A stretch of DNA of 64,000 bases, taken from the NCBI RefSeq assembly GCF_016756595.1, contig NZ_AP023257.1, forward strand, positions 4,046,001 through 4,110,000, given 5' to 3'. The first letter of the stretch is position 1; each line of letters begins with the position of its first letter. This document shows, piece after piece, positions 1-64,000 of this stretch. A program made the translations under genes and the position numbers. The stretch is from Mesorhizobium sp. L-2-11 (lineage in GTDB: Bacteria > Pseudomonadota > Alphaproteobacteria > Rhizobiales > Rhizobiaceae). The notes below the pieces were generated by a model that had not been told where the DNA came from, did not search any database, and saw only the letters and a list, made by a program, of their open reading frames with translations.

Positions 1-212
1 AGAAGCTCGATGCCAAGACGATCGTGACCGCCGAAGCGCTGGTCGCGGCCGGCGTCATCCGCCGCGTCAAGGACGGTGTGCGCATCCTCTCCGACGGTGA
101 GATCAAGTCGAAGCTTGCCTTCGACGTGGCCGGCGCCTCCAAGGCTGCCATCGAGAAGATCGAAAAGGCCGGCGGTTCGGTGAAGCTGCCGGAAAAGGCA
201 GCAGCCGAGTAA
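1..212 (+). CDS. rplO: 50S ribosomal protein L15, C-terminal part (partial)
   Basis: The reading frame enters from the left edge of the window (first full codon at 3) and ends with TAA at 210-212, giving the last 69 residues. The C-terminal pattern with 'LVAAGVIRR', 'DGVRIL' and 'GEIKSKL' followed by an Ala/Lys-rich tail is that of bacterial L15, a late-assembling large-subunit protein. Its position directly before secY is the standard spc-operon order. The start lies outside the window, so nothing can be said about its 5' end. Confidence 0.93.
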
Positions 213-285
213 CGGCGATTTGAAGCGCGATCGCCAGAGGTGGGACACGTTTCGCTTTTGATTGCGCTTTGATCCGCTCAATATG

Positions 286-307
286 GCGGCCGCGTCAACG
301 CGGCCGC
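286..307 (+). other. Perfect 9-bp GC stem-loop between rplO and secY
   Basis: GCGGCCGCG (286-294), loop TCAA, CGCGGCCGC (299-307). The stem is perfect and almost all G+C but is not followed by a T-run, so it is not a classical intrinsic terminator. It could be an RNA processing or attenuation element that sets the secY level relative to the upstream ribosomal proteins, or a partial terminator. The rest of the 213-403 gap shows no other clear signal. Confidence 0.5.
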
Positions 308-403
308 TTGCATGTTTGCAGTCCGGAGCTTATCTCGTGAGCTTCGGTGACACGCGCCGCCTGAGTTGCGGGCCATCGAGCGTGACCAAGCGGAGAATCA
401 GGC

Positions 404-1744
404 ATGGCTTCGGCTGCTGAACAACTAGCCTCGAATCTGAATTTCTCGGCCTTCGCCAAGGCGGAGGACCTGAAGAAGCGCATCTGGTTCACCCTTGGCG
501 CGCTGCTGGTCTACCGCCTCGGCACCTATATCCCGCTGCCCGGCATCAATCCCGACGCTTTCGCCCAGGCTTTCTCGTCGCAGAGCAAGGGCGTGCTTGG
601 CATGTTCAACATGTTCGCCGGTGGCGCCGTCGAGCGCATGGCGATCTTTGCCCTCGGCATCATGCCTTATATCTCCGCTTCCATCATCATGCAGCTGATG
701 ACCTCCGTCATCCCGTCACTGGAGGCGCTGAAGAAGGAAGGCGAGCAGGGTCGCAAGGTCATCAACCAGTATACCCGCTACGGCACCGTGCTTTTGGCGC
801 TGGTCCAGGCCTACGGCATTGCGGTCGGACTGGAAGGCGGCAACGGCATCGTCACCGATCCCGGCATGTTCTTCCGCATCTCGACCGTCATCACGCTGGT
901 CGGCGGCACCATGTTCCTGATGTGGCTCGGCGAGCAGATCACCGCCCGCGGCATCGGCAACGGCATTTCGCTGATCATCTTTGCCGGCATCGTCGCCGGC
1001 CTGCCGCAAGCCATCTCCGGCACGCTGGAACTTGGCCGCACCGGCGCGCTGTCGACCGGCCTGATCCTGGCGATCATCGTTCTTGCCGTCGTCGTCATTG
1101 CGCTGATCGTGTTCTTCGAGCGCGCCCAGCGTCGCCTGCTGATCCAGTACCCAAAGCGCCAGGTCGGCAACCGCATGTTCCAGGGCGACACCTCGCACCT
1201 GCCGCTCAAGCTCAACACCGCCGGCGTCATTCCGCCGATCTTCGCCTCTTCGCTGCTGTTGCTGCCGGCGACGGTCGCCGGCTTCTCGCAGACGACCGAG
1301 ATGCCAGCCTGGGCCAGCACCGTGCTGGCGGCGCTCGGACATGGCCAGCCGCTCTACATGGCGTTCTATGCGGCGATGATCGTGTTTTTCGCCTTCTTCT
1401 ATACGGCGATCGTCTTCAACCCGAAGGACACCGCCGACCAGCTCAAGAAGCATTCGGGTTTCATTCCGGGCTACCGTCCGGGCGAGCGCACCGCCGATTA
1501 CATCGACTATGTCCTTACCCGCATCACTGTCGTCGGCGCCATTTATCTGGTGCTGGTGTGTCTGCTGCCCGAGTTCCTGATTTCAGCGACTGGCGTACCA
1601 TTCTACCTCGGTGGCACATCGCTTCTGATCGTCGTCAGTGTAACGCTCGACACGGTGGCGCAGATTCAGGGTCACCTGATCGCGCACCAGTATGAGGGCC
1701 TGATCAAGAAGTCGAAGCTGCGCGGGGGGAAGAAGGCCAGATGA
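404..1744 (+). CDS. secY: Preprotein translocase subunit SecY
   Basis: SecY is the ten-helix channel subunit of the SecYEG translocon in the inner membrane. The 446-residue product has the usual length, the N-terminal amphipathic stretch before TM1, and repeated long hydrophobic segments. The cytoplasmic loop around residues 240-255 carries the Arg/Lys-rich '[13 protein letters not shown]' block used to contact SecA and the ribosome. The start at 404 has a GGAGA-like ribosome site about 7 bases upstream. The 3' end overlaps adk by 4 bases (ATGA), suggesting translational coupling. It belongs to the ribosomal protein super-operon. Confidence 0.98.
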
Positions 1745-2361
1745 GGTTGATATTGCTTGGGCCGCCAGGGGCGGGCAAGGGGACGCAAGCACAAAGACTG
1801 GTAGAAAAATACGGCATACCGCAACTCTCCACGGGCGATATGCTGCGCGCTGCTGTCCAGGCCGGCACCGAAGTCGGCAAACGGGCCAAGGCGGTGATGG
1901 ATGCTGGCGAACTGGTTTCCGACGCCATCGTCAACGCCATCGTCGCCGAGCGTATCGATCAGGCCGATTGCGCCGGGGGATTCATCCTTGATGGATATCC
2001 GCGAACCCTGGTGCAGGCGGACGCGGTTGAATCGATGCTCTCGGAACGCCGCCTCACTCTCGACGCCGTCATCGAACTTGTCGTCGACGACAAGGCGCTG
2101 GTTGGTCGAATCGGCAAGCGCGCCGAAGAGGCCAAGGCCGCGGGTCTGCCGGTGCGCAAGGACGACAATCCGGCGGTGTTCGAAGAGCGCCTGAAGGAAT
2201 ACTACAAGAAAACGTCGCCGCTGATCGGCTACTACTATGCCAAGGGCAAGCTCAGAGGTGTCGACGGCATGGCCGACATCGATGCGGTGACGCGGCAGAT
2301 CGAAGCGGTGCTCACGGCTGCGACCCCAGCGGCGGCCCACGGGTCTGCGTACGCAAAATAA
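1741..2361 (+). CDS. adk: Adenylate kinase (short-LID form)
   Basis: Adenylate kinase interconverts ATP + AMP and 2 ADP in the cytosol. The product (206 residues) begins with the P-loop GPPGAGKGT at residues 7-15, followed by the AMP-site STGDMLR and the 'DGYPRT' motif near residue 85. The LID region between '[10 protein letters not shown]' and 'RKDDNPAVF' is short and lacks zinc-binding cysteines, as in other alphaproteobacterial enzymes, which explains the length below the 214-217 residues of long forms. Its ATG lies inside the secY stop region (4-base overlap). secY-adk-rpsM is the normal order. Confidence 0.97.
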
Positions 2362-2371
2362 ACGATTACGC

Positions 2372-2400
2372 TTGACTGGAGCGGTTCGCTGGGGTATGGC
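2372..2400 (+). promoter_or_regulatory. Candidate sigma-70 promoter for the rpsM operon
   Basis: TTGACT at 2372-2377, a 17-base spacer, then TATGGC at 2395-2400. The -35 box preceded by C matches the rhizobial CTTGAC preference; the -10 is weak. The location, just after adk and 150 bases before rpsM, suggests a separate start for rpsM-rpsK-rpoA-rplQ. This is a motif match only. Confidence 0.4.
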
Positions 2401-2430
2401 GGCCCGTCTTCCTATCAGGCATGAGGCTTG

Positions 2431-2448
2431 CTTGCCCGCAAGGGCAAG
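2431..2448 (+). other. Stem-loop with GNRA loop in the rpsM leader
   Basis: CTTGCCC (2431-2437), GCAA loop, GGGCAAG (2442-2448): a perfect 7-bp stem capped by a GNRA-type tetraloop, about 105 bases before the rpsM start. Such structures in ribosomal protein leaders can serve as feedback sites for a ribosomal protein; no specific ligand can be assigned from sequence alone. Confidence 0.4.
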
Positions 2449-2552
2449 GCGGCCGCTTTGAACTGGAAACTCCCGCATGGGCCGGCCTCCACCGGACGCG
2501 GGGCAACTTTGATAGCGCCGGCTTGTCCGGCCCACATGGAGAAGAGAAGAAC

Positions 2553-2921
2553 ATGGCTCGTATAGCCGGCGTCAACATTCCGACCAACAAGCGCGTCGTC
2601 ATTGCGCTTCAGTACATTCACGGCATTGGCAAGAGCTTCGCCCAGGAGATCGTCGACAAGGTCGGCATCCCGGCCGAGCGCCGCGTCAACCAGTTGACCG
2701 ACGCGGAAGTGCTGCAGATCCGCGAGACGATCGACCGTGACTACCAGGTCGAGGGCGATCTGCGCCGCGAAGTGTCGATGAACATCAAGCGGCTCATGGA
2801 CCTCGGCTGCTATCGCGGCCTGCGTCATCGCCGCTCGCTGCCGGTTCGCGGCCAGCGCACGCACACCAATGCGCGCACCCGCAAGGGCCCGGCCAAGTCG
2901 ATCGCCGGCAAGAAGAAGTAA
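2553..2921 (+). CDS. rpsM: 30S ribosomal protein S13
   Basis: S13 sits in the head of the small subunit and contacts the P-site tRNA and 50S bridges. The start at 2553 ([10 protein letters not shown]) was chosen because it gives the universal N-terminus and the standard 122 residues, and because a GAGAAGAGAAG purine stretch lies just upstream; a longer in-frame extension to 2421 has no homologous features. The helix-two-turn-helix 'IHGIGKSFA' and the C-terminal basic tail '[14 protein letters not shown]' are typical. It starts the alpha-operon portion rpsM-rpsK-rpoA-rplQ; rpsD is absent from this position. Confidence 0.97.
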
Positions 2922-2924
2922 TTT

Positions 2925-3003
2925 AGGGCAGTACGGGAGTAGGGCAGTAAGGCAATAGGATCGGCAGACATACTGCCCTACTGCCGTACTCCCCTACTGC
3001 CTT
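2925..3003. repeat. Hairpin of four octamers per arm between rpsM and rpsK
   Basis: Left arm 2925-2956 consists of four 8-base units (AGGGCAGT, ACGGGAGT, AGGGCAGT, AAGGCAAT). Right arm 2972-3003 consists of four units of the complementary type (ACTGCCCT, ACTGCCGT, ACTCCCCT, ACTGCCTT). 27 of 32 positions pair across a 15-base loop. Each arm is therefore a tandem repeat, and the two arms are inverted relative to each other. The element fills most of the 139-base rpsM-rpsK gap. Confidence 0.85.
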
Positions 3004-3060
3004 CTCCCTGGTGGAGCCGCTGGCATTACGGCGGTGTAGAGATCAACTGAAAGGACCATC

Positions 3061-3450
3061 ATGGCCAAGGAAGCCACACGTGTTCGCCGTCGCGAACGCA
3101 AGAATATCTCGTCGGGCGTTGCCCACGTCAACTCGACCTTCAACAACACGATGATCACCATCACCGACGCGCAGGGCAATTCGATTGCCTGGTCGTCGGC
3201 GGGAGCCCAGGGCTTCAAGGGATCTCGCAAGTCGACCCCGTTCGCTGCCCAGATGGCGGCCGAGGACGTTGCCAAGAAGGCCCAGGAACACGGCATGCGC
3301 ATGCTTGAGGTCGAGGTCTGCGGACCAGGCTCCGGTCGTGAATCGGCGCTGCGCGCATTGCAGGCCGCCGGCTTCACCATCACCTCGATCCGTGATGTGA
3401 CGCCGATCCCGCACAATGGCTGCCGCCCGCGCAAGAAGCGCCGCGTCTAA
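3061..3450 (+). CDS. rpsK: 30S ribosomal protein S11
   Basis: S11 binds 16S rRNA in the platform of the small subunit. The product of 129 residues shows the family core '[18 protein letters not shown]', '[18 protein letters not shown]' and the C-terminal '[20 protein letters not shown]', all strongly conserved. An AGGACC site precedes the ATG at 3061. It follows rpsM after a gap occupied by a tandem-unit hairpin and is followed by rpoA 100 bases downstream, as expected for an alphaproteobacterial alpha operon. Confidence 0.98.
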
Positions 3451-3550
3451 AGAATACCGAACGCCGCGCGAACGCCAGGAGCGTTCCTCCACGGCATTCC
3501 AGGTCGCCCGCCACGATTGGATGGTGGCGGGTCAACGGAAGGAAAGCATT

Positions 3551-4561
3551 ATGATCCAGAAAAATTGGCAGGAACTGATCAAGCCGAACAAGATCGAGTT
3601 CTCGTCGAAGAAGAAGACGCTGACCACGCTGGTCGCCGAGCCGCTCGAGCGCGGCTTTGGCCTGACCCTCGGCAACGCGCTGCGTCGCGTGCTTCTGTCT
3701 TCGCTGCGCGGCGCGGCTGTGACCGCCGTGCAGATCGACGGCGTTCTGCATGAATTCTCGTCGATCGCCGGCGTGCGCGAGGACGTGACCGACATCGTCT
3801 TGAACATCAAGGAAATCGCCATCCGCATGGAAGGTGACGGCCCCAAGCGCATGGTCGTGCGCAAGCAGGGACCGGGCGCTGTTCTCGCCGGCGACATCCA
3901 GACGGTCGGCGACGTCGAGATCCTCAATCCCGACCACGTCATCTGCACGCTGGACGAGGGCGCTGAAATCCGCATGGAGTTCACCGTCGATACCGGCAAG
4001 GGCTACGTTCCGGCTGACCGCAATCGCGCCGAAGACGCGCCGATCGGCCTCATCCCGGTCGACAGCCTCTACTCGCCGGTCAAGAAGGTCTCCTACAAGG
4101 TCGAGAACACCCGCGAGGGCCAGGTTCTCGACTATGACAAGCTGACCATGACGATCGACACTGACGGTTCGATCTCGGGCGAGGACGCGGTGGCTTTCGC
4201 CGCCCGCATCCTGCAGGACCAGCTTGGCCTGTTCGTCAATTTCGACGAGCCGCAGAAGGAAGTCGCCGCCGAGCAGGTGACCGAACTTGCCTTCAACCCG
4301 GCGCTGCTCAAGAAGGTCGACGAGCTCGAGCTTTCGGTGCGTTCGGCCAACTGCCTGAAGAACGACAACATCGTCTATATCGGCGACCTGATCCAGAAGA
4401 CCGAAGCCGAGATGCTGCGCACCCCGAACTTCGGCCGCAAGTCGCTGAACGAGATCAAGGAAGTTTTGGCGGCGATGGGCCTGCACCTCGGCATGGAAGT
4501 GCCGGATTGGCCGCCGGAAAACATCGAAGACCTCGCCAAGCGTTACGAAGATCAATACTGA
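3551..4561 (+). CDS. rpoA: DNA-directed RNA polymerase subunit alpha
   Basis: Alpha dimerises to nucleate RNA polymerase assembly and, through its C-terminal domain, contacts UP elements and activators. The start at 3551 (MIQKNWQEL) has GGAAGGAAAG just upstream and gives 336 residues, the normal length. The N-terminal domain (about 1-230) contains '[20 protein letters not shown]'; the C-terminal domain (about 250-320) contains '[14 protein letters not shown]' and '[14 protein letters not shown]', the DNA-binding helices. It lies between rpsK and rplQ in the standard order. Confidence 0.98.
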
Positions 4562-4564
4562 CCG

Positions 4565-4650
4565 GTGAATTGAGAATGGTGAAATGGTGAATGGTCGCCG
4601 GTCGGCGACTTCGGAGAGCTTCCATTCACCATTCACTATTGACCATTCAC
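4565..4650. repeat. Hairpin of heptamer units between rpoA and rplQ
   Basis: Left arm 4565-4594 and right arm 4622-4650 are each made of variants of GTGAATG or its complement CATTCAC in tandem, and pair with each other imperfectly. The 27-base loop itself holds a short dyad (TCGCCG ... CGGCGA at 4595-4608). The architecture matches the octamer hairpin at 2925-3003 but the unit sequence and unit length differ. It starts immediately after the rpoA stop. Confidence 0.8.
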
Positions 4651-4697
4651 AAAACGAAACAGCCGGGCCAACCGCCCACAACACCAGGAGAAGAGCC

Positions 4698-5129
4698 ATG
4701 CGCCACGGATTTAAAGGCCGCCGGTTCGCCCGCAGCATAAGCCACCGCAAGTCGATGTTTGCCAACCTTGCCGTGTCGCTCATCGAGCATGAGCAGATCC
4801 TCACCACCTTGCCGAAGGCGAAGGATCTGCGTCCGATCGTCGAGAAGCTGGTGACGCTCGGCAAGCGCGGCGACCTGCACGCCCGCCGCCAGGTGATTGC
4901 CCAGATCGGTAATGAAGGCGTCGTCAAGCGCCTGTTCGACACGATCGCGCCGCGCTATGCTACCCGCAACGGCGGCTATCTGCGCATCATGAAGGCCGGC
5001 TTCCGCCACGGCGACAATGCCGCGATGGCGGTCATCGAGTTCGTCGATCGCGACACTTCGGCCAAGGGCGCCGGCGACCGTGCCCGCATCGAGGCCGAAG
5101 GCGCCGAAGAGGAAGCCGCAGCCGCATAA
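4698..5129 (+). CDS. rplQ: 50S ribosomal protein L17
   Basis: L17 is a large-subunit protein near the exit tunnel. Start 4698 is preceded by CACCAGGAGAAGAGCC, a strong ribosome site, and yields [20 protein letters not shown], close to the universal 'MRH...R...HR..M' beginning; upstream in-frame codons only read the hairpin. The product has 143 residues with an acidic Ala/Glu-rich C-terminal extension beyond the roughly 120-residue core, as often seen in rhizobia. It is the last gene of the alpha operon and is followed by a strong terminator. Confidence 0.97.
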
Positions 5130-5156
5130 GCTTCGGTTTCTCCTGAGAGAGTTTAA

Positions 5157-5176
5157 GGGGCCCGAGGGCCCCTTTT
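5157..5176 (+). terminator. Intrinsic terminator of the ribosomal/rpoA operon
   Basis: GGGGCC (5157-5162), loop CGAG, GGCCCC (5167-5172), followed by TTTT. It lies 28 bases after the rplQ stop and faces the end of the opposite-strand gene at 5195, so it probably ends the super-operon transcript. Confidence 0.85.
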
Positions 5177-5194
5177 CGTTGGAGTGGCTACCTC

Positions 5195-5821
5195 TTACCG
5201 AGCAAAGTTGAGGTAATCTTTTCCGCCTATCGGCCTCCAATCAATCGCATTTGTAATCTGCTCGATTGCGGGATGCGAATAGGAATAAATACTATCGATC
5301 TCCGTCCGGTGATCGATATCGCATATCAATCGGGACACAGTCACGCCCTTCAGATATTTTTCGGCGTCCCGATCTTCGATGTAGTCAGTATCAACGCGGA
5401 AATAAATCTGAATGGAACCCGCGCAGATGTTCAGCTCGATGTAGTCCCTCGATGCGGTGTAGAAGACCATAGCTTCTTCTGGTGTCCACAGGCTCGCAGC
5501 CAGGAATTCCGATGGCTTTGTTCTGCTGTTGAACCCATCCATCGAAAGAGCAAATTGGTCCGTTATGCGTTCGGTGTTGCCGCGAATGGCGTGCACATCT
5601 TCGATCTGAAACCAATCCAATTCGTATGGCGGGTCTTTGTCAAACGAGACCTCAAGCTTCCCATAAAACCAATAATCGGGCACCGTCTCCGCATACTCGG
5701 TCAGCCAGCCGTCCGGCGCACCAAGCTCTTTGGCAATTTCGATCATTTTCATACCGGGGGACACAGGCCCCAAAGTGCCGGTCTTCAAAAAGTCACGGAA
5801 TGAAACGAGTTGTTTTTTCAT
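5195..5821 (-). CDS. AT-rich orphan protein of unknown function
   Basis: The 208-residue product starts at the ATG at 5821; an upstream TTG at 5848 is possible but has no better ribosome site. I do not recognise a named family with certainty. The N-terminal pattern 'FLKTGTLGPVSPGMKMIEIAKELGAP' followed by 'YGKLEVSF' resembles small immunity-like proteins often encoded beside polymorphic toxins (weak, from memory). No signal peptide or membrane segment is evident. The gene and its flanks (about 5180-5940) are clearly richer in A+T than the neighbours, use rarer codons, and interrupt two housekeeping blocks, which suggests acquisition. A 176-residue frame on the opposite strand (5273-5803) is considered the shadow. 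Confidence 0.6.
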   Translation of the reverse strand: MKKQLVSFRDFLKTGTLGPVSPGMKMIEIAKELGAPDGWLTEYAETVPDYWFYGKLEVSFDKDPPYELDWFQIEDVHAIRGNTERITDQFALSMDGFNSRTKPSEFLAASLWTPEEAMVFYTASRDYIELNICAGSIQIYFRVDTDYIEDRDAEKYLKGVTVSRLICDIDHRTEIDSIYSYSHPAIEQITNAIDWRPIGGKDYLNFAR

Positions 5822-5954
5822 GAGGGCCGACAAGCTTTCCAGTTTCAAGCTAACCTATAGCTGCTTTGCTATCCAAATAATTGGATTACATCGCCTTAGC
5901 CTTTCATTTTGCACAATCGTCGGGACAATGGCGCCCGAACCCGGAGGATTCGGA

Positions 5955-7442
5955 ATGCGCGTAAAACGGACGTCCCTTGTTCTGCTCTGCGCCTTGATGG
6001 CGGCGGCAGTCGTGCCGGCCTCCAGGCAGGCGCTGGCTCAGGACACCAAGGCCGATCCCGGTCTGTCCGACGTGCTGACCGACATGTTGCGCGGCGCCGA
6101 AGGCGAAAATGCCACCTCCGGTCCAGACAAGCGCGTGCCGTTCGGCCGCGAGGAGATGCAACTGTCGTTTGCACCGCTGGTCAAGCAGACGGCGCCGGCC
6201 GTGGTCAATGTCTATGCCTCGCAAACGGCCAGGCTGAGGTCGCCCTTCGACGGCGATCCGTTCTTCGAAGAGTTCTTCGGCCGTTCGCAGCCGCGTGCGC
6301 AGTCTTCGCTCGGCTCCGGCGTGCTGGTCGACCCGACCGGCATAGTGGTCACCAATTTCCACGTCATCAAGGACGCCGATCAGGTCAAGGTCGCCACCGC
6401 GGACGGACGTGAATTCGACAGCAAGGTGCTGCTCAAGGACGAGACGCTTGACCTCGCCGTGCTCAAGATCTCCGCCGACAAACCATTTCCGGTCGTCGCC
6501 ATCGGCGATTCTGACGCGCTCGAGGTCGGCGACCTGTTGCTGGCCATCGGCAACCCCTTCGGTGTCGGCCAGACCACCACCAGCGGCATCGTTTCGGCGC
6601 TTGCCCGCAGCCACATCGGCGTTTCCGATTCCAGTTTCTTCATCCAGACTGACGCCGCGATCAATCCCGGCAATTCCGGCGGTGCGCTGATCAACATGGG
6701 TGGCCAACTGGTCGGCATCAACACGGCGATCTACAGCCGCAGCGGCGGCTCGATCGGCATCGGCTTTGCTATTCCCTCCAACATGGTTCGCGCTTTTGCC
6801 GATGCGGCCAAGGCCGGGCGCGACTTCTTCGAGCGGCCGTATATCGGCGCCGAATTCGAGCGCGTGACGCCGCAAATCGCCGAATCGCTCGGTCTCGAGA
6901 CGCCGACCGGGGCGCTGGTTTCGTCCGTCGACGAGAAAGGGCCAGCGGCCAAGGCGGGGCTCAAGGCCGGCGACGTCGTGCTGTCGCTCAATGGTACGCC
7001 GGTCGAGAGTATCGAGGCGCTGGATTACCGGATGGCGACGCTGTCGATCGGCACCAATGCCAGCTTCGCCGTTCTCAGCAAAGGCCAGCAAGCGGCGATG
7101 GACATCGCGCTGGAGCGTGCGCCGGAAGGTGCAAAACTCGCGGAAGTGACACTGCGCGGTCGCAGCCCGTTCTCCGGCGCCAAGGTCGCGGAACTGTCGC
7201 CGCGGCTCGCCCAGCGGCTCGGCATTCGCACCGACGTCAAGGGTGTTACGGTGATCGACATCAATCGCGGTTCGCCCGCAGCCGGTTTCGGCTTCCAGCC
7301 GGGCGACATCGTTCGCGAGGTCAATGGCTTGACCATCGATACCGCCGCGACCCTGGAACAGGCAGCCATGCAGGAGACGCGCTGGTGGCGCTTTACCGTC
7401 GAGCGCGGCGGGCAGATACTGCGCCAGGTGTTGCGTTACTGA
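5955..7442 (+). CDS. Periplasmic Do-like serine protease (DegP/HtrA family)
   Basis: The family degrades or refolds damaged envelope proteins. Start 5955 is set by CGGAGGA six bases upstream and by the signal peptide that follows (MRVKRTSLVLLCALMAAAVV, cleavage likely after AQA-type residues near 28). The 495-residue product has a trypsin-like domain with His136 (TNFHVI), Asp166 (TLDLAVL) and Ser241 (NPGNSGGAL), then two PDZ domains (about 285-380 and 400-490). A region of about 40 residues before the protease domain is Gly/Glu-rich. The final residues end in an unusual 'ETRWWRFTVERGG' segment typical of the rhizobial branch. It is followed closely by rarA (51 bases). Confidence 0.95.
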   Translation: MRVKRTSLVLLCALMAAAVVPASRQALAQDTKADPGLSDVLTDMLRGAEGENATSGPDKRVPFGREEMQLSFAPLVKQTAPAVVNVYASQTARLRSPFDGDPFFEEFFGRSQPRAQSSLGSGVLVDPTGIVVTNFHVIKDADQVKVATADGREFDSKVLLKDETLDLAVLKISADKPFPVVAIGDSDALEVGDLLLAIGNPFGVGQTTTSGIVSALARSHIGVSDSSFFIQTDAAINPGNSGGALINMGGQLVGINTAIYSRSGGSIGIGFAIPSNMVRAFADAAKAGRDFFERPYIGAEFERVTPQIAESLGLETPTGALVSSVDEKGPAAKAGLKAGDVVLSLNGTPVESIEALDYRMATLSIGTNASFAVLSKGQQAAMDIALERAPEGAKLAEVTLRGRSPFSGAKVAELSPRLAQRLGIRTDVKGVTVIDINRGSPAAGFGFQPGDIVREVNGLTIDTAATLEQAAMQETRWWRFTVERGGQILRQVLRY

Positions 7443-7493
7443 GCCCGAGTGTCGATCCTTCGGACGAGATCGCGCTCCAACGAAAAGACGTGC

Positions 7494-8804
7494 ATGGCCG
7501 ATCTGTTCAGTGTCGATGAACCGGAAAAGGCGCCGCCCGGCAGGCCGCTGGCCGACCGCCTGCGCCCGCAGAACCTCGGCGAGGTCGTCGGCCAGGAGCA
7601 TCTGACCGGACCCGACGGCGCGCTGACGCGGCTGATCGGCTCCGGCTCGCTCGGCTCGATGATCTTCTGGGGGCCGCCCGGGACGGGCAAGACCACGGTC
7701 GCGCGGCTGCTTGCCGGCGAAACCAGCCTTGCGTTCCAGCAGATATCGGCGGTGTTTTCCGGTGTCGCCGACCTGAAGAAAGTGTTCGAGGCGGCGAAGC
7801 TGCGCCGCACGAACGGCCGTCAGACGCTGCTCTTCGTCGACGAGATCCATCGCTTCAACCGCGCCCAGCAGGACAGTTTTCTGCCTGTGATGGAAGACGG
7901 CACCGTCGTCCTGGTTGGCGCCACCACCGAAAACCCGTCCTTCGAACTGAACGCGGCGCTTCTGTCCCGCGCCCGCGTGTTGGTCTTCCATTCGCTCGGT
8001 GAGGACAGCATCGCAAAACTGCTGGCGCGGGCCGAGGAGACCGAGGGCAGGGCGCTGCCGCTAGACGACGAGGCGAGGGCGATGCTCGTCCGCATGAGCG
8101 ATGGCGATGGCCGTGCGGCGCTGACGCTGGCAGAAGAGGTCTGGCGCGCCGCCAAGTCAGGCGAGGTGTTCGGCGCCGAGGGCCTGCAGCGCATCGTCCA
8201 GCGCCGCGCGCCGATCTACGACAAGGGCCAGGACGGCCACTACAATCTGATCTCGGCGCTGCACAAATCGGTGCGCGGCTCGGATCCGGATGCGGCCCTC
8301 TATTATCTCGCCCGCATGTTCGACGCCGGCGAGGATCCGCTCTATCTCGGCCGCCGCCTGGTGCGCATGGCGATGGAGGATATCGGGCTGGCAGACCCGC
8401 AGGCGCTGGTCATCGCCAATGCCGCCAAGGACGCCTACGACTATCTGGGCTCGCCGGAGGGCGAGCTCGCCTTCGCCGAGGCCACCGTCTATCTCGCCAG
8501 CGCGCCCAAATCCAACGCCGTCTACACCGCCTTCAAGGCCGCTACACAGGCGGCGAAGGAGTTCGGCTCGCTGCTGCCGCCCAAACACATCCTCAACGCG
8601 CCGACCAAGCTGATGAAAGAAGAAGATTACGGCGCCGGCTACCGTTACGACCACGACGAGCCTGACGCTTTTTCCGGACAGGATTATTTTCCGGAAAAGA
8701 TGGGCCGCCGCACATTCTATGATCCGCCCGAGCGCGGTTTCGAACGTGATATCAGGAAGCGGCTCGACTATTGGGCGAAGCTGCGCGGCGAGCGGAAAAA
8801 GTAG
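7494..8804 (+). CDS. rarA: Replication-associated recombination protein A (RarA/MgsA AAA+ ATPase)
   Basis: RarA is a clamp-loader-like AAA+ ATPase acting at stalled replication forks. The ATG at 7494 (MADLFSVDEPEKAPP) was preferred to a GTG at 7449 because it gives the normal length (436 residues) and N-terminus. Walker A GPPGTGKTT is at residues 60-68 and Walker B LLFVDEIH at 112-118, followed by sensor 1 'GATTENPSFELNAALLSRARV', a family signature. The C-terminal tetramerisation region includes 'DPDAALYYLARM' and 'GEDPLYLGRRLVRMA'. It is downstream of the Do-like protease, probably co-transcribed. Confidence 0.96.
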   Translation: MADLFSVDEPEKAPPGRPLADRLRPQNLGEVVGQEHLTGPDGALTRLIGSGSLGSMIFWGPPGTGKTTVARLLAGETSLAFQQISAVFSGVADLKKVFEAAKLRRTNGRQTLLFVDEIHRFNRAQQDSFLPVMEDGTVVLVGATTENPSFELNAALLSRARVLVFHSLGEDSIAKLLARAEETEGRALPLDDEARAMLVRMSDGDGRAALTLAEEVWRAAKSGEVFGAEGLQRIVQRRAPIYDKGQDGHYNLISALHKSVRGSDPDAALYYLARMFDAGEDPLYLGRRLVRMAMEDIGLADPQALVIANAAKDAYDYLGSPEGELAFAEATVYLASAPKSNAVYTAFKAATQAAKEFGSLLPPKHILNAPTKLMKEEDYGAGYRYDHDEPDAFSGQDYFPEKMGRRTFYDPPERGFERDIRKRLDYWAKLRGERKK

Positions 8805-8871
8805 GCTCGCGCTACTTTCTCGCTCAGGGGCAGGGATTGACCGAGCCACCCTGCAAGGGCAGTAAACGGCG

Positions 8872-9249
8872 ATGATCAATCTCCTCCTCGTTGCCGCGGG
8901 CGGCGCTATTGGCGCCGGGCTCCGGCACGTCGTCAATTTCGTCGCGCTGCGTCTTGTCGGCCCGAGCTTTCCCTGGGGCACGATGGCGATCAACATTGTC
9001 GGCTCTTTTGCCATGGGTTTGTTCATCACGACCCTGGCGCGGCGCTACGGCGGATCGAACGAGCTTCGGCTGTTCGTTGCCACCGGCATCCTCGGCGGCT
9101 TCACCACCTTCTCCGCCTTTTCGCTCGATTTCGCGACGCTGTGGGAGCGCGGCGCGACGCTGCCGGCGTTCGGGTACGCCCTTGCAAGCCTCATTGGCGC
9201 GATCATTGCCCTGTTTCTGGGTCTTTGGCTCGCAAGAAGCCTGTCTTAA
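8872..9249 (+). CDS. crcB: Fluoride-specific ion channel CrcB/Fluc
   Basis: CrcB exports fluoride as a dual-topology dimer in the inner membrane. The 125-residue product has four hydrophobic segments, the 'GGAIGAGLRH' start, the conserved Asn in 'AINIVGSF', and the pore motif 'GGFTTFSAFS'. The ATG at 8872 follows a short leader. I looked for a crcB-type fluoride riboswitch in 8805-8871 and did not see its conserved pieces, only a GCAGGG/CCCTGC stem. It sits between rarA and rluC. Confidence 0.95.
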   Translation: MINLLLVAAGGAIGAGLRHVVNFVALRLVGPSFPWGTMAINIVGSFAMGLFITTLARRYGGSNELRLFVATGILGGFTTFSAFSLDFATLWERGATLPAFGYALASLIGAIIALFLGLWLARSLS

Positions 9250-9264
9250 TGCTATTGCCCCCGC

Positions 9265-9361
9265 TTACAGCACCGCGTGTCCCTTAGAACGCGCAAGGGA
9301 CGTTGTAGCTTTTTGATTTGCGCATGACCCTTTTCCGAAATCGATTTCAGGTCATGCGCTG
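9265..9361 (+). repeat. Composite palindromic intergenic repeat, copy A
   Basis: Two joined dyads: GTCCCTT (9279-9285) with AAGGGAC (9295-9301), then GCGCATGACC (9320-9329) with GGTCATGCGC (9350-9359), both perfect. The same two-part design occurs at 60428-60541, 12127-12236 and, reversed, 52735-52828. It fills the crcB-rluC gap. Elements of this kind are widespread in Hyphomicrobiales genomes. Confidence 0.8.
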
Positions 9362-9381
9362 GAAACGGGTAAAACGAGACA

Positions 9382-10362
9382 ATGGCAGGCGTAGAACAGA
9401 TCACGGTGGAGGCCGGCGAGGCGGGTATGCGGCTCGATCGCTGGTTCAAGACCCATTTTCCGGGTCTTGGCTTCGGCCATCTGCAAAAGCTGCTGCGCTC
9501 CGGCCAGATCCGTGTCGATGGCGGCAGGGTGAAGGCTGATACCCGCGTCGAGCCGGGTCAGACGGTTCGGATCCCACCGCTCGAAGTCGACAAGAAGGGC
9601 GAGAGCCCGCTCACCGGTCACTCGATCCGCAACCAGGGCGACGCCGACGTTCTGGCCAAGATGCTGATCCACGAAGATCCGAAAGTATTTGTCTTCAACA
9701 AGCCTGCGGGCCTCGCCGTTCAGGGCGGTTCGGGCGTCACCCGCAATGTCGACGACATGCTGGAAGCCTGGCGCAACCAGAAGGGCGAGAAACCACGTCT
9801 GGTGCATCGGCTCGACCGCGACACGTCAGGCGTGCTGGTCGTCGCCCGCACCAGGCTCGCCGCCATGAAGCTTGCCGAGGCGTTCCGGGCGCGTGAAACC
9901 AAGAAGACCTACTGGGCGCTGGTCAAGGGCGTGCCGCCGAAGCGCGAGGACAAGATCTCGACCTGGCTGATCAAGGAGCCGACGCCCGACGGCGACCGGG
10001 TGCGCGTCGCCAAGCATGGCGAAAAGGGCGCCGACCACGCGGTGTCTTATTACCGGATCGTCGAGCAGGCGGCGCAGACCCTGTCCTGGCTGGAGATGGA
10101 GCCTTACACCGGCCGCACCCACCAGCTTCGCGTCCATGCCGCTCACATCGGCTGCCCGATCATCGGCGATCCCAAATATTTCGAGGCCGACACCAATTGG
10201 GATTTTCCCGGCGGCATGCAGAACCGCTTGCATCTGCACGCGCGCCGCATCGTCATCCCGCATCCCGACAAGGGTTTTATCGACGTCACCGCACCGATGC
10301 CGCCGCACATGCGCCAGAGCTGGAACCTGATCGGCTTCGACGACGCCAGCGCGGAGGACTAG
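9382..10362 (+). CDS. Ribosomal large-subunit pseudouridine synthase, RluC/RluD family
   Basis: Enzymes of this family convert specific uridines of 23S rRNA to pseudouridine. The 326-residue product has an N-terminal S4 RNA-binding domain (about 14-75, 'LDRWFKTHFPG...LQKLLRSGQIRVDG'), then the catalytic domain with the 'RLDRDTSGVLV' motif containing the nucleophile Asp145. The 'GRTHQLRVH' motif near residue 245 and 'GDPKY' are also present. The length fits RluC; substrate positions cannot be decided from sequence. Its stop is 5 bases before the next start. Confidence 0.93.
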   Translation: MAGVEQITVEAGEAGMRLDRWFKTHFPGLGFGHLQKLLRSGQIRVDGGRVKADTRVEPGQTVRIPPLEVDKKGESPLTGHSIRNQGDADVLAKMLIHEDPKVFVFNKPAGLAVQGGSGVTRNVDDMLEAWRNQKGEKPRLVHRLDRDTSGVLVVARTRLAAMKLAEAFRARETKKTYWALVKGVPPKREDKISTWLIKEPTPDGDRVRVAKHGEKGADHAVSYYRIVEQAAQTLSWLEMEPYTGRTHQLRVHAAHIGCPIIGDPKYFEADTNWDFPGGMQNRLHLHARRIVIPHPDKGFIDVTAPMPPHMRQSWNLIGFDDASAED

Positions 10363-10367
10363 TTCCA

Positions 10368-11289
10368 GTGGGTATGGCCACGGATACGCTCGACCGCCGC
10401 GACAGGGTCGACATGGCCGCCGCCGCCATCATGGTCGGGCTGACCTTTTCCTGGGGGCTGAACTACGTCGCCGCCAAGATCTCCTATGCCGGCTACGATC
10501 CGGTTTTCCTGTCGATCGCACGGTCGGTCATCGGCGGGCTGTGCGTTCTCGTCTGGTGCCGCTGGCGCGGCATTGCGCTTTTCAGCCGCGACGGAACCCT
10601 TGTCGCCGGCATTCTGGCGGGCGCGCTTTTTGGTCTCGAGTTCCTGTTTCTCTATGTCGGGCTCGAACAGACGACCGTCGCGCGCAACACCTTGCTGGTC
10701 AACACCATGCCGTTCTGGGTGCTGGTCGGCGGGCATTTCCTGCTGAACGAACGCATCACCGCGCGCCGGCTCGTCGGACTTGTGCTCGCATTCGCTGGAT
10801 TGGTCGCGGTGTTCTCCGATCAGTTGAGCGCCGATAACGGTGCGACATTGACCGGTGATCTGCTCAGTCTCGGCGCCGGCATTTTGTGGGCCTTGACCTA
10901 CATCGTCATCAAGCGAACGAAATTGGCGGAAGCGAGCGCCGAGAAGATGCTTCTCTATCAATTGGCCGGCGCTGCGATGGTCGGCGCCTTGGTGTTGCCT
11001 TTCGCCGGGCCGCCGGTCCGCGACTTCGCCGCTTTACCGACCTTGGCCTTGCTTTTCCAGGCGGTCTACATCGTCGCCTTCACCTATGTGCTGTGGTTCT
11101 GGCTGCCTGCGGCGCTATCCGGCATCGGGCCTGTCGAGTTTTACCTTCCTGTCGCCGGTGTTCGGCGTGCTGTGCGGCGCCATCTTCTTGAACGAGCCGC
11201 TGACCATCCGTATTTTCCTGGCACTCGGCCTCATCGCAGCCGGTCTGATCATTGTGAATCGGCCGGCCCGAAAACAGATCCCCGGATGA
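10368..11289 (+). pseudogene. EamA/DMT-family transporter with a single-base frameshift
   Basis: The family comprises ten-helix metabolite exporters with two EamA repeats. GTG at 10368 is favoured over ATG 10374 because GGAGGA (10353-10358) is nine bases upstream. The frame reads a normal EamA protein through 'AFTYVLWFWL', then derails: the expected continuation 'LRRYPASGLSSFTFLSPVFGV' and 'NEPLTIRIFLALGLIAAGLIIVNRP' is in another frame, ending TGA at 11287-11289. Deleting one C of the CC at 11106-11107 would restore a continuous protein of about 306 residues. As written, the first frame runs on without stop into ATP12. Either a real mutation or an assembly error. Confidence 0.85.
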
Positions 11290-11300
11290 AAGGCTCCGGC

Positions 11301-12092
11301 ATGCGCGATATTCTCAACGACCTCGAAGCGGGAAAGCAGCTGTCCGATCCGGATCCGGTACGCCGTGCCCAGATCCAGATGAAGACGCAGCTGCCGAAAC
11401 GCTTCTACAAAGCCGTCTCGGTCGTATCGGCCGAAGCTGGTTTTGCCGTTCATCTCGATGGCAAGCCGGTCCGCACGCCGGGCAAGGCGCTGCTGGTGCT
11501 GCCGACCGAAAAAGCCGCCGCTCTGGTCGCCGACGAGTTCGCCGCGCAAGGTGAGACGATCGACCCGATGACGATGCCGGTCATGCGTCTGGTCAACACG
11601 GCCATCGACGGCGTCGCCAGCGACCCGCAGGCGGTTTTGGAAGACATCCTGCGCTTTGCCTCGTCCGACCTGCTCTGCTATCGCGCCGACGCCCCCCAGG
11701 GGCTGGTCGATCGGCAGAACGAATTTTGGGATCCCGTCATCGATTGGGCGCGGAGCGCGCTCGGCGCCCGGTTTCATCTCGCCGAAGGGGTGATCCATGT
11801 CGAGCAGCCGCGTGAGAGCATCGCAGTGCTCGGCGTTCATCTTGCCCAGCGCGCCGACCCGCTCCGGCTTGCCGCCATCCACGTCATGACGTCGCTGACG
11901 GGATCGGCTCTGCTGGCGCTAGCCGTCGATTTCGGCGAGATCGACGGCGCCGCCGCCTGGACTGCCGGCCATGTCGACGAGGACTGGCAGGCCGAGCACT
12001 GGGGCCATGACGCGGAGGCCGTCGCCCGCCGTGCCCACCGCAAGCGCGACATGATGGCCGCGGTCGGTCTCCTCGAGGCGCTCAAGGGCTGA
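11301..12092 (+). CDS. ATP12 family F1-ATPase assembly chaperone
   Basis: ATP12 proteins assist assembly of the alpha subunit of F1-ATPase in mitochondria and are retained in alphaproteobacteria. The start at 11301 (MRDILNDLEAGKQLS) follows GAAAGG by seven bases; an upstream ATG at 11286 overlaps the transporter stop. The 263-residue product shows 'PKRFYKAVSV', 'FAVHLDGKPVRTPGKALLVLP', 'MTMPVMRLVNTAIDGV', 'ASSDLLCYRAD' and a C-terminal 'AAWTAGHVDEDWQAEHWG', all family landmarks. It is tightly linked to the upstream transporter and is the last gene before the MFS transporter. Confidence 0.93.
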   Translation: MRDILNDLEAGKQLSDPDPVRRAQIQMKTQLPKRFYKAVSVVSAEAGFAVHLDGKPVRTPGKALLVLPTEKAAALVADEFAAQGETIDPMTMPVMRLVNTAIDGVASDPQAVLEDILRFASSDLLCYRADAPQGLVDRQNEFWDPVIDWARSALGARFHLAEGVIHVEQPRESIAVLGVHLAQRADPLRLAAIHVMTSLTGSALLALAVDFGEIDGAAAWTAGHVDEDWQAEHWGHDAEAVARRAHRKRDMMAAVGLLEALKG

Positions 12093-12126
12093 CGGCAATC
12101 GCCACCCTCATTCGTTTCGTGTTGCC

Positions 12127-12236
12127 ATTAGAGCGACGTGCGTTCCAGTTGGACGTGCAAAGTACGCTGTAACACTTGGAAATCTATGCATCGTGCTTTC
12201 CGAAGATCGAATTCCGATGTTCGAGCCGATGCATTG
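12127..12236 (+). repeat. Composite palindromic intergenic repeat, diverged copy C
   Basis: The stretch repeats the design of copy A: an 'AGAGCG...CGTTCC...GGACGTGCAAAG...CGCTGTAAC' part followed by a TGCATCG (about 12187) ... CGATGCA (about 12228) dyad. Pairing is less complete than in copies A and B. It occupies part of the 286-base gap before the transporter; the remainder of the gap shows no convincing promoter. Confidence 0.6.
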
Positions 12237-12378
12237 GACCAAAGTCATAATCCCAAAGACGGGCTGCCTCTGGGCGGCGCTTTCTGTCACTTCTCGCGGC
12301 GATAGCTGCCCGAGTTCGTGTCCAGAGGCGACGCCGCGCAGCATCAAGCACAGCGAGATGTCACGGGAGGACGAATTC

Positions 12379-14268
12379 ATGGCAATGGCAGCGACCGCCG
12401 GCAGAGCAAGCCGCGGAATGACGCGGGAAGAGAAGAAGGTCATCTTCGCTTCCTCGCTCGGCACCGTTTTCGAATGGTACGATTTCTATCTCTACGGCGC
12501 ATTGGCGGCCGCGATCGGCTCGACATTCTTCAACTCGTATCCGGAAGCGACGCGCAACATCTTTACGCTGCTGGTTTTCGCCGCCGGATTCCTCGTGCGC
12601 CCGTTCGGCGCGCTGGTGTTTGGCCGCATTGGTGATCTCGTTGGTCGCAAATACACCTTTCTCGTCACCATCCTGATCATGGGCCTGTCGACTTTCCTGG
12701 TCGGCCTGCTGCCCGGTTCGGCAAGCTGGGGCATTGCAGCGCCCATTATCCTGATTGCGCTGCGCATGCTGCAGGGCCTGGCGCTCGGTGGTGAATATGG
12801 CGGTGCGGCGACCTATGTGGCCGAGCACGCGCCCGACGACCGCCGCGGCTTCTATACATCGTGGATCCAGACGACGGCGACGCTCGGCCTGTTCCTGTCG
12901 CTGGTCGTCATCCTTATCGTGCAAAATTCGCTGAGCAAGGAGGATTTCGCGGATTGGGGCTGGCGCATTCCGTTCCTGCTCTCAGCGATCCTGCTCGGCA
13001 TTTCGGTCTGGATTCGCCTGTCGCTCGCCGAATCGCCGACATTCCAGCGCATGAAGGACGAAGGCAAGGGTTCCAAGGCGCCGCTGACGGAAGCCTTCGG
13101 CCAGTGGAAGAATGCCAAGATCGCCATTCTGGCGCTTCTCGGCCTTACGGCCGGCCAGGCCGTAGTCTGGTACAACGGCCAGTTCTACGCGCTGTTTTTC
13201 CTGCAGAACGTGCTCAAGGTCGACGGCCAGTCGGTCAACATCATGATCGCCATCGCGCTGGCGCTCGGCACGATCTTCTTCGTCGTGTTCGGCTGGCTCT
13301 CCGACAAGATCGGCCGCAAGCCGATCATCATGGCGGGTCTGGCGCTGGCGATCGTCACCACCTTCCCGCTGTTCAAGGCGCTGACCTGGGCAGCCAATCC
13401 GGCGCTCGCCACCGCGCAGCAAAACACCCGTGCGACGATTACCGCTGCGCCTGGCGACTGCAAGTTCCAGTTCAATCCGACCGGAACGCGCAAGCCTCTG
13501 ACGTCGTGCGATATTGCGACGGATTTCCTCGCCAAGAGCTCGGTGCCCTATGACATCGTTACGACAGCGGCGCCGGGGACTGCGGCCAGTGTCAAGATCG
13601 GCACCGAAACGGTGGCGTCCTATGATGCCGTGGCAGCCGCAGACAAGGCAACTTCAAGCGACGCCGCGTTCAAGAAGGCAATCAACATTGCGTTGCGGGA
13701 CGGCGGTTATCCGCTGAAGCGTGCTGCGGCCAAGGTCGCCGACCAGAAGCTTGACGCCTTCGTCGCGGCCAATCCGGAACTGAAGCTCGACGCCGCCGCA
13801 ATCCGCGCCGGCGACAAGACGACGGTTGCGGCCGACCAGGCGGTCAAGGACAAGCTGCTGACGGCCGATGAGGCCGCGGCGGGAGCGCCCGAGATCACCG
13901 TCTACAGCGTCCCGGGAGCAGGCGCCTTTGCGATGTTTGCCGACCCTGAACAGGTCAGCTGGGCAAAGGTCATCGGCATCCTGTTCATCCTGGTCCTTTA
14001 CGTGACCATGGTCTACGGACCGATCGCCGCGATCCTGGTCGAGATGTTCCCGACCCGCATCCGCTATACCGGCATGTCGTTGCCCTATCACATCGGCAAT
14101 GGCTGGTTCGGCGGCCTGCTGCCGGCGACGGTGTTCGCGCTCAGCGCCTACAGCGGCGATATCTATTATGGCCTCTGGTATCCGGTGGTGATCGCGGCGA
14201 TGTCGCTGGTCATCGGTACGATCTTCGTCAGGGATACGCTGGGAACGGACTTGCACGCCAAGACCTGA
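12379..14268 (+). CDS. MFS transporter, metabolite:H+ symporter (MHS) type, with large periplasmic insert
   Basis: MHS transporters (ProP, ShiA, KgtP relatives) import organic acids or compatible solutes with protons. Start 12379 follows GGGAGG by eight bases; the longer upstream frame is unsupported. The 629-residue product is about 180 longer than usual. The canonical 'GTVFEWYDFYLYG' in TM1, 'GRIGDLVGRKYTF' in loop 2-3, 'ALGGEYGGAATYVAEHA' and 'GWLSDKIGRKP' in loop 8-9 are present. Residues about 338-523, between TM9 and TM10, form an Ala/Lys/Asp-rich hydrophilic block with two Cys; topology places it in the periplasm. Substrate is unknown. Confidence 0.88.
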   Translation: MAMAATAGRASRGMTREEKKVIFASSLGTVFEWYDFYLYGALAAAIGSTFFNSYPEATRNIFTLLVFAAGFLVRPFGALVFGRIGDLVGRKYTFLVTILIMGLSTFLVGLLPGSASWGIAAPIILIALRMLQGLALGGEYGGAATYVAEHAPDDRRGFYTSWIQTTATLGLFLSLVVILIVQNSLSKEDFADWGWRIPFLLSAILLGISVWIRLSLAESPTFQRMKDEGKGSKAPLTEAFGQWKNAKIAILALLGLTAGQAVVWYNGQFYALFFLQNVLKVDGQSVNIMIAIALALGTIFFVVFGWLSDKIGRKPIIMAGLALAIVTTFPLFKALTWAANPALATAQQNTRATITAAPGDCKFQFNPTGTRKPLTSCDIATDFLAKSSVPYDIVTTAAPGTAASVKIGTETVASYDAVAAADKATSSDAAFKKAINIALRDGGYPLKRAAAKVADQKLDAFVAANPELKLDAAAIRAGDKTTVAADQAVKDKLLTADEAAAGAPEITVYSVPGAGAFAMFADPEQVSWAKVIGILFILVLYVTMVYGPIAAILVEMFPTRIRYTGMSLPYHIGNGWFGGLLPATVFALSAYSGDIYYGLWYPVVIAAMSLVIGTIFVRDTLGTDLHAKT

Positions 14269-14279
14269 TCCTCGGCCGA

Positions 14280-14323
14280 GCAATTCCAGGAAAAGTGTGA
14301 AACGGTTTTCCGTCCGGAATTGC
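14280..14323. repeat. Palindromic repeat after the MFS gene, first dyad
   Basis: GCAATTCC (14280-14287) pairs with GGAATTGC (14316-14323), with an inner AGGAAAA/TTTTCC pairing. It lacks a U-run and is of the intergenic-repeat type common in rhizobia. Confidence 0.65.
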
Positions 14324-14335
14324 GCATAAACAAGA

Positions 14336-14380
14336 GTTAGAGCGGTTCGGCGTTTCCGTGAAACGATGAACCGCTCTAAC
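14336..14380. repeat. Palindromic repeat after the MFS gene, second dyad
   Basis: GTTAGAGCGGTTC (14336-14348) pairs perfectly over 13 bases with GAACCGCTCTAAC (14368-14380). The loop contains a second perfect dyad, CGTTTC (14351-14356) with GAAACG (14360-14365). It directly follows the first dyad, so the two probably form one mosaic element. Confidence 0.7.
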
Positions 14381-14391
14381 AGCAAAAATGC

Positions 14392-14424
14392 AAAGCCCGG
14401 CGCGAGCGATCGCGCCGGGCTTTT
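14392..14424. terminator. Bidirectional intrinsic terminator
   Basis: AAAGCCCGGCGCGA, loop GCGA, TCGCGCCGGGCTTT followed by T; A-rich on the left and T-rich on the right, so it can work in both directions. It lies between the convergent MFS gene (ends 14268) and the DUF2735 gene (ends 14456). Confidence 0.85.
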
Positions 14425-14455
14425 GCAATTCGTCAAAGCGATGCGGAGGAAAGGC

Positions 14456-14650
14456 TTAGCTCTTCCGCTCCTGTTTTTCTTCCTCGATGGCCGCCTCGTG
14501 GTACCAGCCGCTTCCGAAATCCGTACGGTTGCGCAATGAAGCAAGCTCTGCCGCGAACTTAGCCTTTCCGCTTAAATTTGAGGCAGAAGCGCGCGCTGCC
14601 ACCGGGAACATCAGGATTTTGGCCGACTGACGGGTAGGAGTGATTTCCAT
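14456..14650 (-). CDS. DUF2735 small protein
   Basis: The 64-residue product (start 14650, MEITPTRQSAKILMFPV) is preceded by AGAAGGGAGACCGACT, a good ribosome site; a longer frame to 14689 is less likely. The 'SAKILMFPV' beginning, the 'AKFAAELASLRN' block and 'WYHEAAIEEE' near the C-terminus match DUF2735, small soluble rhizobial proteins of unknown function. Its place divergent to glnII suggests a link to nitrogen status, but no function is established. Assignment is from memory of the family pattern. Confidence 0.75.
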   Translation of the reverse strand: MEITPTRQSAKILMFPVAARASASNLSGKAKFAAELASLRNRTDFGSGWYHEAAIEEEKQERKS

Positions 14651-14866
14651 AGTCGGTCTCCCTTCTTTTCCAGAGCCTTGCCGATTCAATCTTTCCCGAA
14701 GATAGGTTCTGCATTCGAGTTAGGCAATATGATTATAAAAAGATCAGTATCTGCCTGTTATTTATGCAGAACATGCTTGTGATTGATCCGGACGCATTGC
14801 GATTACGCGGCACCGGATTTGTTGGGATGCGGCGTCACTTTTGCCGCATCCTTGGCCCGCTGAAAA

Positions 14867-14881
14867 TGGCACACGAATTGC
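14867..14881 (+). promoter_or_regulatory. Sigma-54 promoter of glnII
   Basis: TGGCAC (14867-14872), five bases, TTGC (14878-14881): an exact match to the -24/-12 consensus with 10 bases between the GG and GC pairs. Transcription would start near 14893, leaving a 75-base leader before the glnII ATG. In rhizobia glnII is activated by NtrC with RpoN; ntrB and ntrC are in this window. I did not find a convincing NtrC box upstream. Confidence 0.85.
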
Positions 14882-14967
14882 TTTTTGATAACCTGGCAGG
14901 TCGGCTGCAGGGTGGCTGGCACGCCGGCGCCGTCCAGGTTCGGTGATCAAAGCAACGAGAGGCTAGA

Positions 14968-16008
14968 ATGACGAAATACAAGCTCGAGTACATTTGGCTC
15001 GATGGATACACCCCGGTTCCCAACCTTCGCGGAAAGACGCAGATCAAGGACTATGCCGAATTCCCGACGCTCGACCAGCTTCCGCTGTGGGGCTTCGACG
15101 GTTCCTCGACCATGCAGGCCGAAGGCCACTCGTCCGACTGCGTGCTGAAGCCGGTCGCCATCTATCCGGATCCGGCGCGCAGCAATGGCGTGCTCGTCAT
15201 GTGCGAAGTCATGATGCCGGACGGCGTGACGCCGCATGCATCCAACAAACGCGCCACCATCCTCGACGATGAGGGCGCCTGGTTCGGCTTCGAGCAGGAG
15301 TATTTCTTCTACAAGGACGGTCGCCCGCTCGGCTTCCCCGAGAGCGGCTACCCTGCGCCGCAAGGCCCGTACTACACCGGCGTCGGCTACAGTAATGTCG
15401 GCAGCGTCGCCAGGCAGATCGTCGAGGAGCATCTCGACCTTTGCCTCGCCGCCGGCATCAACCATGAAGGCATCAACGCCGAGGTGGCCAAGGGCCAGTG
15501 GGAATTCCAGATCTTTGGCAAGGGCTCCAAGAAGGCCGCCGACCAGATGTGGATGGCCCGCTACCTGATGCAGCGCCTCACCGAGAAATACGGCATCGAT
15601 ATCGAATACCACTGCAAGCCGCTCGGCGACACCGACTGGAATGGTTCCGGCATGCACGCCAACTTCTCGACCGCTTATATGCGCGAGGTCGGCGGCAAGG
15701 ACTATTTCGAGGCGCTGATGGCCGCCTTCGACAAGAACCTGATGGATCACATCGCAGTCTACGGGCCGGACAACGACAAGCGTTTGACCGGCAAGCACGA
15801 GACCGCGCCATGGAACAGGTTCAGCTATGGCATCGCCGACCGCGGCGCCTCGATCCGCGTGCCGCATTCCTTCATCAACAATGGCTACAAGGGCTATCTC
15901 GAGGATCGCCGCCCGAACTCGCAAGGCGACCCCTACCAGATCGCTTCGCAGATCCTGAAGACGATCGCCTCCGTTCCGACCAGCGCCGAGGTTTCGGCCG
16001 CAGCTTGA
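14968..16008 (+). CDS. glnII: Glutamine synthetase type II (eukaryotic-like)
   Basis: GSII makes glutamine from glutamate, ammonium and ATP as an octamer or decamer and is not adenylylated. The 346-residue product starts MTKYKLEYIWLDGY and shows the GSII landmarks 'GFDGSSTMQAEGHSSDC', 'WFGFEQEYFFY', 'EVAKGQWEFQIFG', 'NGSGMHANFST' and 'DRGASIRVPHS'. Besides eukaryotes, GSII is typical of rhizobia, Frankia and Streptomyces. It is expressed from a sigma-54 promoter, faces glnA (convergent), and shares a bidirectional terminator with it. The start is preceded by AACGAGAGG. Confidence 0.97.
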   Translation: MTKYKLEYIWLDGYTPVPNLRGKTQIKDYAEFPTLDQLPLWGFDGSSTMQAEGHSSDCVLKPVAIYPDPARSNGVLVMCEVMMPDGVTPHASNKRATILDDEGAWFGFEQEYFFYKDGRPLGFPESGYPAPQGPYYTGVGYSNVGSVARQIVEEHLDLCLAAGINHEGINAEVAKGQWEFQIFGKGSKKAADQMWMARYLMQRLTEKYGIDIEYHCKPLGDTDWNGSGMHANFSTAYMREVGGKDYFEALMAAFDKNLMDHIAVYGPDNDKRLTGKHETAPWNRFSYGIADRGASIRVPHSFINNGYKGYLEDRRPNSQGDPYQIASQILKTIASVPTSAEVSAAA

Positions 16009-16116
16009 GCACTGGTCACGGCGCAGACCCCTCTGTCTGCGCCGTGAGGGCTCTCCGCCGGCGTTTTGCCAGGCGACAACACCAGCGTCTAAATTGAGTG
16101 TTTTTCATCCAAAACA

Positions 16117-16148
16117 AAAACCCCGCCGGATCGCTCCGGCGGGGTTTT
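16117..16148. terminator. Bidirectional terminator between glnII and glnA
   Basis: AAAACCCCGCCGGA (16117-16130), loop TCGC, TCCGGCGGGGTTTT (16135-16148): 14 perfect pairs with A-run and T-run flanks. It ends glnII on the plus strand and glnA on the minus strand. Confidence 0.93.
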
Positions 16149-16170
16149 GTTTGTCCTTTAGCTCGTCCGC

Positions 16171-17580
16171 TCAGACCGAATAATACATGTCGTACTCGAC
16201 CGGATGCGGGGTCATTTCGAAGCGCATCACTTCGGCCATCTTGAGCTCGATGTAGCTGTCGATCTGGTCGTCGTCGAACACGCCGCCGGCCTTGAGGAAG
16301 CCGCGGTCCTTGTCAAGGCTCTGCAACGCTTCGCGCAGCGAGCCGCAGACGGTCGGGATCTTCTTCAGTTCCTTCGGCGGCAGGTCGTAGAGGTCCTTGT
16401 CCATCGGCTGTCCCGGATGGATTTTGTTCTTGATGCCGTCAAGCCCGGCCATCAGCATGGCGGCAAAAGCGAGGTAGGGGTTGGCGCCCGGATCGGGGAA
16501 GCGGACCTCGACGCGCTTGGATTTCGGCGACGAGCCGAATGGAATGCGGCAGGAGGCAGAGCGGTTGCGCGCCGAATAGGCGAGCAGCACCGGCGCTTCA
16601 TAGCCGGGCACCAGGCGCTTGTAGGAATTGGTCAGCGGGTTGGTGAAGGCGTTGATCGCCTTGGCGTGCTTGATGACGCCGCCGATGTAAAACAGGCAGC
16701 TCTCCGAAAGGCCGGCATATTCATTGCCGGCGAAGGTCGGCTTGCCCTCCTTCCAGATCGACTGGTGGACATGCATGCCCGAGCCGTTGTCGCCAAAGAC
16801 CGGTTTCGGCATGAAGGTGGCCGTCTTGCCGTAGGCGTTGGCGACCTGGTGCACGACATATTTGTAGATCAGCATCTTGTCGGCGTTGCGGACCAGCGTG
16901 TCGAACTTGATGCCGAGTTCGTGCTGGGCTGCGGCGACTTCGTGGTGGTGCTTTTCGACACGCACGCCCATTTCGGCGAGCACGGTCAGCATTTCAGAGC
17001 GCATGTCCTGCGCCGAGTCGATCGGCGGCACCGGGAAATAGCCGCCCTTGATGCGCGGGCGGTGGCCGAGATTGCCGGTCTCGTAGTCGGTGTCGTCGTT
17101 GGACGGCAATTCGGTGGAGTCGAGCTTGAAGCCGGTGTTGTACGGGTCGGCCTTGTATTTGACGTCGTCGAACACGAAGAACTCGGCTTCCGGGCCGACG
17201 AAGATCTGATCGCCGATGCCTTCCGCCTTCATATAGGCTTCAGCCTTCTTGGCGGTGCCGCGCGGGTCGCGGTTGTAGGATTCTCCGGAGATCGGATCGA
17301 GAATATCGCACAGGATGACCATGGTCGACTGCGCGAAGAACGGGTCCATATGCACCGTCTCGGTGTCGGGCATCAGCACCATGTCGGACTCGTTGATCGC
17401 CTTCCAGCCGGCGATCGAGGACCCGTCGAACATGACGCCATCGGCAAACATGTCTTCCTCGACCTCAACGACATCCATCGTCACGTGCTGCAGCTTGCCC
17501 TTCGGATCTGTGAAGCGCAGGTCAACGAATTTCACGTCGTTGTCCTTGATCTGCTTCATGATGTCTTTGGCTGTCGTCAT
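16171..17580 (-). CDS. glnA: Glutamine synthetase type I
   Basis: GSI is the dodecameric ammonium-assimilating enzyme regulated by adenylylation. The 469-residue product has '[18 protein letters not shown]', the active-site '[14 protein letters not shown]', '[12 protein letters not shown]', 'VPGYEAPV' and 'NRSASCRIP'. The adenylylation site is Tyr398 in 'KDLYDLPP'. The C-terminus 'EYDMYYSV' is canonical. It follows glnB after 54 bases and is probably transcribed from the glnB sigma-54 promoter. It is convergent with glnII, so the two isoenzymes are adjacent, which allows coordinated control by NtrC and PII. Confidence 0.98.
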
Positions 17581-17634
17581 GTCATGTTTCCCTGTCTGAT
17601 GACGTTTCGAGGAGATGATCTGAAATCAGAAACC

Positions 17635-18117
<483 letters not shown>

Positions 18118-18307
18118 TCATTCGCTGCGTTGGATGCGTCATGGATACTGGAAACCTACACATTGTCGGCGCTATCGTCCGCACAATAATTGGGCAGATA
18201 GAGCATTTCGTGGGCAATTGTGCTTCGACGACGCCATTGTCCCTAACGATGTGCCTACAGATCGTGCCGTCTCATCGCCGTTTGCTTCGAACCGAAAACT
18301 GGACAAT

Positions 18308-18386
18308 GTTTGACCACAAGGATTGGGGTTTGACCACAGGGATCGGGGTTTGACCACAGGGATCGGGTTTGACCACAGGGATCGGG
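18308..18386. repeat. Four tandem copies of a 20-base unit upstream of nnr
   Basis: GTTTGACCACAGGGATCGGG occurs at 18328-18347, 18348-18367 and 18367-18386 (the last two share one G), and a variant (AAGGATTGGG end) at 18308-18327. A partial fifth piece 'AGGATCGG' follows. The array ends 36 bases before the nnr ATG. The remaining part of the 17974-18422 gap holds the glnB promoter and no gene I can support. Confidence 0.9.
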
Positions 18387-18422
18387 TACAGGATCGGCTT
18401 GAGCCAATGCGGATCGGCATCC

Positions 18423-19952
18423 ATGAGCAATGAAATTCTGTCTCCGGCCGAAATGGCTGAGGCCGACCGGCTGACGATTTCGGCCGGACCACGCGACGGC
18501 ATCGGCCTGATGCGCAATGCAGGTGGCGCAGTCGCTGCAGTGGTGCTCGCCCATTTTCCGGCTGCCAGGCGCGTCCACGTGCTGTGCGGGCCCGGCAACA
18601 ATGGCGGCGATGGATATGTCGTCGCCCGCATTCTTGGGGATAGCGCCGTCGACGTCTTGCTGTGGGCATCCAGCTCGCCCAAAGCCGGCAGCGACGCAGC
18701 GCTCGCCGCGTCGGAATGCCCGGTCAGGCCCCGGCCACTGTCGGAATTTGCCGCCGATCAAGGTTCTATCCTGGTCGATGCGCTTTATGGGGCGGGGCTG
18801 TCCAAGCCGCTGTCCGGTGATGCCGCCCGGGCGGTCGAGGTTGCGACAGAACTGAACCTGCCTGTCGTCGCGGTCGACCTGCCCTCAGGCGTGTCGGGCG
18901 AGAGCGGCCAGATTCTCGGCCAGGCATTTCGCGCCCGGATCACGGTGACGTTCGCGCGAAAAAAGCCCGGCCATCTGCTGTTGCCTGGGCGCGAGATGTG
19001 CGGCGAACTGGTGCTTGCCGACATCGGCATCGGCGACGAGATCGTTGCGCAGCTTGAACCGCGAACTTTCGAGAACGCCCCGTCGCTTTGGTTAGAAAGT
19101 TTCCCGATTCCAGCCGTCGACACGCATAAATACAGGCGCGGCCATGTCGGCGTCTTTTCCGGCGGGCCATCGGCGACGGGTGCGGCACGGCTGTCGGCGC
19201 TTGCTGCGGCCAGAAGCGGGGCAGGGGCGGTGACCGTGCTGTCGCCGGCGAATGCTGTGCAAGTGAATGCCGCGCATCTGACTTCGATCATGCTGAAAAA
19301 GGCCGACAGCATCGCGGACGTACAGGACTTCATCGACAGCCGCCGGCCATCGGCGTTCGTCCTCGGACCCGGGTTTGGCGTCGGCGAAAAAACCCGCGAT
19401 TTTGCCCTCGGCGTGCTGGCCAACGGAGAGCGGCAAGACGGCAGGGTCGACGGGCTGGTGCTCGATGCCGATGGCATCAGCTCGTTTCGCGATACACCGA
19501 AAGTCCTGTTCGAAGCCGCCCGTCGCCCGAACGCGCCGGCGTTGGTGCTGACGCCGCATGAGGGCGAATTCGCCAGGCTGTTTGCGGACATCGCCGGAGA
19601 CAAGAACCTGTCCAAGCTGGCCAAGGCGCGCGCTGCCGCCGAGCGCGCCGGCGCCGTCGTCGTCTACAAGGGCGCGGACACGGTGATCGCGGCGCCCGAT
19701 GGCAGGGCGGCGATCAACGGCAACGGCGCGCCATGGCTGGCCACAGCCGGTTCGGGCGACGTGCTGTCGGGCATCATCGCCGGCTTCCTGGCGCAAGGCA
19801 TGCCGGCTTTCGAAGCCGCCTGCGCGGCGGTCTGGATCCATGCTGAGGCCGGCAGCCGTTTCGGACCTGGGCTGATCGCTGAAGACTTGCCGCTGGCGCT
19901 GGTGCCGGTGCTGCGCGAGCTTGCCGAAAATCGCAAGGAGGTAACTGCTTGA
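18423..19952 (+). CDS. nnr: Bifunctional NAD(P)H-hydrate repair enzyme (epimerase + dehydratase)
   Basis: Nnr repairs hydrated NAD(P)H: the N-terminal YjeF_N domain (about 1-215) epimerises R/S-NAD(P)HX, and the C-terminal carbohydrate-kinase-like domain (about 225-500) dehydrates the S form using ADP. Residues support this: 'MRNAGGAVA', 'LCGPGNNGGDGYVVAR' in the first domain; 'GPGFG', 'LDADGIS', 'LTPHEGEFARL' and 'ATAGSGDVLSGIIAGFL' in the second. The ATG at 18423 gives 509 residues. It is divergent from glnBA, a usual neighbour in this group, and its leader carries the tandem repeats. The stop overlaps the next gene. Confidence 0.95.
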   Translation: MSNEILSPAEMAEADRLTISAGPRDGIGLMRNAGGAVAAVVLAHFPAARRVHVLCGPGNNGGDGYVVARILGDSAVDVLLWASSSPKAGSDAALAASECPVRPRPLSEFAADQGSILVDALYGAGLSKPLSGDAARAVEVATELNLPVVAVDLPSGVSGESGQILGQAFRARITVTFARKKPGHLLLPGREMCGELVLADIGIGDEIVAQLEPRTFENAPSLWLESFPIPAVDTHKYRRGHVGVFSGGPSATGAARLSALAAARSGAGAVTVLSPANAVQVNAAHLTSIMLKKADSIADVQDFIDSRRPSAFVLGPGFGVGEKTRDFALGVLANGERQDGRVDGLVLDADGISSFRDTPKVLFEAARRPNAPALVLTPHEGEFARLFADIAGDKNLSKLAKARAAAERAGAVVVYKGADTVIAAPDGRAAINGNGAPWLATAGSGDVLSGIIAGFLAQGMPAFEAACAAVWIHAEAGSRFGPGLIAEDLPLALVPVLRELAENRKEVTA

Positions 19953-21955
19953 TGAACCGCGGGTTCGCGCTGCTTGCCGCTATCTTCTTTGCCGCTTTGA
20001 TGGCGAACACTGCGCGTGCCGAAAATCCGGTGATGATTGTCGACGATCCGGCCGTGCTCGCCGCTCTCGACGCCAGGGGTTTTGGCTTCGCTGGCATTTT
20101 CGATGTCGACGGCAAGGGCGACCTGAAGACGCTTTATGAAAAGGCGCCGGCCTATCACCAGATCGTCGAAACGATTGCCGGCGATGTCGCCGCGCTGCGC
20201 GCCGTGATGAAGGCCGGTGGGCGGCCGCTCTATGAAGTCACCGACGGCAATGTCGGCCGCATCATCGACATGCGCTGGCTGAAGACCGACGCCGCGCGCT
20301 TCCGGCTGGTCGGTGTCGTCAACCGGCTCGATCGGCGTGATTTCGCCGAGATACGAGGCGACGGGGGCTGCGGCGAGGTCCGTTTCATCTACCGCCTTGC
20401 CTACAGCTTCAAGAAAAACGGCAAGGTTCTCGCCTCGCGCCTGCCGTTCAACTTCAATGCCATCTATAGCACCGCGCCGGACGCCGATGGCGGCTGCGTC
20501 GGCGTTGCCGGACGCTGGACGCCGCAGCTCGATGAGACCGTCGACATCGGCTGGCTCATCGGCGGGCCGCTGGAAAAGGCCGGGCTGAGCTTCAAGCAGC
20601 TCGAGCTCAACGCCCAAATGGTGCGCTTTCCCTCCGGCCAGGAGACCGAATTTGGCGGCCAGGCTGCCTACCTCATGCGGATTTTTGGCATCGATGGAAA
20701 GACGGTCAGTGAAAAGCCGCTGGAAAACACGCCCGACCTGGCGCGGCTTGCCGACGACGCCGCGCTGAAAGCAAAACTTGCCGACTATGTCAGCGCCAAT
20801 GTCGCGGCGGTTGATCTCGGCGTCTACCAAATCCCGGATGAATTCCTGGCGAAGAAAGTCGTCTCGTGGTCGACTTTCGGCAGCGCCAGGCTGGCCAATC
20901 ACCCGTTTACGCCGCTATTCCAGCCCGCGGATTTTTCTGGGCTCGACTATTCCGCGCTGAAGCTTGTGCGCACGCCGGAAGCGCTGGTCGAGCGGCTCGA
21001 CAATGGCGCCTGCCAAGGCTGTCATCAGGCTGGTTCGACCGCCGGTTTTCATTTCATCGGCCTCGACGACAAGACGACATCGCCGCTGAACCGCATCGCG
21101 GTCGGCATCTCGCCGCATCTTCATGCCGAGATGCCGCGGCGCGACGCCTGGCTGCGTGCGACCGCTGAGGGCAAGCTGCCGAACCGCCTCCGTCCGCTGT
21201 CCTTCGCGCCGCCGGCCGCATGGAAAGACGCCGGCGAGGTCGCTTACGCAGCGGCCGAGATGGCGATGCCGTGTTTGATGCCCGAGGATGCGGCCCGCTT
21301 CGGCACGATCTGGCAATGCGGCGGCGGCACCGTCTGCACGGCGCTGGCGACCGCATCGGGGGTGCGGACGAAACTGGCGCAATGCCTGCTGCCCAAGGAC
21401 AGCGAAAAGATGTTTTCCGGCCATCCATGCCTGACCGGCTCCATCGCCAGCAGCGGCACGCAGCCTTTCAATGACCGCTACAGCATTACAGGCCAGTTCG
21501 CGGCCTTCGCCACCGACATTTCGCGCACCGCCTACACCTGCCGGCCGCCGAAGATCGGTGTTCCGGCCGGCATCGCCTATCGCGGATGCAACGACAGGGA
21601 CCGTGCCTTTGCCGGCTTCAAGCCGGGCAAGCCGATGCCGAACGAGATCTGCGGGCTGGTCGGCGGCAAGAAATTCGACATCTGCGTGGCGACCAACAAT
21701 TTCGACCAGTGCTTGGGCGGCGCCGTCAATCGCGGCAACCGGCCGGCTTGCTCGGCCGATCATTTCTGCCGCGAGGATTATATGTGCCAATCGCTGCCGC
21801 CCGATACGCCGGGCGCGGCCAAGGTGAAAGGTGTCGGCTTCTGCTCGCCGACCTATTTTATCTTCCAGATGCGCATCGACAATCATGCCACGCCGTGGTC
21901 GGGCGCCGTCCGCGCGACGATGGGCGCGGGGTTCGGCGCCGCGGAAGCTGAGTGA
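19952..21955 (+). CDS. Secreted Cys-rich protein with a CxxCH motif, function unknown
   Basis: The 667-residue product begins with a clear signal peptide (MNRGFALLAAIFFAALMANTARA), so it is exported. I recognise no named domain with certainty. 'FRLVGVVNRLDRRDF' followed by 'GGCGEVRFIYRLAY' (about 110-150) recalls a scattered family of large exported proteins. Residues 354-358 are CQGCH, a c-type heme attachment motif, and another 14 Cys follow in the C-terminal 300 residues, giving 18 in total; many may form disulfides. AAGGAGG precedes the start by about ten bases; the ATG overlaps the nnr TGA, so translation is probably coupled. Redox role is inference. Confidence 0.85.
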   Translation: MNRGFALLAAIFFAALMANTARAENPVMIVDDPAVLAALDARGFGFAGIFDVDGKGDLKTLYEKAPAYHQIVETIAGDVAALRAVMKAGGRPLYEVTDGNVGRIIDMRWLKTDAARFRLVGVVNRLDRRDFAEIRGDGGCGEVRFIYRLAYSFKKNGKVLASRLPFNFNAIYSTAPDADGGCVGVAGRWTPQLDETVDIGWLIGGPLEKAGLSFKQLELNAQMVRFPSGQETEFGGQAAYLMRIFGIDGKTVSEKPLENTPDLARLADDAALKAKLADYVSANVAAVDLGVYQIPDEFLAKKVVSWSTFGSARLANHPFTPLFQPADFSGLDYSALKLVRTPEALVERLDNGACQGCHQAGSTAGFHFIGLDDKTTSPLNRIAVGISPHLHAEMPRRDAWLRATAEGKLPNRLRPLSFAPPAAWKDAGEVAYAAAEMAMPCLMPEDAARFGTIWQCGGGTVCTALATASGVRTKLAQCLLPKDSEKMFSGHPCLTGSIASSGTQPFNDRYSITGQFAAFATDISRTAYTCRPPKIGVPAGIAYRGCNDRDRAFAGFKPGKPMPNEICGLVGGKKFDICVATNNFDQCLGGAVNRGNRPACSADHFCREDYMCQSLPPDTPGAAKVKGVGFCSPTYFIFQMRIDNHATPWSGAVRATMGAGFGAAEAE

Positions 21956-21960
21956 GCTTT

Positions 21961-21976
21961 CGCCGCTTTCGCGGCG
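21961..21976. other. Short GC stem-loop between convergent genes
   Basis: CGCCGC, loop TTTC, GCGGCG between the stop of the Cys-rich protein gene and the pccB stop. It has no T-run on either side; it could aid transcript ending or stability for both genes. Confidence 0.4.
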
Positions 21977-21984
21977 TCAGCGCC

Positions 21985-23517
21985 TCACAACGGAATGTTG
22001 TCGTGCTTCTTCCAGGGGTTCTGCATATTCTTGTTGCGCAGCATGCGCAGCGCGCGCGCAATGCGGCGGCGGGTCGAATGCGGCATGATCACCTCGTCGA
22101 CATAGCCGCGCTCGGCGGCGACGAAGGGCGACAGGAAGCGATCCTCGTAAGCCTTTGTATGTGCTGCGATCTTCTCCGCATCGCCGATGTCCTTGCGATA
22201 GATGATCTCGACCGCGCCCCGGGCGCCCATCACTGCGATCTGCGCCGTCGGCCAGGCATAGTTCATGTCGCCGCGCAGATGCTTCGACGCCATCACGTCA
22301 TACGCGCCGCCATAAGCTTTTCGGGTGATGACTGTGATCTTCGGGACGGTCGCTTCGGCATAGGCGAACAAGAGCTTGGCACCGTGCTTGATCAGCCCGC
22401 CATATTCCTGCGCGGTGCCGGGCAGGAAGCCTGGAACGTCGACGAAGGTGACGATCGGAATTGAAAAACAGTCGCAGAAGCGCACGAACCGCGCCGCCTT
22501 GCGGCTGGCGTCCGAGTCGAGCACGCCGGCCAGCACCATCGGCTGGTTGGCGACGAAGCCGACCGTGCGCCCTTCGACGCGCCCGAAACCGGTGACGATG
22601 TTTTTCGCAAAATCCTGCTGGATCTCGAAGAAATCACCCTCATCGGCAACTTTAAGGATCAACTCCTTGATGTCGTAGGGTTTATTGGCATTGTCGGGGA
22701 TCAGACGGTCGAGCGACAGATCGTCATCGGCGACCGACTGATAACATTCGATCTCGGGGATTTCGGCCGTGTTGGAGGCAGGCAGCAGGTCGACCAGTCG
22801 GCGCATTTGCAGCAGCGCCTCGACGTCATTGTCGTAAGCGCCATCGGCGATCGACGACTTCGTCGTGTGGACCAAGGCGCCGCCGAGGCTCTCGGCGGTG
22901 ACCGTCTCGTTGGTGACGGTCTTCACCACGTCCGGGCCGGTGACGAACATGTAGGAGGTGCCGCGCACCATGAAGATGAAGTCGGTCATGGCCGGCGAAT
23001 AGACGTCGCCGCCGGCGCACGGGCCCATGATCAGTGAAATCTGCGGGATGACGCCGGAGGCGAGCACATTGCGTTGAAAAATCTCGGCATAGCCGCCGAG
23101 GGCTGCCACGCCTTCCTGGATGCGGGCGCCGCCGGCGTCGTAGAGGCCGATGATCGGCGCGCGATTGCGCAGCGCCATCTCCTGCACCTTGACCACTTTT
23201 TCGGCGTGGGCTTCGGACAGCGACCCGCCGAACACGGTAAAGTCCTTGGCGAAGACATAGACCGGCCGACCGTTGACGGTACCCCAGCCGGTGACGACGC
23301 CGTCGCCGGCGATCTTGGTTTTCTCCATGCCGAAATCGGTCGAGCGATGCTCGACATACATGTCGAACTCCTCGAACGAACCTTCGTCGAGGAAGACCTC
23401 GATGCGTTCGCGCGCGGTGAGTTTGCCCTTCTTGTGCTGAGCGTCGATGCGGGCCTTGCCGCCGCCCATGCGCGCCATGGCGCGGCGGCGCTCGAGTTCC
23501 TTCAGCACGTCCTTCAT
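21985..23517 (-). CDS. pccB: Propionyl-CoA carboxylase beta subunit (carboxyltransferase)
   Basis: PccB transfers the carboxyl group from biotin to propionyl-CoA to give methylmalonyl-CoA. The ATG at 23517 ([20 protein letters not shown]) gives 510 residues, the normal length; the upstream extension is not homologous. Landmarks are '[21 protein letters not shown]', '[22 protein letters not shown]', '[19 protein letters not shown]', '[17 protein letters not shown]', and the C-terminal carboxyl-transferase half with '[27 protein letters not shown]'-type sequence and 'AYGGAYDVM'. The alpha (biotin carboxylase) subunit is not in the window. Confidence 0.95.
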
Positions 23518-23721
23518 CGGTCGATCCCCAAAAACGGAAAGCTGATTTGTGGTAATCATGGCGGCATGGGAGCGCAAGCACCGCTTTCGCCACGGGTTCT
23601 TGTTGCGCAATGTTGGCCGCGCTTTGCCTCGGGTCTCGATATGCCGGCGGGTATCCTGTAGATGGCCCTCCCGCGGCGAAACTTCTTGGCAGGCATTCGC
23701 TTGATATGGCAGACTGAACTT

Positions 23722-23958
23722 ATGAAGAACAACATTGAGATATCAGAGGATTTGAGCCGCCGGATCGACATCTTGGCCTCGCGCTCCAAGCTGACTCGCG
23801 ATCAGATCATTGAGGATGCTCTGTCGCACGGTCGTTCTCTGGCGTGGCAGGAAAAGTGGATTGCCGGTGTTCAGTCGGGTATCGAGGCCGCTGAGCGTGA
23901 GGATTTCGCAAGCGAAGAAGAGATCACGGCGGTTCTCAACAAATTCAGTCAGGCATAA
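23722..23958 (+). CDS. Ribbon-helix-helix antitoxin of a ParDE-like module
   Basis: The 78-residue product (start 23722, [18 protein letters not shown]) has an N-terminal beta strand and two helices of the CopG/RHH fold ('[27 protein letters not shown]'), followed by a tail '[18 protein letters not shown]' and a Glu-rich end, typical of antitoxins that bind their toxin through the C-terminus. It lies seven bases before the toxin gene. RHH antitoxins usually repress their own operon. The upstream in-frame extension to 23662 lacks support. Confidence 0.85.
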
Positions 23959-23964
23959 AGGTCT

Positions 23965-24252
23965 GTGCGAATTGTCTGGACCCGCCACTATCTGATCGAG
24001 CTTGCATCAATTGGCGACTATATCGGCGAGCGTAACCCGCGGGCCGCTGCTCGAGTTGTCAATGACATTCATTCAAAGACTGCTCGGCTGTTATCCGCCA
24101 ATCCATTTATCGGACGCATCGGCGAGATCAAGGGCACTCGTGAACTGGTGATTTCCGGTACACCCTACATCGTCGCGTATCGGGTGAAAGACACTCAAAT
24201 TGAAGTTCTGTTCGTCCAGCATGGGGCGAGGGAATGGCCGGACGAAGTTTGA
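23965..24252 (+). CDS. RelE/ParE-family toxin
   Basis: The 95-residue product starts with GTG at 23965, with AAAGG just upstream. The pattern 'IVWTRHYLIELASIGDYI', 'AARVVNDIHSKTARLLSANPFIGRIGEIKGTRELVI', 'YIVAYRVKDTQIEVLFVQHGAREWP' is that of ParE/RelE toxins. ParE members poison DNA gyrase, RelE members cleave mRNA; which applies here cannot be decided. It forms a pair with the RHH protein, antitoxin first. The catalytic fold appears intact, so the module may be active. Confidence 0.88.
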   Translation: MRIVWTRHYLIELASIGDYIGERNPRAAARVVNDIHSKTARLLSANPFIGRIGEIKGTRELVISGTPYIVAYRVKDTQIEVLFVQHGAREWPDEV

Positions 24253-24594
24253 ACAGCCGTCCACGGCTGCTCGTCTCGACTGTTAATTGTTGCACCGCAA
24301 CATGACACCCCTTGCATTCCGCGGCGAACTCAGCCATATGCAACCCATAGGCGCTTGGGCCGGAATTGTCCGGCCTTCTCGACGAATGAGACTGGTTGCG
24401 TCTGTTTTCCCTCTTTCCCGTTGATCGGCAAGGTGGCGAAAAAGCCCCGTGGCATGATGCCTGCGGGCACGACAGCGCAGCCGAGTGGACGTTTGCGTCC
24501 GCCCGCCTTGTCGTTCCATGACAGTTTTTCGACGGCAGGTTGCGCCCTGCCGCCATCGATGTTTGCGGCTAGGGTCGCGTGAAAGAAGACTATT
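24253..24594 (+). other. Gene-free 342-base leader before the DEAD-box helicase
   Basis: It begins with a CAGCCG-TCCA-CGGCTG stem (24254-24269) just after the toxin stop, then a small TGTTGC/GCAACA dyad near 24289-24302. No ORF with coding character was found. A long leader is usual for cold-regulated DEAD-box RNA helicase genes, so it is most likely a long 5' untranslated region. No riboswitch pattern was recognised. Confidence 0.45.
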
Positions 24595-26013
24595 TTGACC
24601 AACGAAAACACTTTTGCCGGTAACACCACCTCGACCGGCAACACTGCGGAACTCACCGGTTTCGCGGCCCTTGGAATTACCGGCGCGCTGCTCAAGGCCA
24701 CCCATGCCGCAGGCTTCACCGATCCGAAGCCGATCCAGGCTCAGGCGATCCCGCCGCAGCTGGAAGGCCGTGACATTTTCGGCATCGCCCAGACCGGTTC
24801 GGGCAAGACCGCGGCGTTCGCGCTGCCGATCCTGTCGAAGATCATCGCGCTCGGCACCAAGCGCCGGCCGAAGACCGCTCGTGCGCTGATCCTGGCGCCG
24901 ACGCGTGAACTCGCCGTGCAGATCGAAGAGATGATCAAGCTGCTCGCCAAGGGCGCGCATGTCTCGACAGCACTCGTGCTTGGCGGCGTCTCGCGCTTTA
25001 GCCAGGTAAAGAAGATTGCTCCCGGCGTCGATATTTTGATCGCCACGCCCGGTCGGCTGACCGACCTGGTGCGTGAGGGCGACCTCATTCTTGCCGACAC
25101 CAAATGGCTGGTGCTCGATGAGGGCGACCGCATGCTCGACATGGGCTTCATCAACGACGTCAAGCGCATCGCCAGGGCGACCGCGCCGGACCGTCAGACG
25201 GTGCTGTTCTCGGCGACCATGCCGGCCGAAATCGCCGAGCTGGCGAAAGGCCTGCTGAAGAACCCGATCCGTGTCGAAGTGGCGCCGCACAGCACTGCGG
25301 CAGCCGAGATCGTGCAGGGCGTCGTCTTTGCCCGCACCAAGCAAAAGCGTCAGGTTCTGGCGACGATGCTCGCCGACGAGGCGATGAAGTCGGTCATCAT
25401 CTTTTCGCGCACCAAGCATGGCGCCGACAGGGTGACCAAGGATCTCGATCGCGACGGCTTCAAGGCCGCCGTCATCCACGGCAACAAGTCGCAGAACGTC
25501 CGCCAGAAGGCGCTGAACGATTTCCGCGACGGTTCGGTGCGCATTCTTGTGGCAACCGATATCGCGGCGCGCGGCATCGACGTGCCCGGCATCAGCCATG
25601 TGGTGAATTTCGACCTGCCGGACGAGGCCGAGAGCTATGTCCACCGCATCGGCCGCACCGGTCGTAACGGCATGGACGGCATCGCCATCACGCTTTGCGA
25701 CCCGTCCGAGAACAGCAAGCTGCGCCAGGTCGAGCGCATCATCCGCACCAAGCTGCCGATCGTCGCCGATCATCTCGGCAGTCCCGACCCGCAGCGCAAT
25801 CCTGCCGAAAAGAACGAGCGCAGCTTCGAGCCGGCCAACGATCGCAATGGTCGTCGCGACGGCAGGCGGCCGGGCGGCCACAACAACGGCAACAAGCGCT
25901 TCGGCGACAAGCCGGCCTTCGCCGGCGAGCGCAAGCCGGAAGGCGCCAAGCCGTTCAAGGGCAACAACAAGCGTCGTTTCGGCGGCAAGCGGCCAGCAGC
26001 GCGGGCTGCGTAA
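24595..26013 (+). CDS. DEAD-box ATP-dependent RNA helicase, RhlE type, with DEGD motif II
   Basis: RhlE-type helicases remodel rRNA during ribosome assembly and RNA decay. The 472-residue frame uses a TTG at 24595 preceded by GAAAGAAG; no in-frame ATG is near, so the exact start is uncertain. Motifs in order: Q motif 'FTDPKPIQAQAIP', I 'AQTGSGKTAAF', Ia 'PTRELAVQ', Ib 'TPGR', II 'LDEGDRMLDMGF', III 'SAT', IV 'IIFSRT', V 'ATDIAARGIDVPG', VI 'HRIGRTGR'. Motif II is DEGD instead of DEAD. A basic Arg/Gly/Asn-rich tail (about 400-472) is likely RNA-binding. Confidence 0.93.
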   Translation: MTNENTFAGNTTSTGNTAELTGFAALGITGALLKATHAAGFTDPKPIQAQAIPPQLEGRDIFGIAQTGSGKTAAFALPILSKIIALGTKRRPKTARALILAPTRELAVQIEEMIKLLAKGAHVSTALVLGGVSRFSQVKKIAPGVDILIATPGRLTDLVREGDLILADTKWLVLDEGDRMLDMGFINDVKRIARATAPDRQTVLFSATMPAEIAELAKGLLKNPIRVEVAPHSTAAAEIVQGVVFARTKQKRQVLATMLADEAMKSVIIFSRTKHGADRVTKDLDRDGFKAAVIHGNKSQNVRQKALNDFRDGSVRILVATDIAARGIDVPGISHVVNFDLPDEAESYVHRIGRTGRNGMDGIAITLCDPSENSKLRQVERIIRTKLPIVADHLGSPDPQRNPAEKNERSFEPANDRNGRRDGRRPGGHNNGNKRFGDKPAFAGERKPEGAKPFKGNNKRRFGGKRPAARAA

Positions 26014-26067
26014 TCAGATAGTACATCCGGCCCGCGGCTGTCGGGTCGGCTCGGCTGCTCACAATTG

Positions 26068-26105
26068 AAAAAGGCGATCGGAGCGATGCTTCGGTCGCCT
26101 TTTTC
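26068..26105. terminator. Intrinsic terminator after the helicase gene
   Basis: AAAAAGGCGATCG (26068-26080) pairs with CGGTCGCCTTTTT (about 26092-26105), one G-T pair, with A- and T-runs on both sides. It serves the helicase gene and may also serve the convergent hydrolase gene ending at 26115. Confidence 0.85.
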
Positions 26106-26114
26106 GCCTGAGAT

Positions 26115-27089
26115 CTACTTCACCACCGCCTCAACCCACACCGCAATGCGCTGCGCGAGGTAAGCCGTGGTCGACGGCGACAGCGCGTCTCCGGCAATGA
26201 CATGATTGTCCCGATCGCCGGTAGCGTCGACCGGCACCAGTTCGTGCGCCGCGCCCCAGCGCCCGGCGATTTCACGGGTGCGGTCCGGCCGCACGATCCT
26301 GTCCGAATCGCAAAAGATGAACAGGGCAGGGATGGTCGCCTTCTCCACCGGCGCGCCATAGGCAAGTTCTGTCAGCGCCACCATCGGCAGCGTCGCCGCG
26401 ATCGGATAGCGGTAGGTCCAGAATTTCTCGTGCAGCGCATTGCGTGGCACGAAGCTGCGCTGCTTGCCGGCGACCAGTTCGGCGATCTCCCGGCCCCACG
26501 GCATGGTCAGGAGTTCGGCGCCGGAAGCCTTGACGCCGAAATTCGGCGAGATGAACGCTATTGCCGCCACCCCGTCCGATGCGCCCGGCTGCGTCGCAGC
26601 CCAGGCTGCCAGCGAGCCGCCGGTCGAGGTGGCGATGACGATCACCTTGTCGCCGATCGCTCGACCGATGGCGAGCGCTTCCTCATAATCGTTGATCCAG
26701 GCGTTGACGCTGCCGTCCGCCATCGCGGCACCGCCCTGTCCGTGGCCGGTGAGACGGGTGTAGAAAAGATTGGCGTCGAGCTGGTCGGCGACCTCGTCGG
26801 GAAGCGGACGAACCTCGCCCTTCGACGCCGAAAAGCCGTGGATATAGACGATCGATAGCGGCGTCCTGGCGTGAACCATCGGATTGGCCCAGATGATTTC
26901 CTTTTCCAGCCCGTCGTGGATATCAGGTACGGCCGCCTCCTTGCGTGCCAGATAGGCTTGCGGGTCATCGCCGATCACGGAAGGATCGAAGATGATCGTG
27001 GTGTCGGCTTGGACGCGCGGGCCAAGCACGAAGGCGAGAAAAAGAATGACGGCGAGACCCAATACCGCAAGCACGATCCGTCGCCCCAT
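26115..27089 (-). CDS. Membrane-anchored alpha/beta hydrolase
   Basis: The 324-residue product starts at 27089 (MGRRIVLAVLGLAVILFLA), chosen because GGAG lies six bases upstream; an ATG at 27101 is the alternative. An N-terminal hydrophobic segment (about 4-22) anchors or exports it. The fold is recognisable: oxyanion 'YIHGFSASKGE' (His84-Gly85), nucleophile Ser155 in 'IATSTGGS' (an A-x-S-x-G variant of G-x-S-x-G), 'FIFCDSDRIVRPDRT' for the acid, and 'DRDNHVIAGDALSP' carrying the likely catalytic His. Substrate is unknown; esterase or lysophospholipase are options. Confidence 0.85.
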   Translation of the reverse strand: MGRRIVLAVLGLAVILFLAFVLGPRVQADTTIIFDPSVIGDDPQAYLARKEAAVPDIHDGLEKEIIWANPMVHARTPLSIVYIHGFSASKGEVRPLPDEVADQLDANLFYTRLTGHGQGGAAMADGSVNAWINDYEEALAIGRAIGDKVIVIATSTGGSLAAWAATQPGASDGVAAIAFISPNFGVKASGAELLTMPWGREIAELVAGKQRSFVPRNALHEKFWTYRYPIAATLPMVALTELAYGAPVEKATIPALFIFCDSDRIVRPDRTREIAGRWGAAHELVPVDATGDRDNHVIAGDALSPSTTAYLAQRIAVWVEAVVK

Positions 27090-27183
27090 CGCAGACTCCA
27101 TGCAATAAATCTCAACCTATGGCCACGATGGCAAACAGGCAACGACGTCTGCCGGCGGCGGGATCGCCAACTTGATGGCCGGT

Positions 27184-28005
27184 CTATTCGCTCGGCGGCT
27201 TGCGGTCGAAATTCAGCGGACGCGCCTTCCAGCGGGTCGCGGTGCTGATGACCAATCGGCAGAATGGTCTCGGCAGGATTCTGAGCAGCTTCAGGCCCCA
27301 GCTCAAGCGGCGCGGGAAGGTGACTTCGAAGCCGCCGGATCTGATGCCGCGCGCCATGCGGCGCGAGGCGCGATTGACGGGCATCAGCCCGGGCATCGGC
27401 AGCAAATTCTTCTCGGTCAGCGGGGTATCGACGAAGCCCGGGTTTATCACCTGGATGCGGACGTTCATCTTGTCGAAATCGTACTTCAGCGACTCGGCGA
27501 GGATATTGATCGCTGCCTTGGTGCCGCCATAGGCGGCCGTGGTCGGCCAGCCGAAATAGGCGGTGACCGAACCGACCAGGACGATATGGCCGCGCGCGCG
27601 GACGCGCATGCGCTCGATGACCGGCACCAGGCCGTTGATGATGCCGAAATAATTGACATCGAAGGACTGGCGAAATCCACGGACAGTGAGGTCCTCGCCG
27701 GCGGTCGCAATATAGCTCCCGGCATTGAACACGGCCAAGACGATCGGGCCGAGATCCTTCTCGATCGCCGCGACCGTCCTTGCCATGCGTTTCTCGTCGG
27801 TGACGTCGCAAGGATAGGCCGTGACGTGGCCCGGCATCTGCGCCGTCTCCACAACCAGCGTATCGATCGGATCGTCGTCGAGCGCCGTCACCGCGACGAC
27901 ATAGCCTTGCGCCGCAAGGTCCTTGGCCAGTGAACGGCCGATGCCGCTGCTGCCGCCGGTAATCCAGGCGACGCCGTGCTTCGGGTCGGCCCGATAGAGT
28001 GTCAT
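27184..28005 (-). CDS. Short-chain dehydrogenase/reductase
   Basis: A classical SDR oxidoreductase of 273 residues. The NAD(P)-binding TGGSSGIG is at 16-23, the NAG motif at 94-96 (FNAGSY), and the catalytic residues are Ser146 and Tyr159-x3-Lys163 (AAYGGTK). The C-terminal part includes a basic segment 'RASRRMARGIRSGGFEVTFPRRLSWGLKLLRILP', similar to SDRs associated with lipids or membranes; this is inference. It is downstream of, and codirectional with nothing nearby: the hydrolase gene begins 95 bases further on the same strand. Substrate cannot be assigned. Confidence 0.9.
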   Translation of the reverse strand: MTLYRADPKHGVAWITGGSSGIGRSLAKDLAAQGYVVAVTALDDDPIDTLVVETAQMPGHVTAYPCDVTDEKRMARTVAAIEKDLGPIVLAVFNAGSYIATAGEDLTVRGFRQSFDVNYFGIINGLVPVIERMRVRARGHIVLVGSVTAYFGWPTTAAYGGTKAAINILAESLKYDFDKMNVRIQVINPGFVDTPLTEKNLLPMPGLMPVNRASRRMARGIRSGGFEVTFPRRLSWGLKLLRILPRPFCRLVISTATRWKARPLNFDRKPPSE

Positions 28006-28165
28006 GCTACGCCCTGCGACTTTGTCTTGGCCTGTGCTCTAGCGGTGAAGAAATCGGATGAAAAGAGCGCTTTTCAATGGTGAGCTTCAATGATTGGCGG
28101 AACGCAACATCTGTTTTAGGAAATGCAGCCCGGAAATGCCGCTGGACCAGGCAAATTCTTGCCTT

Positions 28166-28186
28166 GAAACCCAAGCTTCGGGTTTC
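28166..28186 (+). other. Stem-loop in the cysteine synthase leader
   Basis: GAAACCC (28166-28172), loop AAGCTTC, GGGTTTC (28180-28186): a perfect 7-bp stem 31 bases before the ATG. It might act in leader structure or translation control; nothing specific is known. Confidence 0.35.
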
Positions 28187-28217
28187 TAGGGTTCCGCCGC
28201 AACATAAAGGAAATTCC

Positions 28218-29252
28218 ATGCCCCGTTCTGTGATCGAAGCGATCGGCAACACGCCTCTGATCCGCCTCAACAAAGCCTCGGAAGAAACCGGCTGCGAGAT
28301 CCTGGGCAAGGCCGAATTCATGAATCCGGGCCAGTCGGTCAAGGACCGTGCCGCGCTGTTCATCATCCGCGACGCCGAGCAGCGCGGCCTCCTGAGGCCG
28401 GGTGGGGTGATCGTCGAGGGGACGGCCGGCAACACCGGCATCGGATTGACGCTGGTTGCCAAGGCGCTTGGCTACCGCACCGTGATCGTGATCCCGGAGA
28501 CGCAAAGCCAGGAGAAGAAGGACACGATCAGATTACTCGGCGCCGAGCTGATCGAGGTGCCTGCTGTACCTTACAAGAACCCCAACAATTATGTGAAACT
28601 GTCAGGTCGTCTGGCCGAGCAGATGGCCCGGTCCGAGCCGAACGGCGCGATCTGGGCCAATCAGTTCGACAACGTCGCCAACCGTGATGGCCATACCCGC
28701 ACCACGGCGGAAGAAATCTGGGCCCAGACCGGCGGCAAGGTCGACGGTTTCGTCTCGGCAGTCGGCTCCGGCGGAACACTGGCCGGGGTCGCCTTCGGGC
28801 TCAAGGCCAGGAGCAAGGACGTCAAGGTCGCGCTCGCCGATCCGCTCGGCGCGGCGCTCCATAGCTTCTACACCACCGGTGAGCTGAAATCCGAAGGCAG
28901 CTCGATCACCGAAGGCATCGGGCAGGGGCGGGTCACCGCCAATCTGGAAGGGTTCACACCGGATTTCTCCTTTCAGATCCCGGACGAGGACGCGCTGCCG
29001 ATCGTCTTCGACCTGATCCAGGAGGAGGGCCTGTGTGTCGGCGGCTCGACCGGCATCAACATTGCCGGCGCGATCCGGCTGGCACGTGAGATGGGTCCCG
29101 GCCACACCATCGTGACCGTGCTTTGCGACTACGGCACGCGCTATCAGTCGAAACTGTTCAACCCGGAATTCCTGCGCCAAAAGCAGCTGCCGGTGCCGGG
29201 CTGGATGGAACAGCGGAGCACGATCTCGGTGCCGTTCGAAGAGGTTGCGTGA
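28218..29252 (+). CDS. Cysteine synthase family PLP enzyme
   Basis: The enzyme is expected to form cysteine from O-acetylserine (or a related activated serine) and sulfide. The ATG at 28218 follows AAAGGAAA and yields 344 residues, the longer form typical of an alphaproteobacterial cysteine synthase group rather than the 310-residue CysK. 'IGNTPLIRL' is at 9-17, the PLP lysine is Lys42 in 'NPGQSVKDRAA', the phosphate loop is 'GTAGNTGIGL', and 'SAVGSGGTLAG' follows. Its last base overlaps the start of alaX. It heads a four-gene plus-strand cluster; cystathionine beta-synthase-like activity is an alternative. Confidence 0.9.
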   Translation: MPRSVIEAIGNTPLIRLNKASEETGCEILGKAEFMNPGQSVKDRAALFIIRDAEQRGLLRPGGVIVEGTAGNTGIGLTLVAKALGYRTVIVIPETQSQEKKDTIRLLGAELIEVPAVPYKNPNNYVKLSGRLAEQMARSEPNGAIWANQFDNVANRDGHTRTTAEEIWAQTGGKVDGFVSAVGSGGTLAGVAFGLKARSKDVKVALADPLGAALHSFYTTGELKSEGSSITEGIGQGRVTANLEGFTPDFSFQIPDEDALPIVFDLIQEEGLCVGGSTGINIAGAIRLAREMGPGHTIVTVLCDYGTRYQSKLFNPEFLRQKQLPVPGWMEQRSTISVPFEEVA

Positions 29253-29995
29253 TGGCTTACAGGACGGATGCCCTGTTTCGCGACGACGCCTATCTCAGGA
29301 CGGCTGACGCCACGGTTGTCGCCGTCAACGACCGTGGCGGCATCATTCTCGACCGGACGATCTTCTATGCCACATCGGGCGGGCAGCCTGGCGATACGGG
29401 CACCCTCGAACGCGCCGATGGCAGCCTGATCGCTGTTGCCGCTACCATCACCGGTGAGTCCAAGGATGACATCATCCATGTGCCGCCGCCTGAGCAGGCG
29501 GTGCCTGAGGTCGGTGAGCCGGTAAAGCTTGCCCTCAATTGGCAGAGGCGGCATCTGCTGATGCGCATGCACACAGCCTGCCACTTGCTTACCGTCGTCT
29601 GCCCGTTCCCGATCACCGGCGCCTCGGTTTCCGAGGACGACAGCCGTATCGATTTCGATATTCCGGATGCCGGCTTCACCAGGGAAGATGTGACGGCCCG
29701 GCTGATGGAATTGGTGCGGGCCGACCACCCGGTCTTTGTCAGGCTGATCACCGACGAGGAACTGGCGGGCAATCCGGGACTGGTGAAATCGAAAAATGTT
29801 CGGCCACCGGTCGGCACGGGCAAGATCCGCCTGGTCTGCATTGGCGACAACGCCTCGATCGACAGCCAGCCTTGCGGGGGCACCCATGTGAAGAGCACTG
29901 GAGAAGTCGGCGAGATCCATATCGGTAAGATCGAGAAGAAGGGTCGTGAGAACCGGCGCTTCCGAATACGCTTTGGACCGATGCCGCCAGCCTGA
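29252..29995 (+). CDS. Trans-editing alanyl-tRNA deacylase AlaX
   Basis: AlaX is a free-standing homologue of the AlaRS editing domain that hydrolyses Ser-tRNA(Ala) or Gly-tRNA(Ala). The 247-residue product has an N-terminal beta domain ('DRTIFYATSGGQPGDTG'), then the zinc-site motifs HxxxH ('MHTACHLL') and CxxxH ('CGGTHVKSTGEVG'), all intact. The start ATG at 29252 shares a base with the upstream stop. Its coupling to a cysteine synthase is notable because serine is both the precursor of cysteine and the main misacylation product removed by AlaX. Confidence 0.93.
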   Translation: MAYRTDALFRDDAYLRTADATVVAVNDRGGIILDRTIFYATSGGQPGDTGTLERADGSLIAVAATITGESKDDIIHVPPPEQAVPEVGEPVKLALNWQRRHLLMRMHTACHLLTVVCPFPITGASVSEDDSRIDFDIPDAGFTREDVTARLMELVRADHPVFVRLITDEELAGNPGLVKSKNVRPPVGTGKIRLVCIGDNASIDSQPCGGTHVKSTGEVGEIHIGKIEKKGRENRRFRIRFGPMPPA

Positions 29996-30045
29996 TAAAT
30001 TGCCGACCTGATAACAGATTGTCAAAGGCGGGCAGGAGAAGAACA

Positions 30046-30897
30046 ATGGCCGAAGACAGCCCTTTCACCGTCGATGCGGACTGGTTGCAGAAGCGCCTTG
30101 GCGAGCCTGGCCTAACCATCGTCGACGCGTCGTGGTATTTGCCGGCGCAGAAGCGCGACGCGCGCGCCGAATATGACGCAGCGCACATTCCGGGCGCCCG
30201 TTTCCTTGACCATGATGCGATCTCGGATCCTGATTCGCCACTGCCGCACACGCTGCCGTCGCCGCAGCATTTCGCCCAATATGTCGGCGCCATGGGCATT
30301 TCGGCCGACGATACCATCGCTGTCTATGACGGTCCGGGCTTCTTCTCGGCGCCGCGCGCCTGGTGGATGTTCCGTGTCATGGGGGTGTTCCAGGTCTACA
30401 TATTGGACGGCGGCTTCGATCGCTGGAAAGTTGAGGGACGGCCGGTGACGGCGGAGCCAACGAAGATCGCGCCTTGCGTGTTCCATGCCGACTTCGATGC
30501 CGCTCGCGTCGCCAGCCTGGCCGACATGCGCCGGATCATCGAGACCGGAGAAAGCCAGGTCGCCGATGCGCGCTCGCCTGGACGGTTTGCCGGTACCGAG
30601 CCGGAGCCTCGCGCCGGCATCCGCTCGGGCCACATGCCCGGCGCGCGCAATGTGCCGTTTTCGGCGCTTGCCGAGGACGGCGAGCTGCTGTCGAAAGACC
30701 GGTTGCGCAAGGTGATCGAGGGCGCCGGCATCGACCTGTCAAAGCCGGTTGTCACCTCTTGCGGCTCAGGCGTTACGGCGGCGGCGATCACGTTGGCGCT
30801 CGAGACGCTGGGCCATACCGACAACAGGCTCTACGACGGTTCATGGACCGAATGGGGTGGACTTGGCGATACGCCCGTCGTCACGGGCAAGGACTGA
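30046..30897 (+). CDS. sseA: 3-mercaptopyruvate sulfurtransferase
   Basis: The enzyme transfers sulfane sulfur from 3-mercaptopyruvate (from cysteine) to thiol acceptors or cyanide. Start 30046 follows GGCAGGAGAAG; the product has 283 residues. Two rhodanese domains are visible: an inactive N-terminal one (about 10-140, 'ASWYLP...EYDAAHIPGARF') and the catalytic C-terminal one with Cys239 in the loop CGSGVT, the mercaptopyruvate-type motif. 'SGHMPGARNVPF' and 'YDGSWTEWG' support the assignment. Gap to alaX is 50 bases; the acetyltransferase gene follows after 5 bases. Confidence 0.92.
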   Translation: MAEDSPFTVDADWLQKRLGEPGLTIVDASWYLPAQKRDARAEYDAAHIPGARFLDHDAISDPDSPLPHTLPSPQHFAQYVGAMGISADDTIAVYDGPGFFSAPRAWWMFRVMGVFQVYILDGGFDRWKVEGRPVTAEPTKIAPCVFHADFDAARVASLADMRRIIETGESQVADARSPGRFAGTEPEPRAGIRSGHMPGARNVPFSALAEDGELLSKDRLRKVIEGAGIDLSKPVVTSCGSGVTAAAITLALETLGHTDNRLYDGSWTEWGGLGDTPVVTGKD

Positions 30898-30902
30898 CTG
30901 TG

Positions 30903-31466
30903 ATGGAAAATGGCGCGCTTGAAGACATCGAGGTCACGGTGACGTTTCTCGAAATGCATGCGCCACCGGCCTATTCGCCGCCGCTGCCGTACAACCGCCA
31001 GATCGCGCTGCTGAAGACCAAGGACATTCCGCTGCATTTCTACCGCTATTTGATGGATCGGGTAGGCCGTAAATGGCACTGGGTCAATGTGCTGAGGCTG
31101 AGCGACGAGGAGCTTTCTGCAGGGATCCATCGCGAGGACCGCGACATCAGGGTGCTCTATCTCGACGGCTCGCCGGCCGGCTTTTTCGACCTGAAGCCGC
31201 ATCTGCCGGGAGAAGTGGAACTTGCCTATTTCGGCATGATGGAGCACGCCACCGGCCAAGGCATCGGCCGCTGGTTCCTGGGTGCCGCGATCGACGCCGC
31301 CTGGTCGCACGGACCAAGGCGGGTGACGGTGCAGACCTGCACGCTCGACCATCCGGCGGCATTGCCGCTCTACCAGAAGCTCGGCTTTGAACCGGTCGCG
31401 CAAAAGAAGGAGATGGTGCATCCAATGACCTTCGCCGAGCGTGCGGCCAGCGTCATGCGGCCATGA
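30903..31466 (+). CDS. GNAT family N-acetyltransferase
   Basis: The 187-residue product carries the GNAT fold: 'GEVELAYFGMMEHATGQGIGRWFL' provides beta4 and the acetyl-CoA loop (Q-x2-G-x-G), and 'VTVQTCTLDHPAALPLYQKLGFEPV' the C-terminal half. An N-terminal 50-residue extension 'YSPPLPYNRQIALLKTKDIPLHFYRYL' is present. The ATG at 30903 is five bases after the sulfurtransferase stop, so it is probably translated from the same mRNA. The acceptor substrate is unknown. Confidence 0.88.
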   Translation: MENGALEDIEVTVTFLEMHAPPAYSPPLPYNRQIALLKTKDIPLHFYRYLMDRVGRKWHWVNVLRLSDEELSAGIHREDRDIRVLYLDGSPAGFFDLKPHLPGEVELAYFGMMEHATGQGIGRWFLGAAIDAAWSHGPRRVTVQTCTLDHPAALPLYQKLGFEPVAQKKEMVHPMTFAERAASVMRP

Positions 31467-31579
31467 TTTTTCTCCGCAAGCTGAACCTTCATCAATGCTT
31501 CAGCTTGGAGGCAAACTGGTGGAGCGTTCGTCACGCGTCTAAGGCGGGTGCGCTCAAATAGCGATGGGAGGATCAAACG

Positions 31580-32386
31580 ATGGCGATTCGGGTGGTGATG
31601 GCCGGTGCGACTGGCTGGGTCGGAAAGGCACTGGTTCCGGCGATCGGGGCGCAAGGCGACATGGCGCTGGCCGCGGCCGTATCACGCAGCGGCGCTGGGC
31701 AGGATTCCGGCCTCCTGGTCGGCCTGCCGGCAAACGGCATCATCGTTTCCGCATCGCTGGCCGAGGCAATGGAGGTGCCGTCGGACGTGCTGGTCGACTA
31801 CACCAAACCGCATGTCGTGAAGGACCATGCGCTGCTGGCCATCGAAAACGGACGGCACGTGGTGATCGGCACCTCGGGGATGGGTGCGAGCGATTTCGGC
31901 GAGATCGATGCTGCAGCCCGCGCCAATCGTGTCGGCGTCGTTGCCGCCGGCAATTTTTCGATCACCGCCACGCTGATGAAGCGGTTTGCCCTGATGGCGG
32001 CGAAATACGTGCCGGATGTCGAGGTCATCGACTATGCCAGCGCCAGGAAACCCGACGCGCCGTCCGGCACGGCGCGCGAGCTTGCCGAAGCGCTGGCCGA
32101 TGTCCGCAAGGCTTCCACCGCGCGGCCGGTTTCGGAGGTCTCCGGTGTGCCGGGAACGCGCGGTGCGGCGGTTGGCACGGGCGAGGGAGTGCAGGTGCAT
32201 GCGCTGCGCCTGCCTTCCTACATCCTGTCCTGCGAGGCGCTGTTCGGCCTGCCCGACGAGCGACTGACCATCCGCCACGACGCCGGCTCGTCCGCTGCCC
32301 CATACGTGGCCGGCACGCTGCTCGCGATCCGGCGGGTACAGGAGATCACCGGGCTGGTGCGCGGTCTCGACGCGCTGATGGACTGA
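31580..32386 (+). CDS. DapB-like reductase lacking the catalytic histidine pair
   Basis: The 268-residue product aligns with 4-hydroxy-tetrahydrodipicolinate reductase: N-terminal nucleotide-binding 'VVMAGATGWVGKALV', 'DYTKPHVVKDHALLAIENGRHVVIGTSG', and the substrate motif 'KPDAPSGTA' with Lys157. In true DapB the preceding segment is E-x3-HHxxK; here it reads EVIDYASARK, so the HH pair is Ala153-Ser154. A canonical reductase reaction is therefore doubtful. It may be a paralogue with another imine or a dehydrogenase role; the genuine dapB would be elsewhere. A GGGAGG site precedes the start. The gene is followed by a DUF1203 gene. Confidence 0.85.
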   Translation: MAIRVVMAGATGWVGKALVPAIGAQGDMALAAAVSRSGAGQDSGLLVGLPANGIIVSASLAEAMEVPSDVLVDYTKPHVVKDHALLAIENGRHVVIGTSGMGASDFGEIDAAARANRVGVVAAGNFSITATLMKRFALMAAKYVPDVEVIDYASARKPDAPSGTARELAEALADVRKASTARPVSEVSGVPGTRGAAVGTGEGVQVHALRLPSYILSCEALFGLPDERLTIRHDAGSSAAPYVAGTLLAIRRVQEITGLVRGLDALMD

Positions 32387-32463
32387 TCCGAATTGGCAGG
32401 AATCGGGTGGGAAGCGCTGGCGCAGCGACGTAATTTCCGGTCGACCACATCGGAGATTTCACC

Positions 32464-32931
32464 ATGACCATCCAGTTCAAGGCCTTGCCTACGGAAGGTG
32501 TCAGAGCCTTGCAGCGCGGCGGGCCGGACGCCTATGGCCTGATCCCAGAGCGGAAAATATCCGACGGTGACGGCGTGCCTTGCCGCCATTGCCTGAAGAA
32601 CGTCGCCGCCGGAGAGGCCTACCTTGTCCTGGCTTATCGGCCATTCCCGGAATTGCAGCCTTATGCCGAGACCGGTCCGATCTTCCTGCATGCCGAGCAC
32701 TGCGAGCGCGCTGCCGAAGCCGAGGCGCTTCCCGAAATTCTCGAAAGCAGCGACTACATCGTGCGCGGCTACGGCAGCGACGACCGCATCGTCTACGGCA
32801 GCGGCGGCGTCATCCCGACAGGCGCTATCGCGGCGCGGGCCGAGAGTTTGTTCGAGCGCGACGACATCGCCTATGTGCATGTCCGCTCGGCGCGTAACAA
32901 TTGCTATCAGTGCCGGATCGAGCGAGCGTGA
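32464..32931 (+). CDS. DUF1203 domain protein
   Basis: The 155-residue product matches DUF1203: 'CRHCLKNVAAGEAYLVLAYRPF', 'YAETGPIFLHAEHC', and a C-terminal 'YVHVRSARNNCYQC'. It has three Cys pairs or near pairs (CRHC, HC, CYQC) that could bind metal, but no function is established for the family. It is transcribed with the upstream DapB-like gene (78-base gap) and followed by a terminator. Not related to the downstream outer membrane protein on the opposite strand. Confidence 0.85.
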   Translation: MTIQFKALPTEGVRALQRGGPDAYGLIPERKISDGDGVPCRHCLKNVAAGEAYLVLAYRPFPELQPYAETGPIFLHAEHCERAAEAEALPEILESSDYIVRGYGSDDRIVYGSGGVIPTGAIAARAESLFERDDIAYVHVRSARNNCYQCRIERA

Positions 32932-33040
32932 TCGGATCGGTCGCAGCTGTCGTACGCCTGTCGCAATGTCGCGTTATGGAATGACTGTCGATCGATTTGC
33001 CGACCGCGGATGAACCGGCGGGAGATCTCGATTTCAGAGG

Positions 33041-33066
33041 AAGCGGGGCTTTGGCTCCGCTTTTTT
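33041..33066 (+). terminator. Intrinsic terminator after the DUF1203 gene
   Basis: AAGCGG (33041-33046) pairs with CCGCTT (33057-33062), with an inner GGCTTTGGCT loop region, followed by TTTTTT (33061-33066). Confidence 0.8.
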
Positions 33067-33085
33067 GTTGCCTGCACTTCCACCC

Positions 33086-33120
33086 AAAGAAAAAGCCCGC
33101 CGGAATGACCGACGGACTTT
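33086..33120 (-). terminator. Intrinsic terminator after the outer membrane protein gene
   Basis: On the minus strand AAAGTCCGTCGG pairs with CCGGCGGGCTTT over 12 positions (two G-T pairs), loop of five, followed by a T-run. It is 26 bases past the stop of the outer membrane protein gene. Confidence 0.8.
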
Positions 33121-33145
33121 GACTGTTGCATGGACGGCTCGAAAA

Positions 33146-34447
33146 TTAGTTGAACTTGTACTTCGCACCGATGCGAACGGTGTGGAACGAAGGCGTGGAG
33201 GTGAGACTGTCGTCCGGCAGCCCAAGATCCGACGAAAGATCCTCCTCGGAGAACTGCGAGTAGCGGTACTCGAGGCCGACGGTCACGTTGCTGGACATGG
33301 CCGTTTCCAGACCACCACCCACCGAGAAGCCGCTGGAGTCCCAATCGAGGATGTCGCCGATGGGCGAAGACGCATTCAGATCGAAATGCTGCCAGCTGTA
33401 ACCGCCGAGCACATAGGCAAGTGTCGATTCGTTGACTTTCATGCCGACGCGGGCAAGCACATCGAAGCCGTAATCGGTATCCAGATTGATCGATCCGCCT
33501 GGAACTTCCAACTCGGAAGTCATGCCGGAGTAGCGGGCATCCACCATGACACCTGCGACCCAGCTGCCGAAATCATGGTCATAGCCGACGTTCAATTCGC
33601 CGAACACACCTTCGCCGCCGAGCCCGTTGAACTCGAGCCCGCCAAGCGGCGGAACCTCGATCTGATGCACCGACGCACCCGCGCCGGCGGCGCCGCCCAC
33701 GTAGAAGCCGGTCCAGTTATAGGCAGGCGCTTCAAAAGCGGCGACGCCGCCGTTCTGGGCCCCAAAGCGATAGTTGGCCCCGACCTGGAACGTGTGGCGC
33801 GACGTGTCGATGTTAAGGGCGCCATCCGGCAAACCGAAATCGGAAAGCAGATCATCATTGGTACTGAAGCGGGTATAGCGATATTCTGTCTTGATGGTCC
33901 AGTTGCTGTTGATGGCCGTTTCAACGCCGGCCCCGACGAAATAGCCGCTCTGGTCCCAATCCAGGTCAAAACCAGCGTTGGTGTCGAGTTCGTATTTCTG
34001 CCAGGAATAGCCGCCGAGCACATAGCCCAGCGTGTTGGGCGTGAACAGGTAACCGGCCCGCAGACCAGCGTCGAAACCGTAGGTCTCTTGGACCGAAGCC
34101 TCTAGTCCGGCTACATCGAGCGTCGTTTCAATGTTGCCGAAATGGGCGTCCAGCAGTCCGCCGATCAGGAAGCGCGGCGACACCATATAGTCGTAGCCAA
34201 CGGTCAGTTCACCATATACGCCTTCACCACCAATGCCGTTCAACGAGAAGCCGGGAAGGAAATCGCTGCTGAGCTCGTGGACATTGGCGCCGGCGCCAAC
34301 GCCAAAGCCGACATAGATGCCACTCCAGTTGAAGGCCGACGTCTCGACCACCGGCACAAGCGCGTCGGCGGCATGGGAAACCGATCCAAGCGCCAGTACG
34401 GAAACTGCGCCAAGAAGAAGAGATTTTGCGAATCGTTTGCTGGTCAT
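33146..34447 (-). CDS. Outer membrane protein with two tandem beta-barrel modules
   Basis: The family resembles the RopB/Omp25-31 type 8-strand barrels of rhizobia. Start 34447 gives a signal peptide (MTSKRFAKSLLLGAVSVLAL, cleavage after SHA) and 433 residues, about twice the usual size. Two modules of exactly 192 residues, 38-229 and 242-433, align over their whole length: both begin '(F/Y)NWxGxYVG', share 'GGEGVxGELxVGYD', 'YVLGGYSWQ', 'DWDxSG', 'EYRYxxFS' and end '(Y)(R/K)FG/N'. A 12-residue linker joins them. It ends in Phe-Asn rather than the usual terminal Phe. Stress or membrane structural role is inference. Confidence 0.9.
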   Translation of the reverse strand: MTSKRFAKSLLLGAVSVLALGSVSHAADALVPVVETSAFNWSGIYVGFGVGAGANVHELSSDFLPGFSLNGIGGEGVYGELTVGYDYMVSPRFLIGGLLDAHFGNIETTLDVAGLEASVQETYGFDAGLRAGYLFTPNTLGYVLGGYSWQKYELDTNAGFDLDWDQSGYFVGAGVETAINSNWTIKTEYRYTRFSTNDDLLSDFGLPDGALNIDTSRHTFQVGANYRFGAQNGGVAAFEAPAYNWTGFYVGGAAGAGASVHQIEVPPLGGLEFNGLGGEGVFGELNVGYDHDFGSWVAGVMVDARYSGMTSELEVPGGSINLDTDYGFDVLARVGMKVNESTLAYVLGGYSWQHFDLNASSPIGDILDWDSSGFSVGGGLETAMSSNVTVGLEYRYSQFSEEDLSSDLGLPDDSLTSTPSFHTVRIGAKYKFN

Positions 34448-34590
34448 TTGCCCCTGCCTTTTGAAAACCCGGCACCCGTCTAGCACCTGCCCATGCCGGC
34501 GGATGTAACAAAAAAGCCACAGGAAAGACACATTGCAAGCAAAACGGGTAAAGCCGGCCGGCTGATCGCAAACCGTGAAATTTTCTTGTG

Positions 34591-34623
34591 GAAAAAAAGA
34601 GCCGCCGGGGGCGTCGGCGGCTC
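34591..34623 (-). terminator. Intrinsic terminator of ald
   Basis: GAGCCGCCG (34599-34607 on the plus strand) pairs with CGGCGGCTC (34615-34623); the plus-strand A-run at 34592-34598 becomes the T-run of the minus-strand transcript ending ald. Confidence 0.85.
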
Positions 34624-34648
34624 TGTCGGGAGAGAATCAGCGGCGGGT

Positions 34649-35764
34649 TCAGGCGGCGAGAACGGCCTTCGGTTCGACCAGCTCATAGCCGAGTGCTTCG
34701 GCCACCGCGCGGTTGGTGATCTTGCCCTTGTGGACATTGAGGCCGTTGCGCAAATGATGATCGTCGACCAGCGCCTTCAGGCCCTTGTCGGCAAGCTGCA
34801 GGCCGTAATGCAGCGTCGCGTTGTTCAACGCCTGGGCCGAGGTGACCGGCACTGCGCCCGGCATGTTGGCGACGCAATAGTGAACGACGCCGTCGACCTC
34901 ATAGGTCGGGTCGGCATGAGTTGTGGCGTGCGAGGTCTCGAAGCAGCCGCCCTGGTCGATGGCGACATCGACCAGCACCGAGCCTTTCTTCATGCCCGAC
35001 AGCATTTCGCGCGAAACGAGTTTTGGCGCGGCGGCACCCGGGATCAGCACGGCGCCGACGACGATGTCGGCCGAGAAACATTCCTCTTCCAGCGCCTCGA
35101 CCGTCGAGTAGCGGGTGTGGACGCGGCCGGCGAAGATATCGTCGAGCTGGCGCAGCCGCGGGATCGAGCGGTCGATGATGGTGACGTCGGCGCCGAGGCC
35201 GGCCGCCATCCGAGCGGCATGCAGGCCGACGACGCCGCCGCCGAGCACAGTGACCTTGCCGGGCAGCACGCCGGGCACGCCGCCGAGCAGAACGCCGCGG
35301 CCGCCATTGGCCTTCTGCAGCGCGGTGGCGCCGGCCTGGATCGACAGGCGGCCCGCGACTTCCGACATCGGCGCCAGCAGCGGCAGGCCGCCGCGGTCGT
35401 CGGTGACCGTCTCGTAGGCGATGGCGGTCACCCCCGAGGCCAGCAGGCCCTTGGTCTGCTCCGGATCCGGAGCGAGATGGAGATAGGTGTAGAGGATCTG
35501 GCCGTCACGGAGCTGGACCCATTCGTTGGGCTGCGGCTCCTTGACCTTGACGATCATGTCGGACTTGGCAAACACGTCGGCGGCCGTCTTGGCGATGGTG
35601 GCGCCGGCGGCGCGATAGGCGTTGTCGTCGGCGCCGATGCCGGCGCCGGCGCCGGTCTCGACCAGCACTTCGTGGCCATGCGCGACATATTCGCGGACCG
35701 ATCCCGGCGTCAGGCCGACGCGGTATTCGTGGTTCTTGATTTCCCGGGGGCAGCCGACGCGCAT
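34649..35764 (-). CDS. ald: Alanine dehydrogenase
   Basis: Ald reversibly deaminates L-alanine to pyruvate and ammonium with NAD+. Start 35764 ([20 protein letters not shown]) follows AGGAGGAGAAAAG and gives 371 residues; upstream in-frame sequence is non-homologous. Landmarks: '[11 protein letters not shown]', 'YLHLAPDPE', the NAD-binding '[17 protein letters not shown]', '[15 protein letters not shown]', '[16 protein letters not shown]', '[11 protein letters not shown]'. It is divergent from an Lrp-family gene, the usual arrangement where the regulator induces ald in response to alanine. The intergenic space (35765-35921) must hold both promoters. Confidence 0.97.
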
Positions 35765-35921
35765 CTTTTCTCCTCCTGATCCAGCCTTTGGGGCATGTTC
35801 GCTGTAGAGGGACAGTAAACCACGAATCGTCGCGCAGGTGTTTGCGAATGCGCTTGCGCAAGACGGTACGGTTCGATAATCGTTGCGTAAAACAGCTGGA
35901 TCGTCGCAGGAATCCCGAAAA

Positions 35922-36395
35922 ATGCCGCTCGACAGGATTGATATCGCCATCCTCGAAACGTTGCAACGGGATGGGCGGATACCCAACGCGGCGCTTGCCG
36001 AGAAGGTCGGCCTGTCGCAGTCGGCCTGCTCGCGGCGGCTCGACAATCTGGAGAAATCCGGAACCATCCGCGGCTACCACGCCCGGCTTTCCAACGCCGC
36101 TCTTGGCCACCAGATGACGGCGATCGTCCATATATCGCTATCGGGGCAATTCGAGAAGACACTGTCGGATTTCGAGGCGGCGATAAAGCGCTGCCCGAAT
36201 GTGTTGTCCTGCCACCTGATGTCGGGCGAATACGATTATATCCTGCGCATCGCGGCGAAGGACCTCGTCGACTATGAGCGCATCCACAAGGAATGGCTGT
36301 CGGCGATGCCGCATGTGACGAAGATCAACTCGTCGTTTGCCTTGCGCGAGATCGTCGACCGGACGGCGGTCGGGATGAAGCCCGAACTGGCCTAG
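35922..36395 (+). CDS. Lrp/AsnC family transcriptional regulator, likely of ald
   Basis: The 157-residue product has an N-terminal winged helix-turn-helix ('ILETLQRDGRIPNAALAEKVGLSQSACSRRLDNLEKSG') and a C-terminal RAM/ligand domain ('HISLSGQFEKTLSDFEAAIKRCPNVLSCHLMSGEYDYILRI'). The divergence from ald makes it the probable activator of alanine catabolism (AldR or BkdR-like); this is context inference. The start at 35922 has GGAATCCCGAAAA before it. Its stop TAG (36393-36395) overlaps the antiparallel stop of the next gene: both use the palindrome CTAG. Confidence 0.92.
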   Translation: MPLDRIDIAILETLQRDGRIPNAALAEKVGLSQSACSRRLDNLEKSGTIRGYHARLSNAALGHQMTAIVHISLSGQFEKTLSDFEAAIKRCPNVLSCHLMSGEYDYILRIAAKDLVDYERIHKEWLSAMPHVTKINSSFALREIVDRTAVGMKPELA

Positions 36396-37051
36396 GCTCT
36401 GAAAGCCTCCGTTACCACCCGGTCCATCGGGATATCATGTGGCTGCGGATAGATGGTGGCGATGCGCTGCAGTTCGTAGCCGACACCGATGACCAGCGGC
36501 TTGAACGGCATCGCCGCCAGCGTGCGGTCGAAGAAGCCGCCGCCATAGCCGAGCCGATACTGTCTCGGATCGATGCCGACGACAGGCGAAATGACGATGT
36601 CGGGCAGCACCGGATCGCCTCCAGCCGGGATCGGGATGTTCCAGACGCCCTTCTCAAGCCGGTCGCCCGGAGCATAGGCGCGAAAGATGAGCGGGCGGGC
36701 TTTTTCGACGACAACGGGCAGCGCGGTACGGCCGCCGCGCTCATAGACGGAAGCCATCCAGGCCCGCAAATCCGGCTCGCCGCGGAACGGCCAGTAGAGG
36801 CTGACCATGCGGCCGGCAAAGTCGCCGATCACCGCGTCGAGGCTTTCGCCGATGCGCTGCGACATTGCCGTCCGCACGTCAGCCGAGACAGTGAGGCGCG
36901 CCGCAATCAGCCGCTCGCGCTCGGCCTTGCGCCATCGTTTCACGTCGTTCCAATCGGCTAGCGGCGCCCGGAATTCCGGGTCGAACTCGTGCAGGAAGCA
37001 AGGCGGCGAGGAATATTGCCCCGGACCGTCGGCGTCATGATCACTAGCCAA
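36392..37051 (-). CDS. 5-formyltetrahydrofolate cyclo-ligase
   Basis: The enzyme converts 5-formyl-THF to 5,10-methenyl-THF using ATP. The 219-residue frame starts with TTG at 37051; AGGAG six bases upstream supports it, and there is no in-frame ATG nearby. The N-terminal 'PPCFLHEFDPEF' segment is typical of the rhizobial branch. Family motifs are 'KAERERLIAAR', 'VSLYWPFRGEPD', and 'GIDPRQYRLGYGGGFFDR', the ATP/folate loop. In many proteobacteria this gene is next to 6S RNA; I could not identify 6S RNA in 37052-37227. Confidence 0.93.
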   Translation of the reverse strand: MASDHDADGPGQYSSPPCFLHEFDPEFRAPLADWNDVKRWRKAERERLIAARLTVSADVRTAMSQRIGESLDAVIGDFAGRMVSLYWPFRGEPDLRAWMASVYERGGRTALPVVVEKARPLIFRAYAPGDRLEKGVWNIPIPAGGDPVLPDIVISPVVGIDPRQYRLGYGGGFFDRTLAAMPFKPLVIGVGYELQRIATIYPQPHDIPMDRVVTEAFRA

Positions 37052-37227
37052 CTTTCACTCCTGTCGTCTGTTTCGATGAAATTATATCCGGCGGCCCGAT
37101 GGGGGCGAGTACAACAGCGACATCTCTTGGCGGGCAGTCGGCAGATCATGGAAAGATTTTCGGGGAGGGCGCTGATCAACAGCGGAATCGCTATGGTTGC
37201 AGCCACTGGGATGCAGTAGTTTTAGCC

Positions 37228-37362
37228 ATGCGTTATGTCATCGTCATCTGCGCCGTCACGTTCTTCCTGATCTGGGACGGACTCTACAATCAGGGCAGCT
37301 ATCTCGACACCACGGTCAGGGAGATAACGCGCATCGTGCGCTACATCACCAGTATGATGTAG
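37228..37362 (+). CDS. 44-residue single-span membrane protein
   Basis: ATG at 37228 opens a 44-codon frame: MRYVIVICAVTFFLIWDGLY provides one transmembrane helix, followed by 'YLDTTVREITRIVRYIT', an amphipathic stretch. Conserved small proteins with the pattern 'FFLxWDxLYNxGxYxDxTVR' occur widely in rhizobia (from memory), so I consider it real. Function unknown. It stands alone between the cyclo-ligase gene (opposite strand) and the Dabb protein gene. Confidence 0.7.
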   Translation: MRYVIVICAVTFFLIWDGLYNQGSYLDTTVREITRIVRYITSMM

Positions 37363-37425
37363 TTTCCTCTCCCCACCCAACGCGTCCGTCGCCGCGACAT
37401 CATTGCCGGTTGACGCGCCAGTGTT

Positions 37426-37460
37426 GCCCACACAAAACACGGTCGCCCACACAAAACACG
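37426..37460. repeat. Two 16-base direct repeats upstream of the Dabb gene
   Basis: GCCCACACAAAACACG occurs exactly at 37426-37441 and 37445-37460, a period of 19 bases (nearly two helical turns), ending 27 bases before the start codon at 37488. A pair of identical sites on one helix face could be an operator; alternatively a recent duplication. Confidence 0.65.
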
Positions 37461-37487
37461 TTTGCACATCGGTCGAGGAGGCTGGGG

Positions 37488-37778
37488 TTGATCCGGCATA
37501 TCGTTTTCTTCAGCGCACGGCACAAAGAGGACGTCGAGGCCGTACGGATGGGCTTGCTGGCGCTGGGCAACATCCCCCATTCCCGTCGGTTCGAGGTGAC
37601 GCTCAACAGCAAGGTCGACCCGCTTTCGGACGAGATCGACGTGGTCGTTTATGCCGAGTTCGAGGATGACGCCGCTCTGGCCGCCTACAAGGCGCATCCG
37701 CTCTATGCCGAGACGACCAGCCAGGTCAAACCGCTGCGCGAATTGCGCTATTCGGCGGACATTGTGGCTGCGACTTGA
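37488..37778 (+). CDS. Dabb (stress-responsive alpha-beta barrel) domain protein
   Basis: The 96-residue product starts with TTG at 37488, supported by GAGGAGG ending six bases upstream. 'IRHIVFFSARH', 'SRRFEVTLNSKVDPLSDEIDVVVYAEFEDDAALAAYKAHPLYAET' are Dabb-family features: a small dimeric ferredoxin-like fold. Some relatives are cyclases or stress proteins, but no function can be fixed here. Upstream lies the pair of direct repeats. An upstream in-frame extension to 37197 lacks coding support. Confidence 0.85.
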   Translation: MIRHIVFFSARHKEDVEAVRMGLLALGNIPHSRRFEVTLNSKVDPLSDEIDVVVYAEFEDDAALAAYKAHPLYAETTSQVKPLRELRYSADIVAAT

Positions 37779-37966
37779 AGTGAAACTGACCGAAGCAGCA
37801 GCGCACCCGTCTGCGGCGGTTGGTTCGGTCGGATCGGCGCCCGGCCGCTTTGGCGCGTCAGCATGGCCAAGAACAGCCATCGCGACGACCGCTGCCGCCA
37901 TGAAATCCCTGCGCGTCAGGCGAGGGCTCTTGAACCGACTTCCGGAATGATGCACACCGCGCCGGC

Positions 37967-38890
37967 ATGATCGAGACGATGCCAGCACGCCCTCATGCGC
38001 CCGGCGCTTATCCGCCCGGCGCATATTCGCTTGACCATCTTGTGCTGCCGACCGCGAGCCTCGACGTGGCGCGGGCGCGGCTGGTTTCGCTTGGCTTTGT
38101 CGTGGCGCCGAACGGCATCCATCCTTTCGGCACGGAAAACTGCTGCGTCTTCTTTGAAGACGGCTCGTATCTCGAGCCGCTGGCAGTGGGCAATGTGCAA
38201 GCGGCGGCGAAAGCGATTGCCGACGGCAACGTCTTCGTCGCGCGCAATCGTGCCTATCGCGACTGCTGCGGCAATGAGGGATTTTCCGCTCTTGTCCTGG
38301 GCACCCAAAATGCCGATGCCGACCACGCACGCTATGTCGAAGCCGGCCTGTCGGCTGGAGACATGCTGAGCTTTTCGCGCGCCTTCACCGACGCGGCGGG
38401 AAACAGCGACACGGCATCATTCAAACTGGCCTTCGCTTCCGGCACCGGGATGACTGACGCTTTCCTGTTTGCCTGCGAGCGGATCAATGCGCCGAAAGTG
38501 GACCGCGGCGCGTTGCAGGTTCACGCCAATGGCGCAACCGGCATTATCGAAGTCGTGGCGGTCAGCACCGAGCCATCAAAACAGCGTCGATTGATTTCGA
38601 TCGCGACGCGCAGTCCGGCGACCGGGCAGGGGAGCAGCACTGCGTTTGACCTGCCGAACGCAACCTTGACCCTGCTTGACCCCTTCGCTTTCGAAACGCG
38701 CTTCGGCATGCCTGCCGGCGCGCCATCGGAGCTCCGCTTCGCGGGAATCGTCTTTTCGGTTCGTTCGGTCGACGCGGTCGCCAGGCTGCTTGCAGCAAGT
38801 TCCGTCGAATATGACATACGCGCCGATGATATTGTCGTGCGGCCGGCATCCGGGCAGGGTGCGGCCTTCGTTTTCCAGGAGAAAGCATGA
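37967..38890 (+). CDS. VOC superfamily (glyoxalase-like) protein
   Basis: The 307-residue product has 'YSLDHLVLPTASLDVARARLVSLGFVVAPNGIHPFGTENCCVFFEDGSYLEPL', the start of a glyoxalase-like domain 3, and a second VOC module from about residue 170, ending 'VEYDIRADDIVVRPASGQGAAFVFQEKA'. VOC proteins bind a divalent metal and include dioxygenases and lyases; metal ligands here could be His25-, Glu- and His-type but are not certain. The ATG lies at 37967, an alternative at 37979. It overlaps kdsA by 4 bases (ATGA), so the two are translationally coupled. Confidence 0.82.
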   Translation: MIETMPARPHAPGAYPPGAYSLDHLVLPTASLDVARARLVSLGFVVAPNGIHPFGTENCCVFFEDGSYLEPLAVGNVQAAAKAIADGNVFVARNRAYRDCCGNEGFSALVLGTQNADADHARYVEAGLSAGDMLSFSRAFTDAAGNSDTASFKLAFASGTGMTDAFLFACERINAPKVDRGALQVHANGATGIIEVVAVSTEPSKQRRLISIATRSPATGQGSSTAFDLPNATLTLLDPFAFETRFGMPAGAPSELRFAGIVFSVRSVDAVARLLAASSVEYDIRADDIVVRPASGQGAAFVFQEKA

Positions 38891-39717
38891 GCAAGCCCAA
38901 TTCGTCCGTAACCGTCGGCAATGTCGTCTTCGGCAACACCGAGCCGCTGTCGCTGATTGCCGGCCCGTGCCAGCTAGAATCGCGCCAGCACGCCTTCGAC
39001 ATGGCTGGCGCGCTGAAGGAACTGACTGAGAAGCTCGGGCTGGGCCTCGTCTACAAGACCAGTTACGACAAGGCCAACCGCACCTCGCTTGGCGGCACGC
39101 GCGGCGCCGGGCTCGATGCGGCGCTGCCCGTCTTCGACGATCTGCGCACGGCGTTTTCGCTTCCGATCCTGACCGATATCCACACCGAGGAACAGTGCGC
39201 GCTGGTGGCGCCGCATGTCGATATCCTGCAGATTCCGGCTTTCCTCAGCCGCCAGACCGATCTGCTGATCGCGGCGGCAAGAACCGGCAAGGTCGTCAAT
39301 GTCAAGAAGGGCCAGTTCCTCGCACCGTGGGACATGAAGAACGTCGTCGCCAAGGTCACCGGTTCCGGCAACGCCAATGTGCTGGTCACCGAGCGCGGCG
39401 CGTCCTTCGGCTACAACACGCTGGTGTCCGATATGCGCGCCCTGCCGATCATGGCCGAGATCGGCGCGCCGGTGATCTTCGACGCCACGCATTCGGTGCA
39501 GCAGCCGGGCGGGCAGGGCGGATCGTCAGGTGGCGATCGGCGCTTCGTCGAGACGTTGGCGCGCGCGGCAGTTGCGGTCGGTGTCGCCGGCGTGTTCATC
39601 GAGACGCATCAGGATCCCGACAACGCACCCTCGGACGGTCCCAACATGGTGCCGCTGAAGGATCTTCCGGCATTGCTCGAAAGGCTGATGGCATTCGATC
39701 GCGTCGCCAAGGGTTGA
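38887..39717 (+). CDS. kdsA: 2-dehydro-3-deoxyphosphooctonate aldolase (KDO-8-P synthase)
   Basis: KdsA condenses PEP with arabinose-5-phosphate to KDO-8-P for lipopolysaccharide core. The 276-residue product shows 'LIAGPCQLESRQHAFDMA', 'YKTSYDKANRTSLGGTRG', 'PILTDIHTEEQC', 'LQIPAFLSRQTDLLIAAARTG', 'VNVKKGQFLAPWDM', 'TERGASFGYNTLV', 'FDATHSVQQPGG' and 'IETHQDPDNAPSDGPNM'. The ATG overlaps the upstream VOC gene stop. It is on the path to enolase further down, as in other rhizobia, although four small genes intervene. Confidence 0.97.
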   Translation: MSKPNSSVTVGNVVFGNTEPLSLIAGPCQLESRQHAFDMAGALKELTEKLGLGLVYKTSYDKANRTSLGGTRGAGLDAALPVFDDLRTAFSLPILTDIHTEEQCALVAPHVDILQIPAFLSRQTDLLIAAARTGKVVNVKKGQFLAPWDMKNVVAKVTGSGNANVLVTERGASFGYNTLVSDMRALPIMAEIGAPVIFDATHSVQQPGGQGGSSGGDRRFVETLARAAVAVGVAGVFIETHQDPDNAPSDGPNMVPLKDLPALLERLMAFDRVAKG

Positions 39718-39817
39718 ACATGTCCGGGGCCAGGCCCCAAGGCCCCCTGAACTTGTGGTCAACAGCTGCCGGTTGTACGCTGCCCGGGCAACAGAGTACC
39801 TTGGCAGGGAGGAAGCC

Positions 39818-40021
39818 ATGTCCGTCGCCCGCGTCACCGAAATCACATCATCGTCGAACAAGAGCTTTCAGGACGCCATCGAACTGGGAATTGCGCGCGC
39901 CGTAAAGACCTTGAAGAACGTCGAAGGCGCTTGGATCCAGGATCAGAAAGTCGTTGTCGAGAACGGCAAGATCTCCGACTACCGCGTCAACATGAAGGTC
40001 ACTTTCATCCTCGCGGACTGA
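39818..40021 (+). CDS. Dodecin family protein
   Basis: Dodecins are 12-mer flavin- or CoA-binding storage and buffer proteins. The 67-residue product (MSVARVTEITSSSNKSFQDAI) starts at 39818 after GGCAGGGAGGA, an excellent ribosome site. 'SSSNKSFQDAIELGIARAVKTLKN' and 'GAWIQDQKVVVENGKISDYRVNMKVTFIL' are typical; the Trp in 'AWI' stacks on flavin. The longer frame from 39755 is spurious. It stands alone downstream of kdsA. Confidence 0.92.
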   Translation: MSVARVTEITSSSNKSFQDAIELGIARAVKTLKNVEGAWIQDQKVVVENGKISDYRVNMKVTFILAD

Positions 40022-40086
40022 TCGAGACCAGAGCACAACCAGGTGGGACCACTTGGTGTCGCAGAAATGCGGCAAGAACGAATAGA

Positions 40087-40149
40087 TAGAGCGGGATGCC
40101 CAGTTCAATTTGAACACATCCCACCTCAAATTGAACGCATGCCGCTCTA
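40087..40149. repeat. Nested palindrome between dodecin and PRC-barrel genes
   Basis: TAGAGCGG (40087-40094) pairs with CCGCTCTA (40142-40149); inside, GTTCAATTTG (40103-40112) pairs perfectly with CAAATTGAAC (40127-40136). It is another rhizobial-type intergenic mosaic element, different from the composite family. Confidence 0.7.
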
Positions 40150-40224
40150 GCGTCGAAAAGTCTGGAACCTTCATCCGCGCCTCTCATTGTCAAGCATAAC
40201 GCCAACGATAACGAGGAGCACATC

Positions 40225-40590
40225 ATGACAACCCAGACAGGACACACTGAAGCTATCGCTGCCTCGCGGGTCATCGGCACATCCGTCTACAACACGGAAG
40301 GCACGCATATCGGCGATATCGAGGACGTCATGCTCGACAAATTGTCGAATGGCATCATGTTTGCCGTGATCGGCTTTGGCGGCTTTCTCGGCATCGGCGA
40401 GAAGTACCACGCCATTCCGTGGGCGAGCCTCGACTATGACGAGGACAAGGGTGGCTACGTCGTGCCGTTCACCAAGGAGCAACTGAAGGCAGCTCCCGCC
40501 TATTCGATCAACGAATTGACCGGCGCCGACGGCGAGGCCGCGCGGGATGCTTCATACAGTTACTACAAGGTCGAGCCTTACTGGCATTGA
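40225..40590 (+). CDS. PRC-barrel domain protein
   Basis: The 121-residue product has a PRC-barrel: 'SRVIGTSVYNTEGTHIGDIEDVMLDK', 'AVIGFGGFLGIGEKYHAIPWASLDYDEDKGGYVVPFT'. Such small soluble proteins are common in rhizobia and are often stress induced; a function is not established. The start at 40225 follows ACGAGGAGCAC. A strong bidirectional terminator follows, shared with the tiny lipoprotein gene on the other strand. Confidence 0.9.
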   Translation: MTTQTGHTEAIAASRVIGTSVYNTEGTHIGDIEDVMLDKLSNGIMFAVIGFGGFLGIGEKYHAIPWASLDYDEDKGGYVVPFTKEQLKAAPAYSINELTGADGEAARDASYSYYKVEPYWH

Positions 40591-40610
40591 TCTTGCTCAA
40601 CCGGAATCAA

Positions 40611-40640
40611 AAAGGCCCCCGGGTTGAACCGGGGGCCTTT
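40611..40640. terminator. Bidirectional terminator
   Basis: AAAGGCCCCCGG (40611-40622) pairs with CCGGGGGCCTTT (40629-40640) with A- and T-flanks. It lies between the convergent PRC-barrel and small lipoprotein genes. Confidence 0.93.
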
Positions 40641-40652
40641 TCTGCGGGATAT

Positions 40653-40772
40653 CTACTCCGCTGCAAGGGTCGACAACTCTACCGCGCCCTGTTGAGGCTG
40701 CTGAGTGTCACACGACGTCAAAAACGCCGCTGCGATCAGGAACAAACTCACAATACCGCTCAACTGAGACAT
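40653..40772 (-). CDS. 39-residue putative lipoprotein
   Basis: ATG at 40772 is preceded by CAGGAGGAG seven bases away, one of the best ribosome sites in the window. The product MSQLSGIVSLFLIAAAFLTS has a signal sequence ending in the lipobox L-T-S-C, giving a lipid-modified Cys22 followed by only 18 residues (DTQQPQQGAVELSTLAAE). It resembles entericidin-size envelope lipoproteins in architecture, not in sequence. A bidirectional terminator follows its stop. Function unknown. Confidence 0.7.
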   Translation of the reverse strand: MSQLSGIVSLFLIAAAFLTSCDTQQPQQGAVELSTLAAE

Positions 40773-40895
40773 GGCGAAACTCCTCCTGTTTCGCCCCGCG
40801 CAGCTGTGAGCATAACCAGAAAGCCGCACGCCGCCAAGACCTGTGACAGAGATGACTTTTGATGACAGAAGTTTGTCTGTCGTGAACCGGCATGA

Positions 40896-42269
<1,374 letters not shown>

Positions 42270-42292
42270 CCCCACAGAAATATCCGGAAACG

Positions 42293-42319
42293 AAGGGCGG
42301 GACATTCTCGCCCTTTTTT
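42293..42319 (+). terminator. Intrinsic terminator after eno
   Basis: AAGGGCG (42293-42299) pairs with CGCCCTT (42309-42315), followed by T at 42314-42319. Confidence 0.85.
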
Positions 42320-42452
42320 GTTTCAGCACCGCCAGATCAGGTCGTCCGTAACCGTCCATTAAGCACAATCGGGCGAGAAAGGGCGAGGTCGCGGAGTGTT
42401 AGAGCGCCCCTTTGCGCGTCCAAGCGGGCACGCGGCGCTAGGGATTTGGATC

Positions 42453-42776
42453 ATGTGGACACGTCAGCACAAGCAGCGAAATACCGGTCGGCTGATCATT
42501 CCCTCGCTCTGCGTGGCGTTCCTCGCCTATTTCGGCTTTCACGCCTATCACGGCGAATTCGGCATCTATTCCAAATACCGGTTGAAAGCCGAAGCCGTCG
42601 ACCTGCAAGGTAAGCTCGATGCCGTCAAGGCGCGCCGGCTCGATCTGCAGCGGCGTGTTCAGCTGATGCATCAGGGCACGCTGGAGAAGGACATGCTCGA
42701 CGAGCAGGCGCGCAAGGCGCTCAATGTGTCCCACGCCGACGAAATCACCATCATGCTACCGGCCACGGCAAGATAA
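42453..42776 (+). CDS. FtsB/DivIC-type septum formation initiator
   Basis: The 107-residue product is a bitopic protein: a basic N-terminus (MWTRQHKQRNTGRL), one TM segment (about 16-34, 'IIPSLCVAFLAYFGFHAYHG'), then a coiled coil 'AEAVDLQGKLDAVKARRLDLQRRVQLM' and 'LEKDMLDEQARKALNVSHADEI'. This is the FtsB layout; FtsB acts with FtsQ and FtsL at the division site. Its place between eno and pdhA is the alphaproteobacterial norm. Start 42453 has GGGATTTGGATC upstream, a weak ribosome site. Confidence 0.9.
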   Translation: MWTRQHKQRNTGRLIIPSLCVAFLAYFGFHAYHGEFGIYSKYRLKAEAVDLQGKLDAVKARRLDLQRRVQLMHQGTLEKDMLDEQARKALNVSHADEITIMLPATAR

Positions 42777-42948
42777 CCAAATTCAAGTTAATCGCCGATA
42801 TTTTCAACGATTTTAATCGCTTAGACGCATGTCAGCCATGCATTTTTCAGCATGGCGAAACGCTTTCCCGCGTGTTAGCCTTTGCCAAATCGGTGGGGAG
42901 AACTGATCTCCCTCAGTGTCCGCAAGAGACGCCAACAGGGAGTGATGC

Positions 42949-43995
42949 ATGGCCACCGCCGCCAGAAAAGCGCCTGCCAAAACCAAACCCAAATCCGACG
43001 GCAAATCGACAGGGCTTTCAGCCCCCAAACCTGTCGATTTCACCAAGGACGAGGAGCTTGACGCCTACCGGCGCATGCTGCTTATCCGCCGCTTCGAGGA
43101 AAAGGCCGGCCAGCTCTACGGCATGGGCTTCATCGGCGGCTTCTGCCATCTCTATATCGGCCAGGAAGCAGTTGTCACCGGCATGAAGATGGCGCTGATC
43201 GACGGCGACCAGATGATCACCGCCTACCGCGATCATGGTCACATGCTGGCGATGGAACTGTCGCCGCGCGGCGTCATGGCCGAATTGACCGGGCGCCGCG
43301 GCGGCTTGTCCAGGGGCAAGGGCGGCTCCATGCACATGTTCTCCAAGGAGAAGCATTTTTACGGCGGCCACGGCATTGTCGGCGCGCAGGTTTCGCTCGG
43401 CACCGGCCTCGCCTTCGCCAATCGCTATCGTGGCAACAACAATGTGACACTGACCTATTTTGGCGACGGCGCCGCCAATCAGGGCCAGGTCTATGAGAGC
43501 TTCAACATGGCCTCGCTGTGGAAGCTGCCGGTGATCTACATCATCGAGAACAACCGCTACGCCATGGGCACGTCGGTAACGCGTTCGTCGGCCGAGACGG
43601 ATTTTTCGCAGCGCGGCGCCTCCTTCAGGATTCCCGGCATCCAGGTCGATGGCATGGACGTTCGTGCAGTCAAGGCAGCCGGCGATCTCGCCACCGAATG
43701 GTGCCGTGACGGCAAGGGGCCGCTGATTCTCGAAATGCAGACCTACCGCTACCGCGGCCATTCGATGTCCGATCCGGCCAAATACCGCTCAAAGGAAGAA
43801 GTGCAGAAGATGCGCTCCGAGCGCGACCCGATCGAGCAGGTCAAGGCGCGCCTGCTCGACAAGAAGTGGGCTGATGAGGACGAGCTCAAGGCCGTCGACA
43901 AGGAGGTCCGCGACATTGTCGCCGACGCCGCCGAATTTGCCCAGAACGACGCAGAGCCGGATCCGTCCGAGCTCTGGACTGATATCGTACTGTAA
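42949..43995 (+). CDS. pdhA: Pyruvate dehydrogenase E1 alpha subunit
   Basis: E1 (alpha2beta2) decarboxylates pyruvate with thiamine diphosphate and reductively acetylates lipoyl groups. The 348-residue alpha subunit has a Lys/Pro-rich N-terminal 30 residues, then 'MLLIRRFEEKAGQLYGMGFIGGFCHLYIGQEAV', 'GGKGGSMHMFSKEKHFYGGHGIVGAQ', the ThDP motif starting GDGAANQG and ending NN, and the phosphorylation-loop-like 'YRYRGHSMSDPAKYRSKEE'. Ribosome site AGGGAG upstream. It begins pdhA-pdhB-pdhC-(small ORF)-SGNH-lpdA. Confidence 0.97.
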   Translation: MATAARKAPAKTKPKSDGKSTGLSAPKPVDFTKDEELDAYRRMLLIRRFEEKAGQLYGMGFIGGFCHLYIGQEAVVTGMKMALIDGDQMITAYRDHGHMLAMELSPRGVMAELTGRRGGLSRGKGGSMHMFSKEKHFYGGHGIVGAQVSLGTGLAFANRYRGNNNVTLTYFGDGAANQGQVYESFNMASLWKLPVIYIIENNRYAMGTSVTRSSAETDFSQRGASFRIPGIQVDGMDVRAVKAAGDLATEWCRDGKGPLILEMQTYRYRGHSMSDPAKYRSKEEVQKMRSERDPIEQVKARLLDKKWADEDELKAVDKEVRDIVADAAEFAQNDAEPDPSELWTDIVL

Positions 43996-44010
43996 CGAGA
44001 GGGCAAGGCC

Positions 44011-45396
<1,386 letters not shown>

Positions 45397-45414
45397 GCAG
45401 GGCGGGAGGACAAA

Positions 45415-46830
45415 ATGCCGATCAACATCACAATGCCCGCCCTGTCGCCCACGATGGAAGAGGGCAATCTCGCCAAGTGGCTGGTCAAGGAGGGCGACAA
45501 GGTTTCGCCGGGCGATGTGATCGCCGAGATCGAGACCGACAAGGCGACGATGGAAGTCGAGGCCGTCGATGAGGGCACGGTCGCCAAGCTCGTGGTTCCG
45601 GCCGGTAGCGAAGGCGTCAAGGTCAACGCGCTGATCGCCGTGCTTGCCGCCGAAGGCGAGGATACGGCGGCTGCCGCCAAAAGCGGTGACGGCGCTGCCG
45701 CGCCGGCAAAAGCCGAGGCGAAGCAGGACAAGGCCCCAATCTCCCCACCCGTGGGGGAGATGTCGACGAAGTCGACAGAGGGGGGCGCTGTCCCGCCAGC
45801 CGCAAGGAGCGAGGCGCCCCCCTCTGGCCTGCCGGCCATCTCCCCCACAAGGGGGGAGATCAGCCAATCGCCGGACGGCCGCACCTTCGCCTCGCCGCTG
45901 GCCCGTCGCATCGCCCGGGAAGCCGGTGTCGATGTCTCCGCGGTGACTGGCTCTGGCCCGCATGGCCGCGTGGTCAAGGCCGATGTCGACGCAGCGATTT
46001 CCGGCGGCGGCGCCAAGGCGGCACCGGCCGCGAAAGCGGCACCTGCCGGCGCTCCGGCTCCGGCTGTCGCAGCCAAGCCAATGTCGGACGACCAGGTGCT
46101 GAAACTGTTTGCCGACGGCTCTTACGAGCTTGTCCCGCATGACAACATGCGCAAGACCATTGCGCGCCGGCTGGTCGAGGCCACGACCACCATCCCGCAT
46201 TTCTACCTGACGCTCGACTGCGAGCTTGATGCGCTTCTGGCGCTGCGCGCGCAGGTCAATGCGGCCGCCCCGGTGAAGAAGACCGACAAGGGTGAGGTGC
46301 CGGCCTACAAGCTGTCGGTCAACGACATGGTCATCAAAGCGATGGCAATGGCGCTGATGGCTGTGCCGGATGCCAATGCGTCATGGACCGAGAGCGCCAT
46401 GGTCAAGCACAAGCATGCCGACGTCGGTGTCGCCGTGTCGATCCCCGGCGGGCTGATCACGCCGATCATCCGGCGTGCCGACGAAAAGACGCTGTCGGTC
46501 ATCTCCAACGAGATGAAGGATCTTGCCGGCCGCGCGCGCAGCCGCAAGCTGAAGCCGGAAGAATACCAGGGCGGCACCACGGCGGTGTCCAATCTCGGCA
46601 TGTTCGGCATCAAGGACTTTGCCGCCGTCATCAACCCGCCGCATGCGACGATCCTGGCGGTCGGCGCCGGCGAGGAGCGCGCGGTGGTCAAGAACGGTGA
46701 GATCAGAACAGCCACCATCATGTCGGTGACGCTGTCGACCGATCACCGCGCCGTCGACGGCGCGCTCGGCGCCGAACTGCTCGGCGCCTTCAAACGCATG
46801 ATCGAAAACCCGATGGGCATGCTGGTCTAG
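45415..46830 (+). CDS. pdhC: Dihydrolipoamide acetyltransferase (E2), with an in-frame palindromic repeat
   Basis: E2 forms the core of the complex and transfers acetyl to CoA. Domains: lipoyl 1-80 (Lys43), linker, subunit-binding domain (about 160-195, 'FASPLARRIAREAGVDVSAVTGSGPHGRV'), second linker, acyltransferase domain (about 235-471) with 'DHRAVDGALGAELL' holding the catalytic His. The first linker contains residues about 109-149, encoded by a palindromic element of the rhizobial intergenic type read in frame. The total of 471 residues is longer by about that amount than a linker without it. Confidence 0.96.
   Translation: MPINITMPALSPTMEEGNLAKWLVKEGDKVSPGDVIAEIETDKATMEVEAVDEGTVAKLVVPAGSEGVKVNALIAVLAAEGEDTAAAAKSGDGAAAPAKAEAKQDKAPISPPVGEMSTKSTEGGAVPPAARSEAPPSGLPAISPTRGEISQSPDGRTFASPLARRIAREAGVDVSAVTGSGPHGRVVKADVDAAISGGGAKAAPAAKAAPAGAPAPAVAAKPMSDDQVLKLFADGSYELVPHDNMRKTIARRLVEATTTIPHFYLTLDCELDALLALRAQVNAAAPVKKTDKGEVPAYKLSVNDMVIKAMAMALMAVPDANASWTESAMVKHKHADVGVAVSIPGGLITPIIRRADEKTLSVISNEMKDLAGRARSRKLKPEEYQGGTTAVSNLGMFGIKDFAAVINPPHATILAVGAGEERAVVKNGEIRTATIMSVTLSTDHRAVDGALGAELLGAFKRMIENPMGMLV
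45738..45861. repeat. RIME-like palindromic element inside pdhC
   Basis: Left half 45738-45789 and right half 45812-45861 are inverted relative to each other. The outer stems contain CTCCCCACCCGTGGGGGAGAT and CTCCCCCACAAGGGGGGAG, the inner stems GAGGGGGGCGC and GCGCCCCCCTC. The separating part (45790-45811) is unpaired. The sequence looks like the rhizobial intergenic mosaic elements that normally lie between genes; here it is translated without a stop, contributing Pro/Ser/Gly/Ala-rich residues to the E2 linker. Confidence 0.85.
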
Positions 46831-46845
46831 AACGGAAACAAGGCG

Positions 46846-46977
46846 GTGCGGAAATTCACCAGCCTTTTTGCCTTCAGCCTTGCCAGCGTCGCAACGATCG
46901 TCGTGCATTGGCTGTTCGTGGGCTGGCGGATGAGGCGCGCGCAGGCGGATTTCGATCGGAGTGGGGCAAGCGCATGA
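46846..46977 (+). CDS. 43-residue membrane protein in the pdh operon
   Basis: GTG at 46846 opens a 43-codon frame, VRKFTSLFAFSLASVATIVV..., with one hydrophobic helix (about 5-26), then 'WRMRRAQADFDRSGASA', a basic then acidic tail. The stop TGA (46975-46977) overlaps the ATG of the next gene by 4 bases, the ATGA coupling seen elsewhere in the window, which argues that it is translated. A weak AAGG site is upstream. No family was recognised; it is too short for routine gene calling. Confidence 0.65.
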   Translation: MRKFTSLFAFSLASVATIVVHWLFVGWRMRRAQADFDRSGASA

Positions 46978-47612
46978 AAACAGTCCTTTGCTACGGCGAT
47001 TCGCTGACCTGGGGCTATGATGCGGCAAGTCTGGATCGCCACCCGCTCAAGGACCGCTGGCCGAGTGTGCTGCAGGCGACGTTGGGAGCCAGCGTCGAGG
47101 TCATCGCTGAAGGCTTGAACGGTCGCACAACGGCTTTCGACGACCATCTGGCCGGCGCCGACCGTAACGGCGCAAGAGTGCTGCCGACGATCCTGATGAC
47201 GCATGCGCCGATCGACCTGGTCATCATCCTGCTCGGCGCCAACGACATGAAGCCGTGGATCCACGGCAATCCGGTCGCCGCCAAGCAAGGCATGCAGCGC
47301 CTGATCGATATCGTGCGCGGTCACGACTACCCGTTCGATTGGCCGTCGCCGCAAATCCTGATCGTCGCGCCGCCCGCCGTCAGCCGCACGGAAAACGCCG
47401 AATTCAAAGAAATGTTCGCCGGCGGTGACGAAGCGTCGAAGCGGCTGGCGCCGCAATATGCCGTCCTTGCCGACGAGGTCGGCTGCGGCTTCTTCGATGC
47501 GGGCTCGGTGGCCGAGACCACGCCACTCGACGGCGTCCATCTCGACGCAGAGAACACGCGCAAAATCGGGCAGGCATTGGCGCCAATCGTGCGCGTCATG
47601 CTGGAACTCTAG
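46974..47612 (+). CDS. SGNH/GDSL hydrolase (arylesterase-like)
   Basis: The 212-residue product starts at 46974 (MKTVLCYGDSLTWGYD). Blocks: I 'CYGDSLTWG' with Ser10, the GDSL nucleophile; III 'LLGANDMK' with oxyanion Asn; V 'LDGVHLDAENTRKIG' with the Asp/His pair. These are SGNH esterase features; aryl-ester activity is typical for the relatives found in rhizobial pdh clusters. It is coupled to the small upstream ORF and followed by lpdA after 18 bases. No signal peptide, so it is probably cytoplasmic. Confidence 0.93.
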   Translation: MKTVLCYGDSLTWGYDAASLDRHPLKDRWPSVLQATLGASVEVIAEGLNGRTTAFDDHLAGADRNGARVLPTILMTHAPIDLVIILLGANDMKPWIHGNPVAAKQGMQRLIDIVRGHDYPFDWPSPQILIVAPPAVSRTENAEFKEMFAGGDEASKRLAPQYAVLADEVGCGFFDAGSVAETTPLDGVHLDAENTRKIGQALAPIVRVMLEL

Positions 47613-47630
47613 AGAACAGGGGAGAAATCC

Positions 47631-49091
47631 GTGGCTGAGAACTACGACGTCATCATCATCGGCTCCGGCCCCGGCGGCTATGTCACGGCGGTGCGTTCCG
47701 CCCAACTCGGATTCAAGACAGCGATCGTCGAGCGCGAGCATCTCGGCGGCATCTGCCTCAACTGGGGTTGCATTCCGACCAAGGCGCTGCTGCGTTCGGC
47801 CGAGATCATGCACTATTCGGATCATTTGAAGGACTACGGCTTGAAGATCGACGGCAAGGTCAGCGTCGATACCGCTGCCGTGGTCGACCGCTCGCGAAAG
47901 GTTTCGCTGCGGCTGAACGGCGGCGTCGCCTTCCTGATGAAGAAGAACAAGGTCGATGTCATCTGGGGCGAGGCCAAGCTGTCCAAGGCGGCTTCCGGCG
48001 ATAAACCGGGCGAGATCGTCGTGTCGAAATCGTCGAAGAAGCCGATGGAGCCACAGCCGCCGGCGCCCAAGGGCGTCAAGGGCGAGGGCACATACACTGC
48101 CAGGCACATCATCCTGGCGACCGGCGCCAGGCCGCGGGCGTTGCCCGGCATCGAGCCCGACGGCAAGCTGATCTGGACCTATTTCGAAGCAATGGTGCCG
48201 AAGGAGATGCCGAAATCACTGCTGGTGATGGGTTCGGGCGCAATCGGCATCGAATTCGCCTCATTCTACCGCACCATGGGCGCGGAGGTGACGGTGGTCG
48301 AGTTGTTGCCGGCGGTGATGCCGGTCGAGGACGCAGAGGTCTCGAAATTCGCGCAAAAGCAGTTCGAGAAGCAAGGCATGAAGATCATCCTCGATGCCAA
48401 GGTCACCAAGGTCGAAAAAGCTGCGAACTCGGTGACCGCGCATGTCGAGATGAACGGCAAGGTCGAGAAGATCACCGCCGACCGGATGATCTCGGCCGTC
48501 GGCGTGCAGGGCAATATCGAGAATCTCGGCCTCGAAGCGCTCGGCGTGAAGACCGATCGCGGCTGCGTCGTCGTCGACGGCTACGGCAGCACCAATGTGC
48601 CCGGCATCTATGCCATCGGCGACGTTGCCGGCCCGCCTATGCTCGCCCACAAGGCCGAGCATGAAGGCGTGGTCTGCGTGGAAAAGATCGCCAACGTCCC
48701 CGGCGTGCACGCCACTGACAAACTGAAAATTCCGGGCTGCACCTATTGCAACCCGCAGGTTGCCTCCGTTGGGTTGACTGAAGCGAAAGCCAAGGCCGAA
48801 GGCAAGGACATCCGCGTCGGCCGCTTTCAGTTCGCCGCCAACGGCAAAGCCATCGCGCTCGGCGAGGACCAGGGTTTCGTCAAGACCATCTTCGACAGGA
48901 AGACCGGGCAGTTGCTCGGCGCGCATATGGTCGGCGCCGAAGTGACCGAGCTGATCCAGGGCTTTGTCGTGGCGATGAACCTGGAGACCACCGAGGAAGA
49001 ACTGATGCACACGATCTTCCCGCATCCGACGCTGTCGGAGATGATGAAGGAAAGCGTGCTCGACGCCTATGGCCGCGCGCTCAACGCATGA
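47631..49091 (+). CDS. lpdA: Dihydrolipoamide dehydrogenase (E3)
   Basis: E3 reoxidises dihydrolipoyl groups with NAD+. GTG start at 47631 with AGGGGAGAAA upstream. The 486-residue product has the FAD motif 'IIGSGPGGYVTAVRSAQLG', redox Cys42 and Cys47 in 'GGICLNWGCIPTK', NAD motif 'MGSGAIGIEFASFY', and 'YAIGDVAGPPMLAHKAEHEG'. The C-terminal interface contains the catalytic His-Glu dyad 'HTIFPHPTLSE'. A Lys/Pro-rich loop of about 25 residues (about 120-148) is inserted before 'ILATGARP'; such loops occur in rhizobial LpdA. Confidence 0.97.
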   Translation: MAENYDVIIIGSGPGGYVTAVRSAQLGFKTAIVEREHLGGICLNWGCIPTKALLRSAEIMHYSDHLKDYGLKIDGKVSVDTAAVVDRSRKVSLRLNGGVAFLMKKNKVDVIWGEAKLSKAASGDKPGEIVVSKSSKKPMEPQPPAPKGVKGEGTYTARHIILATGARPRALPGIEPDGKLIWTYFEAMVPKEMPKSLLVMGSGAIGIEFASFYRTMGAEVTVVELLPAVMPVEDAEVSKFAQKQFEKQGMKIILDAKVTKVEKAANSVTAHVEMNGKVEKITADRMISAVGVQGNIENLGLEALGVKTDRGCVVVDGYGSTNVPGIYAIGDVAGPPMLAHKAEHEGVVCVEKIANVPGVHATDKLKIPGCTYCNPQVASVGLTEAKAKAEGKDIRVGRFQFAANGKAIALGEDQGFVKTIFDRKTGQLLGAHMVGAEVTELIQGFVVAMNLETTEEELMHTIFPHPTLSEMMKESVLDAYGRALNA

Positions 49092-49187
49092 TAAATTGAC
49101 CGCGTGAGACTCGGCACGTGAGAGCCAAGGAACTCAACGGCAAGGTAATTCGTTTCCGAATGCATTCGTCACCAGAGGAGAGGGCAT

Positions 49188-49445
49188 ATGGACGTGAATG
49201 GCGTGGGCTGGATCGCAGCCATCATCATCGGCGGGCTGGCGGGCTGGCTTGCCGAGATGTTCATGAAAAGCAACATGGGCATCCTGATGAACATCGTTCT
49301 GGGCATCGTCGGCGCGATCGTGCTGAATGCCATCCTGCAGGCGCTCAACATCGGCGCCTTCGGCGCCGGCTGGATCGCCTATTTGATCACCGGTTTCATT
49401 GGCGCCTGCCTGCTGATCTGGGTAGGGCGCCTGGTGCGCCGTTAG
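49188..49445 (+). CDS. GlsB/YeaQ/YmgE family small membrane protein
   Basis: The 85-residue product consists of three hydrophobic segments with Gly patterns: 'VGWIAAIIIGGLAGWLAEMFMK', 'GILMNIVLGIVGAIVLNAILQ', 'GWIAYLITGFIGACLLIWVGRLV'. This is the family formerly called transglycosylase-associated protein; its members are inner-membrane stress proteins of unclear function. The start is preceded by CAGAGGAGAGG. It lies between lpdA and lipA. Confidence 0.92.
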   Translation: MDVNGVGWIAAIIIGGLAGWLAEMFMKSNMGILMNIVLGIVGAIVLNAILQALNIGAFGAGWIAYLITGFIGACLLIWVGRLVRR

Positions 49446-49576
49446 TTGCTGAACTGTTGCCATGCGAAAACGGCTGTGGCGGCATGCGCCGCCGCGGCCT
49501 TTTTCTTTACCGCGAAAAGTCCTAGATGACTTGTGAGCGAACGCCGGAAGGCGATCGCGAATGAACTGGATTTCTG

Positions 49577-50542
49577 ATGGTCACCGTCCTCGACACGATC
49601 GCCAATGCGCCGCGCCTGCGGCATCCTGAAAAGGCGCACAAGCCTGACCAGGATGTGCTGCGCAAGCCCGACTGGATCCGCGTCAAGGCGCCGATGTCGA
49701 AAGGCTATGCCGAGACGCGCGACATCGTGAAGTCGCACCGACTGGTGACGGTGTGCGAAGAGGCCGGGTGCCCCAATATCGGTGAGTGCTGGGAGAAGAA
49801 GCACGCCACGTTCATGATCATGGGCGAGATCTGCACGCGCGCCTGCGCCTTCTGCAACGTCGCCACCGGCATTCCGACGGCGCTCGATCCCGATGAACCG
49901 GCGCGCATCGCCCACGCCGTCAAGCAAATGGGTCTGACCCATGTCGTCATCACCTCGGTCGACCGCGACGATCTCGCCGATGGCGGAGCTCAGCACTTTG
50001 CCGAGGTCATCGGCGCCATCAGGGCGGCAACGCCTTCGACGACGATTGAAATCCTGACGCCCGACTTCCTGCGCAAGGAAGGTGCGCTGGAGATCGTGGT
50101 GGCGGCCAAGCCGGATGTGTTCAACCACAATCTGGAGACCGTTCCGTCGAACTATCTGACAGTCCGGCCGGGCGCCCGCTATTTCCATTCGATCAGGCTG
50201 CTGCAGCGGGTCAAGGAACTCGATCCCTCGATCTTCACCAAATCCGGCATCATGGTTGGCCTTGGCGAGGAGCGGAACGAGATCCTGCAATTGATGGACG
50301 ATCTGCGTTCGGCCAATGTCGACTTCATGACCATCGGTCAGTATCTGCAGCCATCGAAAAAGCACCATCCGGTGATCCGTTTCGTCACGCCGGAGGAATT
50401 CAAGTCCTTCGAGACGATCGGCAAGACCAAGGGCTTCCTGCTGGTGGCATCGAGCCCGCTGACGCGTTCGTCGCACCACGCCGGCGACGATTTCGCCAAG
50501 CTTCGCGCGGCGCGGGAAGCGTTTCTCAGGAAGTCCGCCTAA
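49577..50542 (+). CDS. lipA: Lipoyl synthase
   Basis: LipA inserts two sulfur atoms into octanoyl groups on lipoyl domains. The 321-residue product has both iron-sulfur sites: the auxiliary cluster Cys60, Cys65, Cys71 and the radical-SAM cluster Cys86, Cys90, Cys93 ('CTRACAFC'). '[16 protein letters not shown]'-type sequence and 'NHNLETV' and the C-terminal '[15 protein letters not shown]' with the conserved serine are present. It is grouped with the pdh genes whose products it modifies. Confidence 0.97.
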
Positions 50543-50554
50543 CACACTGGTTTC

Positions 50555-51013
50555 ATGCCACAATTCGAAGCCCATCGCCGCGTTGCGCATACGCCGGAAC
50601 AGATGTTCGCTCTGGTCGCCGATGTCGAATCCTATCCGCAATTCCTGCCGCTTTGCGAGGCGCTGACGGTTCGCTCGCGCAAGGAGCGCGACGGACGCAC
50701 CCTCCTCGTCGCCGACATGAGCATCGGCTACAAGGCGATCCGCGAGACCTTTACCACGCAGGTGCTGCTAAAGCCTGACGAGAAGGCCATCGACGTCAAA
50801 TATATCGACGGTCCGTTCAAATATCTGAGCAATGCCTGGCGTTTCGAGCCGGCCGACGGCGGTTGCAATGTCTGCTTCTTCATCGACTACGAATTCAAGA
50901 GTCGTATTCTGGGTGCGGTGATGGGAGCGATGTTCGATCGCGCCTTCCGCATGTTCTCCGAGGCGTTCGAGAAGCGCGCCGACGTCATCTATGGCGTAGC
51001 GCCGGCAGCCTGA
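50555..51013 (+). CDS. Coenzyme Q-binding COQ10/RatA-like START protein
   Basis: The 152-residue product has the SRPBCC fold: 'HTPEQMFALVADVESYPQFLPLCEALTVRS', 'ADMSIGYKAIRETFTTQVLLKP', 'GPFKYLSNAWRFEP', 'FFIDYEFKSRILGAVMGAMFDRAFRMFSEAFEKRA'. Homologues bind ubiquinone (COQ10) or inhibit ribosome assembly (RatA). It follows lipA by 12 bases, as in other alphaproteobacteria. Its 3' end overlaps the convergent pncC-like gene by 25 bases. Confidence 0.92.
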   Translation: MPQFEAHRRVAHTPEQMFALVADVESYPQFLPLCEALTVRSRKERDGRTLLVADMSIGYKAIRETFTTQVLLKPDEKAIDVKYIDGPFKYLSNAWRFEPADGGCNVCFFIDYEFKSRILGAVMGAMFDRAFRMFSEAFEKRADVIYGVAPAA

Positions 51014-51498
51014 TCCGCAGCGAGCGCGCGCAAGCCCAGTTCAAGCGCGTGCCTGACCGTCTCCCGGCGGATGAAATTACGGCCCTTGTCGGCAAACAGC
51101 TGACATTCGCTGACGACCGGCCGGCCGGTCAAGGCGATACCGAACCAGACCAGGCCGACGGGCTTTTCCGTCGAGCCGCCGCCCGGACCGGCAATGCCGG
51201 TGACGGCAAGGGTTAGCCCGGCGCGCGAATGGTCCAGGGCGCCGGCCGCCATCTCGACCGCCGTTTCCCGTGAGACCGCGCCGTGCGCCTCGAGCGTGGC
51301 AGCGGAAACGCCGAGCATCTCAGTCTTAGCCTCGTTGGAATAGGTGATGAAACCCCGGTCGACCACCGTCGAAGAGCCGGCGATGTCGGTCAGGGCGGCG
51401 ATGATCATGCCGCCGGTGCAGCTCTCGGCCGTCGCCAGCATGATGCCGCGCTGTTGGCAGGCTTGAAGCAGGGCATCTGCGAGATCGCTGTTGCTCAT
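50989..51498 (-). CDS. CinA C-terminal domain protein (NMN deamidase, PncC-like)
   Basis: The 169-residue product is a stand-alone CinA C-terminal domain: '[23 protein letters not shown]', '[20 protein letters not shown]', '[15 protein letters not shown]', '[24 protein letters not shown]'. Such proteins deamidate nicotinamide mononucleotide. The ATG at 51498 overlaps the ispDF stop (ATGA), so it is translated with ispDF. The longer frame to 52104 is a shadow of ispDF. Its 3' end overlaps the COQ10-like gene on the plus strand. Confidence 0.92.
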
Positions 51499-52724
51499 TC
51501 GGGGACATCGCCTGGAAACACGACGCTGGCGGTCGCGATGGCGGCTATGCCTTCCTCGCGTCCGACAAAGCCGAGCTTTTCGTTGGTTGTCGCCTTGATC
51601 GAGATGCGGTCCCGGGAAATCGCCAGCATTGCCGAAAGGATTTCGGTCATCGCTTCGCGATGCGGGCCGACGCGCGGCGCCTCGCAGATCAGCGTGATGT
51701 CGGCATTGGCGATGCGCCCGCCGCGCGTGCGCACCAGTCCTGCCGCATGCTCGACGAAGATCCGCGAGGCCACGCCTTTCCACTGCGGGTCCGATGGCGG
51801 GAAATGCGTGCCGATGTCGCCGGCGCCGCAAGTGGCGAGCAGCGCGTCGGTCAAGGCGTGCAGGCCGACATCGGCATCCGAATGGCCGGACAGTTTCTTG
51901 TCGTGCGCGATGGTGACGCCGCACAGGACGACATGGTCGCCGGGCTCGAAGGCATGGACGTCGTAGCCATTGCCGGTGCGGACGTCCGGAAAACGCGACC
52001 GTTCGCTGGAAAGCCGCTGATCCGCCATCGAGATATCCCTTGCCCAGGTGAGTTTGACATTGTCCGGCGAGCCCGGAACGATTTTCACCGGAATGTTCGC
52101 CCATTCGGCAATCGCGGCGTCGTCGGTGAAGTCCGCCTTGCCCAGATGATGGGCCTTTTCATGGGCAGCCAGGATCGGCCAGAACGGAAAGCCCTGCGGC
52201 GTCTGGGCGGCATGAAGTCCGTTCCTGGAAACCGTCTCGCCGATCATGCCGGCGGCCGATTCACGCTTCAGCGTATCGGCGACGGGCAGGGCAGGCAGCG
52301 CTGCCTGGCGCTCGCCGATGGCGGCAACCGTGCGGTCTATCAATTCCGCGTCGACGAACGGGCGGACGGCGTCATGGACCAGAACCCGACGCGGCGCATG
52401 GCCTCTCAGCGCAAGCAATCCGAGCCGGACGGAGTCCTGCCTGGACGCGCCACCCGTCACCGTGACGACCCGATCGGCGTTGGCGCCGGCGGCGCTGCGA
52501 AAAAGCCCGCTGTCGTCGGCATGAATGGCGACGACGACAGGACCGATTCTCGGATGCGCCAAAAACACGTCCAATGTCCGCGCGATGACGGCGCGACCGC
52601 CGATCCTTTGGTATTGCTTCGGTCCGTCGGCCTGACCGGCGCGCGCGCCGCGGCCGGCGGCGACGATAACCACGGCAACCTTGTCGTCCGCAGCCAAAGC
52701 CGGCTTTTCGCTTGCGTCTGTCAT
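51495..52724 (-). CDS. ispDF: Bifunctional IspD/IspF (MEP pathway)
   Basis: IspD (N-terminal, about 16-235) makes CDP-methylerythritol ('[13 protein letters not shown]', 'HDAVRPFVD'); IspF (C-terminal, about 245-405) cyclises CDP-ME-2-phosphate ('[20 protein letters not shown]' with metal ligands Asp and His, '[17 protein letters not shown]'). Fusion of the two is known in alphaproteobacteria. The 409-residue length matches. It is divergent from dusB-ntrBC, and overlaps the CinA-like gene. Confidence 0.96.
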
Positions 52725-52734
52725 GCCGAGACGC

Positions 52735-52828
52735 TTAGCGCATCATCCCGAAAAGTGGAATCGCTTTTCGGAACAGATCATACATGCAAAGTGCCAAAGC
52801 GCCCCCAAGCACGCACGGCGCTTTGGCT
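52735..52828 (-). repeat. Composite palindromic intergenic repeat, copy D, reversed
   Basis: The same two-part design as copies A and B read in the opposite orientation: CCGAAAAG-N8-CTTTTCGG (about 52748-52771) inside a GCATCATCCC ... GATCATACATGC frame, and GCCAAAGCGCC (52793-52803) with GGCGCTTTGGC (52817-52827), perfect over 11 bases. It sits between the divergent ispDF and dusB genes. Confidence 0.75.
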
Positions 52829-52877
52829 GGTGCCAGCATTTTTCCCAAATGCGCCTTAATGTGACGTCATTGCGCGT

Positions 52878-52912
52878 TGCACATTGCTGCCATTCTGGCT
52901 AGAGAATGTGCA
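52878..52912. promoter_or_regulatory. Inverted repeat in the dusB-ntrBC promoter region
   Basis: TGCACATT (52878-52885) and AATGTGCA (52905-52912) are perfectly complementary across 19 bases; an inner dyad CATTCT (52891-52896) with AGAATG (52903-52908) overlaps. The start of dusB is 28 bases downstream. TGCAC is the NtrC half-site, and this operon is autoregulated by NtrC in rhizobia, so it is a candidate operator. The half-site spacing is longer than in classical NtrC boxes. Confidence 0.5.
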
Positions 52913-52939
52913 GCTATTAGAAATGCTTGGTTTTTGTGC

Positions 52940-53968
52940 ATGCTTGACCTGACCAAATTGGCGTCGCCGCTGGACGTGGGTCGTGTGAGAATCCGCAATC
53001 GCGCTTTTCTCGCGCCCATGTCGGGCATAACGGATGAGCCGTTCCGGCAGCGTGCCTATGCGCATGGCGCCGGGTTGGTGGTCTCCGAGATGGTGGCGAG
53101 CGGCGAACTTGCCAGGGGCAGGGCCGGTTGCGGCCTGCGCATCCGCCATTCCGGGCTGCCGGTGCACATGGTCCAGCTTGCCGGCCGTGAGGCGGCGCAT
53201 ATGGCAGAGGGCGCCCGTATCGCTGCGGGCGAGGGCGCCGACATCATCGACATCAACATGGGTTGCCCGGCCAAGAAGGTGACGGGCGGCTATGCCGGTT
53301 CGGCGCTGATGCGCGATCTCGATCACGCTTTGTCGCTGATCGAGGCGGTGGTCGGCGCCGTCGAGGTGCCGGTCACGGTCAAGATGCGGCTCGGCTGGGA
53401 CGAAAGCGCGCTCAATGCGCCTGTTCTGGCGCGCCGCGCCGAGCAGGCGGGGGTTCAGATGGTGACTGTGCATGGCCGCACGCGCTGCCAGTTCTACCAG
53501 GGCAGGGCCGACTGGCGCGCCATCGCACGCATTAAGCAGGCTGTTTCGATCCCGGTCGTTGCCAATGGCGATGTCGGCTCGCCGGCGGAGGCAGCATTGA
53601 TCCTCGACCAGTCGGGCGCCGACGCGGTGATGATCGGCCGCGCGCACTACGGCGCACCCTGGACGGCAGGCAGCATCGCGGCAGCCGCGGCAAAAGCGGC
53701 GATGCCTGGTTTGCCGGAAAGCCCGCAAGCGCTGGCCGACTACATCGTTGCTCACTACCAGGACATGCTATCGCTCTACGGCAGCGAAAGCGGCGTGCGC
53801 CAGGCGCGCAAGCATCTTGGCTGGTATCTCGACCGCCACGCCGCTGGCGTCGTTGATGAGCAGCGAAAGGCCATCCTCACCTGCTTCGAGCCCGTCCGCG
53901 TCATCGCCGCGTTGCGCGAGGTGTTTTCAAGCGCTGCCGAGGCGATGAACCTGCGGAGCGCAGCATGA
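52940..53968 (+). CDS. dusB: tRNA-dihydrouridine synthase DusB (NifR3)
   Basis: Dus enzymes reduce uridines of tRNA D-loops with FMN and NADPH. The 342-residue product starts at 52940 ([20 protein letters not shown]); '[13 protein letters not shown]', catalytic Cys109 in '[19 protein letters not shown]', '[11 protein letters not shown]', '[12 protein letters not shown]', 'NGDVGSP' and 'GRAHYGAPW' are present. It is the classical nifR3 gene in front of ntrBC, with which it overlaps by 4 bases; the operon is transcribed as a unit. Confidence 0.95.
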
Positions 53969-55107
53969 ATGCCCCCGTTGCACAGACCATGGACATGGCG
54001 GACGCCGCACACATCGTGCTCAACACCATCCGCCGCCCGGTGATCATGCTCGATGCGGAAGGCTTCATCACCTTCGCCAATGCCGATGCCGAGGATTTCT
54101 TCCGCTCGAGCGCGACCATGCTCGCCCGCAATACCCTGCCCAAGCTCATTCCCTTCGGCAGCCCGTTGCTGACGCTTGTCGACCAGGTGCGCGAACGCCG
54201 GGCACCCGTCAACGAATATCGGGTCGACGTATCGTCGCCGCGCCTCGGCATCGAGAAGGTCGTCGACCTCTATGTCGCGCCGGTGTCGGAATTCCCGGGC
54301 TCCGTCGTGGTGATGTTCCAGGAACGGTCGATGGCCGACAAGATCGATCGTCAGATGACGCACCGCGGTGCGGCACGCTCGGTGACCGGCCTTGCCGCAA
54401 TGCTCGCCCACGAGATCAAGAACCCGCTCTCCGGCATCCGCGGCGCCGCCCAGCTGCTTGAACTGTCGGCTTCCGACGAGGATCGCGCGCTGACCCGGCT
54501 GATCACCGACGAGACCGACCGCATTGTCTCGCTGGTCGATCGCATGGAGGTGTTTTCCGACGAGCGGCCCGTCGACCGTTATCCGGTCAACATCCATGTC
54601 GTCCTCGACCATGTGAAAGCGATTGCCAAGAACGGTTTTGCCAAGCGGATCAAGATATTGGAGGATTATGATCCATCATTGCCTCCGGTTTTCGCCAACC
54701 GCGACCAGCTGATCCAGGTGTTCCTCAACCTGGTCAAGAATGCGGCCGAGGCCATTGGCGCCGATCCGCAAGGCGAGATCACCCTGTCGACCGCGTTCCG
54801 GCCGGGCATCCGTGTTTCCGTTCCGGGATCGCAGGGCCGCGTGTCGCTGCCGCTGGAATTCTGCGTGCGCGACAACGGTTCTGGCGTCTCCGAAGATATC
54901 CTGCCGATCTTGTTTGATCCCTTCATCACCACCAAGCCTAACGGGTCGGGGCTTGGTCTGGCGCTGGTCGCGAAAATCGTCGGCGAGCATGGCGGCATCA
55001 TCGAATGCGATTCGACGCCGCGCGCAACCACCTTCCGCATCCTGATGCCAGCCTGGAAAGAGACGCCGTTCGGCACAGACGACGATGCCGAAGGAGACCG
55101 CAAATGA
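53965..55107 (+). CDS. ntrB: Nitrogen regulation sensor kinase NtrB
   Basis: NtrB phosphorylates NtrC when nitrogen is short and is inhibited by PII. The 380-residue protein is cytosolic: PAS domain (about 10-125), dimerisation/phosphoacceptor domain with His149 in '[21 protein letters not shown]', and a GHKL ATPase domain with N box '[15 protein letters not shown]', 'DNGSG' and 'GLGLAL'. Its ATG and stop overlap the neighbours (ATGA at both ends), so dusB, ntrB and ntrC are translationally coupled. Confidence 0.97.
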
Positions 55108-56564
55108 CGGTTCGCGGCAATATTCTCGTCGCCGACGACGATGCGGCCATCCGCACCGTCCTCAATCAGGCGCTTTCGCGCGTCGGCCATGAGGTGCGCG
55201 TGACATCCAACGCCTCGACGCTGTGGCGCTGGGTGGCGGCGGGCGAGGGCGATCTCGTCATTACCGACGTGGTCATGCCGGACGAGAACGCCTTCGACAT
55301 GCTGCCGCGCATCAAGAAGGCGCGGCCGGAACTGCCGGTCATCGTCATGAGCGCCCAGAACACGTTCATGACCGCGATTCGCGCCTCCGAAACCGGCGCC
55401 TACGAATATCTGCCGAAACCGTTCGACCTGACCGAGCTTCTCAACATCGTCAACCGGGCGCTTTCCGAGCCCCGACGGCCGAAGATCGATGCGCGGGCGG
55501 ACGAGCCGCCGGAAACGATGCCGCTGGTCGGCCGCTCGGCCGCCATGCAGGATATCTACCGCATGCTGGCGCGCATGATGCAGACCGACCTGACAGTGAT
55601 GATTTCAGGCGAATCGGGCACCGGCAAGGAACTGGTGGCGCGCGCGCTGCACGAGTATGGCCGCCGCCGCGGCGGCCCCTTCGTCGCGATCAACATGGCT
55701 GCGATCCCGCGCGACCTGATCGAATCGGAACTGTTCGGGCACGAGAAGGGCGCCTTCACCGGCGCGCAGAACCGCTCCACCGGCCGTTTCGAGCAGGCCG
55801 AAGGCGGCACGCTCTTCCTTGACGAGATCGGCGACATGCCGATGGAGGCGCAGACCCGCCTGCTGCGCGTCCTGCAACAGGGCGAATACACCACCGTCGG
55901 CGGCCGCACGCCGATCAAGACCGACGTGCGCATTGTCGCCGCCACCAACAAGGATCTGCGCACGCTGATCAATCAAGGGCTTTTCCGCGAGGATCTGTTC
56001 TATCGCCTGAATGTCGTGCCGCTAAGGCTGCCGGCACTGCGCGAGCGATCCGAGGACGTTCCGGATCTCGTCCGGCACTTCTTCAAGCTTGGCGCCAGCG
56101 AAGGCCTGCAGACCAAGCGCATTTCCACAGGCGGCATCGAGCTGATGAAGCGCTATCCGTGGCCAGGCAACGTGCGCGAGCTCGAAAATCTTGTTCGCAG
56201 ACTTGCCGCGCTCTATTCGCAGGACGAGATTTCCGCCGAAGTCATCGAGGCGGAACTGAAGACCGGCGAGAGGCCGGTCGTCCCCGGCGGCGGCAATCTC
56301 ATTCCCGACGATCTGTCCATCGGCCAGGCGGTGGAACATTTTCTGCAGCGCTATTTTGCGTCCTTCGCCGGCGACTTGCCGCCCGCCGGCCTCTATCAGC
56401 GCATTCTTTCCGAGGTCGAATATCCGCTGGTGCTCGCGTCGATGACGGCAACCCGCGGCAACCAGATCAAGGCTGCGGAACTCCTGGGGCTCAACCGCAA
56501 CACGCTGCGCAAGAAGATTCGCGAACTCGGCGTCAACGTCTACAAATCGACCAGACAAGCTTAG
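55104..56564 (+). CDS. ntrC: Nitrogen response regulator NtrC
   Basis: NtrC activates sigma-54 promoters. Start 55104 with AAGGAGACCG upstream gives 486 residues: receiver domain (Asp55 in '[10 protein letters not shown]'), AAA+ domain with Walker A 'GESGTGKE', the sigma-54-contacting 'GAFTGA' loop intact, and Walker B '[10 protein letters not shown]', and a C-terminal Fis-type HTH ('[25 protein letters not shown]'). Targets in this window are the glnII and glnBA promoters. Confidence 0.98.
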
Positions 56565-56733
56565 AACGCCGTTTTCTTTCAACAAATCGATCCCGATTTT
56601 CGCGTCGGTGTGACAGAGCGAAGCGTTTTCCGGGGATCGACCGCCGAAACAGTTCCGTCCAGGTCACACTTGTTGCATAATCGCCACAATGCGTTGCATA
56701 CATCCGACGCAATCACTGGCTCTAGACGGCGAC

Positions 56734-59019
56734 ATGGCTCCACGGGCACCGACACTGATCGAAACGCTTTTCAGCAAATCCGGCACCCGCGACGGGCGCC
56801 GGCTGCTTGCGCTGCCGGGCGTGGTGGCGATTGTCGGTGCGCTGGTCACGGCGGCGATCTCCTTCGCCATCCTCGTCGGCGCCACCCCGATCGCGCCGGA
56901 CGAGAGGACAACGCTGGCGCTTATCGCCGTCAATGCGGCGTTCATCCTGTTCCTGATCGCGCTGGTCGGCCGCGAAGTACATCGTATCGTGATGGCGCGC
57001 CGGCGCGGCAAGGCGGCGTCGCGGCTGCATGTGCGGATCGTCGCGATGTTCGCGCTGGTCGCCGCGATTCCCGCCATCATGGTGGCGATCATCGCCTCGA
57101 TCACGCTCGATATCGGTCTTGATCGCTGGTTCGAAATCCGCACCAAGACGATCGTCAATTCGTCGCTGTCGATAGCCGATGCCTATGTGCAGGAGAACGC
57201 GCGCAACCTCCAGGGAACGACCCTGTCGATGGCTTACGATCTCGACGCCTCTCGCACGCTCTACGGCCTCGATCGAACCGGCTTCCTCGATCTGATGAAC
57301 AAGGAAGCCGTCGGACGCTCGCTGGCCCATGCCGCACTGATCAGGTCCGACGGTTCGTTCGTCATGAGCGCCAAGACCGACGCCGATTTTGCCATGCCGG
57401 AGCCGCCGGAAGGCGCCATGAGCAGTGCCGCTGACGGCAGGCCGGTGCTGATCGAGCCGAAGACGCGCAACATCATGGGCGCCATCGTCAAACTGCGCGA
57501 GATCGAAGGGCTCTATCTCTACACCATCCGGCTCGTCGATCCCGAGGTGATCAAGGCGCGGCAGATCGTCAGGTCCAACACCGACGAATATCGCGGCCTC
57601 GAAGACAGTCGCCGCACCTCGCAGGTGGCCTTTGCACTTCCCTATCTGTCGCTGACGCTGATCATCGTCCTGTCCGCCATCTGGACCGGCATCGCCGTGG
57701 CCGACCGCCTGGTGCGGCCGATCCGCCAGCTCATCGGCGCCGCCGACGAGGTCGCGACCGGCAATCTCGACGTTGCCGTGCCGGTTCGGCCCTCCGACGG
57801 CGACGTCGCTTCGCTCGGCGACACCTTCAACAAGATGCTGCTGGAACTGAAATCGCAGCGTAACGAGATTCTGTCCGCCAAGGATTTGATCGACGAGCGG
57901 CGGCGTTTTTCGGAAGCCGTGCTTGCCGGTGTCACCGCCGGCGTCATCGGCGTCGATCCGTATGGCATCGTCACCATCGTCAACCGGTCGGCCGAAACGA
58001 TGCTGGCCATATCCGCCACCGCCGCACTCGGGCAAAATCTCTCCGCCGTGCTGCCGCATGTCGGCCGCGTCTTCGAGATCGGCCGCAAGTCGGGCAAGCC
58101 CGTCCATCGCGAGCAGGTGACCTTCTATCGCGCCGGTGCGGAGCGCACCTTCAACGTGCAGATCACGGTCGAGGCGGGCGACGACGGTTCGGAGGAGAAA
58201 TCCTATGTCGTGACGGTGGACGACATCACCGATCTGGTCCAGGCGCAGCGTTCCTCGGCCTGGGCGGATGTGGCGCGGCGCATCGCCCATGAGATCAAGA
58301 ACCCGCTGACACCGATCCAGCTTTCCGCCGAGCGCATCAAGCGCCGCTACGGCAAGGTCATCACCGAAGACCGCGAGGTTTTCGATCAGTGCACCGATAC
58401 GATCATCAGGCAAGTGGAGGACATCGGCCGCATGGTCGACGAGTTCTCCGCTTTCGCACGCATGCCCAAGCCCGAAATGAAGGCCCTCGATTTGCGCGAA
58501 TCGTTGCGCGAAGCCTCGTTCCTCGTCGAGGTGAGCCGCTCCGATATCACCTTCGAGCGCGTATTCGGCAACGAACCGCTCAAAGGCACTTTCGATAGCC
58601 GCCTGATGGCGCAGGCCTTTGGCAATGTCATCAAGAACGCAGCCGAGGCGATTGACGGACTTGATCAGAACGACCGCTCGCACGGCATAATCCGAATTCA
58701 AGCCGGGCGCGAGAATGGTGCGGTTCGCATCGATGTCATCGACAATGGCAAGGGCTTGCCACGCGAAAATCGCCAGCGCTTGCTCGAGCCTTACATGACG
58801 ACACGCGAGAAGGGCACCGGGCTCGGCCTCGCTATCGTCAAGAAGATAGTGGAGGATCATGGCGGCCGGCTTGAATTGCATGACGCGCCGGCGGATTTCC
58901 ACCACGGGCGAGGCGCGATGATCAGCATCATCCTGCCGCTCGCCGCCACCGTGCCGTCGCCCGGCGAAGGTAGGACGGAACCCGAAAGAGAAACTGAAAA
59001 GGTCGGTAATGGCGTCTGA
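56734..59019 (+). CDS. ntrY: Nitrogen regulation sensor kinase NtrY
   Basis: NtrY is the membrane partner of NtrX. I give the start at 56734 (MAPRAPTLIETLF; 761 residues); an ATG at 56689 is equally in frame and neither has a strong ribosome site. Layout: two or three TM helices in the first 120 residues, a periplasmic segment (about 140-290), TM and HAMP (about 310-370, 'RPIRQLIGAADEVATGNLDVAVPV'), PAS (about 385-500), HisKA with His519 in '[15 protein letters not shown]', and a GHKL domain. It follows ntrC after 169 bases and overlaps ntrX by 11. Confidence 0.93.
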   Translation: MAPRAPTLIETLFSKSGTRDGRRLLALPGVVAIVGALVTAAISFAILVGATPIAPDERTTLALIAVNAAFILFLIALVGREVHRIVMARRRGKAASRLHVRIVAMFALVAAIPAIMVAIIASITLDIGLDRWFEIRTKTIVNSSLSIADAYVQENARNLQGTTLSMAYDLDASRTLYGLDRTGFLDLMNKEAVGRSLAHAALIRSDGSFVMSAKTDADFAMPEPPEGAMSSAADGRPVLIEPKTRNIMGAIVKLREIEGLYLYTIRLVDPEVIKARQIVRSNTDEYRGLEDSRRTSQVAFALPYLSLTLIIVLSAIWTGIAVADRLVRPIRQLIGAADEVATGNLDVAVPVRPSDGDVASLGDTFNKMLLELKSQRNEILSAKDLIDERRRFSEAVLAGVTAGVIGVDPYGIVTIVNRSAETMLAISATAALGQNLSAVLPHVGRVFEIGRKSGKPVHREQVTFYRAGAERTFNVQITVEAGDDGSEEKSYVVTVDDITDLVQAQRSSAWADVARRIAHEIKNPLTPIQLSAERIKRRYGKVITEDREVFDQCTDTIIRQVEDIGRMVDEFSAFARMPKPEMKALDLRESLREASFLVEVSRSDITFERVFGNEPLKGTFDSRLMAQAFGNVIKNAAEAIDGLDQNDRSHGIIRIQAGRENGAVRIDVIDNGKGLPRENRQRLLEPYMTTREKGTGLGLAIVKKIVEDHGGRLELHDAPADFHHGRGAMISIILPLAATVPSPGEGRTEPERETEKVGNGV

Positions 59020-60370
59020 CATTCTCATCGTCGATGACGAGGAAGACATCCGCGAACTTGTCGCCGGTATCCTGAGCGACGAAGGTCACGAAACCCGCAC
59101 GGCATTCGATGCCGACAGCGCCCTGGCGGCGATCGCCGACCGGGCGCCGAGGCTGATTTTCCTCGACATCTGGCTGCAAGGCTCACGTCTGGACGGACTG
59201 GCGCTGCTGGACGAGATCAAGACGATGCACCCGAGCCTGCCGGTGGTGATGATTTCGGGCCACGGCAACATCGAGACGGCGGTCTCGGCCATCCGCCGCG
59301 GCGCCTATGACTTCATCGAAAAACCGTTCAAGGCCGACAGGCTGATCCTCATCGCCGAACGTGCCATCGAAACCTCGAAGCTGAGACGCGAGGTTTCGGA
59401 TCTCAAGCTGCGCAGCGGCGAAACCTTCGACCTGATCGGCATGTCGTCGGCGATGAGCCAGTTGCGCCAGACCATCGAGCGCGTCGCGCCGACCAACAGC
59501 CGCGTCATGATCATCGGCCCGTCCGGCTCGGGCAAGGAACTCGCGGCACGCGCCATCCACACGCTGTCGGCGCGCAAGAACGCACCGTTTGTCACGCTGA
59601 GCGCCGCCAACATCACGCCCGAACGCATGGAGGTCGAGCTGTTCGGCACCGAATCAAACGGTGTCGAACGCAAGGTCGGCGCGCTTGAGGAAGCCCATCG
59701 CGGCATTCTCTACATCGATGAAGTGGCCGACATGCCGCGCGAAACGCAAAACAAGATCTTGCGCGTGCTGGTCGAACAGCAGTTCGAGCGGGTAGGGGGC
59801 ACCAAACGGGTCAAGGTCGATGTCCGCATCATTTCGTCGACGGCGCAGAACCTGGAGGCGATGATCGCCGACGGTCGTTTCCGCGAGGATCTCTATCACC
59901 GCCTGGCGGTGGTTCCGGTCATGGTGCCGGGATTGGCCGAGCGGCGGGAGGACATCCCCTATCTTGTCGACAATTTCATGAAGCAGATCGCCCGCCAGGC
60001 CGGCATCCGGCCGCGGCGCATCGGCGACGACGCGCTGGCGGTGCTGCAGGCGCACAACTGGCCAGGCAACGTCCGCCAGTTGCGCAACAATGTCGAGCGG
60101 CTGATGATCCTGGCGCGCGGCGACGATATCGACGCACCGATCACCGCCGATCTCTTGCCCGCCGAGATCGGCGATGTCATGCCGCGCACGCCGAACCAAT
60201 CCGATCAGCACATCATGGCGCTGCCGTTGCGTGAAGCGCGTGAACAATTCGAGAAGGACTATCTGATCGCCCAGATCAACCGTTTTGGCGGCAACATCTC
60301 GAAGACGGCCGAGTTCATCGGCATGGAGCGCTCGGCGCTTCACCGAAAGCTGAAGTCGCTGGGCGTCTGA
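59009..60370 (+). CDS. ntrX: Nitrogen response regulator NtrX
   Basis: The 453-residue protein has a receiver domain (Asp53 in 'LIFLDIWLQGSRLDG'), a AAA+ domain with Walker A 'GPSGSGKE' and 'ILYIDEVADMP', and a Fis-like HTH ('GNISKTAEFIGMERSALHRKLKSLGV'). Where NtrC has GAFTGA, NtrX reads 'FGTESNGVERKVGALEEA', so it is not expected to activate sigma-54 promoters in the standard way; NtrX of other alphaproteobacteria shares this. Start ATG 59009 lies inside the ntrY end. Confidence 0.95.
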   Translation: MASDILIVDDEEDIRELVAGILSDEGHETRTAFDADSALAAIADRAPRLIFLDIWLQGSRLDGLALLDEIKTMHPSLPVVMISGHGNIETAVSAIRRGAYDFIEKPFKADRLILIAERAIETSKLRREVSDLKLRSGETFDLIGMSSAMSQLRQTIERVAPTNSRVMIIGPSGSGKELAARAIHTLSARKNAPFVTLSAANITPERMEVELFGTESNGVERKVGALEEAHRGILYIDEVADMPRETQNKILRVLVEQQFERVGGTKRVKVDVRIISSTAQNLEAMIADGRFREDLYHRLAVVPVMVPGLAERREDIPYLVDNFMKQIARQAGIRPRRIGDDALAVLQAHNWPGNVRQLRNNVERLMILARGDDIDAPITADLLPAEIGDVMPRTPNQSDQHIMALPLREAREQFEKDYLIAQINRFGGNISKTAEFIGMERSALHRKLKSLGV

Positions 60371-60427
60371 CAGCCAATCCAGTCGTGGCCTACGCAATTA
60401 TCGGTTACGGCAGCGGCGGAATCGCAT

Positions 60428-60541
60428 AGAAGCGCTGCAGCGCCGCGCGTCTTTCGGGACGCGCAACGGACGCTGTAGCATTTTGTTTTTTTTCGCATGA
60501 TCCTTCCCGAAAATAGATTCATTTTTCGGGGTCATGCGCTG
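60428..60541 (+). repeat. Composite palindromic intergenic repeat, copy B
   Basis: GCGCGTC/GACGCGC dyad (about 60445-60462) followed by a T-rich spacer and a larger dyad in which CCCGAAAAT (about 60506) pairs with ATTTTTCGGG and CGCATGAT with GTCATGCG. Same design and orientation as copy A. It fills the ntrX-dat gap. Confidence 0.8.
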
Positions 60542-60560
60542 ACTTCTTCAGGGGGGACCC

Positions 60561-61421
60561 ATGCCGCGCATTGCGTATGTGAACGGGCGCTATGTCGCTC
60601 ACGCCGCCGCCTTCGTGCATATCGAGGACCGTGGCTATCAATTCGCCGACGGTGTCTACGAGGTCTGCGAGGTGGCGCGCGGCTTCATCGTCGATATGCC
60701 TCGCCATCTCGGACGGCTGAACCGCTCGCTGACCGAATTGTCGATCGACTGGCCGGTCACGCCGGGCGTGTTGCCGATCATCCTGCGCGAGGTGGTCCGC
60801 CGCAACCATGTCGCCGATGGCCTGGTCTATCTTCAGGTGACGCGTGGCGTCGCCAGCCGTGATTTTGTTTTCCCGGCGAGCACGAAGCCGTCGCTGGTGG
60901 TTACCGCCAGGAAAGCCGATGCCGCTGCTGCCGCCAGGAGGGCCGAAAGCGGAATCAAGGTGATCACCGTGCCCGAGAACCGTTGGGACCGGGTCGATAT
61001 CAAGTCGATCGGCCTGCTGCCAAATGTGCTCGCCAAGCAGAAGGCCAAGGAAGCCGGCGCCCACGAAGCCTGGTTCATCGATGCCGACGGCATCGTCAAG
61101 GAAGGTGGATCATCGAACGCCTGGATCATCACCAGGGACGGCGTGCTGGTGACGCGTCCGGCCGAGCACGGCATCCTGCGCGGCATCACCCGCACCACGC
61201 TGTTCGACGTGGCCGCCAAACTCGGCCTGAAGATCGAGGAGCGGGGCTTTTCGGTCGCCGAAGCCAAGGCCGCGCGCGAGGTTTTCATCAGCTCCGCGAC
61301 CACAATCGCCATGCCGATCGTGGCGATCGACGGTGCTCCGGTCGCCAACGGCCATCCGGGCTCGTTAACACTTTCCTTGCGGCACGCCTTTTTTGACGTT
61401 GCGGAAAAAAGTCCAGCCTGA
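60561..61421 (+). CDS. dat: D-amino acid aminotransferase (class IV PLP)
   Basis: The enzyme exchanges amino groups between D-alanine or D-glutamate and 2-oxo acids, feeding peptidoglycan. The 286-residue product has 'YVNGRYV', 'VHIEDRGYQFADGVYEV', 'LQVTRGVASRDF', the PLP Lys148 in 'RVDIKSIGLLPN', 'EAWFIDADGIVKEGGSSNAWII' and 'REVFISSATTIAMPIVAIDG'. Class IV also includes branched-chain aminotransferase, but the 'RGYQFADGVYE' pattern fits D-amino acids. The ATG follows a GGGGGGA site. Position between ntrX and hfq is usual. Confidence 0.9.
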   Translation: MPRIAYVNGRYVAHAAAFVHIEDRGYQFADGVYEVCEVARGFIVDMPRHLGRLNRSLTELSIDWPVTPGVLPIILREVVRRNHVADGLVYLQVTRGVASRDFVFPASTKPSLVVTARKADAAAAARRAESGIKVITVPENRWDRVDIKSIGLLPNVLAKQKAKEAGAHEAWFIDADGIVKEGGSSNAWIITRDGVLVTRPAEHGILRGITRTTLFDVAAKLGLKIEERGFSVAEAKAAREVFISSATTIAMPIVAIDGAPVANGHPGSLTLSLRHAFFDVAEKSPA

Positions 61422-61442
61422 TAACCGCACAGGTGGAATGAA

Positions 61443-61478
61443 CATCAATATATCTCGTTCTGCTTGTCGTTATTGATG
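61443..61478. other. Dyad in the dat-hfq gap
   Basis: CATCAATA (61443-61450) and TATTGATG (61471-61478) are perfectly complementary across 20 bases. It could be a transcript-end hairpin for dat or a binding site near the hfq promoter. Confidence 0.4.
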
Positions 61479-61498
61479 GCAAGACGGTGTTTGCGCGC

Positions 61499-61527
61499 TT
61501 GACATGTGCCAGGTAATTTGGCGCATT
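61499..61527 (+). promoter_or_regulatory. Candidate hfq promoter
   Basis: CTTGACA with perfect -35 TTGACA at 61499-61504, then 17 bases and CGCATT at 61522-61527. The -10 is poor, but the -35 with preceding C fits the rhizobial consensus and the distance to hfq (40 bases) is suitable. Confidence 0.35.
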
Positions 61528-61566
61528 GGCCTGCAAACCGAAGGGGATCGGCGAAAGACAAGAACA

Positions 61567-61812
61567 ATGGCGGAACGATCGCAAAATCTTCAGGACCTGT
61601 TCCTGAATTCAGTTCGCAAAAGCAAAAACCCGCTCACCATATTTCTCATCAACGGCGTGAAGCTGACCGGCGTGGTCACTTCCTTCGACAATTTCTGTGT
61701 TCTGCTGCGCCGAGACGGCCATTCCCAGCTCGTCTACAAGCACGCCATTTCCACGATCATGCCGAGCCAGCCGGTTCAGATGTTCGATGGCGAGGAAAGC
61801 CAGGGCGCCTGA
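61567..61812 (+). CDS. hfq: RNA chaperone Hfq
   Basis: Hfq forms a hexameric ring binding sRNAs and mRNAs; in rhizobia it affects nif gene and nitrogen control. Start 61567 gives 81 residues ([20 protein letters not shown]). Sm1 '[31 protein letters not shown]' and Sm2 '[12 protein letters not shown]' are complete; the C-terminal tail is short. The frame from 61504 upstream is unsupported. It is followed by hflX with no gap, the typical order. Confidence 0.97.
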
Positions 61813-63204
61813 TTGGCACGTAAGAAAGATGCGGACCGCAGCGTTCGCGAAAAACCAGCATATCAGCCGGGGACGGAAGCCGAAGGCCCGACCCGGGCCG
61901 TGGTCATCGTGCCGGTGCTTACCCGCCAGCCGCGCGGCGACGAAGACACGAATCGCCCGCGCCTGACGCGATCTGCCGAGGCCCGCCACGACGAGGCGGT
62001 TGGCCTTGCCCAAGCCATAAATCTCGACCCGATCCATACCGCTGTTGTGACCGTCAACGATCCCCGGCCTGCAACCCTGCTCGGCAGCGGCAAGGTCGCG
62101 GAGTTCGCCGAGATCGTCAAAGAGGGCGGTGCCGAACTGGTCATTGTCGACCATCCGCTGACGCCGGTGCAGCAGCGCAACCTGGAAAAGGAATTGAACG
62201 CCAAGGTGCTGGATCGCACCGGCTTGATCCTGGAAATTTTCGGCGAGCGTGCTCGGACCAAGGAAGGGACGCTGCAGGTCGATTTGGCGCACCTCAACTA
62301 TCAGAAGGGCCGGCTGGTGCGAAGCTGGACTCACCTCGAGCGCCAGCGCGGCGGTGCCGGTTTCCTCGGCGGCCCTGGCGAAACGCAGATCGAATCGGAC
62401 CGCCGTGCCCTGCAGGACAAGATCAAGAAGCTGAAACACGAGCTGGAAACAGTGCGGCGCACCCGTGACCTGCACCGCGCCAAGCGCAAGAAGGTACCGT
62501 TCCCGGTCGTGGCCATTGTCGGCTATACCAACGCCGGCAAGTCGACGCTGTTCAACAGGCTGACCGGAGCAGGGGTGCTGGCCGAGGACATGCTGTTCGC
62601 CACGCTCGACCCGACACTGCGTCGGGTACGGCTGCCGCACGGCACGCCGGTCATCCTCTCGGACACGGTCGGTTTCATTTCGGACCTGCCGACGCATCTG
62701 ATCGCGGCCTTCCGGGCAACGCTCGAAGAGGTGGTCGAGGCCGATCTCGTCATCCATTTGCGCGACATTTCTGACCCCGATACGGCCGCCCAGGCCGAGG
62801 ATGTCGAGCGCATCCTCGCCGATCTCGGCGTCGATGCCGGCGACAGCAGGCGCGTCATCGAAGTGTGGAACAAGATCGACCGGCTCGATGCGGGCAACCG
62901 GGAGCGGTTGCTCGCCGACGGCATCGACGGCAGCAAGGCACCGCCGATTGCCATATCGGCGGCCACCGGCGAGGGCATCGACGTGCTGAAGGCGATCATC
63001 GAGACACGAGTGTCAGGCGAACTGGAAACGTTGACCGTCAGGCTCAAGCCTGACCAGCTTGGGCTCGTCGACTGGCTCTACCGCAATGGCGACGTCGTCT
63101 CGCGCACCGACAATGAAGATGGCGGCATAACCGTGTCGCTCAAAGCGACGCGAAGCGCACACGAAGAGATAGAAACCAGATTGCAACGTAAAAACAACGG
63201 GTAA
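61813..63204 (+). CDS. hflX: Ribosome-associated GTPase HflX
   Basis: HflX is a GTPase that splits stalled 70S ribosomes. The TTG at 61813 starts right after the hfq stop (61810-61812); no better start is near. The 463-residue product has an N-terminal HflX domain with 'GSGKVAEFAEIV' and a coiled region ('IESDRRALQDKIKKLKHELETVRR'), then GTPase motifs G1 'GYTNAGKS', G3 'DTVGF', G4 'NKID'. The motif 'GGPGETQIESDRR' is characteristic. Translation is probably coupled to hfq. Confidence 0.95.
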   Translation: MARKKDADRSVREKPAYQPGTEAEGPTRAVVIVPVLTRQPRGDEDTNRPRLTRSAEARHDEAVGLAQAINLDPIHTAVVTVNDPRPATLLGSGKVAEFAEIVKEGGAELVIVDHPLTPVQQRNLEKELNAKVLDRTGLILEIFGERARTKEGTLQVDLAHLNYQKGRLVRSWTHLERQRGGAGFLGGPGETQIESDRRALQDKIKKLKHELETVRRTRDLHRAKRKKVPFPVVAIVGYTNAGKSTLFNRLTGAGVLAEDMLFATLDPTLRRVRLPHGTPVILSDTVGFISDLPTHLIAAFRATLEEVVEADLVIHLRDISDPDTAAQAEDVERILADLGVDAGDSRRVIEVWNKIDRLDAGNRERLLADGIDGSKAPPIAISAATGEGIDVLKAIIETRVSGELETLTVRLKPDQLGLVDWLYRNGDVVSRTDNEDGGITVSLKATRSAHEEIETRLQRKNNG

Positions 63205-63210
63205 TTTCTG

Positions 63211-64000
63211 TTACTTCGCGCTCTTGGCTTGCTGCCAAAGCGCCTCCATCTCGTCGAGCGTCGCCGTTTCCAGCGTGTTTCCGGACCTTTCCAGCGCTTG
63301 CTCGACATAGTGGAACCGCGAGCGGAATTTCTCGTTGGTGCCGCTGAGCGCCGCTTCGGAATCGACCTTGAGATGACGCCCGAGATTGACGACGGCAAAC
63401 AGCATGTCGCCGAACTCGTCCTTGATCGAAGCCGTATCACCCTTGGCAAGGGCGTGGCGCAACTCGCCGATCTCTTCGTCGATCTTGTCGAGGATCGGCG
63501 TGGCCTCGCTCCAGTCGAAGCCGACGCGGGCCGCCTTTTCCTGCAGCTTGAGCGCCCGGGTCAAAGCCGGCAGGGCAACCGGTACGCTGTCCAGAAAGCC
63601 CTTGCCATGATCCTCCGGATCGTGCCCGCGGGCGAGGCGGGCATTTCGCTTTTCCGCTTTTTCCTCGGCCTTGATCTTCTCCCACATGCCCTTGGCCATG
63701 CCGGCGCTGCGCGCCTCATCGTCGCCGAAGACATGCGGATGGCGGCGGATCATTTTTGTGGTGATGGCCTGGACCACGTCGCCAAAGGCGAATTCACCGG
63801 CCTCCTCGGCCATCTGCGCATGGTAGACGACCTGCAGCAGCAGGTCGCCGAGCTCGTCGCGCAGATCGTCCAGGTTGCCACGCGCGATGGCGTCCGCCAC
63901 CTCGTAGGCTTCCTCGATCGTGTAGGGCGCGATGGTCGAGAAATCCTGCTCGATGTCCCACGGGCAGCCGGTTTCCGGCGCCCGCAGCGCAGCCATGATC
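63211..64000 (-). CDS. mazG: Nucleoside triphosphate pyrophosphohydrolase MazG (5' end outside the window)
   Basis: MazG hydrolyses NTPs and dNTPs to monophosphate and pyrophosphate. Visible is 'MAALRAPETGCPWDIEQDF', then 'YEVADAIARGNLDDLRDELGDLLLQVVYHAQMAEE', the metal-binding EExxE/ExxD repeat of the first domain, and a second domain with 'EEIGELRHALAKGD' and 'EFGDMLFAVVNLGRHL'. The Met at 63996 is probably internal, since the family has about 10-20 more residues before it and the frame continues to the edge. It is convergent with hflX, 6 bases away. Confidence 0.93.
   Translation of the reverse strand, partial: IMAALRAPETGCPWDIEQDFSTIAPYTIEEAYEVADAIARGNLDDLRDELGDLLLQVVYHAQMAEEAGEFAFGDVVQAITTKMIRRHPHVFGDDEARSAGMAKGMWEKIKAEEKAEKRNARLARGHDPEDHGKGFLDSVPVALPALTRALKLQEKAARVGFDWSEATPILDKIDEEIGELRHALAKGDTASIKDEFGDMLFAVVNLGRHLKVDSEAALSGTNEKFRSRFHYVEQALERSGNTLETATLDEMEALWQQAKSAK

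What the first reader, a model, noticed from the sequence alone, without database searches (positions are those of the whole stretch)
45738..45861. Intergenic-type palindromic repeat captured in frame by the pdhC linker
The element has two inverted halves with nested GGGGGAG and GGGGGGCGC stems, the look of rhizobial intergenic mosaic elements that normally lie outside genes. Here it is read through without stop and supplies about 41 residues of the first E2 linker (about residues 109-149). Palindromic elements that spread into coding sequence are described for Rickettsia; an equivalent in a rhizobial pyruvate dehydrogenase would be a good example of a mobile palindrome adding protein sequence. 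The flexible linker should tolerate it. Family assignment is from memory of the pattern.
Basis: partly seen in the sequence, partly recalled or inferred. Interest (0 to 1): 0.75.

Follow-up and report, generated by a model that had tools for sequence, protein, structure and literature searches.

The report
Mobile palindromes translated inside rhizobial enzymes
A short DNA palindrome that is scattered through the genome of a rhizobial bacterium also lies inside core enzyme genes, where the sequence says it is read as ordinary protein, and related species have it, lack it or carry another palindrome at the same spot.

Summary
The finding holds and is larger than stated. Window 45739-45860 is a nested palindrome (RNA fold -87.4 kcal/mol, z -7.15), read in frame as PdhC residues 109-149. 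Its half-motif occurs 194 times in the own genome, against 0 for a reversed control, and in 50 of 121 family genomes. Of 30 same-genus pdhC loci read, 4 carry the element, 1 another palindrome, 25 neither; presence is scattered on a pdhC tree. In-frame copies also sit in GlyS, GlyQ, IleRS, 5-oxoprolinase, CobN, ABC ATPases and others, and GlyS and 5-oxoprolinase sites are empty or differently filled in relatives. In the own genome 7 of 129 element intervals were classed as in-frame inside genes; the two hairpins are in codon phase in 5 of 6 of these but in 12 of 73 others. Coding palindromes are known from Rickettsia, Wolbachia and some REP families; my literature searches found none for rhizobia. 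Not shown: the mobilising enzyme, identity with RIME, the peptide itself.

The parts
45415..46830 (+). pdhC, E2 of pyruvate dehydrogenase (471 aa), host gene
   Evidence: ORF; TIGR01349 558.8 bits over cut-off 445; Biotin_lipoyl 4-77, E3_binding 158-191, 2-oxoacid_dh 236-470
45739..45860 (+). captured palindromic element, residues 109-149 of PdhC (first linker)
   Evidence: copies elsewhere; absent in 25 of 30 loci read
45739..45761 (+). left terminal hairpin ATCTCCCC..GGGGAGAT (ISPPVGEM)
   Evidence: (D1)
45762..45788 (+). left small hairpin GTCGACGAAGTCGAC and inner arm CAGAGGGGGGCGC
45814..45837 (+). right inner arm GCGCCCCCCTCTG and small hairpin GGCCTGCCGGCC (the half-motif used for counting starts at 45814)
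45838..45860 (+). right terminal hairpin (ISPTRGEI)
45861..45872 (+). 3' tail CAGCCAATCGCC shared, with small changes, by copies in glyS site 3 and the 5-oxoprolinase gene

Best explanation
The segment is a copy of a non-autonomous, dispersed palindromic repeat that entered the first linker of PdhC and is translated as part of the enzyme. Shown by sequence: a repeat family, presence/absence at the same codon site, in-frame copies in several unrelated enzymes and in more than one layout, and in the own genome a preference inside genes for one phase (ISP..GE) in which both hairpins give a hydrophilic Ser/Pro/Gly/Glu peptide. Inferred: copies land widely, and survive inside a gene only at a loop or linker, with a length that keeps the frame and in the phase that gives a soluble peptide. 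Afterwards they are kept, erode by in-frame deletion between their own repeats, and pass between species and between two E2 gene types by homologous recombination, so that an element-derived linker and the native Ala/Pro/Lys/Glu linker alternate within the genus. That the peptide is really in the protein is inferred from the open, in-phase frames, not measured.
For: Copies. Polymorphic pdhC linker: 4 element, 1 other palindrome, 25 neither, of 30 loci read; 38 of 39 rows: 13 element, 24 none, 1 other; strongly supported branches force at least 6 changes; neighbouring rows G043/G016, G109/G014 and G068/G060 differ. Other hosts: of 108 proteins, 97 carry E2 domains in the table and 11 do not (4 GlyS, GlyQ, GNAT, ABC ATPase, CobG-like, CoA ligase-like, PBP1C, one without Pfam); 5-oxoprolinases; IleRS. 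glyS, 30 loci: site 2 filled 15, empty 11, not read 4; site 3 full 6, collapsed 2, other palindrome 1, empty 20, not read 1. 5-oxoprolinase site, 30 loci: this element 3, another palindrome 8, empty 19. Own-genome census from DNA: 7 of 129 intervals in frame; phase 5 of 6 against 12 of 73, Fisher p 0.0014. In 26 E2 inserts the three forward frames are open in 26, 24 and 25, so for E2 the phase used is not explained by stop codons alone. The pdhC search lists, for the own genome, no E2 between the gene itself and a 34% relative.
Against: One half of one CobN copy (G000:C1:3111916-3112099) and one half in PBP1C P0108 read in another phase. The protein searches used the ISP-phase peptide and so were biased; only the own-genome census is free of that, and it rests on 6 two-hairpin copies. 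In glyS the other forward frames are often closed: +1 and +2 open in 9 and 1 of 12 site-2 inserts and 3 and 0 of 4 site-3 inserts, so there stop codons may explain part of the phase. The 26 E2 inserts are not independent, and were picked by an ISP-phase pattern (26 of 30 loci). No target-site duplication could be recognised. Third-position excess among substitutions is weak: 180/128/217 and 502/309/586 for codon positions 1/2/3 in two E2 sets, 73/105/115 in glyS site 2. No peptide evidence.
Confidence: 0.88

Rival explanations
1. Each filled site is a separate de novo insertion at a hotspot, not one insertion spread by recombination or diverged from one ancestor.
For: Different palindromes occupy the same codon site: glyS site 3 in G043, pdhC linker in G034, the 5-oxoprolinase site. 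The G043 glyS palindrome has no better than chance-level similarity to the pdhC element (best E 0.92 in a four-sequence comparison).
Against: pdhC copies share extra flanking codons (such as AKQDKAP before, QS after) across species and with the second E2 gene type, which fits exchange of one allele; P0039 looks like a hybrid of the two E2 types joined near the element. The 5-oxoprolinase and G034 palindromes share modules with the pdhC element (78% over 50 bases and 83% over 30 bases), so divergence or mosaic exchange is possible there.
Confidence: 0.25
2. The element is in the gene but not in the protein: it is removed from the RNA or bypassed by the ribosome as a hairpin.
For: The RNA is extremely stable; hairpin bypassing exists in other systems (recalled, no call).
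Against: A bypassed insert need not keep frame or phase; in the own genome 5 of 6 two-hairpin copies in genes do, and filled glyS and 5-oxoprolinase genes stay open through it.
Confidence: 0.04
3. The segment is native low-complexity E2 linker that only looks palindromic by chance.
For: E2 linkers vary and are rich in Ala and Pro.
Against: Near-identical DNA elsewhere in the genome, 0 control matches, z -7.15, absence in 25 of 30 loci read.
Confidence: 0.01
4. Host genes are pseudogenes or misassemblies.
For: None found.
Against: Open frames in many separate assemblies; domains on both sides of the insert in PdhC, GlyS P0064, HyuAB, CobN and the ABC ATPase.
Confidence: 0.01

Closest known systems
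Rickettsia palindromic elements (RPE) and Wolbachia palindromic elements
   Same: About 100-150 bp palindromes, dispersed, inserted in frame in conserved genes including an aminoacyl-tRNA synthetase, with different groups at or near the same place of a gene in different species (passages of PMC3767692, PMC2229807, PMC10969869 seen).
   Different: No sequence model names the insert; GC-rich; in a rhizobial genus whose own genome here is 7.4 Mb. Empty, full, collapsed and differently filled states of one codon site are seen within one genus.
Intragenic GTAG/CGTC-tagged REPs
   Same: Small palindromes, mostly extragenic, some inside ORFs in several species, often as pairs (passages of PMC3733652).
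   Different: End tags were not scanned for here. The one Y1 transposase of the own genome has no copy within about 1.5 kb, and 12 of 13 genus genomes searched have none, among them G012 with 86 half-motifs. Mesorhizobium does not occur in that paper's main text; its supplements were not seen.
Rhizobium-specific intergenic mosaic elements (RIME)
   Same: Rhizobial, repeated, intergenic; rhizobial genomes are said to hold dozens of such sequences (passages of PMC2573895). This element or its half is on plasmids of Rhizobium and Sinorhizobium.
   Different: Sequence not compared: the original paper is not held.
Enterobacterial RU-1/RU-2/RU-3 in ORFs
   Same: Small mobile repeats whose open frames are fused to genes (abstract and outline of PMC2759123).
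   Different: Other hosts; sequences not compared.

Membership tests
Protein-coding palindromic element (RPE-like class) | Palindrome of about 100-150 bp in many copies per genome | tested here: met
Protein-coding palindromic element (RPE-like class) | In-frame insertion in conserved genes, with insert-free orthologues | tested here: met
Protein-coding palindromic element (RPE-like class) | Same reading phase in different genes | tested here: met
   12 of 13 halves in own-genome genes; exceptions in CobN and PBP1C
Protein-coding palindromic element (RPE-like class) | Insert present in the protein product | not testable with these tools
   no proteomic data at hand
Rickettsial RPE families proper | NCBIfam/Pfam model match to the insert | tested here: not met
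   no such family in the tables shown for the proteins scanned (long tables were cut at 25 rows for P0100)
RIME | Sequence match to RIME1/RIME2 | not testable with these tools
   no sequence available
REP with RAYT | Y1 transposase beside a copy | tested here: not met
REP (GTAG/CGTC) | Terminal GTAG or CGTC tag | not tested
   not scanned
MITE | Target-site duplication | tested here: inconclusive
   none recognised by eye at glyS sites 2 and 3 or the 5-oxoprolinase site
Rfam RNA family | Match over gathering score | tested here: not met
   2 sub-threshold matches only, 27 against 168 and 24.7 against 137 bits

The most novel reading that the evidence does not exclude
Rhizobial genes contain permissive codon sites that work as sockets for palindromic cassettes: several distinct palindromes, some sharing modules and some not, mostly read in a phase that gives a soluble flexible peptide, replace each other and the native linker at the same codon by recombination, so that mobile palindromes are a standing supply of interchangeable linkers for core enzymes in free-living bacteria.
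Probability: 0.36. Interest if true: 0.85.

Novelty: new variant of a known kind. Interest (0 to 1): 0.74.

Why it matters
Protein-coding palindromes are best described in reduced intracellular bacteria (Rickettsia, Wolbachia), with intragenic REPs listed for some others. Here the behaviour appears in a large-genome rhizobial genus, in genes such as glyS and pdhC, with empty, filled, collapsed and differently filled alleles within one genus. That makes open questions testable in ordinary laboratory strains: hotspot or common descent (left open for RPEs in a passage of PMC3767692), neutral or useful, and what moves these elements.

Tried and rejected
Autonomous partner: two copies whose halves lie about 1.5 kb apart (L081, L082) were opened; both hold a long stretch with the same inverted ends that landed in the hairpin and looks like an IS4/IS5-type transposase gene (recognised from memory, not searched), so they are target sites, not sources. 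RAYT: one Y1_Tnp in the own genome, no element beside it. Rfam: nothing over threshold. GlyS structure prediction: mean pLDDT 38.7, too poor to use. A proline-rich stretch in lpdA (window 48040-48100) held no hairpin in my scan. Gene tree at the 5-oxoprolinase site: only 5 of 27 inner branches starred and one row (G043) on a very long branch, so only the state counts are used. misread minus-strand or wrong-frame loci; replace them. On recheck the alternative palindromes turned out partly to share modules with the pdhC element, so I dropped the word unrelated, lowered the hotspot rival from 0.30 to 0.25 and the novel case from 0.40 to 0.36.

Papers: searches listed none on coding palindromes in rhizobia (titles and abstract starts seen; passages of six papers and abstracts of two opened). 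The library holds only open-licence papers, so this is weak evidence of absence.

Full report
Observation. Outer arms 45739-45762 and 45837-45860 are 88% complementary and the inner arms 45776-45788 and 45814-45826 are fully complementary. The pdhC frame runs through it from 45415 to 46830. As RNA it folds at -87.4 kcal/mol against a shuffle mean of -57.4 (z -7.15). The host is a normal E2 by NCBIfam and Pfam, and the insert lies between the lipoyl and the E3-binding domains.

Repeat family. BLASTN with the element gives 137 matches in the own genome, both strands and half-matches counted, with only 40 of 191 candidates scored. A 30-base half-motif with up to 3 mismatches occurs 194 times (99 forward, 95 reverse), its reversed control 0 times. 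Of 121 genomes drawn from the family, 50 have matches, up to 305 in one, and the control is 0 in all 121. On plasmids, 176 records match (139 of them Rhizobium or Sinorhizobium), but only 5 with at least 80% of the element; the rest are partial, and the listed ones are mostly half-elements. Two layouts occur: halves with the GCGCCCCCC arm outward, and the pdhC layout with the ATCTCC hairpins outward. The genus name Mesorhizobium rests on the names of the closest listed proteins.

pdhC. Of 61 same-genus genomes searched, 30 loci (the best scoring, so biased towards the own gene) were read: 4 carry the element (own, G019, G043, G032), 1 (G034) a different palindrome, 25 neither. The G034 palindrome has 7 matches in G034, itself and partial ones included, and shares a 30-base module with the pdhC element at 83%. 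A 76-residue peptide around the insert is found at E 1e-12 or better in 82 of 146 genus genomes, in E2 and in other genes. On a tree of the catalytic domain (38 rows of 39 tried, L047 lost; 9 rows were added because they are filled; 2 rows are under half complete), filled and unfilled rows are mixed and strongly supported branches force at least 6 changes. The linker is 81-85 residues with the insert (4 proteins) and 62-72 without (24 of 25 measured). The copies share flanking codons (such as AKQDKAP before, QS after) across species and with a second E2 gene type. I read this as exchange of one linker allele by recombination plus losses; this is inference.

Other genes. A database search with the PdhC insert region gave 108 proteins, 97 with E2 domains and 11 without (18 sequences read in full). 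The 11 are 4 GlyS (P0010 and P0077 with three inserts each; P0010 is partial), GlyQ, GNAT, ABC ATPase, CobG-like, CoA-ligase-like, PBP1C and one without Pfam. Searches with two further hosts gave 305 proteins (120 listed) and 40 proteins, adding 5-oxoprolinases and an isoleucyl-tRNA synthetase (P0181, TIGR00392 747.4 bits over cut-off 621.4). These searches used the ISP-phase peptide and cannot show how often other phases occur.

Same site, different content. glyS, 30 loci chosen by similarity to a filled query: site 2 filled 15, empty 11, not read 4; site 3 full element 6, single collapsed hairpin 2 (own genome and G003), another palindrome 1 (G043), empty 20, not read 1. The G043 palindrome has 58 matches in the own genome and 23 in G043, both strands and partial ones counted, and no better than chance-level similarity to the pdhC element. 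5-oxoprolinase site, the 30 best of 57 genomes with a match, all read: this element 3 (G034 collapsed, G019 lacking its right hairpin), another palindrome 8, empty 19. That other palindrome matches the pdhC element at 78% over 50 bases and the G043 glyS palindrome at 88% over 40 (a tiny comparison set of GC-rich palindromes, so the E-values mean little): a mosaic family is likely. No target-site duplication is visible by eye; a few host codons are replaced. Solved GlyRS beta chains align in three stretches whose breaks (query 344-461 and 637-689) take in sites 2 and 3.

Census from DNA. I fetched 100 own-genome stretches around copies found by three searches; the list is incomplete because one search printed 100 of 194 places. 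With the window and L107, BLASTN and a hairpin pattern gave 129 element intervals, at least 25 of them under 80 bases. A codon model trained on 28 window ORFs classed 7 as coding on both sides in one frame without a stop, 2 as same frame with a stop, 5 as coding on both sides in different frames on one strand, 51 as coding on one side, 59 as none and 5 as too near an edge. The 7 are PdhC, two places in the HyuAB-type 5-oxoprolinase gene (one a 52-base piece), two in CobN, GlyS site 2 and an ABC ATPase. The census misses some: the collapsed hairpin at GlyS site 3 was classed as coding on one side. Of the 13 halves in the 7, 12 read in the ISP phase; the exception is one half in CobN. Among copies with two hairpins, both are in one phase in 5 of 6 in genes and 12 of 73 elsewhere (45 with fewer than two hairpins and 5 edge cases set aside), Fisher p 0.0014. 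In 26 E2 inserts (of 30 loci; 4 not matched by my pattern) the three forward frames are open in 26, 24 and 25; in glyS site 2 in 12, 9 and 1 of 12 and in site 3 in 4, 3 and 0 of 4. So avoidance of stops does not explain the phase in E2 but may do so in part in GlyS. Copies of one site are not independent.

Mechanism. Shown: repeat, polymorphism, open frame, several hosts. Inferred: translation into the protein; survival only at permissive sites and in the soluble phase; spread by recombination; erosion by in-frame deletion between internal repeats. Unknown: the enzyme that moves it. The own genome has one Y1 transposase, with no copy within about 1.5 kb, and the other 12 of 13 genus genomes searched have none, among them G012 with 86 half-motifs.

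Relation to what is known. It works like the Rickettsia elements: in-frame palindromes in conserved genes and different groups at one place (passages of PMC3767692, PMC2229807, PMC10969869, PMC3733652). A passage of PMC2229807 says that one RPE-bearing enzyme, guanylate kinase, is active with changed substrate affinity. By sequence models it is not one of them. Membership in RIME could not be tested. A structure prediction for GlyS was too poor to use.

Noticed in passing
L081 (G000:C1:5938300-5940900), L082 (G000:C1:4873500-4875900): Two copies of the element are split by near-identical IS-like stretches with ends CAGGGCTGTCCGGGGAAAGTT landed in the hairpin: the element is an IS target.
   Followed up: partly
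P0039, and L151 (G045): E2 proteins that look like hybrids of two E2 gene types joined near the element; the element may be a crossover point that swaps lipoyl domains.
   Followed up: no
L111 (G043) glyS site 3; L038 (G034) pdhC linker; L246-L253 5-oxoprolinase site: Further palindromes, partly sharing modules with this one, are also captured in frame at the same codon sites.
   Followed up: partly
P0181 residues 356-394 and 550-593: An isoleucyl-tRNA synthetase with two palindrome-style inserts, the first (TSPLAGEVSAERTEGGG..PPLTPPRKGEG) of a different type.
   Followed up: no
L101-L130 (glyS), between ALRRAALG and DLLAFF: A stretch of GlyS that varies from about 33 to over 100 residues between species; unexplained, not tested for palindromes.
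   Followed up: no
window 16016-16047: Hairpin TCACGGCGCAGACCCCTCTGTCTGCGCCGTGA, not of this family by its sequence.
   Followed up: no
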